In this document: piece by piece, positions 1 to 64,000 of the stretch
Position numbering within the stretch: position 1 is the first letter of the stretch
Layout of the letters: the number at the start of each line of letters is the position of its first letter
Assembly (NCBI GenBank): GCA_003280085.1
Contig: QCFY01000005.1
Coordinates: 1-64,000 of the forward strand
Length of the DNA stretch: 64,000 nt
Source of the DNA: Prochlorococcus sp. AG-363-O06
GTDB taxonomy: Bacteria > Cyanobacteriota > Cyanobacteriia > PCC-6307 > Cyanobiaceae
Direction of reading: 5' to 3'
Notes under the pieces: generated by a model
What the model was told of the DNA's origin: nothing
The model's database searches: none
The model's input: the letters and a program-made list of their open reading frames with translations, nothing else
Made by a program: the position numbers and the translations under genes

Positions 1-39
1 AGCCCCGCAACTTGGCAAAAAGCGTCACAGTTGAATGAC

Positions 40-1500
40 TTATTTCTTTGAAATATTTTCAATGCGTCCGTAACAATCTTCGAAACGAACAATATCATCT
101 TCTCCAAGATATGCACCGCTTTGAACTTCAATTAATTCAACTGGCATTCGACCTGGATTTGTTAAACGGTGCTTACACCCAACTGGAATATATGTACTCT
201 GATTCTCAGCAATTAGCTTTTGTTCTCCATCTCTTTCAATTAGGGCTGTACCCTTTACTACTATCCAATGCTCAGCTCGATGATGATGCATTTGAAGTGA
301 AAGGCTTGCACCTGGCTTAACTTCGATTTTCTTAACTTGCCACCTATTTCCTTCTACAACTCCCGTGTAGTTTCCCCAGGGGCGATATATCTTTCTATGG
401 GCTTTCCCCTCGGGACTTCCGTCAGACTCTAGTGTTTGTACTATTTTTTTAACTGTTTGCGCTTTTTTCCGACTTGCAATAAGTACTGCATCATCTGTTT
501 CAACAACTACTAGATCCTTCACTCCAAGTCCGACGACAAGTCTATGTTCACTTCGGAAATAGCAGTCTTTACTTTCCTGTGAAATAACCCTTCCTCTAAG
601 CACATTTCCATCTTCATTCTTTTCAGCTGTTTCCCAAAGGGCACTCCAGCTACCTACATCACTCCAGCCTGCATTTAATGGAAGTACTGTTCCAAGTTTT
701 GTTTGCTCCATTACAGCTATATCGATTGAGACATTTGGACATTTGGCAAAGGCTTCTTTTTCAAGCCTCAAGAAATCAAGATCTGGAATATCTTGCTCAA
801 GAGCTGAATGGCACGTACTTACAATCTCTGGTGCAAGCCTTTCTAATTCAGTGAGAATTGCACTTGCTTTAAATAAGAACATTCCACTATTCCAAGTGAA
901 ACGTCCATCGGCTAAGAATTGTTCAGCAGACTTTTGATCGGGCTTTTCTACAAATCTTGCAATAGGAACTCCCTTGAGTTCATTATTTGCAAGTTTTTCA
1001 GTTGCTTCTATATACCCATAACCAGTTTCTGGGGCTGTTGGGATGATGCCGAAAGTAACTAATCGGCCATTCTCAGCATGTATTCGGCCAGCTTCTATAA
1101 CTTCAATAAATCTCGCGACATCCTTAATTAAATGGTCTGCAGCTAAAATTAATAATAAAGGATCTGCTCCCTTTTGTGTTGCTTGTAATGCTGCCACTGC
1201 TATAGCGGGAGCAGTATTTCGACCTATTGGCTCAAGCAAGATTGCGCTTGGCTCTACGTTGATTTGGCGCATCTGTTCAGCAACGATGAACCTGTGATCT
1301 TCGTGGCAAATTAGTAGGGGATTATCTAGGTCAGTAAGTCCTTGGAGCCTTTTTTGGGTTTGTTGCAGCAATGTATCTTCTGAATTAGCGCTTAGTGCCC
1401 AATATTGCTTTGGGTAACTTGCTCTTGATAGTGGCCAGAGTCTCGTTCCTGTCCCGCCACAGAGAATGACCGGTATTAAGTTCGTGCCTGGCATAGACAT
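40..1500 (-). CDS. manC: Mannose-1-phosphate guanylyltransferase / mannose-6-phosphate isomerase (bifunctional)
   Basis: This enzyme makes GDP-mannose from mannose-1-phosphate and GTP, and in the bifunctional type also interconverts fructose-6-P and mannose-6-P; the product feeds surface polysaccharide synthesis. The N-terminal nucleotidyltransferase domain opens with the GDP-sugar pyrophosphorylase signature LCGGTGTRLWPLSR. The last third is a cupin domain typical of type II phosphomannose isomerases, with SLQMHHHRAEHW supplying metal-binding histidines. The length, about 486 aa, is normal for the family. I chose the ATG at 1500; a TTG at 1530 would add ten residues without family similarity. 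It runs towards the window edge. The first 39 bases may hold the end of another gene but are too short to identify. Confidence 0.93.
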   Translation of the reverse strand: MSMPGTNLIPVILCGGTGTRLWPLSRASYPKQYWALSANSEDTLLQQTQKRLQGLTDLDNPLLICHEDHRFIVAEQMRQINVEPSAILLEPIGRNTAPAIAVAALQATQKGADPLLLILAADHLIKDVARFIEVIEAGRIHAENGRLVTFGIIPTAPETGYGYIEATEKLANNELKGVPIARFVEKPDQKSAEQFLADGRFTWNSGMFLFKASAILTELERLAPEIVSTCHSALEQDIPDLDFLRLEKEAFAKCPNVSIDIAVMEQTKLGTVLPLNAGWSDVGSWSALWETAEKNEDGNVLRGRVISQESKDCYFRSEHRLVVGLGVKDLVVVETDDAVLIASRKKAQTVKKIVQTLESDGSPEGKAHRKIYRPWGNYTGVVEGNRWQVKKIEVKPGASLSLQMHHHRAEHWIVVKGTALIERDGEQKLIAENQSTYIPVGCKHRLTNPGRMPVELIEVQSGAYLGEDDIVRFEDCYGRIENISKK

Positions 1501-1549
1501 TTTTCTGCTGTGACAAGAATCGCGTAACAAGCCTCATATTGTCGATGGT

Positions 1550-2080
1550 TTAGAGATCTAAAAGTCCTTTGGGTGGATTTATTAATAACCAACCTTCTTT
1601 CAGGTTGACCTCAGGGACAATTTCTTTCACAAACGGTATCAGTACTGTTTTCCCTTTAGAAAGCTTGACCTCGAGCAAGTCATTGCCTGCAGTGATGAGA
1701 TCAATAACAGTTCCAATTGCAGGGTCTTGTCGGCGTAACTTTATTTCCAGACCCACAAGATCAAGGAGATGAAATTCCCCTTCGCTAAGTTTTGGCCGTT
1801 CTTTGGCTGGAACAATTAAACTTTGACCTATAAGCCCTTCAGCAGCATTCCGGCTATTAATTCCAGCCAAAATAATCACATATATTGATTTGCCTGCTAA
1901 TTTTCTACCCTGAATCAGCTCAATAGCTTGTGGGTCTTGTCCTTTTTTGAGTAACCAACGTTGACCAGGATTTGTAAATCTTTCAGGGAAGTCGGTCTTA
2001 GGGTTTATTCGAAGCTCTCCTTTTAGGCCTTGAGCAGCAACAATTTCTCCAATTATTAGCCATTCATCTTCAGTAAACAT
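1550..2080 (-). CDS. rimM: Ribosome maturation factor RimM
   Basis: RimM assists late 16S rRNA processing and 30S head assembly by binding protein S19. The 176-aa protein has the expected two parts: an N-terminal RimM barrel starting [16 protein letters not shown], and a C-terminal PRC-barrel ending with [13 protein letters not shown] and a final [10 protein letters not shown], which is a strong family signature. It starts at an ATG at 2080 and lies just upstream of manC on the same strand with a gap of about 50 nt, so they may be co-transcribed. The usual bacterial rpsP-rimM-trmD-rplS cluster is not present here. Confidence 0.95.
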
Positions 2081-2131
2081 GAAAATCAGTTAGTTTATTT
2101 TGATAACTAGTCATGCAAGTAGATTATCTCT

Positions 2132-2320
2132 GTGACTCAACGATCTGCAACTCCTATTTTGCCTGGCACAACTGTTGAGGTGAATGATCCTAATTCTATC
2201 TATAACGGTTATAGAGGCTTTGTTCAGCGTATTAGTGGAAATCAAGCAGCGGTTCTTTTTGAAGGAGGCAACTGGGATAAATTGATTACAGTTCCCATCT
2301 CTGATTTGTTGGTTAGATAA
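2132..2320 (+). CDS. ndhS: NAD(P)H-quinone oxidoreductase subunit S
   Basis: This is a 62-aa protein with the SH3-like core of NdhS, the ferredoxin-docking subunit of the cyanobacterial and plastid NDH-1 complex on thylakoids. The recognisable parts are ILPGTTVEVNDPNS near the start and VLFEGGNWDKL near the end, which match the cyanobacterial DUF3252/NdhS family. Translation begins at GTG 2132. It is divergent from rimM and faces rnc, so it is probably monocistronic. The assignment rests on recalled family motifs; the length is slightly shorter than in freshwater cyanobacteria. Confidence 0.75.
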   Translation: MTQRSATPILPGTTVEVNDPNSIYNGYRGFVQRISGNQAAVLFEGGNWDKLITVPISDLLVR

Positions 2321-2381
2321 TTATCTAGATTCATTTTTGGAGTATGAAGTAGAAAAAGTTCTAAGACCTTATTGAAAAATA

Positions 2382-3131
2382 TTAATCTATTTCTATATTT
2401 CTTAAGGCATCCCTGGCTGCAGATTTCTCCGCCTGTTGTCTCGACCTACCCCATCCAGTACCTATGCGGCGCTCATTTAGATGAACTTCGCAGAAAAATC
2501 TATTTTCGCTGCCATGCTTTTTATTTTTCTCTTCACTTTTATAATCAGGTATTGATAATTGCTTGCTTTGACTCCATTCTTGAAGGGCAGATTTAGGGTT
2601 TTCTCGGTGTGGATCTGATAAGACTCTATTGCTTTCTTTTTTCCAGTAAGGTGCTAACCATTGGTGAATAGGTTCTAGATCATTTAAGCATTCATATATT
2701 CCACCAATTAGGGCTTCAGTTGCTTCTGCTGTAAGTGTTAATTGTGCTGATTCGTCACCTGCCGCCTTTGGGCCAATTATTAGAAAGTTTTCAATCTTTA
2801 GAGATTTTCCAACTTCACTTAGCCAACGATCGCTTACTAATTGGGATCTTAAGGCTGATCTATCGCCAACTTTCATTTTTGGGAAATTGCGATCAATAAA
2901 TTCTGAAGCTGCAAGCCTTAGTACAGCATCACCTAGGAACTCTAATCGCTCATGACTAACTAGAACTTGGGCAGATGTATGAGTTAATGCTTCATTTAAT
3001 ATTGCAAATTTGTTCTGACTATTTTCTTGGTTAACTTCAAGGAAGTTTCTTTTCAGCCCTATTTTTTCCATAAGCTTTGAAAGCTGTCTGATTCGATTAA
3101 TTGAAATTGCTTCAAAGTTTTTGGCTTCCAT
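2382..3131 (-). CDS. rnc: Ribonuclease III
   Basis: RNase III is the endonuclease that cuts double-stranded RNA in rRNA processing and regulatory RNA turnover. The N-terminal domain carries the signature ERLEFLGDAVL, including the acidic catalytic residues. The C-terminal double-stranded RNA-binding domain ends with GRSRQQAEKSAARDAL. The length of about 249 aa is normal. I chose ATG 3131; a GTG directly before it would add one residue. The gene follows rnpB on the same strand, so two RNA-processing genes are adjacent. Confidence 0.95.
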   Translation of the reverse strand: MEAKNFEAISINRIRQLSKLMEKIGLKRNFLEVNQENSQNKFAILNEALTHTSAQVLVSHERLEFLGDAVLRLAASEFIDRNFPKMKVGDRSALRSQLVSDRWLSEVGKSLKIENFLIIGPKAAGDESAQLTLTAEATEALIGGIYECLNDLEPIHQWLAPYWKKESNRVLSDPHRENPKSALQEWSQSKQLSIPDYKSEEKNKKHGSENRFFCEVHLNERRIGTGWGRSRQQAEKSAARDALRNIEID

Positions 3132-3191
3132 CACGCCTTGAAGAATTGTGGTGAATGTTTATAAGGGTTGGACTTATTTTGATTTGATTTT

Positions 3192-3593
3192 GTGAAAGCA
3201 GGTCGTAAGCCGGGTTCTGTTCACCATCCTTTAAGTGGTGGGTGATCATCTATCTGGGACTGGGGTTACCACCAGCCTCTAGCGGCTCAATTGCTTGGAA
3301 TAAAGACAAATGGCCAGCCTTTATTCCTTGGCCTTGCACCCAGCCGGGGTTTACCAAGCCAGTACCTCTCGATACTGCTGGTGCGCTCTTACCGCACCTT
3401 TGCACCCTTGCCTGTGCATGGGAGAATCCCAGAGGCCATTGGCGGTGTGTTTCTGTGGCACTATCCTCACGGTCACCCGCACTGGGAGTTACCCAGCAAG
3501 CTTGGCCATAAGGGAGCCCGGACTTTCCTCAATCGAACCCTTAAAGCTAAAAAGCCATTAAGTCTCGATTGCGATCACCTCTCCTGCTTTCAC
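3192..3593 (-). ncRNA. rnpB: RNase P RNA (bacterial type A)
   Basis: This is the catalytic RNA of RNase P, which removes the 5' leader from tRNA precursors. Read on the minus strand, the 5' end GTGAAAGCAGG and the 3' end CCTGCTTTCAC pair perfectly to form helix P1, which fixes the boundaries at about 402 nt. The conserved core GAGGAAAGTCCGGGCTCC follows the 5' region, and the 3' region contains ACAGAACCCGGCTTACGACC, both universal P RNA motifs. Open frames across this interval are not genes. The 5' end lies only about 35 nt from the divergent tRNA-Arg. Confidence 0.96.
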
Positions 3594-3628
3594 ACTCCAT
3601 AATGCCTTGGTGGCATATTCATTGCATT

Positions 3629-3702
<74 letters not shown>

Positions 3703-3797
3703 TTATTTAAGAAATTCAAACAATTAGCCGGTACTACATCTGGTGGCCTTTGCAAACGCCACGCTGTTGCTAGCGTGTGTGAAGTGAAACAGTCTGT

Positions 3798-4127
3798 ATG
3801 ACCCAGCTTCACGATCTTCGCCTTCGCCTTCTTGTCCAGCAAGAAAGCGAGAACATAGCCAACTCTCAACCTTCTGAGTTGGATCTTTCAGTAGTTCAGG
3901 CTCGTTGCCTTTGTTGGTTAGCTCTCTTGGCAGAGGCTCATGAGGATCAAGCTAGCGATGCTGAGCGTCGAGGAGATACTGAGCAAGCAATGGGGTGGTT
4001 TGCCGATTCAATGCGTTTAAGGGATGTTATTCAAGTTGTAACGACTATTGAGATTCCTCTCCCAGATAGCCTTGATTGCAATGAGGAAGAAGAGGGTTTT
4101 TCTGATGACCCACCATTGGCAGCCTAG
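3798..4127 (+). CDS. Conserved-looking small acidic protein of unknown function
   Basis: The predicted protein has 109 aa and starts at ATG 3798. It is mainly helical in appearance: a leucine- and alanine-rich segment (QARCLCWLALLAEAHEDQ) is followed by a second amphipathic stretch with AMGWFADSMRLRDVI, and it ends in an acidic tail rich in Glu and Asp. The central part is reminiscent of a helical-repeat hairpin, but I do not recognise a family. It is the first of two small genes on the plus strand after tRNA-Arg, with a 37-nt gap to the next, so they may be co-transcribed. No function is inferred. Confidence 0.6.
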   Translation: MTQLHDLRLRLLVQQESENIANSQPSELDLSVVQARCLCWLALLAEAHEDQASDAERRGDTEQAMGWFADSMRLRDVIQVVTTIEIPLPDSLDCNEEEEGFSDDPPLAA

Positions 4128-4164
4128 GAGATGTCATGATGGAGTCTGAGCTAGAGGGAATGCG

Positions 4165-4623
4165 GTGCCAGAAGAGCCCTGTCAATGCCCTGACTGTCAA
4201 AGGTTCTATAGGGAGCATGACCGTTTAATTAGAGAATTCCCAACCCTGCGTCAGCAGCAAGAACTGAATTGGGCGGCAATTCAGTCTTTTAGGACTCTTT
4301 CAGGACGAGTTTTAGAAGACTTGCAAAAACAATCACCTCCAAAGAGTGATGAAAATTCAGTACAAACTAACTCGGCTTGCCCTCAAGAAGATTTGTCTGA
4401 TGTACTTAATCAGTCAATAGCAGATCTTGAGAATATCAATGCGCATCTTTTTTCTATTGAGGCACTCATGGAAAGGATCTTTGATGTAAGAGTCCCGGAA
4501 TGTATTGAGCAGAAATTTAGAGAATTAGCTGGCGAGTTGGCCCCAGACCCATTAAATGTAGATAGATTGCGTTTAAATAGATTATTACATCAAACCCCAG
4601 ACCTTCCTGATCGAGGAAAGTAG
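4165..4623 (+). CDS. Unknown protein with an N-terminal CxCxxC cluster
   Basis: The predicted protein has 152 aa and starts at GTG 4165, the first in-frame start. Its N-terminus carries CQCPDCQRF, a Cys-x-Cys-x2-Cys cluster that could bind a metal, followed by charged, Gln-rich helical sequence (HDRLIREFPTLRQQQELNW). A further Cys occurs in the low-complexity middle. The rest appears helical, with no signal peptide or membrane span. It follows the previous small gene on the same strand and precedes the convergent glycogen phosphorylase gene. I do not recognise the family. Confidence 0.55.
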   Translation: MPEEPCQCPDCQRFYREHDRLIREFPTLRQQQELNWAAIQSFRTLSGRVLEDLQKQSPPKSDENSVQTNSACPQEDLSDVLNQSIADLENINAHLFSIEALMERIFDVRVPECIEQKFRELAGELAPDPLNVDRLRLNRLLHQTPDLPDRGK

Positions 4624-4707
4624 GGTAGAAATAAATTTTTTGTCTTTAATAAAATTAGATTTTAACTTTATTAGAAAACTTGATTAATTCAAGACTATAG
4701 GGCATAT

Positions 4708-7236
4708 TTAATTGCTTGGAACATCGCAGGTTATCTCTACTGGCAACGGGTCTACTTTCCAAATTGACTTACAATATTCCTTGATAGAACGGTCCGATGA
4801 AAAGAAGCCAGATCTAGCAGTGTTTAGCAAGGACATTCTATTCCATTCTAATCGATTTGCCCATGCTTTGCTAACACTTTCTTGGGCTTTCATATAGTCT
4901 GCAAAATCAGCCATTACAAAATAAGGGTCATTAGTTTTCAAATTGTTTATTAAAGGTCGAAAAAGTTCTGTATCTCCATTACTAAAATGACCAAGCTCTA
5001 TCAGCCGAATGGCTTCTGAAAGTTCTGGGAGAGCTTCAATATAACTTTTGGGATCATAATTATTATTTTGAAGTTCCATTATCTCAGATTCTGTTTTACC
5101 AAACAGGAAGAAGTTCTCATGCCCTACCTTCTCCCTGATTTCTATATTGGCCCCATCAAGTGTGCCTATGGTTAATGCCCCATTCATTGCAAATTTCATG
5201 TTTCCTGTTCCAGAAGCTTCTTTGCCAGCTGTAGAAATTTGCTCTGAAAGGTCCGAAGCCGGGTAAACTTGTTCTCCTAGCTTTACATTGTAATCAGGCA
5301 AGAAAACTACTCTTAGGCTTCCATCCATATCAGGATCAGCATTAACCATTTCTGCAATTCCATTTATTAACCGAATTATTAACTTTGCCATATAGTAACC
5401 AGGAGCTGCTTTGCCGCCAAAAATTACAGTTCGTGGGGCCATTGAATTAGTTGTTCCATTTTTAATTCTTAGATATTGACTTATAACTTGTAGGGCATTT
5501 AGATGTTGTCGTTTGTATTGATGTATTCGCTTTACTTGAACATCAAACATACTTGAAGGGTCTACTAATATCCCTGTTTGACGATGTATATAGCCTGCAA
5601 GTTTGCGTTTTGCCAACAATTTTGTTGTGCCAAATTTATGTAGGAATTCAGAATCATTGACCTTTGCTTCAAGTTTGTTGAGTAAATTTAGATTTGTAAT
5701 CCAATCTGAACCAACTTCATGGTCAAGCAAGGTTGATAGTTCTGGGTTGGCTAATGCCATCCATCGACGCGGTGTCACACCATTGGTGACATTGGTAAAT
5801 TTGTCAGGCCAAAGTAAAGCAAATTCTGGTAACAATTGACGCTTAATTAGATCAGAGTGTAGAGCCGCTACACCATTAACATGATGCGCTCCAATAGTTG
5901 CTAAATGTGCCATGCGAATAGCTTTCCCGCCTTCTTCGTCAATAATTGATAATTTCCTTAGGATTAAATCATTGCCTGGGAATTTTAGTCTGATTTGTTG
6001 CAGGAACCTTTGATTTATTTCATATATAAGTTCAAGATGCCTTGGTAATAGATCACTAAATAGTGAAAGATCCCATTTTTCAAGTGCTTCTGGTAATAAT
6101 GTGTGATTGGTATATGCAACTGATTTATTAGTTATTTCCCAGGCTTTTTCCCATTCCAATCTCTTCTCATCTATTAAAAGTCTCATTAATTCAGCTACTG
6201 CTATTGCAGGGTGAGTGTCATTCAGTTGAACAGTCCAATGATTTGGAAATTCTTCTATAGGAATACTTCGTTTATCTAAACTGCGGATCATGTCCTGGAG
6301 AGAGCAACTTACAAAGAAATGTTGCTGTTTGAGTCGAAGTCTTCTTCCTTCATCAGTACCATCATTGGGATATAAAACTTTGGAAAGAGTTTCCGAGCCG
6401 ACTTTTTCTTCAACTGCTCCGTAATAGTCACCGATATTGAAAGCATAGAAATCAAAGCTTTCTGTTGCGTCTGCACGCCATAGCCGTAAACGGTCACAAG
6501 TATTTACTCGATAGCCAAGTACTGGGACATCGTGTGGGATGCCAATTGCCTGTTCGGAGGGGATCCACCTAGACCTATATTTCCCGTTCTCGTCAAGATA
6601 GCTTTCTGTATTGCCTCCAAAACCAACTAAACAGGCTTCATCTGGTTGGGGTAATTCCCATGGCCAGCCTCCCTTGAGCCATTTGTCAGTGACTTCTACT
6701 TGCCAGCCATCACGAATAATTTGATTGAATATTCCAAACTCGTATCTAATGCCATAACCAATTGCAGGAACCTGCAAGGTGGCTAACGAGTCCATATAAC
6801 ATGCAGCTAAGCGGCCGAGCCCGCCATTACCAAGGCCTGGCTCTTCTTCTACTTCAAGAATGTCTGCTAAAGACTCAATCCCAAATCGCTTGAGAGCAGC
6901 TTCAGCTTCTTTTTGGATCCCAAGGTTTAAAAGATTGCTATTTAATTGTGGTCCAATAAGGAATTCTGCAGAAAGGTATGCAACTGTTTTTTGAGGTCTT
7001 GCTCTTATAGCTTCTTGACTAGCGAGGTATCTGGTCATAAGCCGATCTCTTACGGCATAGCTCAATGCCATATAGAGGTCATGAAGGCTTGCGCTGGTTG
7101 CAAGTTTTCCAAGAGTGAAGAATAGGTGCTCTGTCATCCCATCAAACACTGCATCTGCATTAATTCCAGCTCTTTCTGGGTCTGCATAGCAGCCTGGCGT
7201 TGGCAATCGAAGGTCTAATGGCTGTGAGCTGCTCAT
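4708..7236 (-). CDS. glgP: Glycogen phosphorylase
   Basis: This 842-aa enzyme releases glucose-1-phosphate from the non-reducing ends of glycogen, mobilising carbon stored by day. The length is normal for the GT35 family. The N-terminal half has AYLSAEFLIGPQL and VEEEPGLGNGGLGRLAACYMDS, both strong signatures. The C-terminal half has the pyridoxal-phosphate site KEASGTGNMKFAMNGALTIG, in which the Lys of NMKFAMNG is the expected Schiff-base residue. It starts at ATG 7236 and stands alone, divergent from the antiporter gene across about 270 nt. Nothing unusual was seen. Confidence 0.97.
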   Translation of the reverse strand: MSSSQPLDLRLPTPGCYADPERAGINADAVFDGMTEHLFFTLGKLATSASLHDLYMALSYAVRDRLMTRYLASQEAIRARPQKTVAYLSAEFLIGPQLNSNLLNLGIQKEAEAALKRFGIESLADILEVEEEPGLGNGGLGRLAACYMDSLATLQVPAIGYGIRYEFGIFNQIIRDGWQVEVTDKWLKGGWPWELPQPDEACLVGFGGNTESYLDENGKYRSRWIPSEQAIGIPHDVPVLGYRVNTCDRLRLWRADATESFDFYAFNIGDYYGAVEEKVGSETLSKVLYPNDGTDEGRRLRLKQQHFFVSCSLQDMIRSLDKRSIPIEEFPNHWTVQLNDTHPAIAVAELMRLLIDEKRLEWEKAWEITNKSVAYTNHTLLPEALEKWDLSLFSDLLPRHLELIYEINQRFLQQIRLKFPGNDLILRKLSIIDEEGGKAIRMAHLATIGAHHVNGVAALHSDLIKRQLLPEFALLWPDKFTNVTNGVTPRRWMALANPELSTLLDHEVGSDWITNLNLLNKLEAKVNDSEFLHKFGTTKLLAKRKLAGYIHRQTGILVDPSSMFDVQVKRIHQYKRQHLNALQVISQYLRIKNGTTNSMAPRTVIFGGKAAPGYYMAKLIIRLINGIAEMVNADPDMDGSLRVVFLPDYNVKLGEQVYPASDLSEQISTAGKEASGTGNMKFAMNGALTIGTLDGANIEIREKVGHENFFLFGKTESEIMELQNNNYDPKSYIEALPELSEAIRLIELGHFSNGDTELFRPLINNLKTNDPYFVMADFADYMKAQESVSKAWANRLEWNRMSLLNTARSGFFSSDRSIKEYCKSIWKVDPLPVEITCDVPSN

Positions 7237-7505
7237 TGAAAATCTGCTTGCAGGTGTTTTATGGATGGCTTAAGTCCTAATTAGGCCTAATGAAGATTTC
7301 TTGAGACATCACTGCCCTTTAAGAAATTGCTTAATGACCTTTAAGCCAGAACTTGCTGGACAGTAGCCTCTGTTTGGAAGTCAGTTGATTGAGTAACTTC
7401 AGATCAACACCATGTACTTGCATAGCTGATTAAGGTTTCAAATTTTTTGATTAAGTCACTCAGTGATTTATGTTCTATCAATTAAGGGAATTAAAAATCG
7501 TTTAA

Positions 7506-8879
7506 ATGTTTTTAACTACAACCCTCTCTGCATTAAGTACTCATGAGGTTGAGGTTGCCGAAACCTTGATAGGAGTAATAAATTTCCTTTTGATATTTGT
7601 AGCTGCTAGAGCCTTGGCAGAGGTTTTGGTTCGCTTGCGCTTGCCAACGATTGTGGGTGAATTACTCGCCGGTGTACTGATTGGTGCGTCTGGATTGCAT
7701 CTATTAATGCCACCTTCTACTAATGCTCAATTGAATGAAGGCTTTATTAATTTGATTAGTTCTTTGGCTTCAGTGCCTCCTGAAGCTGTGCCTGATCTTT
7801 ATTTTGAGACCTTCCCTTCACTGCAGGCTGTGGCAACACTGGGTTTGTATGCTTTGCTTTTCTTGACTGGTCTTGAAAGTGAACTAGAAGAATTGGTGGC
7901 AGTTGGTGCTCAGGCTTTTACCGTTGCGATGGCAGGTGTGATCCTTCCTTTTGCGTTGGGAACATTTGGTTTGATGTTTATATTTCAGGTTGATTTGATC
8001 CCAGCAGTTTTTGCAGGTGCTTCAATGACAGCCACGAGCATTGGGATTACAGCTAGTGTTTTCGGTGAACTTGGCTATCTCAAAACTCGTGAAGGCCAAA
8101 TAGTTATTGGCGCAGCAGTTCTTGATGACATTTTGGGAATAGTTATTTTGGCTGTTGTCGTTGCAATCGCGTCGGGTGGTGCTCTTCAGATAGCTCCTAT
8201 TGTCAAACTTGTATTAGCAGCAATAGTTTTTGTGTTAGGTGCGATTGGGTTAAGTCGAACGGCTGCTCCTGCTTTTGATTGGTTACTAGAAAGACTTAAA
8301 GCTCCAGGAGCTGTAGTTGTTGCTTCGTTTGTGATACTTGTGTTGAGTTGTTTTGTTGCTACAGCTATTGGATTGGAAGCCGCCTTAGGGGCCTTTGCTG
8401 CAGGCTTGATCCTTAGCAGTTCCAAAAATAATCATGCTATTCAGCAATCTGTGCTTCCTTTAGTTTCGCTATTTGCAACTATTTTCTTTGTTTTGGTTGG
8501 AGCCGGAATGGATCTTTCAGTAATTAACCCTTTGGATCCTTCTAGCCGAGCTGCACTAGTTGTAGCAGGTTTCCTTTTGGTTGTTGCCATACTGGGCAAA
8601 ATTGCAGCAGGTTGGTCTTTCTTTATAGATAAGCCAACTAATCGACTTGTCGTTGGCTTAGGGATGATGCCTCGGGGAGAAGTTGGCCTTATTTTTCTAG
8701 GTTTGGGTACCAGCGCAGGATTACTTACCTCCTCCTTAGAGGCAGCAATATTGTTGATGGTTATTGGAACAACTTTCCTGGCCCCTGTTTTGCTTAGATT
8801 GGTGCTTCGGAATAAAACTCCTGGGGGTGGAAACAATATTCCTGACGATGTTGCCGCTAACCCTGTGGGACTCCTATAA
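7506..8879 (+). CDS. Cation:proton antiporter, CPA2 family (NapA/KefB type membrane domain)
   Basis: This 457-aa integral membrane protein consists almost entirely of hydrophobic helices, roughly a dozen, and should exchange Na+ or K+ for H+ across the plasma or thylakoid membrane. Family signatures include RLRLPTIVGELLAGVLIG near the N-terminus and AAVLDDILGIVILAVV in the middle; the Asp-Asp pair there is the hallmark of electrogenic CPA2 exchangers. Late helices carry GLGMMPRGEVGLIFLGLG. No C-terminal RCK/TrkA-N regulatory domain follows. It starts at ATG 7506 with no neighbouring partner gene. The substrate ion cannot be read from sequence. Confidence 0.88.
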   Translation: MFLTTTLSALSTHEVEVAETLIGVINFLLIFVAARALAEVLVRLRLPTIVGELLAGVLIGASGLHLLMPPSTNAQLNEGFINLISSLASVPPEAVPDLYFETFPSLQAVATLGLYALLFLTGLESELEELVAVGAQAFTVAMAGVILPFALGTFGLMFIFQVDLIPAVFAGASMTATSIGITASVFGELGYLKTREGQIVIGAAVLDDILGIVILAVVVAIASGGALQIAPIVKLVLAAIVFVLGAIGLSRTAAPAFDWLLERLKAPGAVVVASFVILVLSCFVATAIGLEAALGAFAAGLILSSSKNNHAIQQSVLPLVSLFATIFFVLVGAGMDLSVINPLDPSSRAALVVAGFLLVVAILGKIAAGWSFFIDKPTNRLVVGLGMMPRGEVGLIFLGLGTSAGLLTSSLEAAILLMVIGTTFLAPVLLRLVLRNKTPGGGNNIPDDVAANPVGLL

Positions 8880-9000
8880 CTAAAAAGTTTTAGGAGTGTT
8901 TATGTTGATGTGATTGGCTGATAAATATTTTCTCATAGGGATTACTCCATTTTTGGAGAAGGTTGGATAACATCAATCTTCTATTTGCTTAAACACCTAC

Positions 9001-9912
9001 GTGATTTCTGCCAATACTGATGAGGCCGTTACCCTCTGGAAATTTTTAGGCCATTCGGTCCATTGCGTAAGCAGCATCTCTACTGATCAGCTTGAGAACA
9101 AAGATTATAAAAACAGTCCAGCTATCTTGCTGCTTCACGGATTTGGGGCATCTACGGACCATTGGCGTCACAATATTCCTGTTCTCTCTAAAACTCATGA
9201 AGTTCATGCTATTGATCTTCTAGGTTTTGGTCGAAGTGCGAAGCCTGGAGAGCTTAATTATGGAGGAGACCTTTGGCGAAGGCAGGCTGTTGCTTATATA
9301 AAGGAAAAGATTGGTAGACCTACAGTTCTTGTAGGCAATTCATTGGGCGGATATACAGCTTTGGCAGCAGGCTCTGAACTTGGTTCAGAGGCTGCTGGTG
9401 TTGTTTTGCTTAATGCGGCTGGATATTTCAGTGATGAAAAACGTTTACCCAAGAGTTGGTTCTCACGAGTTAGGCAGGCATTTGGAGGAGGTTTATTAAA
9501 AGATCCATTAATACAGCGATTGATTTTTGAAAATCTTCGACAACCCTCAACCATTAGACGTACTCTTAATCAGGTATATATAGATAAAAGTAATGTTGAT
9601 GATTATTTAGTTGAAGCAATTAGACGCCCTTCTTTAGATCCTGGGGCGTTTAAGGTTTTTAGAAGTGTTTTCGATACACGTGGGCCTCAAGGACAGCCAT
9701 TAGATAAGTTATTTGCGAATCTAGAAGCTCCTTTATTGCTGCTTTGGGGTAATAGAGATCCCTGGATGAATTCGGCTGGGAAGAGAGCAAGCTTCAAGCG
9801 GCATGTTCCTTTGGCAACCACAGAAGTGATTTTAGATGCTGGTCATTGTCCTCATGATGAGGTACCCGAACAGGTCAATTCGGCATTATTAGATTGGTTG
9901 AAAACCAAATAA
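9001..9912 (+). CDS. Alpha/beta hydrolase
   Basis: This 303-aa soluble hydrolase has a complete catalytic triad: the nucleophile Ser in GNSLGGY, an Asp in LLWGNRDPWM, and a His in AGHCPHDE. The oxyanion-hole motif LLHGFGASTDHWRHN lies near residue 50. Such proteins in cyanobacteria are close to haloalkane dehalogenase/epoxide hydrolase-like and chlorophyll-related hydrolases, but the substrate cannot be told from sequence. It begins at GTG 9001. The next gene starts about 70 nt downstream on the same strand. Confidence 0.85.
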   Translation: MISANTDEAVTLWKFLGHSVHCVSSISTDQLENKDYKNSPAILLLHGFGASTDHWRHNIPVLSKTHEVHAIDLLGFGRSAKPGELNYGGDLWRRQAVAYIKEKIGRPTVLVGNSLGGYTALAAGSELGSEAAGVVLLNAAGYFSDEKRLPKSWFSRVRQAFGGGLLKDPLIQRLIFENLRQPSTIRRTLNQVYIDKSNVDDYLVEAIRRPSLDPGAFKVFRSVFDTRGPQGQPLDKLFANLEAPLLLLWGNRDPWMNSAGKRASFKRHVPLATTEVILDAGHCPHDEVPEQVNSALLDWLKTK

Positions 9913-9981
9913 ATTAATTCCTTCTTATCTAAATATTTTCATTTATTTGTGGAATGACTAAACAACCTTTTACTTCTAGGT

Positions 9982-10836
9982 ATGAGTCTAACTAAAAAAC
10001 AAAAGCCTTACCCTCATTGGGAATATATAGACCAAAAAACTCAAGATCGTTTGAGAGTAGTTCCAGAGAGAGGTGGCTTGGTTACAGAGTGGAGGTGTAA
10101 TGGAAAAGAGAAATTTTATTTTGATAGTGAACGTTTTATAGATACAAGTTTAAGTGTTCGAGGTGGCGTTCCAGTTCTTTTCCCTATATGCGGGAATTTG
10201 CCCGGAGATTTATTAACTTTGCCTTCGGGTAACTTTACTCTCAAGCAGCATGGATTTGCAAGAAATGCATCTTGGGATATCCGGATGACAAAAGCTAATG
10301 ATGGTTTAATTTTAAGTTTAAAAGATAACCCTGAAACCTATAAATCGTATCCGTTCTTATTTTTGGTTGAAATGAAAATTTTAATAGAGTCAATGTCACT
10401 AAAGTTTGATATTGCTATACATAATCGTGATTCTAAGGATATGCCTTTTTGTTTTGGCTTGCACCCTTACTTCCTCATCTCGGATTTATCTAAGTTATCT
10501 ATTAAAGGACTCTCTGAAAAGTGCACTGATCAATCAAAAAATTTGCAAGTTTCTACTAGAGGACAGCTGAACTCTTTAGATAAGGGGGTAGACTTTCTTT
10601 CAAAAGGCTCAAGAGATATTATTCGTTTAGTAGATTCAGAAGCTAAAACTAGCCTTGAAATTCTACACTTTCCGCCTATGGATCTGACTGTTGTCTGGAC
10701 TCAACCTCCACGTAATATGATTTGCATTGAGCCGTGGACTTCTCCAAGGAATGGGTTGGTGACTGGCGAAAGATTAATTAATTTAAAGCCTGGCACTTGT
10801 AGTAACCTAAGGTGTAAATATATTGTGAAAGACTAG
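9982..10836 (+). CDS. Aldose 1-epimerase family protein (galactose mutarotase-like fold)
   Basis: The 284-aa protein belongs to the mutarotase superfamily, which interconverts anomers of hexoses or hexose-6-phosphates. Supporting motifs are VRGGVPVLFPICGNLPG, then LKQHGFARN containing one expected catalytic His, then FGLHPYF with the second His, and finally an IEPWTSPRNGL motif containing the conserved Glu, as in YeaD-like D-hexose-6-phosphate mutarotases. It starts at ATG 9982. The gene ends 4 nt inside the stop region of the opposing glcE gene, so the two converge with overlapping ends. The true sugar is not known. Confidence 0.8.
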   Translation: MSLTKKQKPYPHWEYIDQKTQDRLRVVPERGGLVTEWRCNGKEKFYFDSERFIDTSLSVRGGVPVLFPICGNLPGDLLTLPSGNFTLKQHGFARNASWDIRMTKANDGLILSLKDNPETYKSYPFLFLVEMKILIESMSLKFDIAIHNRDSKDMPFCFGLHPYFLISDLSKLSIKGLSEKCTDQSKNLQVSTRGQLNSLDKGVDFLSKGSRDIIRLVDSEAKTSLEILHFPPMDLTVVWTQPPRNMICIEPWTSPRNGLVTGERLINLKPGTCSNLRCKYIVKD

Positions 10837-12056
10837 CCAGCAGTTCCTGGTAGTCTGCCAACTGAAAGTTGATTTAATGGGTCAAACTGGCTTTTTACTT
10901 TCTCAATTATATGCTTCGAATTACTTTCTTTCCAGGAATCTAATTTGTTATTTATAAACTTTGGTTGATTCAGTATAACTAACTCGCCTCTCATTGCCTC
11001 TACTTTTGACCTTAGAGCTTTAATTTGATTTAACTTGCTTGATAAGTTCTCATTGCTTTTACTTTCTTCCCATCCTTCGCCAACCCCAAGGCTGGCCGAA
11101 ATACGCCAATTGAAATCTTTTAGATTTTTTAGTTCATTGCTTGAGATTAGATTATGTATTTTTGATGGAAGCAAGCTAATGCGAATTAACCAATAAGATT
11201 TTTTTAGATCAAGACTTAATTCCTTATCCGAAAGAAGCGGCCCATTCCAATCCTTTGTGTTTGAGAAGACTTTATATTCGTTAGAAAGTAAGTTTATATT
11301 CCTTAATTGATCTTTGATGCATTCTTGGCTCAAACTAGCTAAACCAATTTCCAGACTGATATGATTTTTATTTTCAATTAACCAGTCAAAATATTCTGGA
11401 CTAAAGCTTGTATTTAATAATTTAATTCTGAGACTCTCAAGTTCAGTAAGTTTCCCTTTTATATTTAAAACTATATGTGATTTTTTAATGGCTTGGGTTC
11501 TTAAGGTGAGTTGAGTAATGAGAGCCAATCCACCCCAGCTGCCGCATAGTAGTCGCATTAAATCATATCCAGCTACATTCTTGACAACCTTGCCCCCGGC
11601 TTTGGCAGAGACTCCATCAGTACGCATTATTCCTATTCCAATTATTTGATCCCTTACGGCCATATATTTGTGTCGCAAGCTTCCAGATAGGCCTCGGGCT
11701 ACTAGTCCTCCAATTGTGCCTGCGCTATAAATATCTGTTGTTGGTTTGCTTCCCGACGGCCAATCAATAGCCAACCATTGATTCGTTTCTTGAAGGCTGA
11801 GTTGTAACTCAGCCAAGGAAGCGCCAGCTTCAACCGTAATTGTTAAATCATCTATTGAGTGTTCAATAACTCTATTAAAATTTTTAATACTTAGTGCTTT
11901 TGATGATGGAAGAATAGGCGCCCCCCAGTCAAGGCGGCTTCCATATCCATATGGATGCCATTCCTCTTTTTTAGAATGGAATTCTTTGACAAGTTCACTC
12001 AGTTCATCTGCTGTAGCGGGTTCTAGAGCAGAATGATTTGGGGAAAAATTTTTCAA
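10833..12056 (-). CDS. glcE: Glycolate dehydrogenase FAD-binding subunit GlcE
   Basis: GlcE is the smaller FAD-binding subunit of glycolate dehydrogenase, which oxidises photorespiratory glycolate to glyoxylate. The N-terminal PCMH-type FAD domain shows VEAGASLAELQ, AGTIGGLVARGLSG and GGKVVKNVAGYDLMRL, and the protein ends with QLSVGRLPGTAG, both typical of GlcE. The open frame extends to 12212, but that extension overlaps the divergent kinase gene and has no family similarity. A TTG at 12056, in the context of TTGAAAAATTTTTC, gives about 407 aa and is my choice. Only 14 nt then separate the two divergent starts, so one or both promoters must lie inside coding sequence. Confidence 0.85.
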   Translation of the reverse strand: MKNFSPNHSALEPATADELSELVKEFHSKKEEWHPYGYGSRLDWGAPILPSSKALSIKNFNRVIEHSIDDLTITVEAGASLAELQLSLQETNQWLAIDWPSGSKPTTDIYSAGTIGGLVARGLSGSLRHKYMAVRDQIIGIGIMRTDGVSAKAGGKVVKNVAGYDLMRLLCGSWGGLALITQLTLRTQAIKKSHIVLNIKGKLTELESLRIKLLNTSFSPEYFDWLIENKNHISLEIGLASLSQECIKDQLRNINLLSNEYKVFSNTKDWNGPLLSDKELSLDLKKSYWLIRISLLPSKIHNLISSNELKNLKDFNWRISASLGVGEGWEESKSNENLSSKLNQIKALRSKVEAMRGELVILNQPKFINNKLDSWKESNSKHIIEKVKSQFDPLNQLSVGRLPGTAG

Positions 12057-12070
12057 GGCACGATGGTGAT

Positions 12071-13435
12071 ATGAAGATTGTTGTTTTTGATGATGACCCA
12101 ACTGGGTCTCAAACGGTACATGGTTGTTTGTTGTTATTGCGCTGGGATGTGCCTTTATTACGTGCGGGGTTGCGCCATGAATCCCCACTTCTTTTTGTAT
12201 TAGCCAATACAAGGGCTTTGTCCCCTGAGTTGGCTAAAGAAAGGAATGTTGAAGTTTGCATTGCCTTGAAGCAGGCCATGAGAGAAGAGGGATTCCAGTC
12301 TGAAGAAATTTTGCTTGTCAGTCGGGGTGACTCGACTCTTAGAGGTCATGGAGTTCTTGAACCACAAGTAATTTCAAACATGCTTGGGCCTTTTTCCGCA
12401 ACCCTTCATGTCCCAGCTTTTTTAGAAGGAGGACGATCAACTATTAATGGAATACATTTACTAGATGGCAGGCCTGTGCATGAAAGTTCGTTTGCTAAAG
12501 ATAGCCTTTTTGGTTATCAAACGAGCCATCTTGCTTGCTGGCTTGAAGAAAAGAGTTCTGGCCAGATTAAAAGTCAGCATGTAGAAAATATTACTTTATC
12601 GCAGCTAAATTTTGCTACTAAGAGTCAAGTTGGGATGAAAGAATTAGAGGAATCATTAGCAGCTTTTCATGATAATCAACAGGTGATTGTAGATGTTGAT
12701 AGGCCTCGACAATTAAGTGCTCTAGGTCAGGCTATTAATAATCTAATAGGGAAAAGACGTTTTTTATTTAGATCAGCAGCAAGTCTACTTAATGGCCTAT
12801 CTGGGATTCAGTCTGCTTTATTAAGCGAGAACTATATCAATAGACTTAAGCTGAAGAATCAACTAGGTAAACCGCGGCCAGGGATTGTTTCAGTAGGGTC
12901 ATATGTGCCTCTTTCAGATTCCCAACTAGAACGATTACTCGACCAACCTTCATGTTTGGGAGTTGAATTAGAACTAATAAGAGTATGTGAAGCCTTTGAC
13001 AAAGAACATTTAGATCATTCCTTTATTTCAAACTTAGAGCATGAATGTTTGATCAATTTGAAACGAATTATTTCACAAGATAAAACCCCAGTACTTTACA
13101 CCAGCAGGGGAGAGGTTTTATTTGATAAAGAAACAAAAAAATTAGATTTTGGAATTAGATTGGCTCGGATGATGTCAAGGATAATATTAGATATTTCGCA
13201 AGAAGTTGGTTATATAATTAGTAAAGGTGGGGTAACTACTAATGTCTTTTTAGCGGAAGGACTGCAATTAGATTCAGTTAAACTAGAAGGGCAAATTTTA
13301 CCAGGACTCTCAATTGTTACACCCTCTAAGAATAATCAAGTAGATAATTTGTATCCCCCAGTTGTGACTTTCCCTGGCAATTTAGGAGATAGTGAGACTC
13401 TTTATAAAGCCTGGAAGCTTATGGATTCCTGCTGA
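12071..13435 (+). CDS. Four-carbon acid sugar kinase family protein (DUF1537)
   Basis: This 454-aa protein resembles the YgbK/OtnK/DtnK family of ATP-dependent kinases acting on sugar acids. It opens with the family hallmark IVVFDDDPTGSQTVHG and has LLVSRGDSTLRGH about 75 residues later, as expected for the N-terminal substrate domain. The C-terminal nucleotide-binding domain contains YIISKGGVTTNV and a final VVTFPGNLGDSETL, both typical. I chose ATG 12071 because MKIVVFDDDPTG matches the family start; a TTG at 12038 is less likely. It sits between glcE and glcF on the opposite strand and its 3' end overlaps glcF by 54 nt. A link to glycolate or tetronate metabolism is inference from position. 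Confidence 0.85.
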   Translation: MKIVVFDDDPTGSQTVHGCLLLLRWDVPLLRAGLRHESPLLFVLANTRALSPELAKERNVEVCIALKQAMREEGFQSEEILLVSRGDSTLRGHGVLEPQVISNMLGPFSATLHVPAFLEGGRSTINGIHLLDGRPVHESSFAKDSLFGYQTSHLACWLEEKSSGQIKSQHVENITLSQLNFATKSQVGMKELEESLAAFHDNQQVIVDVDRPRQLSALGQAINNLIGKRRFLFRSAASLLNGLSGIQSALLSENYINRLKLKNQLGKPRPGIVSVGSYVPLSDSQLERLLDQPSCLGVELELIRVCEAFDKEHLDHSFISNLEHECLINLKRIISQDKTPVLYTSRGEVLFDKETKKLDFGIRLARMMSRIILDISQEVGYIISKGGVTTNVFLAEGLQLDSVKLEGQILPGLSIVTPSKNNQVDNLYPPVVTFPGNLGDSETLYKAWKLMDSC

Positions 13436-14761
13436 CCATGCCAGTATCTGCATAGGATGTGCCACCATTACTTTTTCGTTTATGTGCCGTCTAATCTGTA
13501 GAGTGCAACCAATATTTGCACTTGCAATTAGCTGGGCCCCTGTCTTGGTTAAATCGTTTGCCTTCAGTATTCCTAATTCTGAAGCCTCCTTAGGCTGAAC
13601 AAGGTTATATATACCAGCACTACCGCAGCAAACACCTTCTTCTTCAGCCTCAAGAATATTTATTGAGGGAATTGAGGATAAAAGCTTTCTCGGCTCATCT
13701 TTAATTCCTTGGCCATGAATCATATGACATGCATCGTGGTAAGCAATCTTAGAAAGAGTATTTAGCTCATTATCTTTATAATTAACTATTGAAAGTGGGC
13801 GAAGCATATTTTGGAAATTAGTGCTAAGGCCTCGTTGAATTAAGAATTCATGAATATCAAGAATTGGAATATTTAAGTTTTCCTGTTCATCTAAGATTTC
13901 TCCATAACTTTTCATTGTGTGGCCACAGCCAGATGCAGCAACAAGTAATGCCTCTAGGGGCTGCTTATCAGCTGCAAGGTCTTTTTTGATAATTGAGTTA
14001 AAGCTTTTTAGTAATTCCCCTCCTAGCTTTCTTGTTTCCTCAATTCTTCCTTGGTGATGTGTGACTGCACCACAACAACCTTGATTTTTTGGTATTACAA
14101 CTTCAAAGCCATTGGCTTGCAGAACTTCAATTGAGGCTTTATTGACTTCTGGGTCAAAGCAACGTTGCACACATCCAAGTACAAGGCCAACCCTGCCTCT
14201 GTATGTGTCTTTGGCGGGATTCAAGACCTTAAACTCATCATTGAAATTATCTTCATTTAATTGCGGCAATAAGGACTCCATAGCAACTAGTTCAGATCCA
14301 AATAAATTTATTAATTTAGATTTTTGGACTGTTTTCTGTAGAGATGTGCCTGGATACCACCGAATTGCTTGCAAGAGAGCTCTTAATCTTTTTGGATAGG
14401 GAAGAATGAACATTAGCAACTCTCTAAATATATTCTTGCAAGAAGACCTCAGACCAGTTTTATTTAGTTTTGGGCGTGTTTTTTCAATTAGCTTGTCATA
14501 GCGAACTCCTGATGGGCAGGCGGTCACACAAGCAAAACAACCAAGGCAAGTGTCAAAATGTTGAGCAACTGTTGAATCGAATTCTAGTTCCCCGTTTTCT
14601 ATTCCTTTGAGAAGATGAATTCTCCCTCTTGGTGAATCCATTTCAGTCCCCAGTACTCTGTAGCTAGCGCAGGTTGGCAAGCAAAATCCACAGTGGACAC
14701 ATGGATCAGTATTCACTACCTGCTCTTTAGGCTTGGCTGAGGTGAAATCAGCTTTATTCAT
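13382..14761 (-). CDS. glcF: Glycolate dehydrogenase iron-sulfur subunit GlcF
   Basis: GlcF carries electrons from glycolate dehydrogenase to the respiratory or photosynthetic chain. The N-terminus has two 4Fe-4S motifs, DPCVHCGFCLPTCASY and DTCLGCFACVTACPSGV. The C-terminal half has the cysteine-rich CCG-type domains found in GlcF and heterodisulfide reductase subunits: GCCGAVTHHQGR, YHDACHMIHGQG and GVCCGSAGIYN. The length, 459 aa, is normal and it starts at ATG 14761. The 3' end overlaps the opposing DUF1537 kinase by 54 nt. glcE lies beyond that kinase, on the same strand as glcF; glcD is not in the window. Confidence 0.93.
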   Translation of the reverse strand: MNKADFTSAKPKEQVVNTDPCVHCGFCLPTCASYRVLGTEMDSPRGRIHLLKGIENGELEFDSTVAQHFDTCLGCFACVTACPSGVRYDKLIEKTRPKLNKTGLRSSCKNIFRELLMFILPYPKRLRALLQAIRWYPGTSLQKTVQKSKLINLFGSELVAMESLLPQLNEDNFNDEFKVLNPAKDTYRGRVGLVLGCVQRCFDPEVNKASIEVLQANGFEVVIPKNQGCCGAVTHHQGRIEETRKLGGELLKSFNSIIKKDLAADKQPLEALLVAASGCGHTMKSYGEILDEQENLNIPILDIHEFLIQRGLSTNFQNMLRPLSIVNYKDNELNTLSKIAYHDACHMIHGQGIKDEPRKLLSSIPSINILEAEEEGVCCGSAGIYNLVQPKEASELGILKANDLTKTGAQLIASANIGCTLQIRRHINEKVMVAHPMQILAWSAGIHKLPGFIKSLTIS

Positions 14762-14898
14762 ATGTGCATTCTAGCCAATTTTTATTTAGTATTTTTTGAC
14801 AAGTTAATTTCTGCTAAAAATTAAATTTATTTTTTCAGATAACTTTCTAATTATTTTTGCTTTCGATTATTTATGAATAGTGTTCGTTGTGTTCCTTG

Positions 14899-16323
14899 CT
14901 AGAATCGATCAATAATTGCATTGGCGAATTCACTACACTTTAGAGGATCGACCTGAGGTTCCATTAACCTTGCCAGATCGTAAGTCACATTTTTTTCTGC
15001 AATTGATTTACTCAGGCCATTAGTTATAAAGTTAGCTGCTTCTTGCCATCCAAGGAATTCTAACATCATCACACCACTAAGTATCACTGAGCCTGGGTTA
15101 ATTCTGTCAAGGCCAGCATGTTTTGGTGCTGTGCCATGAGTGGCTTCAAAAATTGCAGCTTCATCCCCTATGTTTGCTCCAGGTGCCATTCCAAGGCCGC
15201 CAACGATTGCAGCTGCTGCATCTGAGATGTAATCTCCATTGAGATTCAGTGTTGCAAGTATGGAATAATCTTCTGGACGTGTTTGTATTTGTTGAAAAAT
15301 ACTATCTGCTATTCGGTCATCAACCATAACCATATCTCTCCACTTATTATTCCCGTGGCTACTTTCTATGCTATTAATTACTTCCTTTACTTCTAAACAA
15401 ACAGATTCTTTTTTTTCAGGAGTTAAGGAGTCGAAGCCAGGATCAATTAACCTTGCATTGCTTTCGTAAGTTATTTCTTTGTTCTTATCAAGATTTGTGA
15501 GTATCCAGCTTTCTCTTTCAGTAATACATTGCGCTCTAAATTCTTTTTTTGCCAGATCGTAACCCCAATCACGGAAAGCACCTTCAGTAAATTTCATGAT
15601 ATTGCCTTTATGAACGAGAGTGACGTGCCTTTTTTTGCCTTTTAGTTTTATGGCATGCTCAATTGCTCTTCGTATATGTCTTTGACTGCCTTGTTTGCTG
15701 ACTGGCTTTATTCCTAGTCCAGAGCCTTTTGGAATTTGTCTTTTCCCAAGCTTTCCATTCGCGGGGATTACTTGTTGATTTAAGTGTTCTATGAGCTCAA
15801 GTCCTATTGGGTCATTGGCTTCCCATTCAATGCCCATATAAATGTCCTCGGTATTTTCTCTGTAGACAATTACATCTAAATCTTCGGGGTGCTTATGAGG
15901 GCTTGGCGTGCCTTGATAGTAACGACAGGGTCTTACGCATGAATAAAGATCAAAAATTTGACGAAGAGCAACATTTAATGATCTAATTCCTCCTCCTACA
16001 GGAGTTGTTAGTGGCCCTTTAATTGCTATTCCATAACGACGTATTGCTTCTAGTGTGTCTTCAGGGAGGTATTGATAATCACCATACAAATCGCAAGCTT
16101 CATCGCCTGCGTAAACTTTGAACCATTCAATATGTCTTTCTAAGCCATAAGCTTTTTTGATTGACGCATCTATGACTTTCTGAGTTGCAGGCCATATGTC
16201 AACGCCTGTGCCATCTCCTCTAATAAAAGGAATAATTGGATTGTTTGGGACAATGGGATGACCATCCACAAAGCGTATAGGGCTACCTTCACATGGGGCT
16301 TTCAGCTTCTCGAACTTAGTCAT
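14899..16323 (-). CDS. icd: Isocitrate dehydrogenase (NADP+)
   Basis: This 474-aa enzyme converts isocitrate to 2-oxoglutarate, the carbon skeleton for ammonium assimilation and the nitrogen-status signal in cyanobacteria. Family motifs include PFIRGDGTGVDIWPA near the N-terminus, YRENTEDIYMGIEW, LVHKGNIMKFTEGAFRDWGY and the metal-binding region LNGDYISDAAAAIVGGLG. The ending EATHGTAPKHAG and NPGSVILSGVMML is characteristic. The start is ATG 16323. It stands alone between glcF and the GT2 gene, with its own upstream gap of about 145 nt. Confidence 0.97.
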   Translation of the reverse strand: MTKFEKLKAPCEGSPIRFVDGHPIVPNNPIIPFIRGDGTGVDIWPATQKVIDASIKKAYGLERHIEWFKVYAGDEACDLYGDYQYLPEDTLEAIRRYGIAIKGPLTTPVGGGIRSLNVALRQIFDLYSCVRPCRYYQGTPSPHKHPEDLDVIVYRENTEDIYMGIEWEANDPIGLELIEHLNQQVIPANGKLGKRQIPKGSGLGIKPVSKQGSQRHIRRAIEHAIKLKGKKRHVTLVHKGNIMKFTEGAFRDWGYDLAKKEFRAQCITERESWILTNLDKNKEITYESNARLIDPGFDSLTPEKKESVCLEVKEVINSIESSHGNNKWRDMVMVDDRIADSIFQQIQTRPEDYSILATLNLNGDYISDAAAAIVGGLGMAPGANIGDEAAIFEATHGTAPKHAGLDRINPGSVILSGVMMLEFLGWQEAANFITNGLSKSIAEKNVTYDLARLMEPQVDPLKCSEFANAIIDRF

Positions 16324-16467
16324 ACAGTTCTTACTTGATGGAATGATCTTTAGTGGAGCTTATGACTGAATGGTATCTAATCACTACCTAACTACTGATC
16401 AAGTTCAATTGGCTTCAAGAATTGAAGTTCAACTTAAATCAATTAAAACTTCATTTAGGTATAGAGC

Positions 16468-17433
16468 ATGCTTGATCGTCTAGATACAAATGCTGATACC
16501 CCTCAGGTTTGGGTGGTTGCAGCTTGTTTTAATGAAGAAGCTGTCATTTCAAATTTCATTGACCGCTTGAACTCCCTTGTGAGCATTAGCAGATTAGTCT
16601 TGATAGATGATGGATCTAGCGACCAAACAGTAAAAAAAATACTTGAATATAAAAGAAATAATGCTTTGTTTAAAGACAAATTACCTTTAACACTCCTTCA
16701 ATTAACTAGGAACTTTGGTAAAGAGTCGGCAATGCTTGCAGGGCTAGACTATGTAAAAGGCCATTGCGAGGCTGTAATTCTCATTGATGCTGACCTGCAA
16801 CATCCACCTGAGTTGATTGATCAGATGATTAAGGCCTGGCGCAATGGGGCTGAGGTTGTAACTGCTGTTAGAAATGACCAAGATCAAGAATCTCGCTTGA
16901 AAGTTGCGACAGCCTCATGGTTTTACAAAGTTTTTAATGGAATAGTTGATTCAATACAACTTAAGGAAGGTGCAGGTGACTACCGATTATTAAGTGCTCC
17001 AGTTGTTAAGGCTCTTACACAAATGAGAGAATTCAGTCGTTTCTCTAAAGGATTGGTTCCTTGGACTGGTTATCAAAGTGTGGAGATTTCGTACCAACGT
17101 GTTGCACGTATAGCAGGAAATACTTCTTGGACACCTTGGAAATTATTGGAGTATGCATTTGATGGTATTTTCTCATTTTCAGCAATTCCCTTGAAAATTT
17201 GGACTTTCCTTGGCCTAACAGTTTCTGGCTTAAGCTTACTTTATGCGTTTTGGATAATCTTCAGTACTGTTTTACATGGAATTGATGTTCCTGGCTATGC
17301 ATCTTTGATGGTTGCTGTTTTATTTCTAGGAGGCATTCAACTTATCGGGATTGGCGTTCTTGGAGATTACATAGGTAGAATATATGTCGACACAAAGGCT
17401 AGGCCACATTATTTCATTAGGGCTATACATTAA
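16468..17433 (+). CDS. Glycosyltransferase family 2, dolichol-phosphate-mannosyltransferase/GtrB-like
   Basis: The 321-aa protein has a cytoplasmic GT-A domain and two C-terminal membrane helices, the layout of GtrB and polyprenyl-phosphate sugar synthases. The GT2 motifs are VVAACFNEEAVISNF, LIDDGSSDQT, LIDADLQHPPEL (DxD-type metal site) and the GAGDYRLL region. The C-terminus FLGLTVSGLSLLYAFWIIF and a second hydrophobic stretch before GDYIGRIYVDTKARPHY are typical. It likely loads a sugar onto a lipid carrier for cell-surface modification. It converges with, and overlaps by 4 nt, the GtrA-YdjC fusion, which is a plausible flippase partner. Confidence 0.92.
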   Translation: MLDRLDTNADTPQVWVVAACFNEEAVISNFIDRLNSLVSISRLVLIDDGSSDQTVKKILEYKRNNALFKDKLPLTLLQLTRNFGKESAMLAGLDYVKGHCEAVILIDADLQHPPELIDQMIKAWRNGAEVVTAVRNDQDQESRLKVATASWFYKVFNGIVDSIQLKEGAGDYRLLSAPVVKALTQMREFSRFSKGLVPWTGYQSVEISYQRVARIAGNTSWTPWKLLEYAFDGIFSFSAIPLKIWTFLGLTVSGLSLLYAFWIIFSTVLHGIDVPGYASLMVAVLFLGGIQLIGIGVLGDYIGRIYVDTKARPHYFIRAIH

Positions 17434-18731
17434 AAAGTGGATGGAGAAATTAATTTGAGATTCTTTATAGAATCGAATTCTTTTTCTCGCCATCTTGATG
17501 AATGGAAATCCTTAGAGTATTTAAAGCCTGCTGAATCCAAGCTTTGCCTATCTTGACTTATGTTTAATGATGGGTGAATTAATAGAATTGGTGGCGTCAT
17601 GCCCCCTTTTTTTATGTTACGTTGCAAATCAATATAGGATATTTCAAGTCTAGGACTTGCCATTTTGCCTGTGAATAAAATGCCTGCAAAGCCACAATTG
17701 GTCAAGATCTTATAGTGCTTTATCCTCTTAACCGCAATTGCAGAAAGTAATTGTAGGACTGCCCATTTTGTTATTGAATTCTCTAGAAAAAACTCTATCC
17801 AATAATTTATTGGTAATGAAGGAGGGATGGCCTCACAAGTATTTCTTATCCAGTCGATATTGTATTCATCTCTAAGCTCTATGAGGATATCAAGTACTAT
17901 TGGAATTAGATGAATATGTTGATGCCCATCTATATATATTGATTCAAGGCCAGTTAGCTCCTTATAGAGTTTGATTTGAGCAATTATTTCGTTCTTTAGT
18001 TGTTGCTTGAAAAGTCTCTTTTTAGTGCTATTTCTACTTAAAAAAGAAAGGAAAAGTAAATTTATGAACGATAACTTTAGTCGACCATGCTTGTCTACTA
18101 ATAAATTTACTTTTGAAGAATTTGAAATGCTCATTCCCTCTGATAAGCATAAGTGAAGGCATAATTTAATGGTTTTATTTTTCTCCCACTCACTTATCGC
18201 TTGCTTTACTGATGTGCCATTAACAAGAATACTTGCACTATGCAGTTTTTGTTCTTTGGATAGAGAAACTATCGCGTTGTTTATTGATTCGGTTAGGCCA
18301 AAGTCATCTGCATGAATAACTGTTGAGAGTTTACCTAGAGCCTGTCTGTTTGAGCTGAATTTTGCGGCTTGAAACCAAATTAATGCATTAACAAGAGTGG
18401 GAGTAAAAATTAATACTAATTTGCCTGCAATATGTTCCCCTATGAAAAAAACAATTAAGATTGGTAGTGTTACACAAAGTGCTGTATTTATTGTGTATTG
18501 AAGAATAAGCCAACGTATGGCAAATTTTTTGCCTTTAGTTTCTTGGCGGAATGTAAATAGAGCATGCCCTAAATAGCTAGCAAATGATGCGGCAGCAAAT
18601 CCAGTTAAGTTGGCAAACCAGAGAGGCCAAGCTTTTGCCATTAAAAAAAGTGATAAGGCATGTACAGAAGCAGCTGCTATCCCGACAAACCCATACCGAA
18701 TTGTTATTTGCTTAACGTTCCCTAGCCTCAT
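17430..18731 (-). CDS. GtrA-family membrane domain fused to a YdjC/ChbG-like deacetylase
   Basis: The 433-aa protein has two parts. Residues about 1-130 contain four hydrophobic helices and match GtrA-type proteins, thought to flip lipid-linked sugars. Residues about 135-430 match the YdjC/ChbG/HpnK family of carbohydrate deacetylases: VIHADDFGLTESIN with the metal-binding Asp pair, IDGHQHIHLIP with two His, and LLIHPSLN near the end. The continuous frame shows a true fusion. It faces the GT2 gene, overlapping by 4 nt, so all three activities of a lipid-linked sugar modification could be at this locus. Deacetylase specificity is unknown; HpnK-like action on a lipid headgroup or an N-acetyl sugar are both possible. 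Confidence 0.85.
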   Translation of the reverse strand: MRLGNVKQITIRYGFVGIAAASVHALSLFLMAKAWPLWFANLTGFAAASFASYLGHALFTFRQETKGKKFAIRWLILQYTINTALCVTLPILIVFFIGEHIAGKLVLIFTPTLVNALIWFQAAKFSSNRQALGKLSTVIHADDFGLTESINNAIVSLSKEQKLHSASILVNGTSVKQAISEWEKNKTIKLCLHLCLSEGMSISNSSKVNLLVDKHGRLKLSFINLLFLSFLSRNSTKKRLFKQQLKNEIIAQIKLYKELTGLESIYIDGHQHIHLIPIVLDILIELRDEYNIDWIRNTCEAIPPSLPINYWIEFFLENSITKWAVLQLLSAIAVKRIKHYKILTNCGFAGILFTGKMASPRLEISYIDLQRNIKKGGMTPPILLIHPSLNISQDRQSLDSAGFKYSKDFHSSRWREKEFDSIKNLKLISPSTF

Positions 18732-18841
18732 TTTTCTATAGATCGTTTTTTCAGGTTTGTTTCAGCCAACTCTTGTCTAAGGCTAAGTGCTTGGTTTGAC
18801 TTAACAAGTGAGTTATAAACGTGCCTTAACCTAGATTGCAT
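18728..18841 (-). CDS. Possible small protein coupled to the GtrA-YdjC gene
   Basis: A 37-codon frame from ATG 18841 ends in a TGA that overlaps the ATG of the GtrA-YdjC fusion (ATGA arrangement), which is typical of translational coupling. The frame remains open upstream to 18919, but that part overlaps the divergent gene at 18880. The predicted peptide is basic and hydrophilic (RHVYNSLVKSNQALSLRQEL). It has no recognisable domain. It may be a real small protein, or a leader region for the fusion gene; the support is only its position. Confidence 0.3.
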   Translation of the reverse strand: MQSRLRHVYNSLVKSNQALSLRQELAETNLKKRSIEK

Positions 18842-18879
18842 GGCATCTTCAATATTGAATGGTACGTTTGGAGTCTTGA

Positions 18880-19296
18880 GTGAACGCTGTTGAGCAAGTA
18901 CATAGTTTGAATTTCGCAAATTCTCTTGCTTCGGCAGTCACGCTTTTCAGGACGCATTTCCCTGATGCAGATGTCAACCTTGCACCATGGAGAGATGACC
19001 CAGAGACTCGGAAATGGATCGAAGCAGAGACGCTGGATATTGCTTTTCACTTTCCTGGCTGGAGTCCAAGTTTGCAGTGTAGGAGTCTTCTGATGGAGTT
19101 ACGGCTGAGTTCAGGGAGTGAGCGCTCATCCCCTTATTTATTAGGGGTGATAATGCATGGCATGACTTTTGAAGGCGAGCGTTGGCGACTTGCGACTATT
19201 GGAGATTGGCAGCCAACTGGGCACTACTTGCCGCAACCAGAGCAAATGGTTCGTTTGCATGAAATTTGTCGGGATTTATTTTCTTTGTTCTCTTGA
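18880..19296 (+). CDS. Conserved hypothetical protein upstream of heme oxygenase
   Basis: The 138-aa predicted protein starts at GTG 18880. It is soluble, with Trp-rich motifs such as NLAPWRDDPETRKWIEAETLD, FHFPGWSPSLQCRSLL and LATIGDWQPTGHYLPQPEQM, a composition very unlike random sequence. I do not recognise a named family. It lies 96 nt upstream of the heme oxygenase gene on the same strand and could be co-transcribed with the bilin genes. Its first 40 nt overlap an uncertain divergent frame. Confidence 0.7.
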   Translation: MNAVEQVHSLNFANSLASAVTLFRTHFPDADVNLAPWRDDPETRKWIEAETLDIAFHFPGWSPSLQCRSLLMELRLSSGSERSSPYLLGVIMHGMTFEGERWRLATIGDWQPTGHYLPQPEQMVRLHEICRDLFSLFS

Positions 19297-19392
19297 GACT
19301 TTCTATTTAGAATTTGACGTAACCTTTCAAATTAAAAGGCAGCAGTTGCTTCTGAACCCTTTTATTTTTATTCATTTTTATTAGAACTTGCA

Positions 19393-20100
19393 ATGTCTGT
19401 AGCCCTTGCACGGCAACTCCGAGAAGGAACTAAGAAGTCACACACAATGGCTGAGAATACAGGCTTTGTCAGCTGCTTCTTAAAAGGTGTAGTTGAGAAA
19501 ACCTCTTATCGCAAACTTCTTGCTGATCTTTATTTTGTTTATGTTGCAATGGAGTCTGAAATTGCAAGGCTTGTGCATGAACAGCATCCTATTGTGAGTC
19601 AAATTAGTTTTTCGGAGCTTGATCGAAAGCAGAGTTTAGAGAAGGATTTGCTCTTTTATTTTGGAAGTGACTGGGCAAATCTTGTTCAACCAACGCTTTC
19701 GGCTCAAGTTTATGTTGACCGGATTCGAGAAATTGCAAAGGATAAACCTGAATTGTTGGTTGGACATCACTACACAAGATATATAGGAGATCTATCGGGT
19801 GGACAGATTCTTAAAAAAATTGCTAAGAGAGCTATGAACCTCTCAAATGATGATGGGCTAAATTTTTATGAATTCGAAGAAATTGAAGATGAAAAAGCTT
19901 TTAAGGAAAATTACAGCTTAACTTTGAATTCTTTACCTATTAATCAGGGTACTGCTGATTTAATAGTTGAAGAAGCTAATAATGCATTCAAATTTAACAT
20001 GGCAATGTTTCAGGAATTAGAAGGAAATTTGATAGCAGCAATAGGTAAGGTCCTGTTCCGAACATTGACGCAAAGGAAACGCAAAGGTAGTACAGAATGA
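19393..20100 (+). CDS. ho1: Heme oxygenase
   Basis: Heme oxygenase opens heme to biliverdin IX-alpha with release of CO and iron, using reduced ferredoxin. The 235-aa length is normal for the cyanobacterial enzyme. The proximal ligand region is LREGTKKSHTMAENTGFV, in which the His of KKSH is the expected heme ligand, and the distal helix motif is YIGDLSGGQILKKIA. It starts at ATG 19393 and leads a cluster with pebA and pebB, making the full heme to phycoerythrobilin pathway. A 261-nt gap before pebA suggests pebA-pebB may have their own promoter. Confidence 0.95.
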   Translation: MSVALARQLREGTKKSHTMAENTGFVSCFLKGVVEKTSYRKLLADLYFVYVAMESEIARLVHEQHPIVSQISFSELDRKQSLEKDLLFYFGSDWANLVQPTLSAQVYVDRIREIAKDKPELLVGHHYTRYIGDLSGGQILKKIAKRAMNLSNDDGLNFYEFEEIEDEKAFKENYSLTLNSLPINQGTADLIVEEANNAFKFNMAMFQELEGNLIAAIGKVLFRTLTQRKRKGSTE

Positions 20101-20361
20101 AAACCTTTTCCTTCTTTCACAGTTAGAAATCAATATTGCTTATAGCTAATTCCATCTCCTTTAACCGTATACACTCATATCTAAAGATTTAGTCTGTTCA
20201 CCAGTACTGATTGGAGTAAAATAAATTATTGGCTTTTTCACATGCTGCACTTTTGCCTAAGAATAGATCTGTTCATCTTTCCCCACTTAGGTTTTAGCCT
20301 GGCTAGTTCAAAACATGTTTATACCTCTGCGAGATCTGCTTCGTCATATTGGTGTGTATAA

Positions 20362-21060
<699 letters not shown>

Positions 21061-21095
21061 TAATTAAATTTCGCTTTTTATAAAAGGTAAAGCCT

Positions 21096-21869
21096 ATGAA
21101 AAACATTCGAGAAATAAGCACAGACCCTGTTCTAATAAAAGACTGGATGTGGATTGACTTTTTAAATCAAGCAATTAGCTCTTTATCACAACTTACTTTA
21201 AAACCTCTTCCAATTCAGTCTGAATATCTTCAAAAGAAAAGAGTAGAAGAAAATCAATTAAATACCAAAAAGATAGAAATTAATACATGGGGGTGTATGA
21301 CTGACCAGTTCTTGCAGGTTAGAGCTGCTTGTCTGGAAGCAGGTCCATTGGCATCTGTATTGAATTTTGTAATCAGACCAAAGCCGACTTTCGATCTTCC
21401 TTTTTTTGGAGCTGATTTTGTTCGGCTACCTTCTGGTTACCTTTTGGCTTTAGATCTTCAACCAGTTTTGAAATCTGATTCAAAACATACAAAAGTAGTT
21501 TGGGATCGGTTGTTGCCATTGTATAGAAACTGGCAACCTTACCTTCCCCATGGAGGGGATATACCTAAAGAGGCTGAGAAATACTTTTCTCCTGGATTCT
21601 TATGGACTAGATTGCCATTTAATGATCAATCTAACCAATTGATTTTAGAAGTCGTTAGGCCAGCATTTCAGGAATATCTAGATCTTTATATGGATTTAGC
21701 TGCCAAGTCATTTAAAGTCTCAGGGCCGCGCTCCCAGATGCTACTTGAAGGACAAAATGACTACCTTAGATATCGGGCAAGAAAGGATCCAGCCAGAGGG
21801 ATGCTTAAACGTTTTTTTGGTAACAATTGGACAGAGACTTATATTAATCAGGTGCTATTTCCAGTATAA
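21096..21869 (+). CDS. pebB: Phycoerythrobilin:ferredoxin oxidoreductase
   Basis: PebB reduces 15,16-dihydrobiliverdin to phycoerythrobilin, the chromophore of phycoerythrin. The 257-aa protein has the bilin reductase landmarks PFFGADFVRLPSGYLLALDLQPV, in which Asp residues line the bilin pocket, and YRARKDPARGMLKRFFGNNW at the C-terminus. The N-terminus has KNIREISTDPVLIKDWMWIDF. It starts at ATG 21096, directly after pebA. Phycoerythrin subunit genes are not in this window. Confidence 0.93.
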   Translation: MKNIREISTDPVLIKDWMWIDFLNQAISSLSQLTLKPLPIQSEYLQKKRVEENQLNTKKIEINTWGCMTDQFLQVRAACLEAGPLASVLNFVIRPKPTFDLPFFGADFVRLPSGYLLALDLQPVLKSDSKHTKVVWDRLLPLYRNWQPYLPHGGDIPKEAEKYFSPGFLWTRLPFNDQSNQLILEVVRPAFQEYLDLYMDLAAKSFKVSGPRSQMLLEGQNDYLRYRARKDPARGMLKRFFGNNWTETYINQVLFPV

Positions 21870-21944
21870 TATCCTAAGAAATAAATATAATTAATTCTGA
21901 ATCTAACTTTATAAATTAAATTACTAAAAGTTCAATTTAAATTG

Positions 21945-22427
21945 ATGGTTAAAAAACGCCTTTTATTCGTTTGCCTAGGTAATATATGCCGATCCCCAGC
22001 GGCTGAAGCTGTTTTCAATAATTTAGTTAGGAAGAATAGGCTGGAGGAATATCTTGAAGCTGATTCGGCAGGTACAGGAGCTTGGCATGTAGGTAACCCT
22101 GCAGATTCTAGAATGCGGGAAGCAGCGCAAAAGCGCGGGATTTTTATTACAAGTACAGCCAGGCAAATTGATTTAAAAGACTTTTCTGAATTTGATTTTA
22201 TTATTGCTATGGACTCAGAGAATTTTTCGGGCATAAAATCACTGCAAAAGAAATGTTCAGTGACTAAGGAACCAGTTATTCGACTAATGCTAAGTTACTC
22301 AAAGAGCTCTAAATTAAAGGATGTCCCCGATCCTTACTATGGCGGAGATTCTGGGTTTGAAACAGTTTTAGACCTATTGGAAGATGCCTGCGAAGGACTG
22401 TTGGATTCTCTAAATCCTAAGGAGTAG
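21945..22427 (+). CDS. Low molecular weight protein-tyrosine phosphatase
   Basis: This 160-aa phosphatase has the P-loop VCLGNICRSPAAEAV near the N-terminus, with the catalytic Cys and Arg of CxxxxxRS, and the general-acid motif VPDPYYGGDSGFE near the C-terminus. I chose ATG 21945; a TTG one codon earlier is less likely. Such enzymes dephosphorylate tyrosine kinases of exopolysaccharide export or arginine-phosphate proteins; no partner kinase is nearby. Its end overlaps the convergent panC-cmk gene by 11 nt. Confidence 0.92.
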   Translation: MVKKRLLFVCLGNICRSPAAEAVFNNLVRKNRLEEYLEADSAGTGAWHVGNPADSRMREAAQKRGIFITSTARQIDLKDFSEFDFIIAMDSENFSGIKSLQKKCSVTKEPVIRLMLSYSKSSKLKDVPDPYYGGDSGFETVLDLLEDACEGLLDSLNPKE

Positions 22428-23961
22428 GCCACAACTCTTCAGGGACTTTCAAACGGAACATTCTTGATATGGATTCCACTACTTCTTCAATACACATTCC
22501 ATCAGTCATTAATATTTCAGCATCTTTAGCTTGAACTAATGGAGATATCTCTCTAGAAGCATCTAAATCATCCCTTTCTTTTATTTGTCTTTTCAAGCTT
22601 GATAGATCAGGCACCTTAAACCCCTGCCTTTTAAGATCTATTGCGCGTCTATTGGCTCTTTCGTTAATGCTTGCAGTAAGAAATACTTTTAATTCTGCAT
22701 TTGGGAACACTGAAGAGCCTATATCACGTCCTTCTGCAACGATGCCTCCATCTTTCCCTATTAATCTTTGTTGAGCTGTAAGGGTGTTTCTTATATCGCT
22801 TAAAGCTGCAACTTCAGAAACCTGTTGTGTGACTTTAGGTGATCTAATAGAACTAGTTACATCCTCATTATTTATTAATACTTTTTGTTCACCTTTAGGC
22901 GTTTGTTGTAATTTCAGATCTATAGATTCAAGCATTTTTATTAATGCTTCTCTATCTTTAATGTCGATTCTATTTTTCTGTATTAACCATGTAACTGCTC
23001 TGTACATTGCCCCAGTATCTAAGTAGAGCAGTCCAAGCTTTTCTGCAAATTTTTTAGTTACAGTACTTTTGCCTGATCCTGCTGGACCATCAATGGCCAC
23101 AATAGGTTTGCGATTCATGAGAAATCTATGATCGATAAGCCGAGTTTCCCCGCAAAGAATAGCCGCTGCTAAAAGAGTGAACTTTTCTTTTTTTCGAGAG
23201 GGTTTTAGCAGAAATGGATCTACAACTTCAAGATATTCGACTATGAGGCCCTTCTTTCTCAATTCAGATTTCATTGAGGCTGTATCAAAGCCCTGTCCTA
23301 AAGATGTTGCAAAAGCAGCTTTTTCTAATATTTTTGGCAATTCAAGGGCCTTCTTTTTTTCTGCAGAATTTAAATATTGGTTGCGTGAGCTATATGCAAG
23401 ACCATCTTTGTCTCTGATAGTAGGCACTCCTATTAACTCCACAGGAAGCTGAAGATCCTTAATTAGTTGTCTGATAATTAGATATTGCTGCCAATCTTTT
23501 TCTCCTAAGAAAAGACAGTTAGGCTTTACAAGGTGAATTAGACGAAGAATTACTGTAACCACTCCATCAAAATGTCCAGGTCTACTTGCACCACAAAGCT
23601 CTTTGGACAGTTGAGCAGGTGCTAGTAATTGGAAGTGTGAATCAATACCTCCATTAAATACGTCATTAAAAGATGGGGCCCAAATTGCATCTGCCCCAGA
23701 TGCTTTGGCTAATTTGCAATCTTCTTCAAGATTACGCGGATAGTTTTTAAAATCTTCTGTTGGATTAAATTGAAGTGGATTGACAAAGATACTTACCAAT
23801 ACGGTGGAAGGAGCACTGACTTTTTGACCTTTTGCAAATTTAATTAGCTCACCATGCCCATAATGGAGTCCGCCCATAGTTGGCACAAAATGAACATTTG
23901 ACTCCTGTTTTTTCCTCCAAGCCTTAAGTTCGAATTGGGTTTTGAGAATCGAAAAGGTCAC
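22417..23961 (-). CDS. panC/cmk: Bifunctional pantothenate synthetase / cytidylate kinase
   Basis: The 514-aa protein is the fusion found in cyanobacteria. Residues about 1-275 are pantothenate synthetase, joining pantoate and beta-alanine for coenzyme A, with VPTMGGLHYGHGELI, FVNPLQFNPTEDF and LFLGEKDWQQ. Residues about 285-510 are CMP kinase, with P-loop IDGPAGSGKSTVTKKFAE, LDTGAMYRAVTW and VAEGRDIGSSVFPNA. It starts at GTG 23961 and has a cyanobacterial fusion layout. It converges with the phosphatase gene. Confidence 0.95.
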   Translation of the reverse strand: MTFSILKTQFELKAWRKKQESNVHFVPTMGGLHYGHGELIKFAKGQKVSAPSTVLVSIFVNPLQFNPTEDFKNYPRNLEEDCKLAKASGADAIWAPSFNDVFNGGIDSHFQLLAPAQLSKELCGASRPGHFDGVVTVILRLIHLVKPNCLFLGEKDWQQYLIIRQLIKDLQLPVELIGVPTIRDKDGLAYSSRNQYLNSAEKKKALELPKILEKAAFATSLGQGFDTASMKSELRKKGLIVEYLEVVDPFLLKPSRKKEKFTLLAAAILCGETRLIDHRFLMNRKPIVAIDGPAGSGKSTVTKKFAEKLGLLYLDTGAMYRAVTWLIQKNRIDIKDREALIKMLESIDLKLQQTPKGEQKVLINNEDVTSSIRSPKVTQQVSEVAALSDIRNTLTAQQRLIGKDGGIVAEGRDIGSSVFPNAELKVFLTASINERANRRAIDLKRQGFKVPDLSSLKRQIKERDDLDASREISPLVQAKDAEILMTDGMCIEEVVESISRMFRLKVPEELWPTP

Positions 23962-24093
23962 CAGAGTTTAGTCTTTATTGATTACAGGGTCAGTGTGAGG
24001 TCGTTTTGTCTTAAGACGCTTGCTTCATACTGGCCCATTACCTCATCCAATAGGAGGATACACAGATATCTAATTGAATAGATACCACACACT

Positions 24094-25128
24094 ATGGATT
24101 ACAAGACATCAGGTGTAGACGTCCAAGCTGGTCGCAGTTTTGTTGGTCGGATAAAGGCAAGTGTGGACTCAACCAGCCGTCCCGAAGTCATTGGCGGGCT
24201 TGGTGGATTTGGCGGTTTGATTCGTTTGCCAGCTGGTTTAACGAATCCTATTTTGGTTGCAGGAACAGATGGTGTAGGAACCAAACTAGAACTCGCCCAA
24301 GCATATAACACCCATTTTGGAGTGGGTTTAGACCTTGTCGCAATGTGTGTTAATGACGTCATTACAAGTGGAGCAGAACCCCTTTTCTTTCTTGATTACA
24401 TTGCTACTGGCTTCTTAACTCCTGAAGCATTGACAGAGGTTGTAGAGGGAATTGCTGATGGATGTAAGCGAAGTGGCTGTGCTTTGTTGGGAGGAGAAAC
24501 GGCAGAAATGCCTGGATTTTATTCAAAAGGAAGATATGATTTGGCTGGCTTTTGTGTAGCTGTAGTCGAAGAATCTAAATTAATTAAAACTAGTCAAGTA
24601 AATCTAGGTGACAAGATTATTGGAGTTGCGAGTAGTGGACTTCATAGCAATGGCTTTAGTTTGGTTCGTAAGGTTTTGAAAATACAAAATGCGGATGAAA
24701 ATACTCTTTTTGGCCAAAATAACTTGTCTCTGATTAAGACTTTGTTGAAGCCAACTGCATTTTATGTTCAGTTAGTAAAGGCTTTAATGCATGAAAAATT
24801 GCCAATAAATGGGTTGGCTCATATCACTGGAGGGGGATTGCCTGAAAATCTTCCTAGGTGCCTTCCAAAAGGGTTAACTGCCTTTATTGACACACACTCA
24901 TGGAAGAGGCCTGAAATATATTCTTGGTTACAGCAATCTGGTGATATACCAGAGTCTGATTTGTGGAATACCTTCAACCTTGGTGTTGGGTTTTGCTTAG
25001 TAGTTGAACCACAAGGTGTCGGACCAGTACTTGAGGTATGTAAATCTCAAGGTTTGAATGCATGGACGATGGGCCATGTTGCAGAGAGGTCTTCCTCTGG
25101 TGAAGAGTTAATTGGTTTACCAAAGTAG
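24094..25128 (+). CDS. purM: Phosphoribosylformylglycinamidine cyclo-ligase
   Basis: PurM (AIR synthetase) closes the imidazole ring in purine synthesis, using ATP. The 344-aa length is normal. Motifs include [43 protein letters not shown] and [13 protein letters not shown], all hallmarks of the PurM fold, then [17 protein letters not shown] and [13 protein letters not shown]. It starts at ATG 24094 about 130 nt after the divergent panC-cmk start. The next gene begins 165 nt downstream after a short hairpin. Confidence 0.97.
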
Positions 25129-25245
25129 TGCTAAGCAATTCATTGGATGGCTTTAGCTTGAGTTATCAAGATTGCATCGGAGTCATACGAGATGCTGTTT
25201 AGCAAATCAGACTGAACCTCCAACTAGTATTATTTTTAAATGCAC

Positions 25246-25263
25246 GCCTGAAGATATTCAGGC
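25246..25263 (+). terminator. Short hairpin between purM and the next gene
   Basis: GCCTGAA and TTCAGGC form a perfect 7-bp stem with the tetraloop GATA. There is no run of T after it, so it may be a processing or pausing site rather than a standard intrinsic terminator. It lies in the 165-nt gap after purM. Confidence 0.25.
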
Positions 25264-25293
25264 ATCTGCGTCGTTAGATCTCTATTTACATCG

Positions 25294-26004
25294 ATGCCTT
25301 TTGATAACACACAGCGCCTTACGCGTCGGCGTAGCTCTGCAGGACCAGTACCACCAAGGCGTCCCCTTGGTGGACCAATGGATGGAGATGGTTCTCATCG
25401 CCAAGGACCTAGGCCCACTTTTTTGACTCTGAGGGACCATGGAAAAGTTTATGTAGCTGATTTGCCCAACCTTTCGGATGGTCAATTAGCCCATATAGGC
25501 AAAGAGGCAGAAGAAGTCCTTACAAGTCTTGAGAGGCGTTTGACTGATTTGGAGAAGGAATCAGTTGATGGATCTCCCGATAACGATACTTTTATTAAGG
25601 CTTCAACAAAGCGTGACGTCACTCTAAGATTCATAAGGGCTATTCAGGATGAACAAGAACATCGTCGCAATAACCCTGCTTTAAAGAGAGCAGCTAGTGA
25701 ATCCTTACCGCGAACATTTTTGGAAGTTGCGCGTCATAGATTACCTGGAGCTACTTTTGATTCCTTACTGCGCGAAGCTTTGGAAGCTTGCTCACAGGAA
25801 GATCAGTCAGAGGATGTACAGACAGAATCAAAAACAGAACCACAACAACAAAAAACAGAAACACAACAACCAACAACACCCACTAAGACTCTGATTGAAA
25901 AACCTGTAAAAGTTGTAGCTCTTAGATCGTCTACTAATGCAAATAGCATGCCAGTTGTCGTTAGTCCTGATCCCAATATTTCTGATACATCGACTAGTGC
26001 TTGA
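25294..26004 (+). CDS. Hypothetical protein with helical core and Gln/Thr-rich tail
   Basis: The 236-aa predicted protein starts at ATG 25294. Residues about 1-45 are basic and Pro/Gly-rich. Residues about 45-165 look like a compact domain with FLTLRDHGKVYVADLPNLS and a charged helix (HIGKEAEEVLTSLERRLTDLEKE). Residues about 170-200 are a low-complexity Gln/Thr/Glu linker (PQQQKTETQQPTTPT). No signal peptide or membrane segment is seen. The middle shows strong codon-level coherence, so it is a real gene. I do not recognise a named family. Confidence 0.75.
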   Translation: MPFDNTQRLTRRRSSAGPVPPRRPLGGPMDGDGSHRQGPRPTFLTLRDHGKVYVADLPNLSDGQLAHIGKEAEEVLTSLERRLTDLEKESVDGSPDNDTFIKASTKRDVTLRFIRAIQDEQEHRRNNPALKRAASESLPRTFLEVARHRLPGATFDSLLREALEACSQEDQSEDVQTESKTEPQQQKTETQQPTTPTKTLIEKPVKVVALRSSTNANSMPVVVSPDPNISDTSTSA

Positions 26005-26114
26005 TCGATTTAAATCTCTTCAGGAATTCATAGCAATTCCTAGGATGTTCGATTTTCTTGTAAAACAATGCAAATTCTAATAAATATTCAAATAGTCTTA
26101 GTTGAATTAACTTA

Positions 26115-26288
26115 ATGAAGGAATTAAAATTTTCAAATATAACTACTTCTATTGTAAGGAATACCTCATTAGAAGTTCCAACTTTAGAAGCCAAAAATGA
26201 GTCTTTGGTTTTGTGCAGCCATTGCGGTAGGACTCTAGAAAATAAAATTAAATGTATTGGCAGGTGCGTTGCAGATAATGAATACTAA
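26115..26288 (+). CDS. Small zinc-ribbon-like protein, 57 aa
   Basis: A 57-aa reading frame begins at ATG 26115 and ends at TAA 26286-26288. Its second half carries four cysteines arranged LCSHCGRTLENKIKCIGRCV: a CxxC pair, then 10 residues, then a CxxxC pair, which could bind one metal ion. The tail is ADNEY. The first half is polar (FSNITTSIVRNTSLEVPTLE). The gene sits in a gap between two hypothetical genes. The pattern is non-random and reminds me of small Cys-containing proteins common in marine picocyanobacteria, but I cannot name a family. Confidence 0.6.
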   Translation: MKELKFSNITTSIVRNTSLEVPTLEAKNESLVLCSHCGRTLENKIKCIGRCVADNEY

Positions 26289-26395
26289 GCTAAAAAAAAG
26301 GAATCAAAAAGCTAAGAATTTTATTTCATTCAAATTAACATTTTGACTCACTCTAAGTATTGCAAGTATCATTTCAATAGTAGTTCAATACGCCC

Positions 26396-26827
26396 GTGTC
26401 AAAACCTGTAGAATTTAGTAGCTTTTATAATGTTTTGAATGCGGTTAGGCAAGGTCAGACAGAGAAAAAAACTGAATTAGAAGCTATACTTAAAGCATAT
26501 AAGAGTTTGGAGAAATGTGATAGTTTCTTGGATGAGCTAGGTCAGATTTTTATTGGAGTTGGTATTAAAGAGCTATATATTTATTCTGGCACCGAAGACA
26601 TTCAATCCATTGGAAGTATTGATGCTGATGGCTGGGAAGCAATGGCAAAAGAAAAAAAGGCAGACTTGCCCCCATACCTTGCTAACTCAATGATTACCTT
26701 TGCTAAGGAGAACCAAATCCCTAAGAAGATATCCGAAAAATGGTCTGTATCAAGAAGAGAAGTAAATAAAAATATAATGCCTATGGCAAGATACATATGT
26801 GAAGGAATTCTTGATGCGATTGAATAA
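26396..26827 (+). CDS. Hypothetical protein at the start of the variable region
   Basis: The 143-aa predicted protein starts at GTG 26396. It is helical and charged, with SSFYNVLNAVRQGQTEKKTELE, a hydrophobic patch FLDELGQIFIGVGIKELYIYSG, and a C-terminal segment NIMPMARYICEGILDAIE. No known domain is recognised. It is the last gene before a 414-nt non-coding stretch that leads to the serine recombinase. The start codon has no strong ribosome binding site. Confidence 0.55.
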   Translation: MSKPVEFSSFYNVLNAVRQGQTEKKTELEAILKAYKSLEKCDSFLDELGQIFIGVGIKELYIYSGTEDIQSIGSIDADGWEAMAKEKKADLPPYLANSMITFAKENQIPKKISEKWSVSRREVNKNIMPMARYICEGILDAIE

Positions 26828-27031
26828 TGCTTTTAGGTTTTTCAATCAAAGATGGAAATCAGCTTCAGCAGTGCTTTGCTTTAGGAATTTAAATTGAACA
26901 AACTATGTATCAGGATTCAGGAATAATTAAAACTACACTGTAATCGTACTCCGCCCTCCATAACGTTTACGCTCTAAAGTGTCTTCCTGAAAGGCTCTGC
27001 AAAGAATTAAATGGTGTATTGCCTTCTCGTT

Positions 27032-27065
27032 AAAATAGTTTTAACTATATAGTTAAAACTATTTT
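27032..27065. repeat. 34-bp perfect palindrome upstream of recombinase
   Basis: AAAATAGTTTTAACTAT followed by its exact reverse complement forms a perfect 34-bp palindrome with no spacer. It lies about 175 nt upstream of the recombinase start. It could be a resolvase crossover or operator site, or form a cruciform. Its half-site TTTTAACTA recurs at 27122-27140 and 27215-27236. Confidence 0.8.
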
Positions 27066-27121
27066 CTATCTATTTTACTTGTTTTCAATAGGCTGAAATT
27101 GTCAAGCAGTTAAAAGATATA

Positions 27122-27140
27122 GATTTTAACTATAGTATTC
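27122..27140. promoter_or_regulatory. Second copy of the TTTTAACTA element
   Basis: GATTTTAACTATAGTATTC repeats one half of the 34-bp palindrome, with a partial second half. Together with the sites at 27032 and 27215, it gives three spaced sites ahead of the recombinase, like the I-II-III layout of res sites. Function is inference. Confidence 0.4.
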
Positions 27141-27214
27141 GGCTCATTCTAGGGTGGCCTTTTTTTAAGTTTTAATTTTTATTATACCCTGGCATTTCTT
27201 GGGAATGCTTGATA

Positions 27215-27236
27215 GGTTTTAACTAGATAGTTTTAG
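27215..27236. promoter_or_regulatory. Third copy of the TTTTAACTA element, next to the recombinase start
   Basis: GGTTTTAACTAGATAGTTTTAG has the same left arm and an imperfect right arm. It ends about 6 nt before the chosen TTG start, so binding here would block translation start or transcription of the recombinase gene, consistent with autoregulation. Function is inference. Confidence 0.4.
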
Positions 27237-27241
27237 GAACA

Positions 27242-27889
27242 TTGCCGCGTTTTTTTGTTAAGGAGAAGCAAGCTTTTTTAGCGCAACGTAAGCCCTTCCT
27301 AAGGGATGCCAGGCCAAAAATCTTTGGGTATGAGCGACTTTCTAATTCATTGGAATTATCTGCTGGTCATTTTGAGGCTTTTAAACAATTTGGTTGTTCA
27401 AAAATATTCCAGGATGCGTTGAATGGCTCCATAGAACCGAATGAAAGGCCTCAACTTAAGCTTGCTCTTGATGCTTTAGAGAAAGGTGATGTATTGGTTG
27501 TTCCTAAATTAAATAGACTTGGTTATACCAAGTTGGAAGTTCTAACTTTCATTCACCAATCTCAATTGAAGGGGATTAGCATTCGTACATTAGATGGATT
27601 GTTTGATACTGATAATTTTGATGGTCAGTTTGGGATGGTAGTTGTTTTTTTAAGGGCTTTAGCTGAGTTTGATAAATCTATTGCAAAAGAGCGATTAATC
27701 GAGAGTGTCGTTCGGAGAAGAGAATCGGGAGGTAATTTGGGTGGAAGGCCTAAAACAAGTGTTGCTAAAGAAAGATTGGTTCATCGCCTTAGAGAAGAAG
27801 GAAATTCCTATCGGAATATTCGCGATCAAACAGGACTTGCTATTTCAACGATTAGGAGAATTGTTTTGGAAAAGTCCAGATTGAATTAA
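27242..27889 (+). CDS. Serine recombinase (resolvase/invertase family)
   Basis: The 215-aa protein has the small serine recombinase layout. Residues about 25-165 are the catalytic domain: GYERLSNSLEL contains the nucleophile Ser at about position 34, followed by RPQLKLALDALEKGDVLVVPKLNRLGYT, and ALAEFDKSIAKERL matches the long E-helix. The C-terminal GGRPKTS linker and helix-turn-helix (EEGNSYRNIRDQTGLAISTIRR) are typical of Pin, Hin and Tn3 resolvases. It starts at TTG 27242; no ATG suits. The N-terminus has about 20 extra basic residues. Three palindromic elements lie just upstream. No transposase is adjacent, so it may serve inversion, dimer resolution or an older element. Confidence 0.85.
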   Translation: MPRFFVKEKQAFLAQRKPFLRDARPKIFGYERLSNSLELSAGHFEAFKQFGCSKIFQDALNGSIEPNERPQLKLALDALEKGDVLVVPKLNRLGYTKLEVLTFIHQSQLKGISIRTLDGLFDTDNFDGQFGMVVVFLRALAEFDKSIAKERLIESVVRRRESGGNLGGRPKTSVAKERLVHRLREEGNSYRNIRDQTGLAISTIRRIVLEKSRLN

Positions 27890-27917
27890 TTGTGCCTTTT
27901 AAATTGGTTCTTTTGCT

Positions 27918-28070
27918 CTATGCAGGATGGTTTACAGACCAGTGTTGGCATTTAAAGCGTTTAGCCTCATTCGCTGGTATGGGAACATTCCAAATACGAC
28001 AGAATCCACCCTCAAGAGGACAGCCTCCAAAGTTCTTGCAGTTCAGGCATCTTTGTTGGGGTAATGGCAT
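27918..28070 (-). CDS. Small Cys-rich protein, 50 aa, possible metal-binding
   Basis: A 50-aa frame on the minus strand begins at ATG 28070 and ends at TAG 27918-27920. It carries five cysteines and one His arranged CLNCKNFGGCPLEGGFC then PIPANEAKRFKCQHW, that is C-x2-C-x5-C-x6-C and C-x-H at the end. The density of Cys, Gly and Trp, and the CxH near the C-terminus, look like a metal- or cluster-binding small protein. It converges with the recombinase gene (gap 28 nt). A plus-strand frame over the same bases (27892-28101) has low-quality sequence and is treated as its shadow. I do not know a named family. Confidence 0.55.
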   Translation of the reverse strand: MPLPQQRCLNCKNFGGCPLEGGFCRIWNVPIPANEAKRFKCQHWSVNHPA

Positions 28071-28316
28071 CTGTACTAATAAAACTCTATTCTTGGTCTA
28101 ACACGGCGTTAGCCTCAGTATCTTTCTCTTCCTAAGAAGCGGGATTTATTCTCTTGCGGACAGACGAAATCAAAGCGATATGTCTGAATTTATTGTCTGA
28201 CTAAAAATTTCTAAATTCAAAATCTTTTGGTTTGACAGTTTTTGCTTCGATAAACCAAAAAAGACTTGCCCTATCGATAATTCAAAGGATCATAGTTGTA
28301 ACTTTCCCGATATTTC

Positions 28317-28529
28317 ATGGATGATGAGAACTGGAAGAATCAGTATAAAGAATGGAAGGCATTAAAACCATTCCAAATCAAATTGCTAGATGATGGGGCT
28401 CAGAGCCTTTCTCAAGCTTGGCTAATTAACGCAATGTGGTGTGAATGGAAAGATATCAAAAAACTCAAGGAGACAGAACTCCCTACTCTTGAGCGTTCGC
28501 TAAGCAACGACCCTTGGGAGGAATCATGA
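28317..28529 (+). CDS. Small acidic/Trp-rich protein, 70 aa
   Basis: The 70-aa frame starts at ATG 28317. It contains ENWKNQYKEWKALKPF and LSQAWLINAMWCEWKDIKKLK, with five Trp residues in the first two thirds and a charged tail. It overlaps the next gene by 4 nt (ATGA), and a GGGAGG purine run just inside its 3' end serves as the next gene's ribosome binding site. This arrangement makes a real two-gene operon likely. The function is unknown. Confidence 0.6.
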   Translation: MDDENWKNQYKEWKALKPFQIKLLDDGAQSLSQAWLINAMWCEWKDIKKLKETELPTLERSLSNDPWEES

Positions 28530-28834
28530 TAAGGGCTTTTGTGCTCATACTAATCTTCTTCTTTGGCTGGTCATCTCCACAATTTAGGATTTCTTTTGCC
28601 AATATCTTGCGAAGAACTGCTGTTTTTATTGAGCCTAAAGAATCTATTAATAGCAATCCTAAGCAATTTACGATTCCCAATCCTTTTTATAGAGAAAAAA
28701 AAGATAGTGTCAGTCTTTTATATAAAGATTGTGGTGCAATAGGTTCTAGCCCTGATAAACCCTGCTTTGACAGGCTTGGGAGTATGTACAGCTCTTTTTA
28801 TGATTATAAGCTAACTATAAAAAATCATCCCTGA
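28526..28834 (+). CDS. Small membrane-anchored or exported protein, 102 aa
   Basis: The gene starts at ATG 28526, preceded by GGGAGGA at a good distance, and the ATG overlaps the stop of the upstream gene. The N-terminus IRAFVLILIFFFGWSS is a signal peptide or membrane anchor. The remainder is polar, with a Cys pair separated by 12 residues (DCGAIGSSPDKPC), which could form a disulfide outside the cytoplasm. No domain is recognised. With its partner it forms a coupled pair in the variable region. Confidence 0.6.
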   Translation: MIRAFVLILIFFFGWSSPQFRISFANILRRTAVFIEPKESINSNPKQFTIPNPFYREKKDSVSLLYKDCGAIGSSPDKPCFDRLGSMYSSFYDYKLTIKNHP

Positions 28835-28980
28835 AACTTCTTTGCTCATTTTCTTTTCCGCACTACTTGTTGAGTATGAGTGCTATCAATTAGTTTTTGA
28901 GGTGAGATATAAGAAAGGCAATCCTGAATAATTAAGTATCATTTTAGTCAATTTTAATAAGTAAATTTTTAAGTATTAAG

Positions 28981-29019
28981 AAAGACACCCTTGTCATGGG
29001 GACTAGATGGGGTGCCTTT
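28981..29019 (+). terminator. Possible hairpin terminator
   Basis: AAAGACACCC and GGGTGCCTTT form a 10-bp stem with one mismatch, around a 19-nt loop. Few T residues follow, so the call is weak. It sits about 150 nt after the small exported protein gene and 115 nt before the end of the opposing broken protease. Confidence 0.3.
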
Positions 29020-29133
29020 CTCTATAAGCCAGGACCGATTTTTTGTGTTAGTAGTGCCCTGACATATTCGTTCTAGTTACGAACATATTCGAATGTCACT
29101 AGGCAAAATTGCTCTAATTGGTCTGATTCGTCA

Positions 29134-29574
29134 TTATGGGCCGTCCTTAGCTTGTAAATCGGTTTTTGGATTTTTTCTAGCTTTGCCTTTGCACGACACA
29201 GAAGGCATGCTGAAAATATATTGATGGTAATAACCACTGTGATCATTCCTTGGATGACTTAACTCCAAAGCATGACTGATTTCATGAGTGATTGTATAAG
29301 CTTTATTGAATTCCAATATGCCATAAGGGTCCACCATGAATGGGTTCCTGAAGAAATCTGTATCTTGCTCTTTTTATAAAACCTCAATTTGGTCTGAATT
29401 GTCAAAAGATGTTGTCCCCAAAGTATTAGGACTGTCATCGATATTTGTTAATGCAGATATCATATAAATAACGATATCTGCATCTGCTGCTTTAGAAGCT
29501 TTACTGAAGTCAAGATCAATTAAAGGGTCAAGGTCTGAAAAAACTTCATCTAGTAGAAGAAACAGGAAAAGCAC
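29134..29574 (-). pseudogene. Broken M10-type (serralysin-like) metalloprotease domain
   Basis: The minus strand encodes part of a metzincin protease: an upstream segment with LDPLIDLDFSKASKAADADIVIYMIS, typical of the region before the active site, and the zinc motif HEISHALELSHP (29251-29286) with three His and the catalytic Glu. The two parts are in the same frame but separated by a TAA at 29374-29376. After the zinc motif the sequence degenerates; the Met-turn and any Ca-binding repeats are missing, and the N-terminus has no start matching the family. The open frame upstream ends soon before 29600. It is a decayed remnant unless the TAA is a sequencing error. Confidence 0.7.
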
Positions 29575-29710
29575 GTATCCCTGTATCTTATTTTTGGAAA
29601 GGGAGGTGAAGGATATTTACGCTTTAGCTCTACTGGCAACGAAGAGAATATAAAATTAATAGGGTCTCTTATTAGGCAAGCTATTAGAAGCTTTGAAGCA
29701 AACTAGTTTT

Positions 29711-31516
29711 ATGAACATTTCAGAGCACCTTGCTAACTTTATTTCAAAGAATCTCCATTGTAAAAAAGTTTTCACATTGACCGGCGGCGGAGCAATGTTC
29801 TTAAATGACGCCTTTGGCAATCATAAAAATATATCGTCTATTTATTGTCATCATGAACAAGCAGCATCTATGGCAGCAGTGGGCTATGCAAAATTAAACA
29901 ACATAGGTGTTTGTATTACTACAACTGGATGTGGTGCCACTAATGCGTTAACAGGTCTTCTAGATGCCTGGCAAGACAATGTCCCTGTTTTATTTATATC
30001 AGGACAAGTAAAGTCAAAAGAAACGTCATACTTATCTTCAGCATCATTACGAGCTTTTGGTGTGCAGGAATTTAATATTGTGCCTGTTGTTAAATCTTTC
30101 ACAAAGTCTGTCTATTTTGTAGAAAGTTTTGAGAAATATTGTCACGTTATAAAAAGATTAAAGTTTGATTTATTAGAAGGTAGACCAGGCCCTGTTTGGC
30201 TTGATATACCAATGGATATTCAAAGCAAGGTATTGACAGATCAGCAGGTTAAGATGCTAGAGAAACAAATCCATTCTACACAAGATAGTTCTTTAATTCC
30301 CATTGCTGATGAGAAATTGAATATTTTAGAAAATTATATTAAATATTGCTCAAAACCAACGATTCTTGTAGGAAATGGATTAAGACTATCCCAATATGGT
30401 AAAGGAATAAATTTGATTGAAAAGATTGCTTCCTCTAAATCAATTCCTGTATTAAGTACTTACTTAGGTGTTGACTTTTTTAGATCTGATTGCAATTTCT
30501 ATTTTGGTACTATTGGCCTTAAATCATCAAGAATTGCTAATATTATAATCAATAATTGTGACTTGCTAATAACTATAGGAAGTCGCCTTGCTACTTCAGC
30601 AATAGGTTTTGACTATGAGAAATTTGCACCTAATGCAAAAAAAATCATAGTTGATATTGATCCAGAAGAACATAAGAAGAAAACAATAAATGCAGATTTA
30701 ATCATTGAAGCCGATGCAACTGAGTTCACAAAAGAGTTACTGCCTCTGTTCAAGGCTAATGATTACAAGAGTTGGTTATCAAAATGTCAGAAAGCTGCCT
30801 CTCAACTGCCAATTCAGGAAGTGTTTAGTTCCGACAAATCAATAAGTATTTATGATGTTGTTAGACTGATTAGTAATCATTCAAATGATAATGATATCCT
30901 TGTAAGTGATGCTGGAAGCTCATACTATGTAAGTGCGATAATGTTTTCGAAAAGAAAATATCAAAGATATATAACTTCTGGTGCCCAGGCAGATATGGGA
31001 TTTGCTCTGCCTGCTGGCATTGGATGTGCTTTTGCCACAAGTGATCTTAATCGTACGCATGTGATAACTGGGGATGGCTCCTTTCAACTTAATATTCAGG
31101 AATTACAAACTATAAAGACTTACAAGCAGAATCTAACAGTTTATGTCCTAAATAATAATGGCTATCTATCCATTAGGACAACTCAAAATAATTTCTTTAA
31201 AGGTCGGCAATGTGGTAATGATCCATCCACTGGTGTTGAATTTCCTGAATTATCTAAAATTGCGATTGCATATGGGATAACATTCTTCAGATTCAATCAA
31301 ATCAACAAGTTTATTGATTTTCTAAAGAGAAACAAATCATGCACAGGGCCACAAATTATAGAAATCATATGTCCAGAAAATGAGGAAATAATTCCAAGGA
31401 ATTTAACTCAAAAAGATGATAATGGTCAACTAAGATCTGCACCTCTGACAAGAATGTATCCCCCAATAGAGCAAAGCATCGTTAATAAGTTAACGTCTTT
31501 GGGCTTTGATTTATGA
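29711..31516 (+). CDS. ThDP-dependent enzyme, acetolactate-synthase-like
   Basis: The 601-aa protein has the three-domain pyruvate oxidase/IlvB layout. The N-terminal pyrimidine domain has FTLTGGGAMFLNDAF and the cofactor-activating Glu in HHEQAASMAAVGYAK. The C-terminal pyrophosphate domain has VITGDGSFQLNIQELQTIKTYK and NNNGYLSIR, the GDG-Nx26-N type Mg-ThDP site. Proteins of this type without an acetolactate synthase small subunit are common in surface-sugar and lipid gene clusters, where they may act on unusual keto acids. It faces a GT61-type gene (gap 8 nt). I chose ATG 29711 over TTG 29693. The substrate is unknown. Confidence 0.85.
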   Translation: MNISEHLANFISKNLHCKKVFTLTGGGAMFLNDAFGNHKNISSIYCHHEQAASMAAVGYAKLNNIGVCITTTGCGATNALTGLLDAWQDNVPVLFISGQVKSKETSYLSSASLRAFGVQEFNIVPVVKSFTKSVYFVESFEKYCHVIKRLKFDLLEGRPGPVWLDIPMDIQSKVLTDQQVKMLEKQIHSTQDSSLIPIADEKLNILENYIKYCSKPTILVGNGLRLSQYGKGINLIEKIASSKSIPVLSTYLGVDFFRSDCNFYFGTIGLKSSRIANIIINNCDLLITIGSRLATSAIGFDYEKFAPNAKKIIVDIDPEEHKKKTINADLIIEADATEFTKELLPLFKANDYKSWLSKCQKAASQLPIQEVFSSDKSISIYDVVRLISNHSNDNDILVSDAGSSYYVSAIMFSKRKYQRYITSGAQADMGFALPAGIGCAFATSDLNRTHVITGDGSFQLNIQELQTIKTYKQNLTVYVLNNNGYLSIRTTQNNFFKGRQCGNDPSTGVEFPELSKIAIAYGITFFRFNQINKFIDFLKRNKSCTGPQIIEIICPENEEIIPRNLTQKDDNGQLRSAPLTRMYPPIEQSIVNKLTSLGFDL

Positions 31517-31524
31517 TTAATTGT

Positions 31525-32739
31525 TCAGCTGCTTTGTAAGATTTCCTGGATTACTCTCTTTATCTCTTCTATTGGATAAGTAGTAGTCCATCGTAAAACA
31601 TCATCTGTACAATCTCCACTTTCCATTTCTTCACTTTTGCCTACAACATGCTGACATCTATTCTCATACCCAACTGTATAGGCCCAACCAGCTAAAAGTA
31701 AATCCATGCCCTGGTATTTATCCATATCGGGATGCAAGAAAATTATAATGCAATCATCTGGAGCCAGTAGGGCTGGATTCATTGTCCCGCTAGACTCAGC
31801 TATACAAATTTTTGCATCTGATAGTTGATTTACCTTTTCGATAAAGTTTAAACGGGAGAAATCCAAAGAAGACCCTCCAAATTCTTCAACAAGCTTCTTA
31901 ATTTCAAGTGAGTTCTCTACTCTTTGAGACCTAGCATCTTCTCTTGTAGAAAAGAGAACTCTATTGCCTAATGTTGTATTTTTTATATGGTACCTTTCTT
32001 TCAATAATTTCCTCAACATTGTAACCCTGTAACTTCTATTAGTAACTACCGGGACAATAACTTCTCTTGGCTTAATTATCTGAACTATTTCATCTTTGTC
32101 TAAGCTAATATTCACTAGTGACATACTATCTTTACACCAGTCAAGGGCCTCTTCTCTCCAGTGGTTATACCTTGTAGTTAATATAGAGTAGCTCCCGCTT
32201 TTCATATTTCTAGAACATGCATAATAGCAAGGAGCTATACTGTCTATTAAGTAGTGTGTGAAATTTTCAATCTCTGGAAGCCATAAGATAGGTATTTCGT
32301 TGATCTCATGCGCCCGAAAATCTTTGTATACCGAATCATTCTTTGGGTATATTACCTTATCAAATACATCCTTAAAACTTGTGTCCCATATTCTACTGAA
32401 GTGATCCTCAAGCAATAAACCTTCTTTTAACTGCAAGAACCATCTATATTCAGTAGTAGATTTTTTTATAATAAATATTGTAGATTCCTTAATCTTATAT
32501 TGAGCATAACATGGCAAGTCATTAGTGTGGGCATGTAGAACTTTTTTAGAAACTTCAGTAACCGGCATAGATTCTATAGCCTCTTTATAAGTATTTAGTG
32601 GGTATACATCTCGAAGCTCTTCCTTGTAATCAATACGAACACTACTAATATCAACTAATTCTTCTGGTTCATATACTCGAAAATTTGGTGTGTTTTTTCT
32701 ATGCAATGAGCGTAATTGGTTCCTAGGTGGGCAGTTCAT
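31525..32739 (-). CDS. Glycosyltransferase family 61-like protein (DUF563)
   Basis: The 404-aa protein resembles capsule-type GT61 proteins. The first half is variable, with LWLPEIENFTHYLIDSIAPCYYA, a typical early GT61 motif. The C-terminal half has VLFSTREDARSQRVENSLEI, a stretch with FIEKVNQLSDAKICIAESSGTMNPALLAP and IFLHPD, which is the conserved nucleotide-sugar region. No signal peptide is seen. It starts at ATG 32739 and converges on the ThDP gene, so the pair may contribute to surface polysaccharide diversity. The donor and acceptor are unknown. Confidence 0.75.
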   Translation of the reverse strand: MNCPPRNQLRSLHRKNTPNFRVYEPEELVDISSVRIDYKEELRDVYPLNTYKEAIESMPVTEVSKKVLHAHTNDLPCYAQYKIKESTIFIIKKSTTEYRWFLQLKEGLLLEDHFSRIWDTSFKDVFDKVIYPKNDSVYKDFRAHEINEIPILWLPEIENFTHYLIDSIAPCYYACSRNMKSGSYSILTTRYNHWREEALDWCKDSMSLVNISLDKDEIVQIIKPREVIVPVVTNRSYRVTMLRKLLKERYHIKNTTLGNRVLFSTREDARSQRVENSLEIKKLVEEFGGSSLDFSRLNFIEKVNQLSDAKICIAESSGTMNPALLAPDDCIIIFLHPDMDKYQGMDLLLAGWAYTVGYENRCQHVVGKSEEMESGDCTDDVLRWTTTYPIEEIKRVIQEILQSS

Positions 32740-32774
32740 TGGACTTTCTTATACCACCAATTTTTAATATCTGA

Positions 32775-32921
32775 ATTCTATCTGGTCAAAACTATTGTTT
32801 TGCGCTTAATGGATTTAATTATCAATATATTGATGTTAGTAGGAGTTTTGATCAGCTTGCAGAGCAAAAAGGAATTGTGTCACCTGTTCGGCCCCTTATA
32901 ACTATATTTTCTACCGATTAA
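32775..32921 (+). pseudogene. Gene fragment, C-terminal remnant of unknown protein
   Basis: A 48-codon plus-strand frame runs from just after a TGA (32772-32774) to a TAA at 32919-32921. The residues SGQNYCFALNGFNYQYIDVS and FDQLAEQKGIVSPVRPLITI read like coding sequence, with no start codon. Fifteen further open codons in the same frame lie before the TGA. It is probably the relic of a gene whose front was lost. The parent family is unknown. Confidence 0.35.
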
Positions 32922-33234
32922 AAAGTGAGGAATCTAGGGAAGTATTTTCATTGTTGCCTTCTCTAGGTATAGAATGCAAGCTTCTCAGTCATTAATAACA
33001 GACCACCATTTCGCCATCACTAAAACTTACCTGTAGTTGCAAACCAAGGTTTTACAGAAAGGTATTTCTTTCATTTGAATATTGATCCAAGAGGATTGAA
33101 AATAGTTCGTTGTTAAAGCATGGAGATCTAAAAAATAAGTCCCTGACTCAAAGGGGGTTTCCGAAATCTCAAACCTTTCATTAATGCAATTTTTTTATAA
33201 ATCTCGGTGCTTTTCAACTTGTCCCCTCTGTCCT

Positions 33235-33300
33235 GTAGGTGAATTATTGGGATAATGGGAAGAGGAATGGTAATCAGCAATTCACCTACCATTCACCTAC
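33235..33300. repeat. GTAGGTGAAT inverted and direct repeats next to tRNA-Cys
   Basis: GTAGGTGAATT at 33235-33245 is repeated inverted as AATTCACCTAC at 33279-33289, and a third copy, ATTCACCTAC, follows at 33291-33300. The group ends 66 nt before the 3' end of tRNA-Cys. Such spaced repeats beside a tRNA 3' end are reminiscent of integrase arm or core sites, but no integrase gene is present. Confidence 0.5.
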
Positions 33301-33366
33301 TCCACCGAATGAGGAAGAGAGACCTAATAATTGAGTTGCTGCAACTGATTACAGGATTTGGTAAGA

Positions 33367-33437
33367 AGGCGGCACCCAGATTCGAACTGGGGATAAAGGA
33401 TTTGCAATCCTCTGCCTTACCACTTGGCCATGCCGCC
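33367..33437 (-). tRNA. tRNA-Cys (GCA anticodon)
   Basis: Read on the minus strand, the 71-nt sequence folds with acceptor arm GGCGGCA pairing with TGCCGCC and U at the discriminator position, as expected for cysteine. The anticodon arm is GGATTGCAAATCC with anticodon GCA, and the T arm contains GTTCGAATC. The 3' end points towards the variable region at 26-33 kb, the orientation expected if the tRNA served as an attachment site. Confidence 0.95.
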
Positions 33438-33446
33438 ATTAAAGAA

Positions 33447-34727
33447 ATGGATCACCCTCCAGCGGATCGTATCAGTCATGGGACTAAGGATCTTGTAGTT
33501 CTTTCAAATGGGCATGGTGAAGATTTGATAGCTATGCGTGTTATTGATTGTATCCATATTGCTCACCCAAGAATTTCAATCAAAGTTTTACCACTAGTAG
33601 GAGAAGGTAAAGTTTTTGATATAGGAATTTCAGCTGGCTGGCTGAAAAGACTTGGTTCTCCTATGCGTTTGCCTAGTGGAGGTTTTAGTAATCAGAGTTT
33701 TCGGGGGTTTTGGGCTGATATTGCTGAGGGCTTATTTCAAAACACTCTTAAACAATGGCTCATAGTTCGGCGAGAAGCTCGAGAAGGAAATGTAATTCTT
33801 GCGGTTGGAGATGTGTTACCTCTTGTGTTTGCTTGGAGTAGTGGTGGCGAGTTCGGCTTTATTGGCACTCCAAAAAGTGATTACACATGGCGTAGTGGAC
33901 CTGGACAGGCTTTTAGTGATTTTTATCACCGATTAAAAGGCTCTGAATGGGATCCCTGGGAATGGTTTTTGATGCGCTCTTCTCGCTGTCAAATGGTTGT
34001 TGCAAGGGACAGGCTCACCGCACGTGGCTTGAGGAGGCATGGAGTCAAGGCGCAAGTATGTGGCAATCCAATGATGGATGGGTTTAAGAAGACGCAAATG
34101 CCTTTGGCACTTGCTTCCAAACGTCGTTTACTTTTGTTGTGTGGTAGCCGTATGCCTGAAGCAATAGTTAATTTTCAAAATATCTTGAAAGCAATAAATC
34201 TGATTCGAACTAAGGAGCCAATGTCCATTTTGGTTGCCCTTGGAGCTGAGCCTAGTTGTGATGAACTCTGCAGCGTTTTGCAAGATTTTGAATATAAAGC
34301 GACTAGTTCTTTTGATGAAAATATAGGAGCTAAATCATGCTGGGAGAAAGGCCCTCTTCGAATTTTCTTGGGTCCAGGTAGATTTTCAATTTGGGCATCG
34401 TGGGTAGAGTTGGGCATTGCTAATGCAGGTACAGCTACAGAGCAATTAATTGGCCTAGGGGTTCCAGCAGTTTCTTTGCCAGGGCATGGCCCTCAGTTTA
34501 ATAAGCATTTTGCTAAGAGGCAAAGTCGCTTGTTAGGTGGTGGTGTAATGCCTTGTAAAACACCTAAAAGATTGGCGGAGGTAGTGGACTGTCTTCTTGG
34601 GGATAAAATCCTTTTGCATAGGGTTGGTAATGTTGGAGTAAAGCGTATGGGATCTTCCGGTGGGAGTTTAATGATCGCTTCTTTAGTTAGTAAGCTTTTA
34701 TTAGGTGAAGCTGTTGAGCATATGTAG
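33447..34727 (+). CDS. Lipid-A-disaccharide-synthase-related protein
   Basis: This 426-aa protein resembles the cyanobacterial family annotated as lipid-A-disaccharide synthase-related, a GT-B glycosyltransferase fold distinct from LpxB. Landmarks are VVLSNGHGEDLIAMRVI near the N-terminus, GDVLPLVFAWSSGGEFGFIGTPKSDY, CQMVVARDRLTARGLRRHG and the C-terminal nucleotide-sugar region GIANAGTATEQLIGLGVPAVSLPGHGPQFN. I chose ATG 33447, 9 nt after the divergent tRNA; the frame upstream runs through the tRNA and is not coding. Its substrate is unknown. Confidence 0.82.
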   Translation: MDHPPADRISHGTKDLVVLSNGHGEDLIAMRVIDCIHIAHPRISIKVLPLVGEGKVFDIGISAGWLKRLGSPMRLPSGGFSNQSFRGFWADIAEGLFQNTLKQWLIVRREAREGNVILAVGDVLPLVFAWSSGGEFGFIGTPKSDYTWRSGPGQAFSDFYHRLKGSEWDPWEWFLMRSSRCQMVVARDRLTARGLRRHGVKAQVCGNPMMDGFKKTQMPLALASKRRLLLLCGSRMPEAIVNFQNILKAINLIRTKEPMSILVALGAEPSCDELCSVLQDFEYKATSSFDENIGAKSCWEKGPLRIFLGPGRFSIWASWVELGIANAGTATEQLIGLGVPAVSLPGHGPQFNKHFAKRQSRLLGGGVMPCKTPKRLAEVVDCLLGDKILLHRVGNVGVKRMGSSGGSLMIASLVSKLLLGEAVEHM

Positions 34728-34783
34728 CAAGAAAATCATGTTCTCATTTGATTGAGATACTTAAATTCCACAACGATCTACAA

Positions 34784-35053
34784 ATGCCTACTATTGAGGA
34801 CCATTCTTTTCTGAAAATATGCGCAGAGCTAGCTAATTGTTTAAGCATTAGTCTTGCTTCTGCTCGAAGGAAAGTAGATCTTGCAGCTAGTCGAGCTGGT
34901 TCAAAGGATCTTGCTTCTAGAAAAATAATTGCTGAAAAATTGTTAACTAAAGCACGTCTGCAGTGCCAAGAAGGTAATCAATCTTCATCAGCTCAGTTGG
35001 ATATATTGCTTCAGGCACTTGAAGAAGAAGAAAATTTTATGACTGAAGATTAA
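34784..35053 (+). CDS. Conserved-looking small helical protein, 89 aa
   Basis: The predicted 89-aa protein starts at ATG 34784; a TTG at 34748 would add 12 residues. It is entirely helical in character (LKICAELANCLSISLASARRKVDLAASRAG) and ends in an acidic tail with LLQALEEEENF. It has no recognised domain. It follows the lipid-A-related gene by 56 nt on the same strand and converges with the RNase D gene (gap 9 nt). Confidence 0.65.
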   Translation: MPTIEDHSFLKICAELANCLSISLASARRKVDLAASRAGSKDLASRKIIAEKLLTKARLQCQEGNQSSSAQLDILLQALEEEENFMTED

Positions 35054-35062
35054 ACTTGATCT

Positions 35063-35707
35063 TTAATGCTCAAAGGTATTTGTAAAACGCAGCTTGTCTA
35101 ATTCAGAAAAGACAGGAATACAATTGAAACAACGTTTGGCTAGTTCCCATCTTTCTTCACGCTTTAGCATAAGCTCAAGAGATTTTCTTGCTTCTATTAG
35201 GTAACGAGTGTCATTCGCTGCATAAGCTAATTGCTTCTCTGATAATTCATCGATTCTGCCCCAGTCACTACTTTGTGCATGTTTATCTAATTCAATGCCA
35301 ACGAGTTCCATTACTAGATCTTTAAGTCCGTGGCGAGGTGTATATGTTCTTCCAAGCTTGCTTGCTATTTTGGTACAGAAAATAGTTTTTACATTTATAT
35401 CAAGCCCTGCAGATAGAGCTGCAACATCAAACCTAGCAAAATGAAAGATTTTTTCAATGGCCTTATTCTCAAAGATTGCTTTCAGGTGAGGTGCACTACT
35501 TTGGCCAAATTTAATCCTTACACAAGCGACATTGTCGTCCGGATCACATATTTGAACAAGACATAACCTGTCTCTCCCATGAATAAGGCCCATTGCTTCA
35601 GTATCTACTGCAAGCATGGGACAAATTTCAAATTTTTTTAGCCATTCCTTATTAAGGTCACCATTAAATACGACAAAATCTTTTGGTGCTGTGAAGGTGT
35701 TGGTCAT
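35063..35707 (-). CDS. Ribonuclease D-like 3'-5' exonuclease
   Basis: This 214-aa protein has a single DEDD exonuclease domain: LAVDTEAMGLIHGRDRLCLVQ contains the first Asp-Glu pair, IFHFARFDVAALS the second Asp, and QLAYAANDTRYLIEAR the Tyr-x3-Asp of the DEDDy type. The HRDC domains of full-length RNase D are absent, as in many cyanobacterial homologues, so the protein is the short form. Its role is 3' trimming of tRNA or other stable RNA. It starts at ATG 35707 and is divergent from the next gene. Confidence 0.9.
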   Translation of the reverse strand: MTNTFTAPKDFVVFNGDLNKEWLKKFEICPMLAVDTEAMGLIHGRDRLCLVQICDPDDNVACVRIKFGQSSAPHLKAIFENKAIEKIFHFARFDVAALSAGLDINVKTIFCTKIASKLGRTYTPRHGLKDLVMELVGIELDKHAQSSDWGRIDELSEKQLAYAANDTRYLIEARKSLELMLKREERWELAKRCFNCIPVFSELDKLRFTNTFEH

Positions 35708-35908
35708 TATTTCAATAATTTAGAAGAGTTAAAGCAGATCCCTTTCAGAGCTAGGTTTTTTGACGTTTATAGATTGGGATGTTTCTTAATTCAAATTTTA
35801 TCCGCATGGACTCATCTTAGGAAGCTTTTTGACTACTTTTTCTATTTGTTGCATTGGTTGCTAATAATATTAAAAACGTTTTAGAAGCCTCATTTAGCTG
35901 CTTTGGAA

Positions 35909-36466
35909 ATGCGATCTGTTTTCTTCTCTACCCTTTCTCTTACTCTTTTATTGGCGATAGGGTTGGTTTTTTTTCTACGTGCAGCCAGTAAGGATCGGAC
36001 AACTGTTGTAGATATTCAGTCCCCTTTGCCTCCTTTGGAGGTGCTTGATGGGATTAGTGCTTGGTTGGATGCAAGAGGTTGGAAAAGAGATGGGGGTGAT
36101 GCAGATAGACAGGTTTTGAGATTTTCCGGAAGTGTTGCCTCGAGTTTCCCCTTGACTATTCTTTTGTCTGTTTTTGGTAGTGTTGGTTCAGCATGTTTGG
36201 GGTTGGTACTTATACAGCTTTATCCACCTTTAAGTTGGTGGCCATTATTGTTGGCGATAATTGGAGGGCCATTAGCCGGATTTGTATATCGCAGACGTTC
36301 TCAACGTATAGAAGGTTTGGAATTGCGTTTGTTGAGTACTAATCAAGGTAAAGGTAGTCTTCTTAGACTCAGGGCCCATAGAGATGAATTGATTGCAATG
36401 GAACTAGAGCTTGCTAAAACTCTTCAACTGGCTAGTGATGGATCTCTTCTTTCTTCGCCGATTTGA
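35909..36466 (+). CDS. Cofactor assembly of complex C protein, CCB2/CCB4 type (putative)
   Basis: The 185-aa membrane protein has an N-terminal helix (FFSTLSLTLLLAIGLVFFLRA), a GWKRDGG soluble segment and a pair of hydrophobic helices in the middle (LTILLSVFGSVGSACLGLVLIQLYPPLSW and the following LLLAIIGGPLAG). This layout matches the CCB2/CCB4 family, which in plants and algae helps attach heme ci to cytochrome b6. I chose ATG 35909 rather than TTG 35903. The next gene starts one nt after its stop. The family assignment is from recalled pattern and is moderately sure. Confidence 0.6.
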   Translation: MRSVFFSTLSLTLLLAIGLVFFLRAASKDRTTVVDIQSPLPPLEVLDGISAWLDARGWKRDGGDADRQVLRFSGSVASSFPLTILLSVFGSVGSACLGLVLIQLYPPLSWWPLLLAIIGGPLAGFVYRRRSQRIEGLELRLLSTNQGKGSLLRLRAHRDELIAMELELAKTLQLASDGSLLSSPI

Positions 36467-36467
36467 A

Positions 36468-37235
36468 ATGCGATTTGGACTTTACTTTTCTAACCTTTTC
36501 TTATCCCAACAAATATTTTTATTTAGTTTATTTAGTTTCACTTCTAGTAGCTTATTTGCAGAGACTAATTATCAAAAGAATTCAAGCTCAATTTTAGGAC
36601 CAAGAGTATCCCTCAAAAGTGATTGGGTTGGGACTAATAAGGTCAAAAGTTCTTTGCAAATTTTGGTAATGGCTGGCCATGCAGATTCCCAAGGCCTGGC
36701 TGGTGCAGGTACTTCTGGGTCTGCAGTTGCTTTATATGGTTCAAAACCGATGGATCCAACAATTAGTGATGAGTTGTTTTGGAATTTGAAAGTTAGAGAT
36801 GCAATTGTCAAATTGGGAAAAGCTAGAGGTTTAAACATCAGTTCTTATGAACCTGGAATTAGAAATATTGATGATGGTAATGATCCGAAAACGAATTGGT
36901 CTTTTGGGGCACGTCATATAAGAGAAGGAGGTTATGCCTTTGAAATCCATTTTGATTCTTATGGAGAATTTGGATTTGGTTCAGGCCTAATTCCTGCAAT
37001 TACAAGGAGTTTGAATACTGTTGATGAAAGCTTGGCTAGGAGATTTGGACGCTACCCTCTTTTTTTTAGAGGAGGACTTGGAGCTCCTAGAAGGGGGATA
37101 AGGATTCTTGAAATTGGAAAACTTGAAGGGAAGCTGGAAGAAATGTTGAGAAGTTCAAGTTCTCAAAAAGAAACAATTGATTATGTTGCTTTACAGATAG
37201 TTGACGCTATATCAGATGGATTGAATTTAGATTAA
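36468..37235 (+). CDS. Exported N-acetylmuramoyl-L-alanine amidase-like protein
   Basis: The 255-aa protein has an N-terminal signal peptide (IFLFSLFSFTSSSLFAE), then a domain resembling Amidase_3 zinc peptidases: VMAGHADSQGLAGAGTSG supplies the first His, a Glu in the following ISDELFWN, and AFEIHFDSYGEFGFG supplies the second His, followed by a C-terminal ILEIGKLE Glu. Such enzymes cut the peptide side chain from peptidoglycan in the periplasm. The loop lengths differ from E. coli AmiC-type enzymes, so the call is tentative. ATG 36468 lies one nt after the upstream stop; ATG 36438 is an alternative. Confidence 0.6.
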   Translation: MRFGLYFSNLFLSQQIFLFSLFSFTSSSLFAETNYQKNSSSILGPRVSLKSDWVGTNKVKSSLQILVMAGHADSQGLAGAGTSGSAVALYGSKPMDPTISDELFWNLKVRDAIVKLGKARGLNISSYEPGIRNIDDGNDPKTNWSFGARHIREGGYAFEIHFDSYGEFGFGSGLIPAITRSLNTVDESLARRFGRYPLFFRGGLGAPRRGIRILEIGKLEGKLEEMLRSSSSQKETIDYVALQIVDAISDGLNLD

Positions 37236-37239
37236 CACT

Positions 37240-38331
37240 TCAGTCAAGTGCATTGTGGATCTTGCACTTTTCTTCTAATGAAATATCTTCGAGCCAGCTT
37301 TGAGGTTTTGTAAATAGATCAGTTAATAATGCTTCTCGACTATTTTCAGGTGCTTTATAACCGTATTCCCAACGTGCTAGCGGAGGTAGCGACATTAGGA
37401 TTGATTCAGTACGACCATTTGTTTGTAGACCAAATATTGTTCCTCTATCCCAAACTAGATTAAATTCCACATACCTTCCTCTTCGATATAGTTGAAAGTT
37501 ACGTTCTTCTTCTGAATAAGAGTTATTTTGGCGCTTTTCAATAATTGGTAAATATGCTGGCAAAAACGATTTTCCACAAGCCTTTGATAAAGAGAATAAC
37601 TCTTCCCACTGCATTGAAGTAGGACCTATATCATTAGATACAAGCGCAGCTTGGCCTTGGCTGTTCGTACCTTTATAAAGTTCACCAGTCCCATCTTGAT
37701 AGTCATAAAAAATACCTCCTATCCCTCGCGTTTCATTTCGATGCTTTAGGAAAAAGTATTCATCACACCAGGGCTTGAAAACCTTATGTAACTCAGGTCT
37801 AATTGAATCACATGCTGCTAGATGAGTACTATGAAAATGTTTTGCATCTGCTAAGTAAGGGTAATAAGGCGTTAAGTCTGCTCCCCCGCCAAACCACCAA
37901 ACTGGTCCTGCTTCAAAATAACGATAATTGAGATGAACTGTTGGTAAATAAGGATTTCTTGGATGAAGAACCATAGAGGTTCCAGTCGCAAACCAGGGAT
38001 GCCCTTTTGCTTCTGGACGTTGATTAATTATTGAAGGAGGCAACGCATCACCATGAACCTCTGAGAAATTGACGCCTCCTTGTTCAAATATTCTTCCTTC
38101 TGTCATAACCCGGGATCTTCCACCACCTCCTTCAGGCCTTTCCCAGCTTTCTTCAACGAATTTTCCTTCTCCATCATGATTTTCTAGGCCTGCACAAATC
38201 TCATCTTGAAGGCTTATAAGAAATTCTTTAGTTCTGATCCTTGAATCTTTTGCCGGGCAAGGGCCTTTTTTACTAGACGCAGTCGCAGAAGTTGAGGATC
38301 CTTTGAGGAGATTAGTTAGAGATTTGAGCAT
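37240..38331 (-). CDS. hemF: Aerobic coproporphyrinogen III oxidase
   Basis: HemF uses oxygen to convert coproporphyrinogen III to protoporphyrinogen IX, needed for heme and chlorophyll. The 363-aa length fits the cyanobacterial enzyme. Signatures include [61 protein letters not shown] and the C-terminal [31 protein letters not shown]. It starts at ATG 38331 and is divergent from mrp. An insert-like basic N-terminal segment of about 30 residues precedes the conserved part. Confidence 0.97.
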
Positions 38332-38447
38332 GAATAGATTAATTTGATTGATACGAGTTTGATGATTCTTTTGGCAAAAGATTTCATACTTTGCGTATAA
38401 ATAACAAGAATTTGCTCTTAGGATCTTTGATTATTTGAAAGGCAGGC

Positions 38448-39536
38448 ATGACTAGTGCCGATGAAGCAACAATAGCGCTTAAGCAGATCAAAGATGCTGG
38501 TAGTGGGAAGTCTGTATTAGATCTTGGGTGGATTGAATTACTTGATTTCAGGCCTCCAAAGGCGGTAATTCGTATGAAGTTGCCAGGTTTTGCACAAAAC
38601 CAGAGAGATCGACTGGCTGGAGAAATTAAAAATTCTTTAGAAGCTTTAGATGGTATTGAACAGGTTCAGATTGAAATTGCCAACTCTCAAAACACTTCTC
38701 CTATAGGTCAGGCTGGCCATGGACAACCTGCTCCGATGCAGGACATCCCAGGTGTCAAGAAGGTGATTGCAGTTAGTAGTGGCAAAGGAGGTGTTGGCAA
38801 GAGTACGGTTTCAGTGAATTTAGCTTGTGCTTTTTCTTCTCATGGATTACGGGTAGGTTTATTAGATGCAGATATTTATGGTCCAAATATTCCTACTATG
38901 CTTGGTGTATCTGATAAGACTCCAGAAGTTCAAGGTGAAGGGGCAGATCAAAAAATAATTCCTATAAAAGCTCATGGAGTCTCCATGGTTTCTATGGGAT
39001 TGCTCATTGATGATAATCAACCTGTTGTTTGGCGAGGCCCAATGTTGAATGGAATTATTAGACAATTCCTTTATCAGACTTGTTGGGGTGAATTAGATGT
39101 TTTAGTCGTAGATCTGCCCCCCGGTACAGGGGATGCTCAGCTTTCTCTTGCTCAGTCAGTCCCAATGGCAGGAGTTCTAATTGTGACTACTCCACAAAAA
39201 GTTTCTCTTCAAGATGCTGGTAGAGGGTTGGCTATGTTTAAACAAATGAATGTGCCTGTGCTTGGTGTTGTTGAAAATATGACTGCTTTTGTTCCACCTG
39301 AAGATCAAACCAAAAGTTATGCATTGTTCGGCTCTGGAGGGGGCAAACTGCTTTCCAGCCAAAACTCGGTGCCATTATTGGCGGAAATCCCAATCGAAAT
39401 GCCAGTTCAAGAAGGAGGTGATCAAGGACAACCCATTCTGAAAAGTCAGCCATTATCAAGAAGCTCTAAAGTTTTTAAGCAACTTGCAAAAAGCGTTTTA
39501 GAAGAATTAGAAAAAAGAACCTCAGATGTTTTTTAA
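38448..39536 (+). CDS. mrp: Mrp/ApbC-family P-loop ATPase, iron-sulfur cluster carrier
   Basis: The 362-aa protein has an N-terminal MIP18-like domain (residues about 1-95) and a NBP35/ApbC P-loop ATPase with the Walker A variant AVSSGKGGVGKSTVSVNLA, the LLDADIYGPNIPTMLG motif, and VVDLPPGTGDAQLSLAQ. The family moves Fe-S clusters onto apo-proteins. It starts at ATG 38448 and overlaps the rodA gene by 11 nt, so a shared operon with rodA and the kinase is likely. Confidence 0.94.
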   Translation: MTSADEATIALKQIKDAGSGKSVLDLGWIELLDFRPPKAVIRMKLPGFAQNQRDRLAGEIKNSLEALDGIEQVQIEIANSQNTSPIGQAGHGQPAPMQDIPGVKKVIAVSSGKGGVGKSTVSVNLACAFSSHGLRVGLLDADIYGPNIPTMLGVSDKTPEVQGEGADQKIIPIKAHGVSMVSMGLLIDDNQPVVWRGPMLNGIIRQFLYQTCWGELDVLVVDLPPGTGDAQLSLAQSVPMAGVLIVTTPQKVSLQDAGRGLAMFKQMNVPVLGVVENMTAFVPPEDQTKSYALFGSGGGKLLSSQNSVPLLAEIPIEMPVQEGGDQGQPILKSQPLSRSSKVFKQLAKSVLEELEKRTSDVF

Positions 39537-40806
39537 GCTTTTAAAATCTTTTCGTAAAAAGAAAACAATTTTAGCCTATAATTCAAAAGATAAGACGGTA
39601 AAGAGTGATTATTTTTTATGGGGTGTACCGCTTTCCCTATGCGCTTTGTCCGGTATATTAATAGCTAGTACACAAAGGCAAGTTGCTTTTGCTGAATGGT
39701 ATCAACATTGGCTAATTGCAGGCGTTGGGATATTAATTGCATTGACGATTGCCCAGTTGCCTCTTGAAAGACTTCGCCCGTTCTTGGTCCCATTTTATTG
39801 GATAACAGTTGTTAGCTTACTTGCAGTTCGTTTGGTTGGCACATCTGCATTAGGTGCACAGAGATGGCTGAGTTTTGGTGGAATAAATTTACAACCTTCA
39901 GAATTTGCAAAAATAATAGTGATACTTCTCCTTGCATCTGTACTTGAGAATCATCAGATTGAAGCACCAAAAAATTTAGTGAAGCCTATAAGTGTCATTT
40001 TGTTGCCTTGGATGTTGGTATTTATTCAGCCTGATTTGGGGACTTCGCTTGTATTTGGTGCAGTGCTTTTGGCAATGCTTTATTGGGCCGGAACCCCCGC
40101 TGAGTGGATCTTATTGGCACTTTCTTTAATATTGACTGCAGTTTTGTCAGGAGCATTGCCCTTGGCTTTGATTCTGTGGATTCCTTTTTTGGGAATTTTG
40201 GCTTATCGTTCATTGCCTTATAGGCGCATTGCTGCCGCTTTATCTATGCTTATTCAAGGCATAGTTGCAGTACTGACTCCATGGTTTTGGCTTAATGCAT
40301 TAAAGGACTATCAGAGAGATCGTTTGGTCCTTTTCCTAGACCCAACAAAAGATCCATTGGGAGGAGGATATCACTTGCTCCAAAGTCAAGTAGGTATTGG
40401 ATCAGGAGGGATTTTTGGGACTGGTTTGATGCAAGGTCATTTGACAAAGTTGCGTTTTATTCCTGAACAACATACAGATTTTATTTTTAGTGCTTTAGGA
40501 GAGGAATTAGGCTTTATGGGAACCACTTTTGTTATAGGAGCTTTTCTACTTCTAATAGTTCGATTACTAAAGATTGCAAGATATGCAAGAACAGACTTTG
40601 AGTCTTTGGTTGTCATTGGCATTGCGGCAATGTTGATGTTTCAGGTAGTTGTCAACATTTTTATGACGATTGGTCTTGGGCCAGTTACTGGGATACCCCT
40701 TCCATTTATGAGTTATGGACGCTCTGCTTTATTAATGAACTTTATTGCATTAGGACTTTGTCTTTCTATATCTAGACGGGGACATGTTGTGAGTACAAAC
40801 TGGTGA
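39526..40806 (+). CDS. rodA: Cell shape/division glycosyltransferase of the RodA/FtsW (SEDS) family
   Basis: This 426-aa polytopic membrane protein polymerises peptidoglycan glycan strands and works with a class B penicillin-binding protein. Family signatures are ALGAQRWLSFGGINLQPSEFAKI, IFIQPDLGTSLVFGAVLLAML and FGTGLMQGHLTKLRFIPEQHTDFIFSALGEELGF, followed by GIPLPFMSYGRSALL. It contains about ten helices. RodA rather than FtsW is favoured by the sequence and by the lack of cell-division neighbours. It overlaps mrp at its start and the kinase gene at its end (GTGA). Confidence 0.9.
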   Translation: MFFKLLKSFRKKKTILAYNSKDKTVKSDYFLWGVPLSLCALSGILIASTQRQVAFAEWYQHWLIAGVGILIALTIAQLPLERLRPFLVPFYWITVVSLLAVRLVGTSALGAQRWLSFGGINLQPSEFAKIIVILLLASVLENHQIEAPKNLVKPISVILLPWMLVFIQPDLGTSLVFGAVLLAMLYWAGTPAEWILLALSLILTAVLSGALPLALILWIPFLGILAYRSLPYRRIAAALSMLIQGIVAVLTPWFWLNALKDYQRDRLVLFLDPTKDPLGGGYHLLQSQVGIGSGGIFGTGLMQGHLTKLRFIPEQHTDFIFSALGEELGFMGTTFVIGAFLLLIVRLLKIARYARTDFESLVVIGIAAMLMFQVVVNIFMTIGLGPVTGIPLPFMSYGRSALLMNFIALGLCLSISRRGHVVSTNW

Positions 40807-42182
40807 ATAATTTAATTTCATTAATTGCGTTTCAAAATCGAATGGCAAAGGGTTTACCTCTTGGTCAATGCGATGAACCAACTGTAAGGAGGCTTTGGTG
40901 GGCAGCCCTTGAGACTTTGCAGGAGGATATTTTGGGTCCAATGGAATTAAAGAAAGGTTTATGGCTAGCTGCGCCACTTCCAGCTTTATATGAACCAAAA
41001 TTGTTGGATCGATTCAAAGGATGGGTTTGGGCTCCAGATCAATTAGAAAGTTTGCAATTTTCAAAAACAGGTTTTTTGTTGCCAAGCCGCACTAGTACTA
41101 ATCCTAAAAAAAAACCAACAGAAAGAGCTAGTTATATTCGTTTTCCTTTGCTTGAAATGGATGGGAGCGACCCTTTCTTGATGATTATTACCCCTGAGCT
41201 GCAAGTAGCTTTGGCACTACAAGGGCAGTCAGGAAAAAGAAAATTTCTTATTAGAAGTGATCAAGAGACAATCAGTGATTTATTAGAAATGCTTGATCAA
41301 AGACTCAAGTATGAGGCTGGAGATCTTGCGGCTGGTCTGAGAGAAGAATTAGCTGCACTTGGCCAATTGCAAAGCAGTGAATCTTTAGAAAAAGTTTTTT
41401 GGCCACTTTTATCCGAAAGACTTGCCTATCTGGCTCCAACTCTTGCGATTCAAACCTTTTCAGAAAGCACTACTTCAGAAAAGCATTTATTTGAAAACTC
41501 TGGGGAAATTTCACTACTTGAGGCATTGACCCATGAAATTCGTACTCCTTTAGCAACTATTAGAACCCTTATACGTTCACTTTTAAAACGTAATAATTTC
41601 AATCCAATTGTTATTAACCGTTTAAAACAGATTGATGCAGTTTGTACTGAGCAAATAGATAGATTTGGTTTGATATTTAATGCCGCAGAATTGCAAAGAG
41701 AGAATTCAAACACTTCAAACTTGGCAAGTACTGATCTTGGTCGAATGCTAGAGATTCTTCATCAGGGATGGAGTGAGCAGCTTGAACATAGAGGTATAAA
41801 AGTTATTTTAGATATAACCCCAGACTTGCCAAAGGTTTTAAGTGACCCTCAGAGATTGGAGTTGATGCTTGGTGGATTAATCGATCGGAATACTAGAGGC
41901 TTGAAATCAGGAGGAATTGTTGTTTTGGAGCTTCGTCCTGCTGGACAACGTCTCAAGCTCCAAATTCTTAACCAATTAACAAATGATGATGTGAAGCCTT
42001 CGGATGAAGTGAAACCAGATTCTGCTCTTGGTCCGGTACTGAGCTGGAATCCTGGGACAGGAAGCTTGCAGTTGAGCAAGGCAGCCACTCAAAGGCTTTT
42101 GGCTAGTTTGGGTGGGCGATTGACTCATCGCAGGGATAGTGGAATGACCGTATTTTTTCCAATTTCTGAGGTTAAAAATTGA
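40803..42182 (+). CDS. Sensor histidine kinase-like protein with degenerate ATPase motifs
   Basis: The 459-aa protein has no membrane segments. Residues about 1-200 are an unrecognised sensor region, followed by a HisKA dimerisation domain with LLEALTHEIRTPLATIRT, in which His 244 is the expected phosphate acceptor. The C-terminal ATPase domain is imperfect: the N box reads LSDPQRLELMLGGLIDRNTRG rather than the usual DNA-type Asn, and no clear DxGxG motif is seen, only a late GTGSLQLSKAATQRLLASLGG region. It may be a pseudokinase or use an altered site. The GTG start overlaps the rodA stop, so it is in the mrp-rodA operon; no response regulator is adjacent. Confidence 0.72.
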   Translation: MNNLISLIAFQNRMAKGLPLGQCDEPTVRRLWWAALETLQEDILGPMELKKGLWLAAPLPALYEPKLLDRFKGWVWAPDQLESLQFSKTGFLLPSRTSTNPKKKPTERASYIRFPLLEMDGSDPFLMIITPELQVALALQGQSGKRKFLIRSDQETISDLLEMLDQRLKYEAGDLAAGLREELAALGQLQSSESLEKVFWPLLSERLAYLAPTLAIQTFSESTTSEKHLFENSGEISLLEALTHEIRTPLATIRTLIRSLLKRNNFNPIVINRLKQIDAVCTEQIDRFGLIFNAAELQRENSNTSNLASTDLGRMLEILHQGWSEQLEHRGIKVILDITPDLPKVLSDPQRLELMLGGLIDRNTRGLKSGGIVVLELRPAGQRLKLQILNQLTNDDVKPSDEVKPDSALGPVLSWNPGTGSLQLSKAATQRLLASLGGRLTHRRDSGMTVFFPISEVKN

Positions 42183-42299
42183 TTTTTTTTTGTTGCTCAA
42201 TGTTGACGGGTGTGAAGGTTGTGACCCATAAGTGTCATAGAGCACAAAACCTAGTGCTACTTTGCACTTGAACCGGCTTGCTGATTTTCGAGGACATTC

Positions 42300-42728
42300 A
42301 TGACTGAACAGGCCCTGAAAGGTAGTCTCCCCCAATGCATTGGCAGTACCGGTGGACTCCTCAATGCTGCGGAAACAGAAGAAAAGTATGCCATCACCTG
42401 GAGCAGTACAAAAGCTCAGGCTTTTGAACTTCCTACAGGAGGAGCGGCATTGATGAATGAGGGTGACAACCTCATGTACTTTGCTCGTAAAGAGCAATGT
42501 TTAGCCCTTGGAACCCAGCTCAGAGGGTTTAAACCAAGGATCGAGGATTACAAGATCTACCGCATTTTTCCTGGTGGCGATACTGAGTTTCTTCACCCTA
42601 AAGATGGCGTTTTCCCTGAGAAAGTTAATGAAGGCCGCCCTATCGTTAATCACAATCCAAGAAGAATTGGTGAAAACGTAAACCCAGCAAGTATCAAGTT
42701 CAGTGGAAAAAGCACCTTTGACTCTTGA
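42300..42728 (+). CDS. psaD: Photosystem I reaction center subunit II
   Basis: PsaD is the stromal/cytoplasmic-side extrinsic subunit of photosystem I that docks ferredoxin. The 142-aa length is normal. The conserved core contains [38 protein letters not shown] and [30 protein letters not shown], all highly conserved. It starts at ATG 42300. A hairpin with a T-run overlaps its stop codon, suggesting a defined 3' end before trpE. Confidence 0.97.
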
Positions 42729-42740
42729 GTTGCTTTTTTT
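42707..42740 (+). terminator. Intrinsic terminator overlapping the psaD stop codon
   Basis: AAAAGCA and TGCTTTT form a 7-bp stem, with an inner ACTC/GAGT stem closed by TT, and are followed by a run of T at 42734-42740. The psaD stop codon TGA lies inside the hairpin. It probably ends the psaD transcript before trpE. Confidence 0.5.
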
Positions 42741-42792
42741 GAATTCTCCATTAGAGCTCTAATTTTTGGGCACCAGCTGCCATGATTCACTC

Positions 42793-44319
42793 ATGTACAG
42801 CTCAGATCGTGCCACATTTTTAGAATCAGCCGCTAATGGGGCTAACTTTATTCCTCTGGTTAAAAGTTGGCCTGCTGATTTAGAGACTCCAGTAACTACC
42901 TGGCTAAAAGTTGGCTATGGCCAGCCTCCAGGGGTTTTACTGGAGTCAATTGAAGGTGGAGAACGGATAGGGAGATGGAGTGTTGTCGCTTCAGATCCGT
43001 TGTGGATTGCTACAGCTAGCGGCAACAATTTAAGGCGTGTTTGGAGAGATGGTTGTGTTGACGACCTACGAGGGAACCCATTTGAGGTTTTAAGGAATTT
43101 CCTTTCGCCATATAAACCTTCCAAGCTCAATGGCTTGCCTTCTTTAGGCCAACTTTATGGAATTTGGGGTTATGAATTGATCAAGTGGATAGAACCTTCA
43201 GTCTCAACTCATGAGAGTAGTTCTGAGTTGATACCTGATGGTATTTGGATGATGATGGATAGCATTTTGATATTTGATCAAGTAAAGCGAATTATTTCAG
43301 CAGTTTCTTATGTTGATTTAACAAGAGGAGATTCTGTAGACATCGCTTATGAAGATGCAATTAATAGATTACAAAAACTTGAAGAAAAGATGACTACATC
43401 GTTAATAAATATAAAGCCTTTAAAATGGAACTTGAATCAGGGGACTGCTATTAATACAAAAAGTAATTTTACTAGAGCTGACTTTGAAGCTGCAGTTGAA
43501 CTTGCTAAAAAAAATATAGCTAATGGTGATATTTTTCAGCTTGTACTTAGTCAGAAATTAGAAACTCAAGTTGAGCAGGAACCATTTGATTTATATAGAA
43601 GCTTGAGAATGGTCAACCCATCACCTTATATGGCATTTTTTGATTTTGGTGATTGGCAGTTGATTGGATCAAGTCCTGAAGTGATGGTAAAAGCTGAACC
43701 ATTGCCAGGAAATAAAGGAGTTAAAGCAAGCCTTCGACCAATTGCGGGAACTCGCCAAAGAGGAAAAACAGATGAAGAAGATTTGCAATTGGAAAAAGAA
43801 CTTTTGTCTGATCCAAAGGAAAGGGCAGAGCATGTCATGTTGGTTGACCTTGGAAGGAATGATTTGGGAAGAGTTTGTAGGGCAGGGAGTGTTCTAGTGA
43901 AGGAGTTAATGGTGATTGAAAGGTACTCACATGTGATGCATATAGTGAGTGAAGTGGAAGGGTTGTTGATGGAAAAAATGGATGTCTGGGATTTGCTTAT
44001 GGCTTCTTTCCCTGCAGGGACTGTCAGTGGTGCACCTAAGATTAGGGCGATGCAACTTATTAATCAGCTAGAGAAAGAATCTAGAGGACCTTATTCAGGG
44101 GTTTATGGCTCTATGGATTTAAATGGAGCATTAAATACTGCAATTACTATTAGGACAATGGTTGTACGCAAAAATTCAAATGGGGGATCAGTTGTTCAAG
44201 TTCAAGCAGGTGCTGGAGTTGTTGCTGATTCAATTGCTAGTTCTGAGTTTCAAGAAACGCTAAATAAGGCTCAAGGAATTCTTACTTCGATAGCTTGTCT
44301 AGAAGCTCAGAAGTTATGA
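42793..44319 (+). CDS. trpE: Anthranilate synthase component I
   Basis: TrpE makes anthranilate from chorismate as the first step of tryptophan synthesis, with a glutamine amidotransferase partner not in this window. The 508-aa protein contains GDIFQLVLSQKLETQ, YMAFFDFGDWQLIGSSPEVMVK, LRPIAGTRQRGKTDEED, HVMLVDLGRNDLGRVC and the late FPAGTVSGAPKIRAMQLI, all chorismate-binding motifs. I chose ATG 42793; a TTG at 42766 is less likely. The last 4 nt overlap gshA, forming an operon. Confidence 0.95.
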   Translation: MYSSDRATFLESAANGANFIPLVKSWPADLETPVTTWLKVGYGQPPGVLLESIEGGERIGRWSVVASDPLWIATASGNNLRRVWRDGCVDDLRGNPFEVLRNFLSPYKPSKLNGLPSLGQLYGIWGYELIKWIEPSVSTHESSSELIPDGIWMMMDSILIFDQVKRIISAVSYVDLTRGDSVDIAYEDAINRLQKLEEKMTTSLINIKPLKWNLNQGTAINTKSNFTRADFEAAVELAKKNIANGDIFQLVLSQKLETQVEQEPFDLYRSLRMVNPSPYMAFFDFGDWQLIGSSPEVMVKAEPLPGNKGVKASLRPIAGTRQRGKTDEEDLQLEKELLSDPKERAEHVMLVDLGRNDLGRVCRAGSVLVKELMVIERYSHVMHIVSEVEGLLMEKMDVWDLLMASFPAGTVSGAPKIRAMQLINQLEKESRGPYSGVYGSMDLNGALNTAITIRTMVVRKNSNGGSVVQVQAGAGVVADSIASSEFQETLNKAQGILTSIACLEAQKL

Positions 44320-45458
44320 ACAAAAGTTTTTTACTTAAGGGGTTTGAAGTTGAGCTATTTACCGGTCGTCAGACCGGCGAAAATGTTGGTATATCAGAAT
44401 TAATTACTCAAGAACTTAGTGAATTTGTGCAAGAGCCTGATCACCGAAATATTGAGTATATTACAAGTCCTATTTCAGAATATTCCCTACTTAAGAAGGG
44501 ACTTGTTATTCCTAGAATAAAGCTTCGTAATTGGTTGGAATCTAAAGGTCTGACGATATTACCAGGGAGCACATTAAGTCTTGGTGATAGTAGTAAGTTT
44601 GAACGTGCAGATCCTTGCAATCCATATCATGATTTAATTGAAAAGGAATATGGAACTCGTGTAGTAACAGCTAGCATTCATATTAATTTAGGGATTGAAG
44701 ATTTATCAGTTCTTTTTGCTGCTTTGCGTCTGGTGCGATGTGAAGCATCTTTATTCTTGTCAGCAAGTGCTAGCTCTCCTTTCTTGGATGGAAATTTGAC
44801 TGGTGCGCATTCTCAGCGCTGGCTTCAATTTCCGCTCACTCCTCAAGTGGTGCCTATTTTTGTAGATCATTCTCATTATGTTAGTTGGGTAGAAGACCAA
44901 TTAAAGACTGGGAAAATGTGGAATGAGCGCCACTTATGGACCTCTGTAAGGCCTAATGGACCAAACCGACCATACGAATTGAATCGTCTTGAATTAAGAA
45001 TATGTGATTTGATCACTAACTGTGATTTGCTTTTAGCTGTTACGGCTTTGTTGGAATTACGGATTTTGCGCCTTTGTGAGAGTCCAAGTCAGTTTGATCC
45101 ATTGCAAGCTAGCAAGTTGACTGTAAATGAACTTTCAGATTTAAGTGATATGAATGATGCCTCAGCTGCTAGAAATAGTCTGGATGCAGTTTTGCATCAT
45201 TGGGTAGACGGAAAACCTGTGCTTTGTCGTGATTGGCTTCGAGAATTATTAGATGATGTTAGTCCACTTGCAAGTGAGATGAATTTAACCGAAAAAATTT
45301 CACCTTTGGTAAATCTTTTGGAGCAAGGAAATCAGGCTATGAAATGGATGGGAGGTCTAAAGAGTGGCAAAACAATTCAGGCTGTGCTGCAAGAAGATAT
45401 GTTGGAAATGGAATTAGAAGAAACTAGCTATATAAAAGTTGCAGGCATGTTGGGGTAA
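44316..45458 (+). CDS. gshA: Glutamate-cysteine ligase, cyanobacterial type
   Basis: This 380-aa enzyme makes gamma-glutamylcysteine, the first step of glutathione synthesis. It starts [24 protein letters not shown], and contains [29 protein letters not shown], then [25 protein letters not shown] and [26 protein letters not shown], which are hallmarks of the cyanobacterial GshA group. The ATG overlaps the trpE stop (ATGA), and ppc begins 2 nt after its stop. The tight spacing indicates co-transcription. Confidence 0.9.
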
Positions 45459-45460
45459 AT

Positions 45461-48400
45461 ATGTCTAAGAAGGATTTTGAGATCGCATCTATGGATAAAT
45501 CGCCTGAACAATTTGCTCAGTCGAGTACATCCACTATCCAAGACAAGGAACCTGAGACTGGCCGTTTACTACAACATCGACTGGAACTAGTTGAGGACCT
45601 TTGGCAGACCGTCTTGCGAAGCGAATGTCCACCTGAGCAAACTGAAAGGCTCTTAAGACTTAAGCATTTGAGCGATCCAATTGCATTTGAAGGAACTGAT
45701 TACAACACTACTAGCGATGAAATTGTTCTTTTAATACGTGAGATGGATCTTGCTGAGGCAATTTCTGCAGCGAGGGCCTTTTCGCTATATTTCCAGCTGG
45801 TTAATATTCTCGAGCAGAGAATTGAAGAAGATAGTTATTTAGCAAGTATTACACTTTCAAGTGATCCGAAGGACCAGAAGAGTGCATTAGACCCATTTGC
45901 CCCACCCCTTGCTAGTCAGACAGAACCTGCAACATTTCGGGAGCTTTTTGAACGACTTCGTCGGTTAAATGTTCCGCCTGCGCAGTTGGAATCATTGCTA
46001 CAAGAAATGGATATTCGTTTGGTATTTACTGCTCACCCAACCGAGATTGTTAGACATACTGTTCGTCACAAGCAAAGACGTGTTGCTAGTCTTTTGCAGC
46101 AACTTCAAGCTGATTCTTTAACTACTGTTCAAGAGAAAGAAATCATTAGAAGGCAACTTGAAGAGGAAATCCGCCTTTGGTGGCGAACTGATGAATTACA
46201 TCAGTTCAAGCCTAGTGTGTTAGATGAAGTCGACTATGCATTGCATTACTTTCAGCAGGTTTTGTTTGATGCGATGCCGCAACTTCGTAGACGTATTGGC
46301 TCCGCATTGGCTGGAAGTTATCCAGATGTTCAAGTGCCTCAGGAGGCATTTTGCACATTTGGCTCTTGGGTGGGCTCTGATAGGGATGGCAATCCATCAG
46401 TTACCCCAGAAATTACTTGGAGAACGGCGTGTTATCAGCGCCAACTAATGTTGGAAAGGTATATAGCAGCCGTTCATGCGCTTAGGGATCAATTAAGTAT
46501 CTCTATGCAGTGGAGTCAAGTAAGTGCTCCGCTTCTCGAGTCTCTGGAGATGGATAGACTTAGATTCCCTGAGGTTTATGAGGAAAGAGCTGCTCGTTAT
46601 CGACTGGAACCATATCGTTTGAAATTGAGTTACACCTTGGAAAGGCTTCGCCTCACTCAAGAACGGAATCAACAACTTGCCGAAGCAGGGTGGCAGCCAA
46701 TCCCTGAAGTTCTTAACTCCACAACTTCTTTAAATAGCTCGTCAGAATATTTGCACTATGGATCAGTTGCTGAATTTCGTGGCGACTTGGAGCTTATTCG
46801 TAATAGTTTAGTTAGCACTGAACTTAGCTGTGAACAGTTAGATACTTTGTTAACTCAAGTGCATATTTTTGGATTCTCTTTGGCGAGTTTAGATATACGC
46901 CAAGAAAGTACTAGGCATAGTGATGCACTTGATGAATTAACTCAATTCTTGAAGCTTCCTAAAGCTTATGAGGCAATGACAGAGAAAGAAAAGGTTGAAT
47001 GGTTAATGCAGGAGCTGCAGACTCGAAGACCTTTAATCCCTGCAGCTGTTGAGTGGTCTGATAGTACATCTGAAACCGTAGCTGTATTTAAGATGCTTCA
47101 TCGGCTACAAGAAGAGTTTGGTAGTCGAATCTGTCGTACATATGTCATTTCAATGAGCCATACAGTTTCTGATCTTCTAGAAGTATTGTTATTAGCAAAA
47201 GAGGTTGGCTTAGTTGATTCAACCTCGTGTACTTCGGATTTATTAATTGTTCCTTTATTTGAAACTGTAGAAGATCTTCAGCATGCGCCTTCTGTCATGG
47301 AGGAGCTTTTCAAATCAGAGGTTTATAGAAACTTGTTGCCACGCGTTGGGGATCAAATACAACCATTGCAAGAATTGATGCTTGGATATTCAGATAGTAA
47401 TAAAGACTCTGGCTTCCTTTCTAGTAATTGGGAGATTCATCAGGCTCAGATAGCTCTTCAGGATTTAGCTAGTAGGCATGGTGTTGCGTTGCGCTTATTT
47501 CATGGCCGTGGGGGCTCTGTTGGTCGAGGTGGTGGACCTGCTTATCAAGCAATACTTGCTCAACCCAGTGGAACACTTCAAGGCCGTATAAAAATTACTG
47601 AGCAAGGAGAAGTTTTAGCTTCTAAATATAGCCTCCCGGAATTGGCTTTATATAACTTAGAAACAGTTACAACGGCAGTTTTGCAGAACAGTCTAGTGAC
47701 TAATAAATTAGATGCTACGCCAAGTTGGAATCAATTAATGACACGTTTGGCTGCAACCTCTAGGGAGCATTATCGTGCATTAGTTCATGACAATCCTGAC
47801 TTGGTTGCATTCTTTCAAGAGGTAACCCCGATAGAAGAGATAAGTAAGTTACAGATTTCTAGTCGACCTGCAAGGCGGAAAAGTGGAGCTAAAGATCTTT
47901 CTAGCCTTAGAGCAATTCCTTGGGTTTTTGGTTGGACACAGAGTCGTTTCTTGCTGCCTAGTTGGTTTGGAGTTGGCACAGCCCTAGCTCAAGAGGTGAA
48001 AACTGACTCTTGCCAGTTAGATCTTTTGCGAAGACTGCATCAGCGATGGCCATTTTTCCGAATGCTGATTTCTAAAGTTGAGATGACACTTTCAAAAGTA
48101 GATTTAGAATTAGCAAGGCATTATGTAACCAGCCTAGGGAGAGAGGAAAATCGTGAAGCCTTTAGCAAGATATATCAAATTATCTCTGACGAATATACGC
48201 TTACTAGAAGTTTAGTTCTTGATATCACCGGTAAAGATAAGCTTTTAAGTTCTGACCCAGCATTGCAGTTATCAGTTGATCTTCGTAATAGAACAATTGT
48301 TCCTTTAGGCTTCTTGCAGGTTGCGTTGCTTCGTAGATTGCGAGATCAAAATAGACAACCACCAATTACTGAATCGCCAGAAGAATTTAATGATAATGGC

Positions 48401-48484
48401 CGTACATATAGTAGGAGTGAATTATTACGAGGTGCTTTATTGACAATTAATGGGATTGCTGCAGGCATGAGGAATACAGGTTAA
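45461..48484 (+). CDS. ppc: Phosphoenolpyruvate carboxylase
   Basis: PEP carboxylase adds bicarbonate to PEP to give oxaloacetate, replenishing the TCA intermediates used by nitrogen assimilation. The 1007-aa length is normal for cyanobacteria. Key sequences are [14 protein letters not shown] with the catalytic His, [39 protein letters not shown], and [16 protein letters not shown] near the PEP site, and the C-terminus ends with [12 protein letters not shown]. It is the third gene in the trpE-gshA-ppc run. Confidence 0.98.
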
Positions 48485-48487
48485 GCC

Positions 48488-48943
48488 TTGTTTTCATTTA
48501 GAGGAAATTCTCAAGCTCCTTTACTTCCCGAAGGATTTATTTTGGTGACTGATCAACCGCCATCATCGCAAGAATTGAATAAATTATTATCTAAGTGTAA
48601 TGAAAAGACCCATCCTTCTGGTCGTCTTGACTTGGCTTTAAAGAATAGCTTTTGCAATTTAAGTATTTTGGAAGAATCTAAAGGGAATCTCGCAGGTTTT
48701 ATTCGAGCTACAAGTGATAATGGGTTAAATGCAAATTTGTGGAATCTTGTTGCCCAACCTGGAAAGCAGCAAGAGTCTTTAACCCTTGTCTTGATTCATA
48801 GAATCTTATTAATACTTAGGAGAGATATGCCTGGTTGCAGCATATCAGTATCCGCGCCTTCTTTTGCTATAAATGCACTTCAAGAACAAGGTTTTTTGCT
48901 TGATCCTAATGGGATTAGGGCAATGGGATATAGATTGCGTTAA
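48488..48943 (+). CDS. GNAT-family acetyltransferase-like protein
   Basis: The 151-aa protein resembles small plastid/cyanobacterial GNAT proteins: LAGFIRATSDNGLNANLWNLVAQPGKQQESL matches the beta4-alpha3 acetyl-CoA region and EQGFLLDPNGIRAMGYRL matches their C-terminus. The usual Q/RxxGxG/A acetyl-CoA signature is replaced by GKQQESL, so catalysis may be weak or lost. It starts at TTG 48488, 3 nt after ppc, with no ATG in frame. It is the last member of the trpE operon. The substrate is unknown. Confidence 0.6.
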   Translation: MFSFRGNSQAPLLPEGFILVTDQPPSSQELNKLLSKCNEKTHPSGRLDLALKNSFCNLSILEESKGNLAGFIRATSDNGLNANLWNLVAQPGKQQESLTLVLIHRILLILRRDMPGCSISVSAPSFAINALQEQGFLLDPNGIRAMGYRLR

Positions 48944-48962
48944 TTGTTTTTTTCATAATTTA

Positions 48963-49036
48963 CGAGCATGGAGGGACTCGAACCCCCGACCCTCAGAACC
49001 GGAATCTGATGCTCTATCCAACTGAGCTACATGCCC
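48963..49036 (-). tRNA. tRNA-Arg (CCG anticodon)
   Basis: On the minus strand the 74-nt sequence has acceptor GGGCATG paired with CATGCTC including one G-U pair, D arm GCTCAGTTGGATAGAGC, anticodon arm CAGATTCCGGTTCTG with anticodon CCG, and T arm GGGTTCGAGTCCC. It reads CGG arginine codons. Confidence 0.95.
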
Positions 49037-49119
49037 AAACACTTGGTTTTTAGCCAAATGAGATCTACCTTTTAGCAGCTTCAATAGAATTAATCTAGTC
49101 ATATTTTGCTTTAGGAACG

Positions 49120-50226
49120 ATTCGGCTTACAAAACTAGAACTCCAAGGCTTTCGTAATTACAGTCATCTTCACTTGGAGTTGACTGAGAAGCGCTTGTTG
49201 ATTGTTGGGCCTAATGGTGTTGGTAAATCAAATCTCTTAGAGGCTGTAGAGCTCATAGGGAGTTTGCGTTCTCATCGTTCTAGTAGAGACCAGGACCTTA
49301 TTAAATGGAATGAAGATAGAGCTTTGATTAGAGCTATTGCAACTGAGAATGAACAACTTGAGCTTCAGTTTAGAAGGAAAGGTGGCAGGCAAGCTCGACG
49401 CAATCAAAAGGTTCTAACAAGGCAATTGGATCTAATTGGTCCATTGAGATGTGTCGGTTTTAGCGCTCTTGACCTTGAGTTGGTTAGAGGGGAGCCTGCG
49501 CTTCGCCGCAATTGGCTTGACAGAGTGGTTCAACAATTAGAACCAATTTATTCTGATTTGCTTGCTAGGTATAGCAAGTTGTTGCGTCAAAGGAGTCAGC
49601 TATGGCGATATTGGCGTAATCACTCTGAGAAAGACCGTGAAGTTCTTTTAGATGCTTTTGATGTTCAAATGGCATTAGTAAGTACTCGTATTCATCGAAG
49701 AAGAAAGAGGGCCTTATCTCACTTGCAGCCACTGGCTGCAAGTTGGCAGCAAAGATTAAGTAATGGAATGGAAGCTTTGAACTTGGAATATTCACCCGGT
49801 AGCTATCTGACAGGAGAAGAACAAGAAGAGCCTTGGAGAATTTCTATTGAAAAGCAATTGGCTGAGCAAAGACTTGAAGAGGAGCGACTGGGTAGCTGCA
49901 AGGTAGGGCCTCATCGCGACGAGGTGGAGATCTTGCTAAATGGAACTCCTGCTAGACGTTTTGGCTCGGCAGGTCAGCAAAGAACAATTGTGCTCGCTTT
50001 AAAGTTGTCGGAATTGGAATTAATCGGAAATTTATATGGTGACCCTCCACTATTGCTTTTAGATGATGTCCTTGCAGAGTTGGATCAAACCAGACAGTTG
50101 TTGCTTCTAGAGGCTGTTGGGGAGACGCATCAATGCTTAGTTAGCGCTACTCATTTGGATGCATTTGAAGGAGATTGGAGGAAGTGCTCACAATTAGTTG
50201 AAGCTAGTTCCTTGAGAGTGGATTGA
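49120..50226 (+). CDS. recF: DNA replication and repair protein RecF, with apparent non-standard start codon
   Basis: RecF helps load RecA at gapped DNA. The protein has the Walker A motif [18 protein letters not shown], RecF-type [47 protein letters not shown] and the late [13 protein letters not shown]. The first ATG/GTG/TTG-type start in frame is TTG 49174 or 49168, but the conserved beta strand [11 protein letters not shown] lies upstream of it. The frame is open back to a TAG at 49096-49098, and the best candidate is an ATT at 49120, giving 368 aa. Start at the later TTG would remove a conserved strand, which is unlikely. Confidence 0.85.
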
Positions 50227-50263
50227 GACTTCGGGTAAGGTAAGCAGCTATTTTGATTATCTG

Positions 50264-50743
50264 ATGGAGCCAATTGTTTCTTGTTTGTATCCCAACCCTG
50301 GATGGTTGGATGAGCAGTCTTTAGAGGCTATCTCGACCTCGGATTCTGCAAATACCACTCATATGGTTGGTAAACATTGCATTCTCGAGCTTTATGACTG
50401 TGATAAAAGCAAGCTCAATGATGAATCTTTCTTAAGAACTGCTGTTACTAAGGCTGCAAGGCTTTCAGGTGCAACACTGCTCAAATTGATTACACATCAA
50501 TTTGAGCCCCAAGGTGTTACAGGGTTAGCGCTTTTAGCTGAATCACATATATCAATTCATACATGGCCAGAGATTGGTTATGCAGCAGTTGATGTATTTA
50601 CTTGTGGGGACCACACACTGCCGGAAAGGGCTTGCAAGATATTGTCTGAAGAATTTAATGCTGACCGGCACTTACTTAATAGCTTTAAACGGAAAACACC
50701 TAAGGAAATAAATACTGAAGAAAGAACCCCTTTGGCTGTATAG
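50264..50743 (+). CDS. speD: S-adenosylmethionine decarboxylase proenzyme, SpeD class
   Basis: SpeD removes CO2 from S-adenosylmethionine to supply aminopropyl groups for spermidine. The 159-aa protein carries the self-cleavage site in [27 protein letters not shown], where cleavage before the Ser of ESHIS forms the pyruvoyl group. [12 protein letters not shown] is also conserved. The N-terminal extension of about 35 residues before GKH is longer than the Bacillus type. It starts at ATG 50264, 37 nt after recF. Confidence 0.93.
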
Positions 50744-50793
50744 AAAATAATTACTTGCCTTATTTTATGTAATTTATTTTCAAAATTAAAATT

Positions 50794-51633
50794 TTACTTC
50801 TTAATTTTTCTATTTAGCTTTCCACTTACTAGCCCTTCAATATCAATACTTACGGATAAGAATCCAATTGAATGAAAGTATTGGAATATTTGCTCTCTAT
50901 TGCCATCTAATATCAATTTAGCTATTTGATCACTTGGGACTTCAATTCTTGCATTTAGAGCATGACTACGAACTCTAACTTCTTGGAAACCTTTTGCCCT
51001 GAGCCAAGTTTCTGCTTGATCAACTTGTTGTAGGCGTTCAGATGTTATTGCCTCTCCATATGGGAAGCGTGAGGCTAAACATGGTTGTGCAGGTTTATTC
51101 CACCATGGAAGACCTATCGCTTTCGAAATCAAGCGAATAGAATTTTTCCCAATTTCTAACTCTGCTAGTGGTGAATAGACATCTGCAAGTCGTGCAGCTT
51201 TAATCCCTGGCCGGTGATCAGAAAGATCATCAAAATTCACACCATCTATTACTTTTGAACCCTTTGCAAGGATAGCGATTTCCTTTAATTTTTTATGCAA
51301 TTCTCTTTTGCAGGCAAAACATCTATCTTCGGGATTATCTTTATAAAAAGGATCTTTTAGCTCTTCAGTGAGACATTCTTTATGCTCAATCCCAAGCCAT
51401 AGGGCTTGTTGCCGGGCTTCTTTAAGCAGATGAGGCGCTAACGCTGCAGAAACGCCTGTAATTGCAATCGCTTTATCCCCTAATTGTTCTTGTGCAATTG
51501 CTGCAACCAAGCTGCTATCGACCCCACCTGAATAGGCAACGCAAACTTGACCAAGCTCTTTAATCAGCTCACGCAATAGGCTTAGCTTCTTAGTCTCTGT
51601 TTCAGGTAATTTTTTTGGTTGATGAAACACCAC
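50794..51633 (-). CDS. larE: LarE-like ATP-dependent sulfur transferase (PP-loop)
   Basis: The 279-aa protein is a PP-loop ATPase of the LarE group. It has CVAYSGGVDSSLVAAIAQEQLG, the PP-loop, then RCFACKRELHKKL, and later KPAQPCLASRFPYGE, in which the Cys corresponds to the region of the sacrificial cysteine in LarE of lactobacilli. LarE adds sulfur to the nicotinic-acid-derived nickel pincer cofactor of lactate racemase. LarB and LarC are not in the window, so the real substrate here is unsure. It starts at GTG 51633. Confidence 0.8.
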   Translation of the reverse strand: MVFHQPKKLPETETKKLSLLRELIKELGQVCVAYSGGVDSSLVAAIAQEQLGDKAIAITGVSAALAPHLLKEARQQALWLGIEHKECLTEELKDPFYKDNPEDRCFACKRELHKKLKEIAILAKGSKVIDGVNFDDLSDHRPGIKAARLADVYSPLAELEIGKNSIRLISKAIGLPWWNKPAQPCLASRFPYGEAITSERLQQVDQAETWLRAKGFQEVRVRSHALNARIEVPSDQIAKLILDGNREQIFQYFHSIGFLSVSIDIEGLVSGKLNRKIKK

Positions 51634-51698
51634 AAATTCAGTATTCCGCTTTTAGCCTATCTACTTTCTCTGTTCTAGTTAACCTCCATATATAAATT

Positions 51699-52910
51699 GT
51701 GCCGTCCATGTCATCCAAGACGGAATCATTCAAATCATCAGCTGATAAAAAGTCCTCAATAGGAGGGCGAGGTATTGGTATTGTTACTGCTTTTGACAGC
51801 CAGGAGCGTCATCATGGTCAGTTACATATTTATGACGGAGAAGGTAAAGGAAAAAGCCAAGCTGCTTTAGGTGTTGTTTTAAGGACGATAGGTTTGGGGA
51901 TTTGCGAAAAAAGACGAACTAGGGTTCTTCTTTTGAGGTTTCTTAAAGGTCCAGGCAGGTCTTATGACGAAGATGCAGCCATCGAGGCTTTACAGCAGGG
52001 TTTCCCCCACCTGATTGATCAAGTTCGAACTGGAAGGGCTGAATATTTTTCAGCTGATCAAGCCACCAAATTTGATTTACAAGAAGCAAATCGGGGCTGG
52101 GATATAGCTAAGGGGGCTATCGCAAGTGCTCTTTATTCAGTTGTAGTTCTCGATGAGCTTAATCCTTTGCTTGATCTAGGCTTGCTTCCTGTTGAAGAGG
52201 TGGTAAGGACTTTGAAGGCTCGACCATCTGGGATGGAGGTAATAGTTACAGGTCGAGCAGCCCCTAATCAATTGATTCAAATTGCAGATTTGCATTCTGA
52301 AATGCGTGCCCATAGGCGTCCTGAAAAGAATCAAGAGGAACAATCTCTTTTTAATGGCCTCAGTGGAATTGAGATTTACACTGGAGAAGGCAAAGGTAAG
52401 TCCACGAGTGCTTTAGGTAAGGCATTGCAAGCTATAGGTCGTGGAATTAGTCAAGATAAAAGCCACAGGGTGTTGATTTTGCAATGGCTTAAAGGTGGCA
52501 GCGGATATACAGAAGATGCTGCTATTGCTGCTTTAAGAGAAAGCTACCCACATCTTGTCGACCATTTAAGATCTGGTCGTGATGCAATTGTTTGGAGAGG
52601 CCAGCAACAGCCTATTGATTATGTTGAAGCAGAAAGAGCTTGGGAGATTGCTAGAGCAGCTATAACCAGCGGTCTATATAAGACTGTAATTTTAGATGAA
52701 CTTAATCCAAGTGTTGACTTGGAATTATTGCCTGTTGAACCAATTGTACAGACACTGTTACGTAAGCCTTTTGAGACCGAGGTAATCATTACGGGTAGAT
52801 GTAAAAACCCTCCAGCCTATTTTGATTTAGCAAGCGTTCATTCAGAAATGGTTTGCCATAAGCATTATGCCGAGCAAGGTATAGACCTAAAAAGAGGCGT
52901 TGACTATTAA
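51699..52910 (+). CDS. Tandem-duplicated CobA/BtuR-type P-loop protein
   Basis: The 403-aa protein contains two copies of the cob(I)alamin adenosyltransferase (CobA/BtuR) fold. Copy one has IYDGEGKGKSQAALGVVLR, RFLKGPGRSYDEDAAIEAL and VVVLDELNPLLDLGLLPVEEV; copy two has IYTGEGKGKSTSALGKALQ, QWLKGGSGYTEDAAIAAL and VILDELNPSVDLELLPVEPI. Both P-loops and both LDELN segments are intact. BtuR normally adds a 5'-deoxyadenosyl group to cobalamin. A fused duplication could bind two ATP and may have a changed role. It starts at GTG 51699; ATG 51708 is possible. It converges with the MoeB-like gene (4-nt overlap). Confidence 0.8.
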   Translation: MPSMSSKTESFKSSADKKSSIGGRGIGIVTAFDSQERHHGQLHIYDGEGKGKSQAALGVVLRTIGLGICEKRRTRVLLLRFLKGPGRSYDEDAAIEALQQGFPHLIDQVRTGRAEYFSADQATKFDLQEANRGWDIAKGAIASALYSVVVLDELNPLLDLGLLPVEEVVRTLKARPSGMEVIVTGRAAPNQLIQIADLHSEMRAHRRPEKNQEEQSLFNGLSGIEIYTGEGKGKSTSALGKALQAIGRGISQDKSHRVLILQWLKGGSGYTEDAAIAALRESYPHLVDHLRSGRDAIVWRGQQQPIDYVEAERAWEIARAAITSGLYKTVILDELNPSVDLELLPVEPIVQTLLRKPFETEVIITGRCKNPPAYFDLASVHSEMVCHKHYAEQGIDLKRGVDY

Positions 52911-54094
52911 CTAGTTAAGTCATGCCTATTATTGTTTATTTGCTTTATTTCTGAACTCCAGGCATCAATACCACCAGCAAGGTTTGAGCCTTTGATACCA
53001 TATTCTTCTAGGATCTTCAAGGCCTTTATAGACCTTATTCCACTTTTGCAATACACATATAGCCTTCTATTTTTTGATAATCTTCTAATTTCATTTATCC
53101 TTTTACCTTTAGCTATTTCCTCCAAAGGAAATAGATGTGAACCTTCGATTGAATGGACTTTGTATTCTTTTTTGGTGCGTACATCAAGCAGGGTTACATT
53201 TTCTGGACTATGTCGCATGAGCTTAGAAAGTTCTTTTGCAGATGCTTGGGTAAAAGAATAACTTTTAGGTTTTGATGTTAGATCATTCTTTTCTAAATTA
53301 GTTGAATTACTTCCTGTTAAAGTTTTGATGCTAATAGTATCTGGGTTTTTCTTAAGCTTTAACTCTCTAAACTTCATATCTAATGCATTGAAAACGACCA
53401 ATCTGCCATCAAGAGGCTCGCCTATTCCTGTGATTATTTTAATTGCTTCAGTTGCTTGTATTAGTCCAATTAATCCAGGGACAACACCTATGACTCCTCC
53501 TTCCTCACACGAAGGTATTAGTTCTACAGGTGGCTCTTCAGGTAATAAATCACGATAGTTTGGGCTTTCTTTCTTTAAGTTGAAAACTGTAGCCTGACCT
53601 TCGAAAGTTGCAACAGAGCCATAGATATTTGGCTTATTTAAGAGTACACATGCATCATTTATTAGATATCGGCTGGGGAAATTGTCTGTGCAGTCACATA
53701 CCAAATCATATTTGCTGATTAAATCAAGAGCATTGTTTACATTTAACTTAGTTTCAAAGGTTTCAATTTGGCAATAAGGGTTGATTCGAATTAGCTGTGC
53801 TTGGCTTGATTTTGTTTTGGGCTTGCCAATCCAGTTTAAGTTATGAATAATTTGTCTCTGAAGATTGGATTCTTCTACTAAGTCGTTGTCAATAATTCCA
53901 ATTCGGCCTACTCCTGCAGCAGCCAGGTAAAGAAGCAATGGTGACCCCAGTCCTCCACACCCAACACATAAAACAGAGCTTGCTTTAAGGCGCTTTTGAC
54001 CAGTAAGGCCAATTTGCGGGAGGGTTAGGTGCCTTGCGTATCTTGCAAGTTCATCTGGGCTTAAATCAATCAAACTTTTATTTTGGGCTTGCAT
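52907..54094 (-). CDS. moeB: MoeB/ThiF-type adenylyltransferase with C-terminal rhodanese domain
   Basis: The 395-aa protein adenylates the C-terminus of a small sulfur carrier and then passes sulfur to it. The N-terminal E1-like domain has VLCVGCGGLGSPLLLYLAAAGVGRIGIIDND and LINDACVLLNKPNIYGSVATFEGQ, and ELIPSCEEGGVIGVVPG with the thioester Cys. The cyanobacterial form lacks the first CxxC zinc pair (here NYRDLLPEEPP). The rhodanese domain (about 300-395) carries VYCKSGIRS with the catalytic Cys. I chose ATG 54094. It follows the JAMM gene on the same strand. Confidence 0.9.
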   Translation of the reverse strand: MQAQNKSLIDLSPDELARYARHLTLPQIGLTGQKRLKASSVLCVGCGGLGSPLLLYLAAAGVGRIGIIDNDLVEESNLQRQIIHNLNWIGKPKTKSSQAQLIRINPYCQIETFETKLNVNNALDLISKYDLVCDCTDNFPSRYLINDACVLLNKPNIYGSVATFEGQATVFNLKKESPNYRDLLPEEPPVELIPSCEEGGVIGVVPGLIGLIQATEAIKIITGIGEPLDGRLVVFNALDMKFRELKLKKNPDTISIKTLTGSNSTNLEKNDLTSKPKSYSFTQASAKELSKLMRHSPENVTLLDVRTKKEYKVHSIEGSHLFPLEEIAKGKRINEIRRLSKNRRLYVYCKSGIRSIKALKILEEYGIKGSNLAGGIDAWSSEIKQINNNRHDLTS

Positions 54095-54122
54095 GATGTA
54101 TCTCAAGTTTCCTTTATTTGTT

Positions 54123-54626
54123 TTACTCGCGATTTAAAATTATCAACTCAATTGGACTAATATTTTTTGTATTTCCTGTAGACCATCCACGAATATTGCC
54201 AGACCCATTAACTATCACCATTAATCCTGGGGTAAAGCAATATGCCCTGTCAATAGATGAAGGAATTGCTTCGTTGCCTGGATGAGAATGAGCTGCCCCT
54301 AACACTTTCAAGTTTCTTTGTCGACTCCAACGTTGAGCATGTATTTGCTCACGGGGGTCAATTGCGAAGCGATTTTGTCGAGTAGCGTTTTTGGATTTTG
54401 GCCTCTCAGGCACTTTTTCATGTTCAGAAATGTCGAAAATTCCTTCCTTCCATACATTGCAGCATGGCCAGATTAGTTGAACTTTCCAGATATTTCTTGT
54501 TGGATCCTGCTTTGATTTTTGTTCATCCCCAATCAACAAAGCGCAGCCTTCATCAGGCTTTACTGCTAATAAACTCTTGGAGAGAACTATCAGGCAATCG
54601 CCATCGAATTCAAGTAAACCTGGCAT
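54123..54626 (-). CDS. JAMM/MPN-domain metalloprotease (M67 family)
   Basis: The 167-aa protein has the JAMM zinc motif: a Glu in PDEGCALLIG, and GAAHSHPGNEAIPSSIDRAY, the H-x-H-x10-D arrangement. JAMM proteins trim the C-terminal tail from ubiquitin-like sulfur carriers so that the Gly-Gly end is exposed. It lies directly upstream of the MoeB-rhodanese gene with a gap of 28 nt, so the pair likely acts on one sulfur carrier, but no carrier gene is adjacent. I chose ATG 54626. Confidence 0.85.
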   Translation of the reverse strand: MPGLLEFDGDCLIVLSKSLLAVKPDEGCALLIGDEQKSKQDPTRNIWKVQLIWPCCNVWKEGIFDISEHEKVPERPKSKNATRQNRFAIDPREQIHAQRWSRQRNLKVLGAAHSHPGNEAIPSSIDRAYCFTPGLMVIVNGSGNIRGWSTGNTKNISPIELIILNRE

Positions 54627-54677
54627 CAAAAAGCTTCAATAGATATGCTCAATGCAAATTGCATTTGTGTTGTGGTC

Positions 54678-55046
54678 ATGAGCGACATTAGTCCGGAGAC
54701 AAATTCAGTCTCAAGTGCCGACACTAATTCCGTGGCCGGTGATAATTTTGCTGATCGTGCCGGTGATGTAATGGGCAAGGTCAATGAAACCTTTAATAAG
54801 GTCGACTGGGATCAGATGGGCAAATACGGCAAAGCTGCAGGCATAATTGCTGTGGTAATTATCGCCCAAGTCATTATTAAAGGTGTTCTTGACACAATTA
54901 ATTTGTTACCAGTTGTTCCTGGCCTTTTGGAGCTGCTTGGTGTGGTTGTGCTTGGTCAATGGAGCTGGCAAAACCTGACGACAAGTGATAAGCGTAATGC
55001 GGTTTTGGAGAGAGTCCAAACTCTTAGGAAAGAGTACTTGGGGTAA
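54678..55046 (+). CDS. CAAD-domain thylakoid curvature-like membrane protein
   Basis: The 122-aa protein has a polar Ser/Thr/Asp-rich N-terminus, an amphipathic stretch VMGKVNETFNKVDWDQMGKYGKA, then two adjacent membrane helices (AAGIIAVVIIAQVIIKGVLDTINLLPVVPG and LLELLGVVVLGQWSW) and a basic C-terminal helix. This is the CAAD layout, shared with plant CURT1 proteins that bend thylakoid membranes, and attached to some cyanobacterial aminoacyl-tRNA synthetases. I chose ATG 54678; 11 upstream residues are not family-like. Confidence 0.8.
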   Translation: MSDISPETNSVSSADTNSVAGDNFADRAGDVMGKVNETFNKVDWDQMGKYGKAAGIIAVVIIAQVIIKGVLDTINLLPVVPGLLELLGVVVLGQWSWQNLTTSDKRNAVLERVQTLRKEYLG

Positions 55047-55088
55047 AAAGGTCACTTTCCTTTTTTGCAGTGTTTTCCATATTCCTTA

Positions 55089-55970
55089 TTAGGTTTGAAG
55101 GCCTTTTAAAGTGGACTTACATTGATTTATATATGAACCGCCAAAGATGTTGGCGTGATTTAACAGGTGATAGAAGTTATAAATTTTCGTTCTTGTAGAT
55201 AGATCTGATGGGAGGGGCCAAATGCTTTCATAACCGTTATAGAAATCAGATGTAAAGCCCCCAAATAATTTTGTCATTGCTATATCTACCTCTCTATCTG
55301 CCCACCAAGCAGCTGGGTCGAGCAAAACTCCTTTCCCATCTTCTAAAACTGCGGCGTTCCCACTCCATAGATCGCCATGCACTAAGGATGGCTCAGGGAG
55401 ATGATTCGCTAGGCAATCACTTGCCCAAGCAATCGTTCGAGTTATTTCAGAGGCTGTTATTCCCCATTTCTTCCCATGCCTTAGTTGTGGAAGTAAACGA
55501 AGCTCTGTGAAGCAATTGCTCCAGCAAGACCTCCAACCTTTTATTTGCTCCCCAGAGCCTATAAATCCATTACTTCCCCAGCCAAAACTCTTTGGGTTAT
55601 CTTCTGTAGAAGCCTTATGTAATGCTGCGAGTCCCTTGCCTAGAGCAATTTGCTCACCTTGCTTTAGATTCAACCAAGGCATTACTAAGATAGAAGTATT
55701 TTCTATTTTTTCTAGTAGTAATGGGCTTGGGATTTTGATTAATTTGTTATTTGCAAATTTGTTAAGTGTTATTAGTCCTTTAGCCTCAAACTCAAGCATT
55801 GGAAAGTTCTCTAGAGAAGTAGTTTTTGCAAAGAATTGTCGACCGTTTTCTAATTCCAACTTCCAGGCATTATGTATACAGCCACCATTGACTGGAGTTG
55901 CTCTTTCAATGTATGAGTTTTTCAGAGGTCCTTCTTTACTTGCTAATGCCTTTTTAATTGAATTTCTCAT
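55089..55970 (-). CDS. Fructosamine kinase family protein
   Basis: The 293-aa protein resembles ketosamine-3-kinases, which phosphorylate sugar adducts on protein amino groups so that they break down. Evidence is VNGGCIHNAWKLELENGRQFFAKT in the N lobe and PSLVHGDLWSGNAAVLEDGKGVLLDPAAWW in the catalytic loop, in which His, Asp and Asn are present and the DP motif replaces DFG. It starts at ATG 55970 and is divergent from the CrtD-like gene. Confidence 0.87.
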   Translation of the reverse strand: MRNSIKKALASKEGPLKNSYIERATPVNGGCIHNAWKLELENGRQFFAKTTSLENFPMLEFEAKGLITLNKFANNKLIKIPSPLLLEKIENTSILVMPWLNLKQGEQIALGKGLAALHKASTEDNPKSFGWGSNGFIGSGEQIKGWRSCWSNCFTELRLLPQLRHGKKWGITASEITRTIAWASDCLANHLPEPSLVHGDLWSGNAAVLEDGKGVLLDPAAWWADREVDIAMTKLFGGFTSDFYNGYESIWPLPSDLSTRTKIYNFYHLLNHANIFGGSYINQCKSTLKGLQT

Positions 55971-56004
55971 TTAATTTGATTTTTGCTTTCCATAGCATGG
56001 CTCG

Positions 56005-57519
56005 ATGTCTGACAATTCGGTAATTGTTATTGGAGGGGGTGTCGCTGGTTTGACAGCAGCAGCACTTTTATCCAATGAAGGTGTGCCAGTAAAACTTTTT
56101 GAGTCGCATCATCAACTTGGAGGATGTGCGGGAACCTTTAGAAGAGGTCCTTATTTATTTGATGTTGGAGCGACTCAGGTTGCTGGTTTGGAGACAGGCG
56201 GGATTCATGAACGACTTTTTAGATATTTAAAATGTTCTATGCCTGCAGCAGAACTTCTTGACCCAGCCTGTTTAGTCGATCTTTGTGATGGCTCTAAGCC
56301 TATTCGGCTTTGGCATGATCCCCAAAGATGGCTTGAGGAGCGGCAGAGGCAATTCCCTGGGAGTGAATCTTTTTGGGCATTGTGCTCTGCCTTGCACAAA
56401 AGTAATTGGGTGTTTTCTGGAAGAGACCCTGTATTGCCTAGTAGAAGTTTTTGGGACTTCTTTCAATTACTAAAAGCTATTCGTTTCCAGAACATTGCTG
56501 CTGGGTTGTTAGTTCCATTTTCAATTTATGACCTTTTAAAGGTTTGCGGATGCAATACAGATAGTCGATTAAAGAAATTTTTGGATTTACAACTTCGTCT
56601 TTATTCTCAAGAGCCATCTGAAACGACTGCGGCTTTATATGGAGCCACTGTCCTACAAATGGCCCAGGCACCTTTAGGCCTTTGGCATATTTATGGTTCA
56701 ATGCAGAAAATTAGTGATGAGCTAGAACGATGTTGTAAGAGAAATGGCAGTAAAATCTTCTTAAAACATAAAGTCGTAGGACTTACTTTTGAACAAGATA
56801 AGAAAATAAACTGGACAGTAGATGTAATTGATCCCAATGGACTTGCTTTGCAGTTACCTGCATCAGATATTGTTTGTAGCTTGCCGCCTCAGAGTCTGCT
56901 CAAATTGATGAAATCAAAATCTAAATTGTCTGATCATTATCTAGAAACTATTAGAAGGTTGCCCAGACCAAGTAGTGCTGTTGTTTTTTATGGTGCTCTT
57001 CCTAAGAAGGCACTCCCTATCAAAAAATTCAGTCATTATCAATTAGCAACAAAAGATTTAGGGTCTTTATTCATTTCAATCAGTCAAGATGGTGACGGCC
57101 GTGCTCCATTAGGCAAGCTAACATTTATAGCCAGTGCATTTAGTCGTGGTGAGGAATGGTTTGAATTAGATAAAATTACTTATAAACAAAAAAAAGAGGA
57201 TATCTTATCTAAGATTATGGATAATTTACAACTAAGGCTAAATATATCAAGGTCCTCTTGGTTGCATACAGAACTTGCTACTCCTAAAAGTTTTGCTTAT
57301 TGGACTGGTCGTCCTTATGGGATAGTTGGGGGCTTGGGGCAACATCCATTGCGTTTTGGGCCATTCGGATTGTCTAGTAGAACACCTATTAAGGGCTTAT
57401 GGCTTTGTGGAGACTCTATTCATCCAGGTGAAGGAACTGCAGGCGTAAGTCAATCTTCTTTAATGGTAGTTAGACAGCTATTAGCTTCAAGAGGCTATCA
57501 CCTAAACATACCTAAATAA
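56005..57519 (+). CDS. Carotenoid desaturase/isomerase-like FAD oxidoreductase, CrtD type (putative)
   Basis: The 504-aa flavoprotein opens with VIVIGGGVAGLTAAALLSNEGVPVKLFESHHQLGGCAGTF, the FAD-binding fold of the phytoene-desaturase family, and closes with GLWLCGDSIHPGEGTAGVSQSSLM, the family's C-terminal flavin motif. It resembles the cyanobacterial C-3',4' desaturase CrtD group and also the CrtH/CRTISO isomerases. Because Prochlorococcus makes no myxoxanthophyll, the real substrate is unsure. It starts at ATG 56005, 34 nt after the divergent kinase start. Confidence 0.75.
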   Translation: MSDNSVIVIGGGVAGLTAAALLSNEGVPVKLFESHHQLGGCAGTFRRGPYLFDVGATQVAGLETGGIHERLFRYLKCSMPAAELLDPACLVDLCDGSKPIRLWHDPQRWLEERQRQFPGSESFWALCSALHKSNWVFSGRDPVLPSRSFWDFFQLLKAIRFQNIAAGLLVPFSIYDLLKVCGCNTDSRLKKFLDLQLRLYSQEPSETTAALYGATVLQMAQAPLGLWHIYGSMQKISDELERCCKRNGSKIFLKHKVVGLTFEQDKKINWTVDVIDPNGLALQLPASDIVCSLPPQSLLKLMKSKSKLSDHYLETIRRLPRPSSAVVFYGALPKKALPIKKFSHYQLATKDLGSLFISISQDGDGRAPLGKLTFIASAFSRGEEWFELDKITYKQKKEDILSKIMDNLQLRLNISRSSWLHTELATPKSFAYWTGRPYGIVGGLGQHPLRFGPFGLSSRTPIKGLWLCGDSIHPGEGTAGVSQSSLMVVRQLLASRGYHLNIPK

Positions 57520-57524
57520 GTCTT

Positions 57525-58418
57525 TTATTTTTCCATAAGATCTGAACGGGTTATTTGGGATTTTTCTAGTTCCTCCTTTAAAAGTAACCATTGATTATTC
57601 AAAATTATTTCTTCTAATTTATCAAGGCTTGCCCTGTAATAATTAAATGCCTTGAGTATTGCCTTGGTATTATTTACTGCCATGGCTGTTCCAAGTTCAG
57701 GGTTTCCGCCTCCAACTCTAGATGTATCTGAAAACCCACTAGAAGCAAGTTCTTTTGCAAGTTTTTTAATAGAAATATCTTTTTCACTATTTATTGTATT
57801 TATTAATGCGGCGCTTATAAATACTGGGAGATGAGAGATCAAAGCAACTGCTTCGTCATGGATTTTTGCATCAGTTGTCAACCATGTTGCTCCTAAAGAG
57901 ATTGCTAGTTGTTGAATTATGCCTAAGGCTTCTTGATCAAAATCATTTTCTGGTGTGGATACCCAAGGACGATTTCTAAATAAGCCTATTTGTCCTGCTT
58001 CAACTCCAATTTTGTTATTCCCTGCCATCGGATGGCTGCCTATAAAACGCGAATGAATCTCTCGCCAGATTTTCACGACAGGAGCTTTGACTGATCCAAC
58101 ATCAGTTACTACGGCATCTTTTGAAAATGCACTGATTAATTCATGACTTGGTTCCAATATCTTTTCTAATGGCAAAGCAATTATTATGAGGCCACATTTT
58201 TTAAGAATCCGAGGATCTGTACTGATTTCTTGAGCTAGGCCTCTTTCTTTTGCTCTCTTGGCTGTAGAGGCCTTATGGACCAATCCTTTTACTTGAAACC
58301 CAAGAGATTTCAATTCAAGGCTTATTGAACCTCCAATAAGCCCTAGGCCAACAACTCCTATAAATTCGGGAAGTATTTTGTGTTGCTTCATGTCTTTTGG
58401 GAATAGCTTTTTATTCAT
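57525..58418 (-). CDS. tyrA: Prephenate/arogenate dehydrogenase
   Basis: TyrA makes tyrosine or 4-hydroxyphenylpyruvate from prephenate or arogenate. The 297-aa protein has the dinucleotide-binding motif GVVGLGLIGGSISLELKSLG, VVTDVGSVKAPVVKIWRE, FIGSHPMAGNNKIGVEAG and DEAVALISHLPVFISAAL with the catalytic His. Cyanobacterial enzymes are mostly arogenate-specific. It starts at ATG 58418, with ATG 58391 also possible. Its 3' end faces the CrtD-like gene, separated by 5 nt. Confidence 0.93.
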   Translation of the reverse strand: MNKKLFPKDMKQHKILPEFIGVVGLGLIGGSISLELKSLGFQVKGLVHKASTAKRAKERGLAQEISTDPRILKKCGLIIIALPLEKILEPSHELISAFSKDAVVTDVGSVKAPVVKIWREIHSRFIGSHPMAGNNKIGVEAGQIGLFRNRPWVSTPENDFDQEALGIIQQLAISLGATWLTTDAKIHDEAVALISHLPVFISAALINTINSEKDISIKKLAKELASSGFSDTSRVGGGNPELGTAMAVNNTKAILKAFNYYRASLDKLEEIILNNQWLLLKEELEKSQITRSDLMEK

Positions 58419-58474
58419 CTTGGATTAATAATCAATATTTATAAATCAAAGTAGGTCTCATTTAGGCATTGCCA

Positions 58475-59929
58475 ATGCTTGAAGCTAAGGCTCATAAGCA
58501 AATAAAGCGATTTTTGCATCAGGCTTCTTCCCCCTGGCCGCACAACCTCACATTGAGTCGTTTAGTAGCTAGAAGCTTGCGTCGAAGAGATAACACCTTG
58601 GTGGAATTGGATTTTACTAGCCAAGACCATTGGTGGTTGGGGCTTTTGATCCCACTTTGCTTAGACACTTCCGGCGGAGTATTAGTCCTTTCTTCTAAAC
58701 AACGGCGCCATTTTTTACAGGTTGAGTTGCCAAAGGTAAAAGCCGGAGGGCTTAGCCTTCCTATCTGGGAAGAGCCCTTCCCACCATTAGGGAGTCAATT
58801 ATGGATATTGAACTTTCCAGAATTAATCAATGCTTACAAACAAGGTTTTCTTGCCTCAAGGCAATTGATAATTCCAGAGGCGGAGAAACTTGCGGACAAT
58901 TTAAGAGATGCAATGTCTATAACAATTGCAACTGAGGACTGGGAAAGATTAAGAAGAACATACCCTTCTATAGAGGCAGAGGTTGTTCAATTGCATGAGA
59001 AACTTAGTAGACGATTATTTGCTCATGCTTCTAGAAAGGATGCACTTGTCAAGCTTGATGGTAGTGAGGTGTTGGCTCTTAAAGATCTCATAGGAGTCTT
59101 TAAAGAATCTCCTTATCCATGGCCAGAGCTTTCACATATTCATAGTAAAGACTGGGTTAGTTGGGCCAAGTTGGATCATAGGTTGTTGTCATGGTCATGG
59201 CATTTGCAACCTTTAGATCCATTTAATCAGTTGAAGTTGATTCTTTCTGATAAACAACCAAGCCTTTTGCTTACTAAATCTCTTGAGAACTATTCTTTAA
59301 TATCTCAGTGGAACTCTAAAGTTCTAAATAATAAAGTAAAAGTTAAATTAGGAACTCCCATTCTTCAAGAGCCAATTTCTTTATTTGTCCCGTATAGGCA
59401 GCCATTGCCTAATACAGAAACCTTTTCTTTGCATCTTCTTGACCTGAGTAGAAGATTAATTTTGGGTCAAGCTGGGCTAACAATGATCTTATTGGATGAT
59501 GATGAGTTAAGGACAAAACTCACTGCTCAGCTTGCTGCTGAATATGGACTCAGAGTTGTTCATGAAGCTACCGCGCCAGAAATAAATGGTGTCATTTGCT
59601 GTCGATTTTCATGGTGGATTGAGCATCAAGCTCAATTGCCTTTGCCTGATCAATTGATAATTGCCTTGTTGCCTTTAAAGAGTTTGGAAAATCCTTTGAC
59701 TTCGGCAAGGGTTGAATTAATGAAGCGTCAGGGACATGATTGGTTTCGAGAGCTACTTTTGCCAGAAGCTCTTAATATCCTTCAGCAATCTTTAAACCCA
59801 ATCAGAGCTAGCTCAGGTGCTCCAAGAGTTGCGATCTTGGATGGACGAATAAGAGCAAGAAGTTGGGGCCAGGAAGTATTGCGTACACTTGAACCATGGA
59901 CACCTATTACTCGTCTTTTGCCAAATTAG
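58475..59929 (+). CDS. DinG-like helicase homologue lacking the ATPase motifs
   Basis: The 484-aa protein aligns by eye with DinG-type superfamily 2 helicases. The C-terminal segment LLPEALNILQQSLNPIRASSGAPRVAILDGRIRARSWGQEVLRTL matches their motif VI region and end. The expected Walker A is absent, where LVELDFTSQDHWWLGLLIP is found, and the DEAH box is replaced by PEAE (residues about 134-137). It should therefore not hydrolyse ATP like a helicase. It starts at ATG 58475; a TTG at 58469 would add two residues. It is upstream of the DUF2839-like gene. Confidence 0.7.
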   Translation: MLEAKAHKQIKRFLHQASSPWPHNLTLSRLVARSLRRRDNTLVELDFTSQDHWWLGLLIPLCLDTSGGVLVLSSKQRRHFLQVELPKVKAGGLSLPIWEEPFPPLGSQLWILNFPELINAYKQGFLASRQLIIPEAEKLADNLRDAMSITIATEDWERLRRTYPSIEAEVVQLHEKLSRRLFAHASRKDALVKLDGSEVLALKDLIGVFKESPYPWPELSHIHSKDWVSWAKLDHRLLSWSWHLQPLDPFNQLKLILSDKQPSLLLTKSLENYSLISQWNSKVLNNKVKVKLGTPILQEPISLFVPYRQPLPNTETFSLHLLDLSRRLILGQAGLTMILLDDDELRTKLTAQLAAEYGLRVVHEATAPEINGVICCRFSWWIEHQAQLPLPDQLIIALLPLKSLENPLTSARVELMKRQGHDWFRELLLPEALNILQQSLNPIRASSGAPRVAILDGRIRARSWGQEVLRTLEPWTPITRLLPN

Positions 59930-59971
59930 ATTTTATTCTTTTTCTCTGAAAACAAATTAAGGATTCCACCA

Positions 59972-60211
59972 ATGGGAGAAGCTCGTCGTCGTGCAAGTCA
60001 AGGGTTGCCACCTCGCAAACAAAAGATTGACAAGGATCAATCACCACGAATTGTGCCTTGGCTTCCTATTACACAGAATCAAAAGGAACAGTTTTATTCG
60101 ATTACGAAGCTTGGGGCTTGGGTTGGCATTGGGGTTTCTGTTGTGGCATGGATTGTAGTTCGGCTCATTGGGCCTGCTGCAGGTTGGTGGACTCCTGCGG
60201 ATATGGCTTAG
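59972..60211 (+). CDS. Small membrane protein, DUF2839-like
   Basis: The 79-aa protein starts at ATG 59972 with MGEARRRASQGLPPRKQ, a basic start typical of the cyanobacterial DUF2839 family. It has one C-terminal membrane helix (AWVGIGVSVVAWIVVRLIGPAAGWW). The function is unknown. The gene follows the DinG-like gene by 42 nt and converges with recA. Confidence 0.75.
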   Translation: MGEARRRASQGLPPRKQKIDKDQSPRIVPWLPITQNQKEQFYSITKLGAWVGIGVSVVAWIVVRLIGPAAGWWTPADMA

Positions 60212-60300
60212 AAAGGTTATTCAAAATTCTAATTAGTTTTAAATTGACTTTAAGTATTGATTATTATCTGGCAGATCTACTTTTGAAAGGGAAATAAGTT

Positions 60301-61431
60301 TTAAGCTGCTTCTGAGGATGAATTTATAGTTGATTTTGACTTGATAGTTGCTGCTATTGGTCGCATTGAATTTGAACTTACTTCTGATCCTTCAGTTAGT
60401 TTTTTCCGAACTAATACTTCAATCTTTTCTTTTGCTTTGTTATTTTGCTCAAGCCAGGTAATTGTGTTGTCACGACCTTGACCAATATTATCTCCTTCAT
60501 AGCTATACCAAGCACCTTTACGTGTTACTACATTTGTTTCTTCGGCAAGATCAAGTAAGCATCCCAAGCTACTGATACCTTTACCAAAAAGGATGTCGAA
60601 TTCGGCTATACGGAAAGGTGGAGCAACTTTATTTTTTGCTACTTTCACTTTTGCTCGAATCCCATATTCCTCAGTACCTCTTTTGAGAGTTTGAATTCGC
60701 CGAATATCTAGTCTTACAGATGCATAGAACTTGAGAGCATTGCCACCTGTCGTTGTTTCGGGATTGCCATACATCACGCCAATTTTTAGCCGTAATTGGT
60801 TGAGAAAAATGACGGTACAACCAGATTTACCAATGTTGCCAGTGATTTTTCTCATGGCTTGACTCATTAGACGAGCCTGGCTACCAACTGCTAGATCCCC
60901 CATTTCTCCTTCTATTTCAGCTCTAGGAGTGAGGGCTGCTACGGAGTCCACAACTACCAGGTCAACCGCTGCTGATCGTACGAGTTGATCGACGATTTCT
61001 AATGCCATTTCGCCTGTGTCTGGTTGAGAGACAAGAAGATTCTCAACATCAACTCCAAGAGAAGCTGCGTAAACGGGATCAAGTGCATGTTCTGCATCTA
61101 CAAATGCAGCAACTCCTCCATTTTTTTGAACTTCTGCGATTGCATGCAAAGTGAGTGTTGTCTTGCCAGAACTCTCTGGCCCGTAGACCTCTACAACTCT
61201 GCCTTTTGGATAGCCACCACCAAGAGCTAGATCGAGGGTAAGTGCTCCGGTAGATATCGTTTCTACACGCATTCTTGAAGCATCACCTAAACGCATAATT
61301 GAGCCCTTGCCAAAATTACGCTCTATTTGACTCAGTACTAGGTTAAGAGCTTTGTCTTTTTCTCCAGGCCGATTGGCGGCTTGAGAAGATGCCGTGTTGG
61401 AAGCCAAGATTGCTTTTTCGTCAGTTGCCAT
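60301..61431 (-). CDS. recA: Recombinase RecA
   Basis: RecA forms filaments on single-stranded DNA for homologous recombination and the SOS response. The 376-aa protein contains the Walker [49 protein letters not shown] and the loop 2 region [17 protein letters not shown]. It starts at ATG 61431. The ending has a polar Ser-rich tail. No LexA-type box was recognised in the upstream gap. Confidence 0.98.
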
Positions 61432-61578
61432 AGCTGGGTTTCAGTAAAGGTTTTTAGAGTTGTTGCTATTCGGCTTTGGCCGCTGTGAAAGTTTTTTCAG
61501 CGGCCTTTCTGCCTCGATATCAGAGCCAGCGCCTTTCAATCGGCGAGCTATTGAGTAGTACAGGCGTACGCTAGCGAA

Positions 61579-62355
61579 TTAAGGCCAGCTCGCCAAGGGG
61601 GTCGCAAGAGTTTCTGGTTTTAGAAGATGAATGCCCTTTGGGAGGTCTTTTTGGTCATTGGGTTTGAGGTATCCCCAGTTAGCTAAATAGCAAGAAATAG
61701 TATTTAGCCTTCGATCGGCAATGACTGTTTCAAGTGTGGCGCGCCTATCTTCAACAAAGCCTTTGATATCAAAATGCCTTTTTAAATTTAGTAAAACCTC
61801 AGGTTTGGTTCCTGCTTCGTGTCCGTAAATTCTTTTGGGTGTGAGTTGAAAGCAATTTAGTATTTCTTTGGTAAAAGATAATCCCTTGGTAGTTACAACT
61901 GCCCATTCACAACCTTCGTTGTCTAGTTGATTTAATCGTTTGATTACCCCTGGGAATGGCTTGTGAAGATGCAGCCACTCGTCTTTGTTTTTGGTTATGA
62001 ATTTTCTTCGAACATTTTCTAGTGCACTTTGTAATTGATTTGGCTTCCAATTCCTTACATTAAGAGCTTGAGTGCAATTTGCCTGATAGGAATCGGAGAA
62101 GAAAGTAGCTCCGTTTTGACTCAGAGGGCTATTAGGGCGAATGATTTCCGCGGCTAAAAGGACCATTTCCCAGCCATGATGTACCCAAGGTCGTAGACGC
62201 CTAAAGGCTTCTGGGGGTTGATTGGGTAAGGCCCTGGAATCATATTCTGCATTTAATACTTCAGTGCATGCGTTACGAGCACTCAACCAGTATTCGGGCA
62301 TCCCATCGACAATGACTCCGTCAAAGTCAAAAATCAAAAGCGGCTTAGATTTCAC
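61579..62355 (-). CDS. HAD-superfamily hydrolase
   Basis: The 258-aa protein has the HAD motif I IFDFDGVIVDGMPEYW with the nucleophile Asp, motif II in WAVVTTKGLSF, and a motif III/IV region with AGTKPEVLLNLK and VEDRRATLE. Such enzymes dephosphorylate small molecules; phosphoglycolate phosphatase-like members are close. The insert between motifs is long. It starts at GTG 62355 and sits between recA and tRNA-Gln on the same strand. The substrate is unknown. Confidence 0.82.
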   Translation of the reverse strand: MKSKPLLIFDFDGVIVDGMPEYWLSARNACTEVLNAEYDSRALPNQPPEAFRRLRPWVHHGWEMVLLAAEIIRPNSPLSQNGATFFSDSYQANCTQALNVRNWKPNQLQSALENVRRKFITKNKDEWLHLHKPFPGVIKRLNQLDNEGCEWAVVTTKGLSFTKEILNCFQLTPKRIYGHEAGTKPEVLLNLKRHFDIKGFVEDRRATLETVIADRRLNTISCYLANWGYLKPNDQKDLPKGIHLLKPETLATPLASWP

Positions 62356-62371
62356 TCAGCACCTGGAAAAA

Positions 62372-62443
62372 CTGGGCCGCTAGGATTCGAACCTAGGAAT
62401 GTCGGGACCAAAACCCGATGCCTTACCACTTGGCGACGGCCCA
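62372..62443 (-). tRNA. tRNA-Gln (TTG anticodon)
   Basis: On the minus strand, the 72-nt sequence has acceptor TGGGCCG pairing with CGGCCCA, anticodon arm CGGGTTTTGGTCCCG with anticodon TTG, and T arm with GGTTCGAATCC. The U1-A72 weak pair is typical of glutamine tRNA. Confidence 0.95.
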
Positions 62444-62684
62444 ATGAATCAGATCTTCACCTGAGCTTAGGTGAGTGAAATTATCTCCAAATAATTGCAT
62501 AAAGCGGAATGATTTCCACAATTTCATGATTTCCTGATTGCTCTTGAAATGGGCAAAACCCATTTTCAATAGGGGTTTATATATTTTAGCTCTTCGATAT
62601 ATCAATTTTTAAATGCTCATATTTATTCTCTGAAGAGCTTATGTCTCTGGCAGTGAGCATGCCATGAGCAAAAATGAGTTTTAC

Positions 62685-63725
62685 TTAGTTTTTCCGATAT
62701 TTTCGATCCAACCAAGGCTGAATTAATTGCTTCGCTTGGGCGACAGCTTGACTCCAGCCCTCTGGCCAATCTCTAAGACTGACTTCTCTATTTTGGGCTT
62801 CAATTAAAAAAGGTTGAATTAACATTCTTGCCATCCCACCAAAAGCAATTCCTTGGGGCCCATCTTCTTTGGCAACATATTCAATTGTTTTCGCATTTGT
62901 TCCTCCTGCGAGTTGAATTGGTCCTGGGGGGGCTATAGGGTGAATTTTTTGCCATAGAGAGACGCAAAGTTTGGAGCTGCTCCCTCCTAAATCGCCACTC
63001 ATGGGACGCCCATCAAGTTGCCATAAAGGCTTTTGATCATATTTCTGCAAACATTCATATCTAAGCCAAAGTTCTTTTGCTAGCTCCTCGGGACTAATTT
63101 TTTTTCCTTCAGGCCCACAGCTGACTCCGATTCGATGTAATGGCACTTTTGCTTTCGCAAGCTCTGAGATTGTTGATTCAAAACTTTTGCTCCTTCCAGG
63201 AGCTGTATGGATTTCTACTGCATCAGGTTGAATCTCTTTGATTAGAAGCCCATAGTCCTTAGGAGAGAGATGCTTGTCTTCTTCCAAAATTAGTCCTATT
63301 GGACAAACCGGTAAACATCTTCCACAGCCATAACAAAGTGATTCATTTATTCCATTCTCTTGGATTGCTTTTGTAGGGCAAATTCTTTGACAAGGTCTAG
63401 GACAATCTGCTGGGCAGAGCCTTGAGTTAAAAGTAGCTTTCCGGAAATGTATATCTCTACCATCGCTCAAACTAACCATCAGCCAAGGACGAACCCCTTT
63501 TCGTGATTGCACCCAGTCCAATCCGATTCGAGCGGCATTTACTACAGCAATATCTGCTGCTACATCAATACAATGAACTCCGGCAGCTGAAAATACTGCA
63601 CATAAATCTGATATAGAAGGAAGGTCTTGATTGCTAGCTCCACAAATTAATTTTACCCAAGATCCTTCTGTTAATGCAGCTTCTCCATTTTGAAAGCTTT
63701 GTGCATTGATGCTTGATGAGTGCAA
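62685..63725 (-). CDS. ldpA: Light-dependent period protein LdpA (iron-sulfur)
   Basis: LdpA is the iron-sulfur protein that links the redox state of photosynthetic cells to the circadian clock. The 346-aa protein has a ferredoxin-like cluster region with CPADCPRPCQRICPTKAI and CYGCGRCLPVCPIGLI, two 4Fe-4S sites. It is followed by the family's C-terminal domain with LAGGTNAKTIEYVAKEDGPQGIAFGGMARML. It starts at TTG 63725 with only 3 nt after the ndhN stop, in agreement with translational coupling. ATG starts in the conserved region are absent. Confidence 0.9.
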   Translation of the reverse strand: MHSSSINAQSFQNGEAALTEGSWVKLICGASNQDLPSISDLCAVFSAAGVHCIDVAADIAVVNAARIGLDWVQSRKGVRPWLMVSLSDGRDIHFRKATFNSRLCPADCPRPCQRICPTKAIQENGINESLCYGCGRCLPVCPIGLILEEDKHLSPKDYGLLIKEIQPDAVEIHTAPGRSKSFESTISELAKAKVPLHRIGVSCGPEGKKISPEELAKELWLRYECLQKYDQKPLWQLDGRPMSGDLGGSSSKLCVSLWQKIHPIAPPGPIQLAGGTNAKTIEYVAKEDGPQGIAFGGMARMLIQPFLIEAQNREVSLRDWPEGWSQAVAQAKQLIQPWLDRKYRKN

Positions 63726-63728
63726 AAT

Positions 63729-64000
63729 CTAAATTTCAAGTAGTAATTTCATTGGTTGCCATTTAAGTTTCCTAGAACCACCCATTTCAACCACAATTTT
63801 TAGGCGTTGTTCGCGCTTGCAGAGATCAATTAGACCAAGAAGCTCAGTCCTGGACAATACTTGCCCTTCTATTAGCCATAAAACTAATGGTTGCGATTCG
63901 GCAAGGAATTCATTTAACTGTGGGATTACATTTTGGACTTCTCCTACAGCACCATTCCTGCCAATTGATTGATGGCCAAGGTGCGGAGGTCTTACCCCAT
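63729..64000 (-). CDS. ndhN: NAD(P)H-quinone oxidoreductase subunit N, partial (3' part)
   Basis: A frame open to the window edge ends at TAG 63729-63731 on the minus strand. Its about 90 visible residues include [39 protein letters not shown] and [19 protein letters not shown], which match NdhN, a peripheral subunit of thylakoid NDH-1. The N-terminal part is outside the window. It directly precedes ldpA, an order that supports the naming. Confidence 0.85.

Follow-up and report, generated by a model that had tools for sequence, protein, structure and literature searches.

The locus and its repeat array

The window, a stretch of 64,000 nucleotides from Prochlorococcus sp. AG-363-O06, carries a gene of the serine recombinase fold in a chromosomal slot with purM and o236 on its left and o490 and o101 on its right, and a set of short repeats lies just upstream of this gene. 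The features considered here are as follows.

24094-25128: purM, upstream of o236
25294-26004, plus strand: o236, the protein after purM; left flank of the conserved slot
27032-27065, no strand: site 1, a 34-bp perfect palindrome of two inverted ATAGTTTTAACTAT copies with AAA/TTT flanks
27118-27134, plus strand: site 2, TATAGATTTTAACTATA, an imperfect dyad that includes TTTTAACTA at 27124-27132
27211-27235, plus strand: site 3, GATAGGTTTTAACTAGATAGTTTTA, an imperfect inverted repeat that includes TTTTAACTA at 27217-27225
27227-27241, plus strand: start-proximal half-site, ATAGTTTTAGGAACA, of which 13 of 15 letters equal ATAGTTTCTGGAACA adjoining the start codon of intact homologues (one intact clade, compared by eye)
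27242-27889, plus strand: serine-recombinase-fold gene, 215 amino acids, TTG start
27737-27889 (approximate limits), plus strand: GGRPK arm and helix-turn-helix at the C terminus, which degenerate homologues conserve
33255-34727, plus strand: o490, right flank of the conserved slot
34748-35053: o101, after o490

Among the open reading frames (ORFs) listed around the recombinase there is no transposase gene, in agreement with the preliminary description of this DNA. A tRNA-Cys is predicted at 33367-33437 on the minus strand, where it overlaps the beginning of o490, and the stretch from the recombinase to this tRNA differs among genomes. A 607-amino-acid ORF (29693-31516) in the variable part of the slot, after the recombinase and before o490, resembles a thiamine-diphosphate-dependent enzyme and is a candidate for one. 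Two smaller ORFs recur elsewhere: one of 143 amino acids (26396-26827) close to the recombinase gene of L043, L050, and L055, and one of 70 amino acids (28317-28529) that directly follows it in L045 and L058, with ∼60% identity.

The 34-base self-complementary palindrome reported earlier at 27032-27065 is exact. It is the only perfect palindrome in the window with arms of at least 8 nt, and its arms of 17 nt compare with longest arms of 11 in 30 simulated windows and 9 in 1000 shuffled versions of the surrounding intergenic sequence. The earlier mention of three palindromic sites holds for site 1, the one full dyad of the three, and is overstated for the others, since site 2 is a weak dyad with 5-bp arms and site 3 an imperfect one. 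If site 3 is taken as 27211-27241, it ends in GGAACA (27236-27241), which abuts the TTG start at 27242. The half-site does recur ahead of the recombinase start, as described, with TTTTAACTA at 27124 and 27217 in addition to the two copies in the palindrome (27039 and 27050). These four copies within 187 bases make up most of the five found in the window, where 1.76 are expected; shuffles of 26829-27241 contained 0.04 copies on average, and none of 2000 reached four. The TTTTAACTA repeats and the start-proximal half-site have ATAG-TTT in common. All sites lie upstream of the recombinase start or adjoin it, which is the position required of an autoregulated operator.

The recombinase and its active site

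The adjacent gene had been called a serine recombinase, and this identification is confirmed by Pfam (PF00239, 1.6e-17, which places the protein in the resolvase/invertase family), by sequence matches to solved structures, and by the predicted fold, with an AlphaFold model that matches Tn3 and gamma-delta resolvase. The match to HTH_7 is below the cut-off of that model. At the nine catalytic positions (gamma-delta numbering), the complete set R8, S10, R45, D67, R68, R71, R119, E124, and R125 reads RSRDRRRER, while the window protein reads RSRNRYKER and is thus incomplete: R8, S10, R45, R68, E124, and R125 are retained, and D67N, R71Y, and R119K are altered. D67 and R119 matter for catalysis. 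R71 has been proposed to touch the scissile phosphate (PMC4499144). These changes suggest that the window protein itself may be catalytically dead, a reading that is uncertain because S10, R8, R45, R68, E124, and R125 are still present. Elsewhere in the same genome, at G000:C9:8341-8539 (L002, L004), there is a C-terminal fragment with a frameshift that stems from an intact-type member of the family.

Loss of catalytic residues in fixed chromosomal slots

Homologues were collected from two samples, the first of 201 family genomes, 75 of which had a match at an E value of ≤1e-8, and the second of 400 genomes, 174 of which matched a profile at ≤1e-12. Named records put the recombinase family in Prochlorococcus and relatives. 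The preliminary description was right to speak of a lineage-specific cyanobacterial system. In many genomes, including those of most degenerate homologues, the gene is flanked by purM-o236 on one side and o490-o101 on the other. Counted as one row per distinct protein, this slot holds 11 proteins without S10, 4 with S10 but at most seven of the nine residues, 1 with eight of nine, and 3 intact ones; the true number of same-slot homologues is somewhat lower, because the rows include one fragment and two distant resolvase relatives. Several same-slot proteins retain almost nothing of the active site, reading TNRHHNNNH, VHKNCDPSQ, or FCREYNSAN at the nine positions, and another reads NTRRADAEN. 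High-light Prochlorococcus has its copy in a separate fixed slot, from lipA to psaL, where 53 of 58 loci lack S10 (L132:4995-5618, from Prochlorococcus marinus MIT 9302, is one of the 58), with S10 usually replaced by T or I. Copies outside these two slots are mostly intact. As read from the alignments, loss of the active site is widespread among the homologues and is found in fixed chromosomal slots. The fold appears to outlast it, given that for L139, a homologue with strong degeneration, AlphaFold still predicts a resolvase fold that matches Tn3 and gamma-delta resolvase. On the tree, a minimum of 11 changes between the intact and the changed state is needed, of which at least 4 are forced by starred branches; many degenerate rows are long branches of unsure placement, which makes any number of independent losses taken from the tree uncertain.

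One locus in the purM-o490 region (L071) has two copies ∼7 kb apart, an intact one at 4985-5527 and a degenerate one at 11872-12423 that carries an in-frame stop.

The C-terminal DNA-binding part is conserved while the N-domain diverges, as expected of proteins that retain DNA binding but not catalysis. Mean identity in the N-domain and the C-terminal part, respectively, is 29% and 68% in 16 degenerate sequences, all of which have open frames, 68% and 82% in 21 mostly intact sequences, and 82% and 96% in 49 high-light sequences. The median pairwise dN/dS, from pairs that are not independent, is 0.27 for the N-domain versus 0.04 for the C-part in the high-light group and 0.09 versus 0.04 in the intact set. 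For the degenerate set dN/dS was uninformative, being saturated with 1 and 4 usable pairs. The DNA-reading helix is almost invariant across the recombinase family. Judged by these comparisons, the two domains are under different constraint.

Sites upstream of related genes

The preliminary description had named the absence of the repeats upstream of orthologous recombinases as a refutation, and the outcome of this check is mixed. Most intact homologues examined are preceded by a putative site array of TGTTCC-type half-sites ∼80 bp apart, at about -238, -155, and -73, with GGAACA directly before the start codon, while a few (L036, L059, and L074) have little or no TGTTCC/GGAACA array. The window gene retains GGAACA directly before its TTG, inside ATAGTTTTAGGAACA, and one idea is that its array is the intact one shifted by a deletion of ∼48 bp. 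The exact motif is much rarer. TTTTAACTA occurs upstream of 3 of 15 degenerate homologues, within ∼250 bp (P ∼0.003 by shuffles), two of which (G121 and G030) belong to one genus, and in 1 of 93 other upstream regions. In total, the 3.75 kb upstream of the 15 degenerate homologues contain it four times against 0.35 expected from shuffles, and the remaining 144.5 kb of sequence at these loci contain it three times. Two degenerate homologues have CTATAG-N6-CTATAG dyads upstream. In the high-light group, 58 sequences share a different conserved block before the start, made up of TTTGTACTAAAAAGTGTTTTTTT and TTGATACAG; it may be partly promoter. A search of three high-light genomes for further copies of this block gave no convincing second site, and the same was true of the site 1 core in the window's own genome, where it was found at a single locus of the 1.42-Mb assembly (77% complete) with three mismatches allowed.

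A recombinase that probably became an autoregulated DNA-binding protein

Taken together, the loss of active-site residues, the preserved DNA-binding end, and the position of the sites at the gene start make an autoregulated operator the favored one of the functions that had been proposed for the array. We consider it probable that a small serine recombinase of the resolvase/invertase fold has been domesticated here as an autoregulated DNA-binding regulator, with the upstream sites as its own operator. The catalytic chemistry would have been lost, or be in the course of being lost, while the fold, presumably oligomerization, and the DNA-binding helix-turn-helix would be retained. The window protein would bind its three upstream sites, possibly looping the DNA between them, and the bound protein would keep its own gene repressed, in the way Tn3 resolvase acts at res. 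Both the binding and the ensuing repression are inferred from sequence. The protein may have targets beyond its own gene; no wider regulon was seen, given that the searches with the site 1 core and with the high-light block gave no convincing second site. Our wider proposal, which we consider slightly more likely than not, is that a chromosomal serine recombinase family of marine picocyanobacteria repeatedly lost catalysis and gave rise to autoregulated regulators, including the conserved high-light copy, with operators that diverged between lineages.

The weakest link in the operator reading is the binding site, as the window half-site differs from TGTTCC. A change of target from TGTTCC to TTTTAACTA is unexpected, because the DNA-reading helix is almost invariant in the family. 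Either the window protein reads the AT-rich inner part that is common to the repeats and the start-proximal half-site, or the TTTTAACTA repeats are the target of another factor. In the latter case, the TTTTAACTA palindromes would be operators of a different regulator, and the recombinase-derived protein would bind the GGAACA at the start codon alone or act elsewhere. The near invariance of the recognition helix in spite of the changed half-site speaks for this, but TTTTAACTA is confined to the recombinase locus in its own genome and enriched upstream of homologues of the recombinase, which favors the local protein as the binder, and the shared ATAG-TTT also connects the repeats with the start-proximal half-site. 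We therefore regard a different regulator as rather unlikely.

That the protein still recombines, with the three sites forming a res-type or invertible-switch site, is suggested by the three spaced sites and 34-bp dyad beside a gene of resolvase fold, by the retention of S10 and five more of the nine catalytic residues, and by similar site arrays at intact homologues. However, D67, R71, and R119 are changed, same-slot homologues are nearly devoid of an active site, and the spacings of ∼85 and ∼93 bp between the window sites are unlike those of the Tn3 res site. The assembly, 77% complete over 1.42 Mb, contained neither a second copy of the array or a partner site nor two inverted recombination sites around a segment. 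Because there is a single array, no partner, and a loss of catalytic residues both in the window protein and in the same slot of other genomes, the resolution site and the invertible switch put forward in the preliminary description are both disfavored, and we consider working recombination improbable. Still less credit is due to the view that the gene is a leftover recombinase decaying under relaxed selection, with a palindrome that arose by chance or serves as a nonfunctional hairpin or as an RNA terminator or attenuator. The fast divergence of the N-domain and the broken second copy in the same genome would fit decay, and the palindrome folds as an AU-only RNA hairpin of -13.3 kcal/mol; against this, the frames are open and the DNA-binding part is 68% identical in 16 diverged genomes, the C-part has a low dN/dS in the high-light group, TTTTAACTA recurs at homologues, and a search for a terminator-like site found none. 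This makes decay very improbable.

If domestication as an autoregulated regulator is correct, very abundant ocean phototrophs with streamlined genomes have on more than one occasion made a regulator out of an enzyme of mobile elements. The intact, partly lost, and fully lost forms would then be testable intermediates on the way from a recombinase to a DNA-binding protein, and a function could be assigned to a conserved gene adjoining lipA in high-light Prochlorococcus.

Comparison with known systems

In the open-access literature, which leaves most subscription journals outside, we found no account of the window gene or its family. The closest parallel is the Tn3/gamma-delta resolvase (TnpR), which the window protein resembles in fold (best PDB matches 5cy1 and 1gdt) and whose res site, like the putative array here, comprises a number of spaced sites ahead of the recombinase gene, with the last one adjoining it. 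TnpR represses its own gene by binding to res (PMC7157771). Given that Tn3 resolvase already autoregulates while active, the proposed change requires no new mechanism, merely the loss of the recombination half. Unlike the Tn3/gamma-delta system, the locus has no transposase or transposon among the ORFs around it, the active site is partly lost, the site spacing is ∼85 to 93 bp, and the genome has one array, in a fixed chromosomal slot. Among DNA invertases, Gin entries (4m6f and 3uj3) are the closest solved-structure sequence matches of the window protein, and the NCBIfam models of XisF and Mpi match it weakly, with 41 and 36 bits against cut-offs of 375 and 272. In contrast to the DNA invertases (Hin, Gin, and Mpi) and XisF, neither an invertible segment nor a second site was found here.

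Regulators of mobile elements recruited by their hosts (PMC8987985) appear to be of the same general kind, in that a DNA-binding protein of a mobile element is kept as a host regulator; the portion of that work drawn on here covers Xre and antitoxin regulators and invertases rather than recombinases turned regulators. A serine recombinase can lose catalysis and keep its hold on DNA, as in Tn3 NM S10A, a dead variant that remains capable of binding and synapsing its sites (PMC4499144). Such dead mutants are laboratory-made, whereas the loss in the family of the window protein is natural and recurrent.
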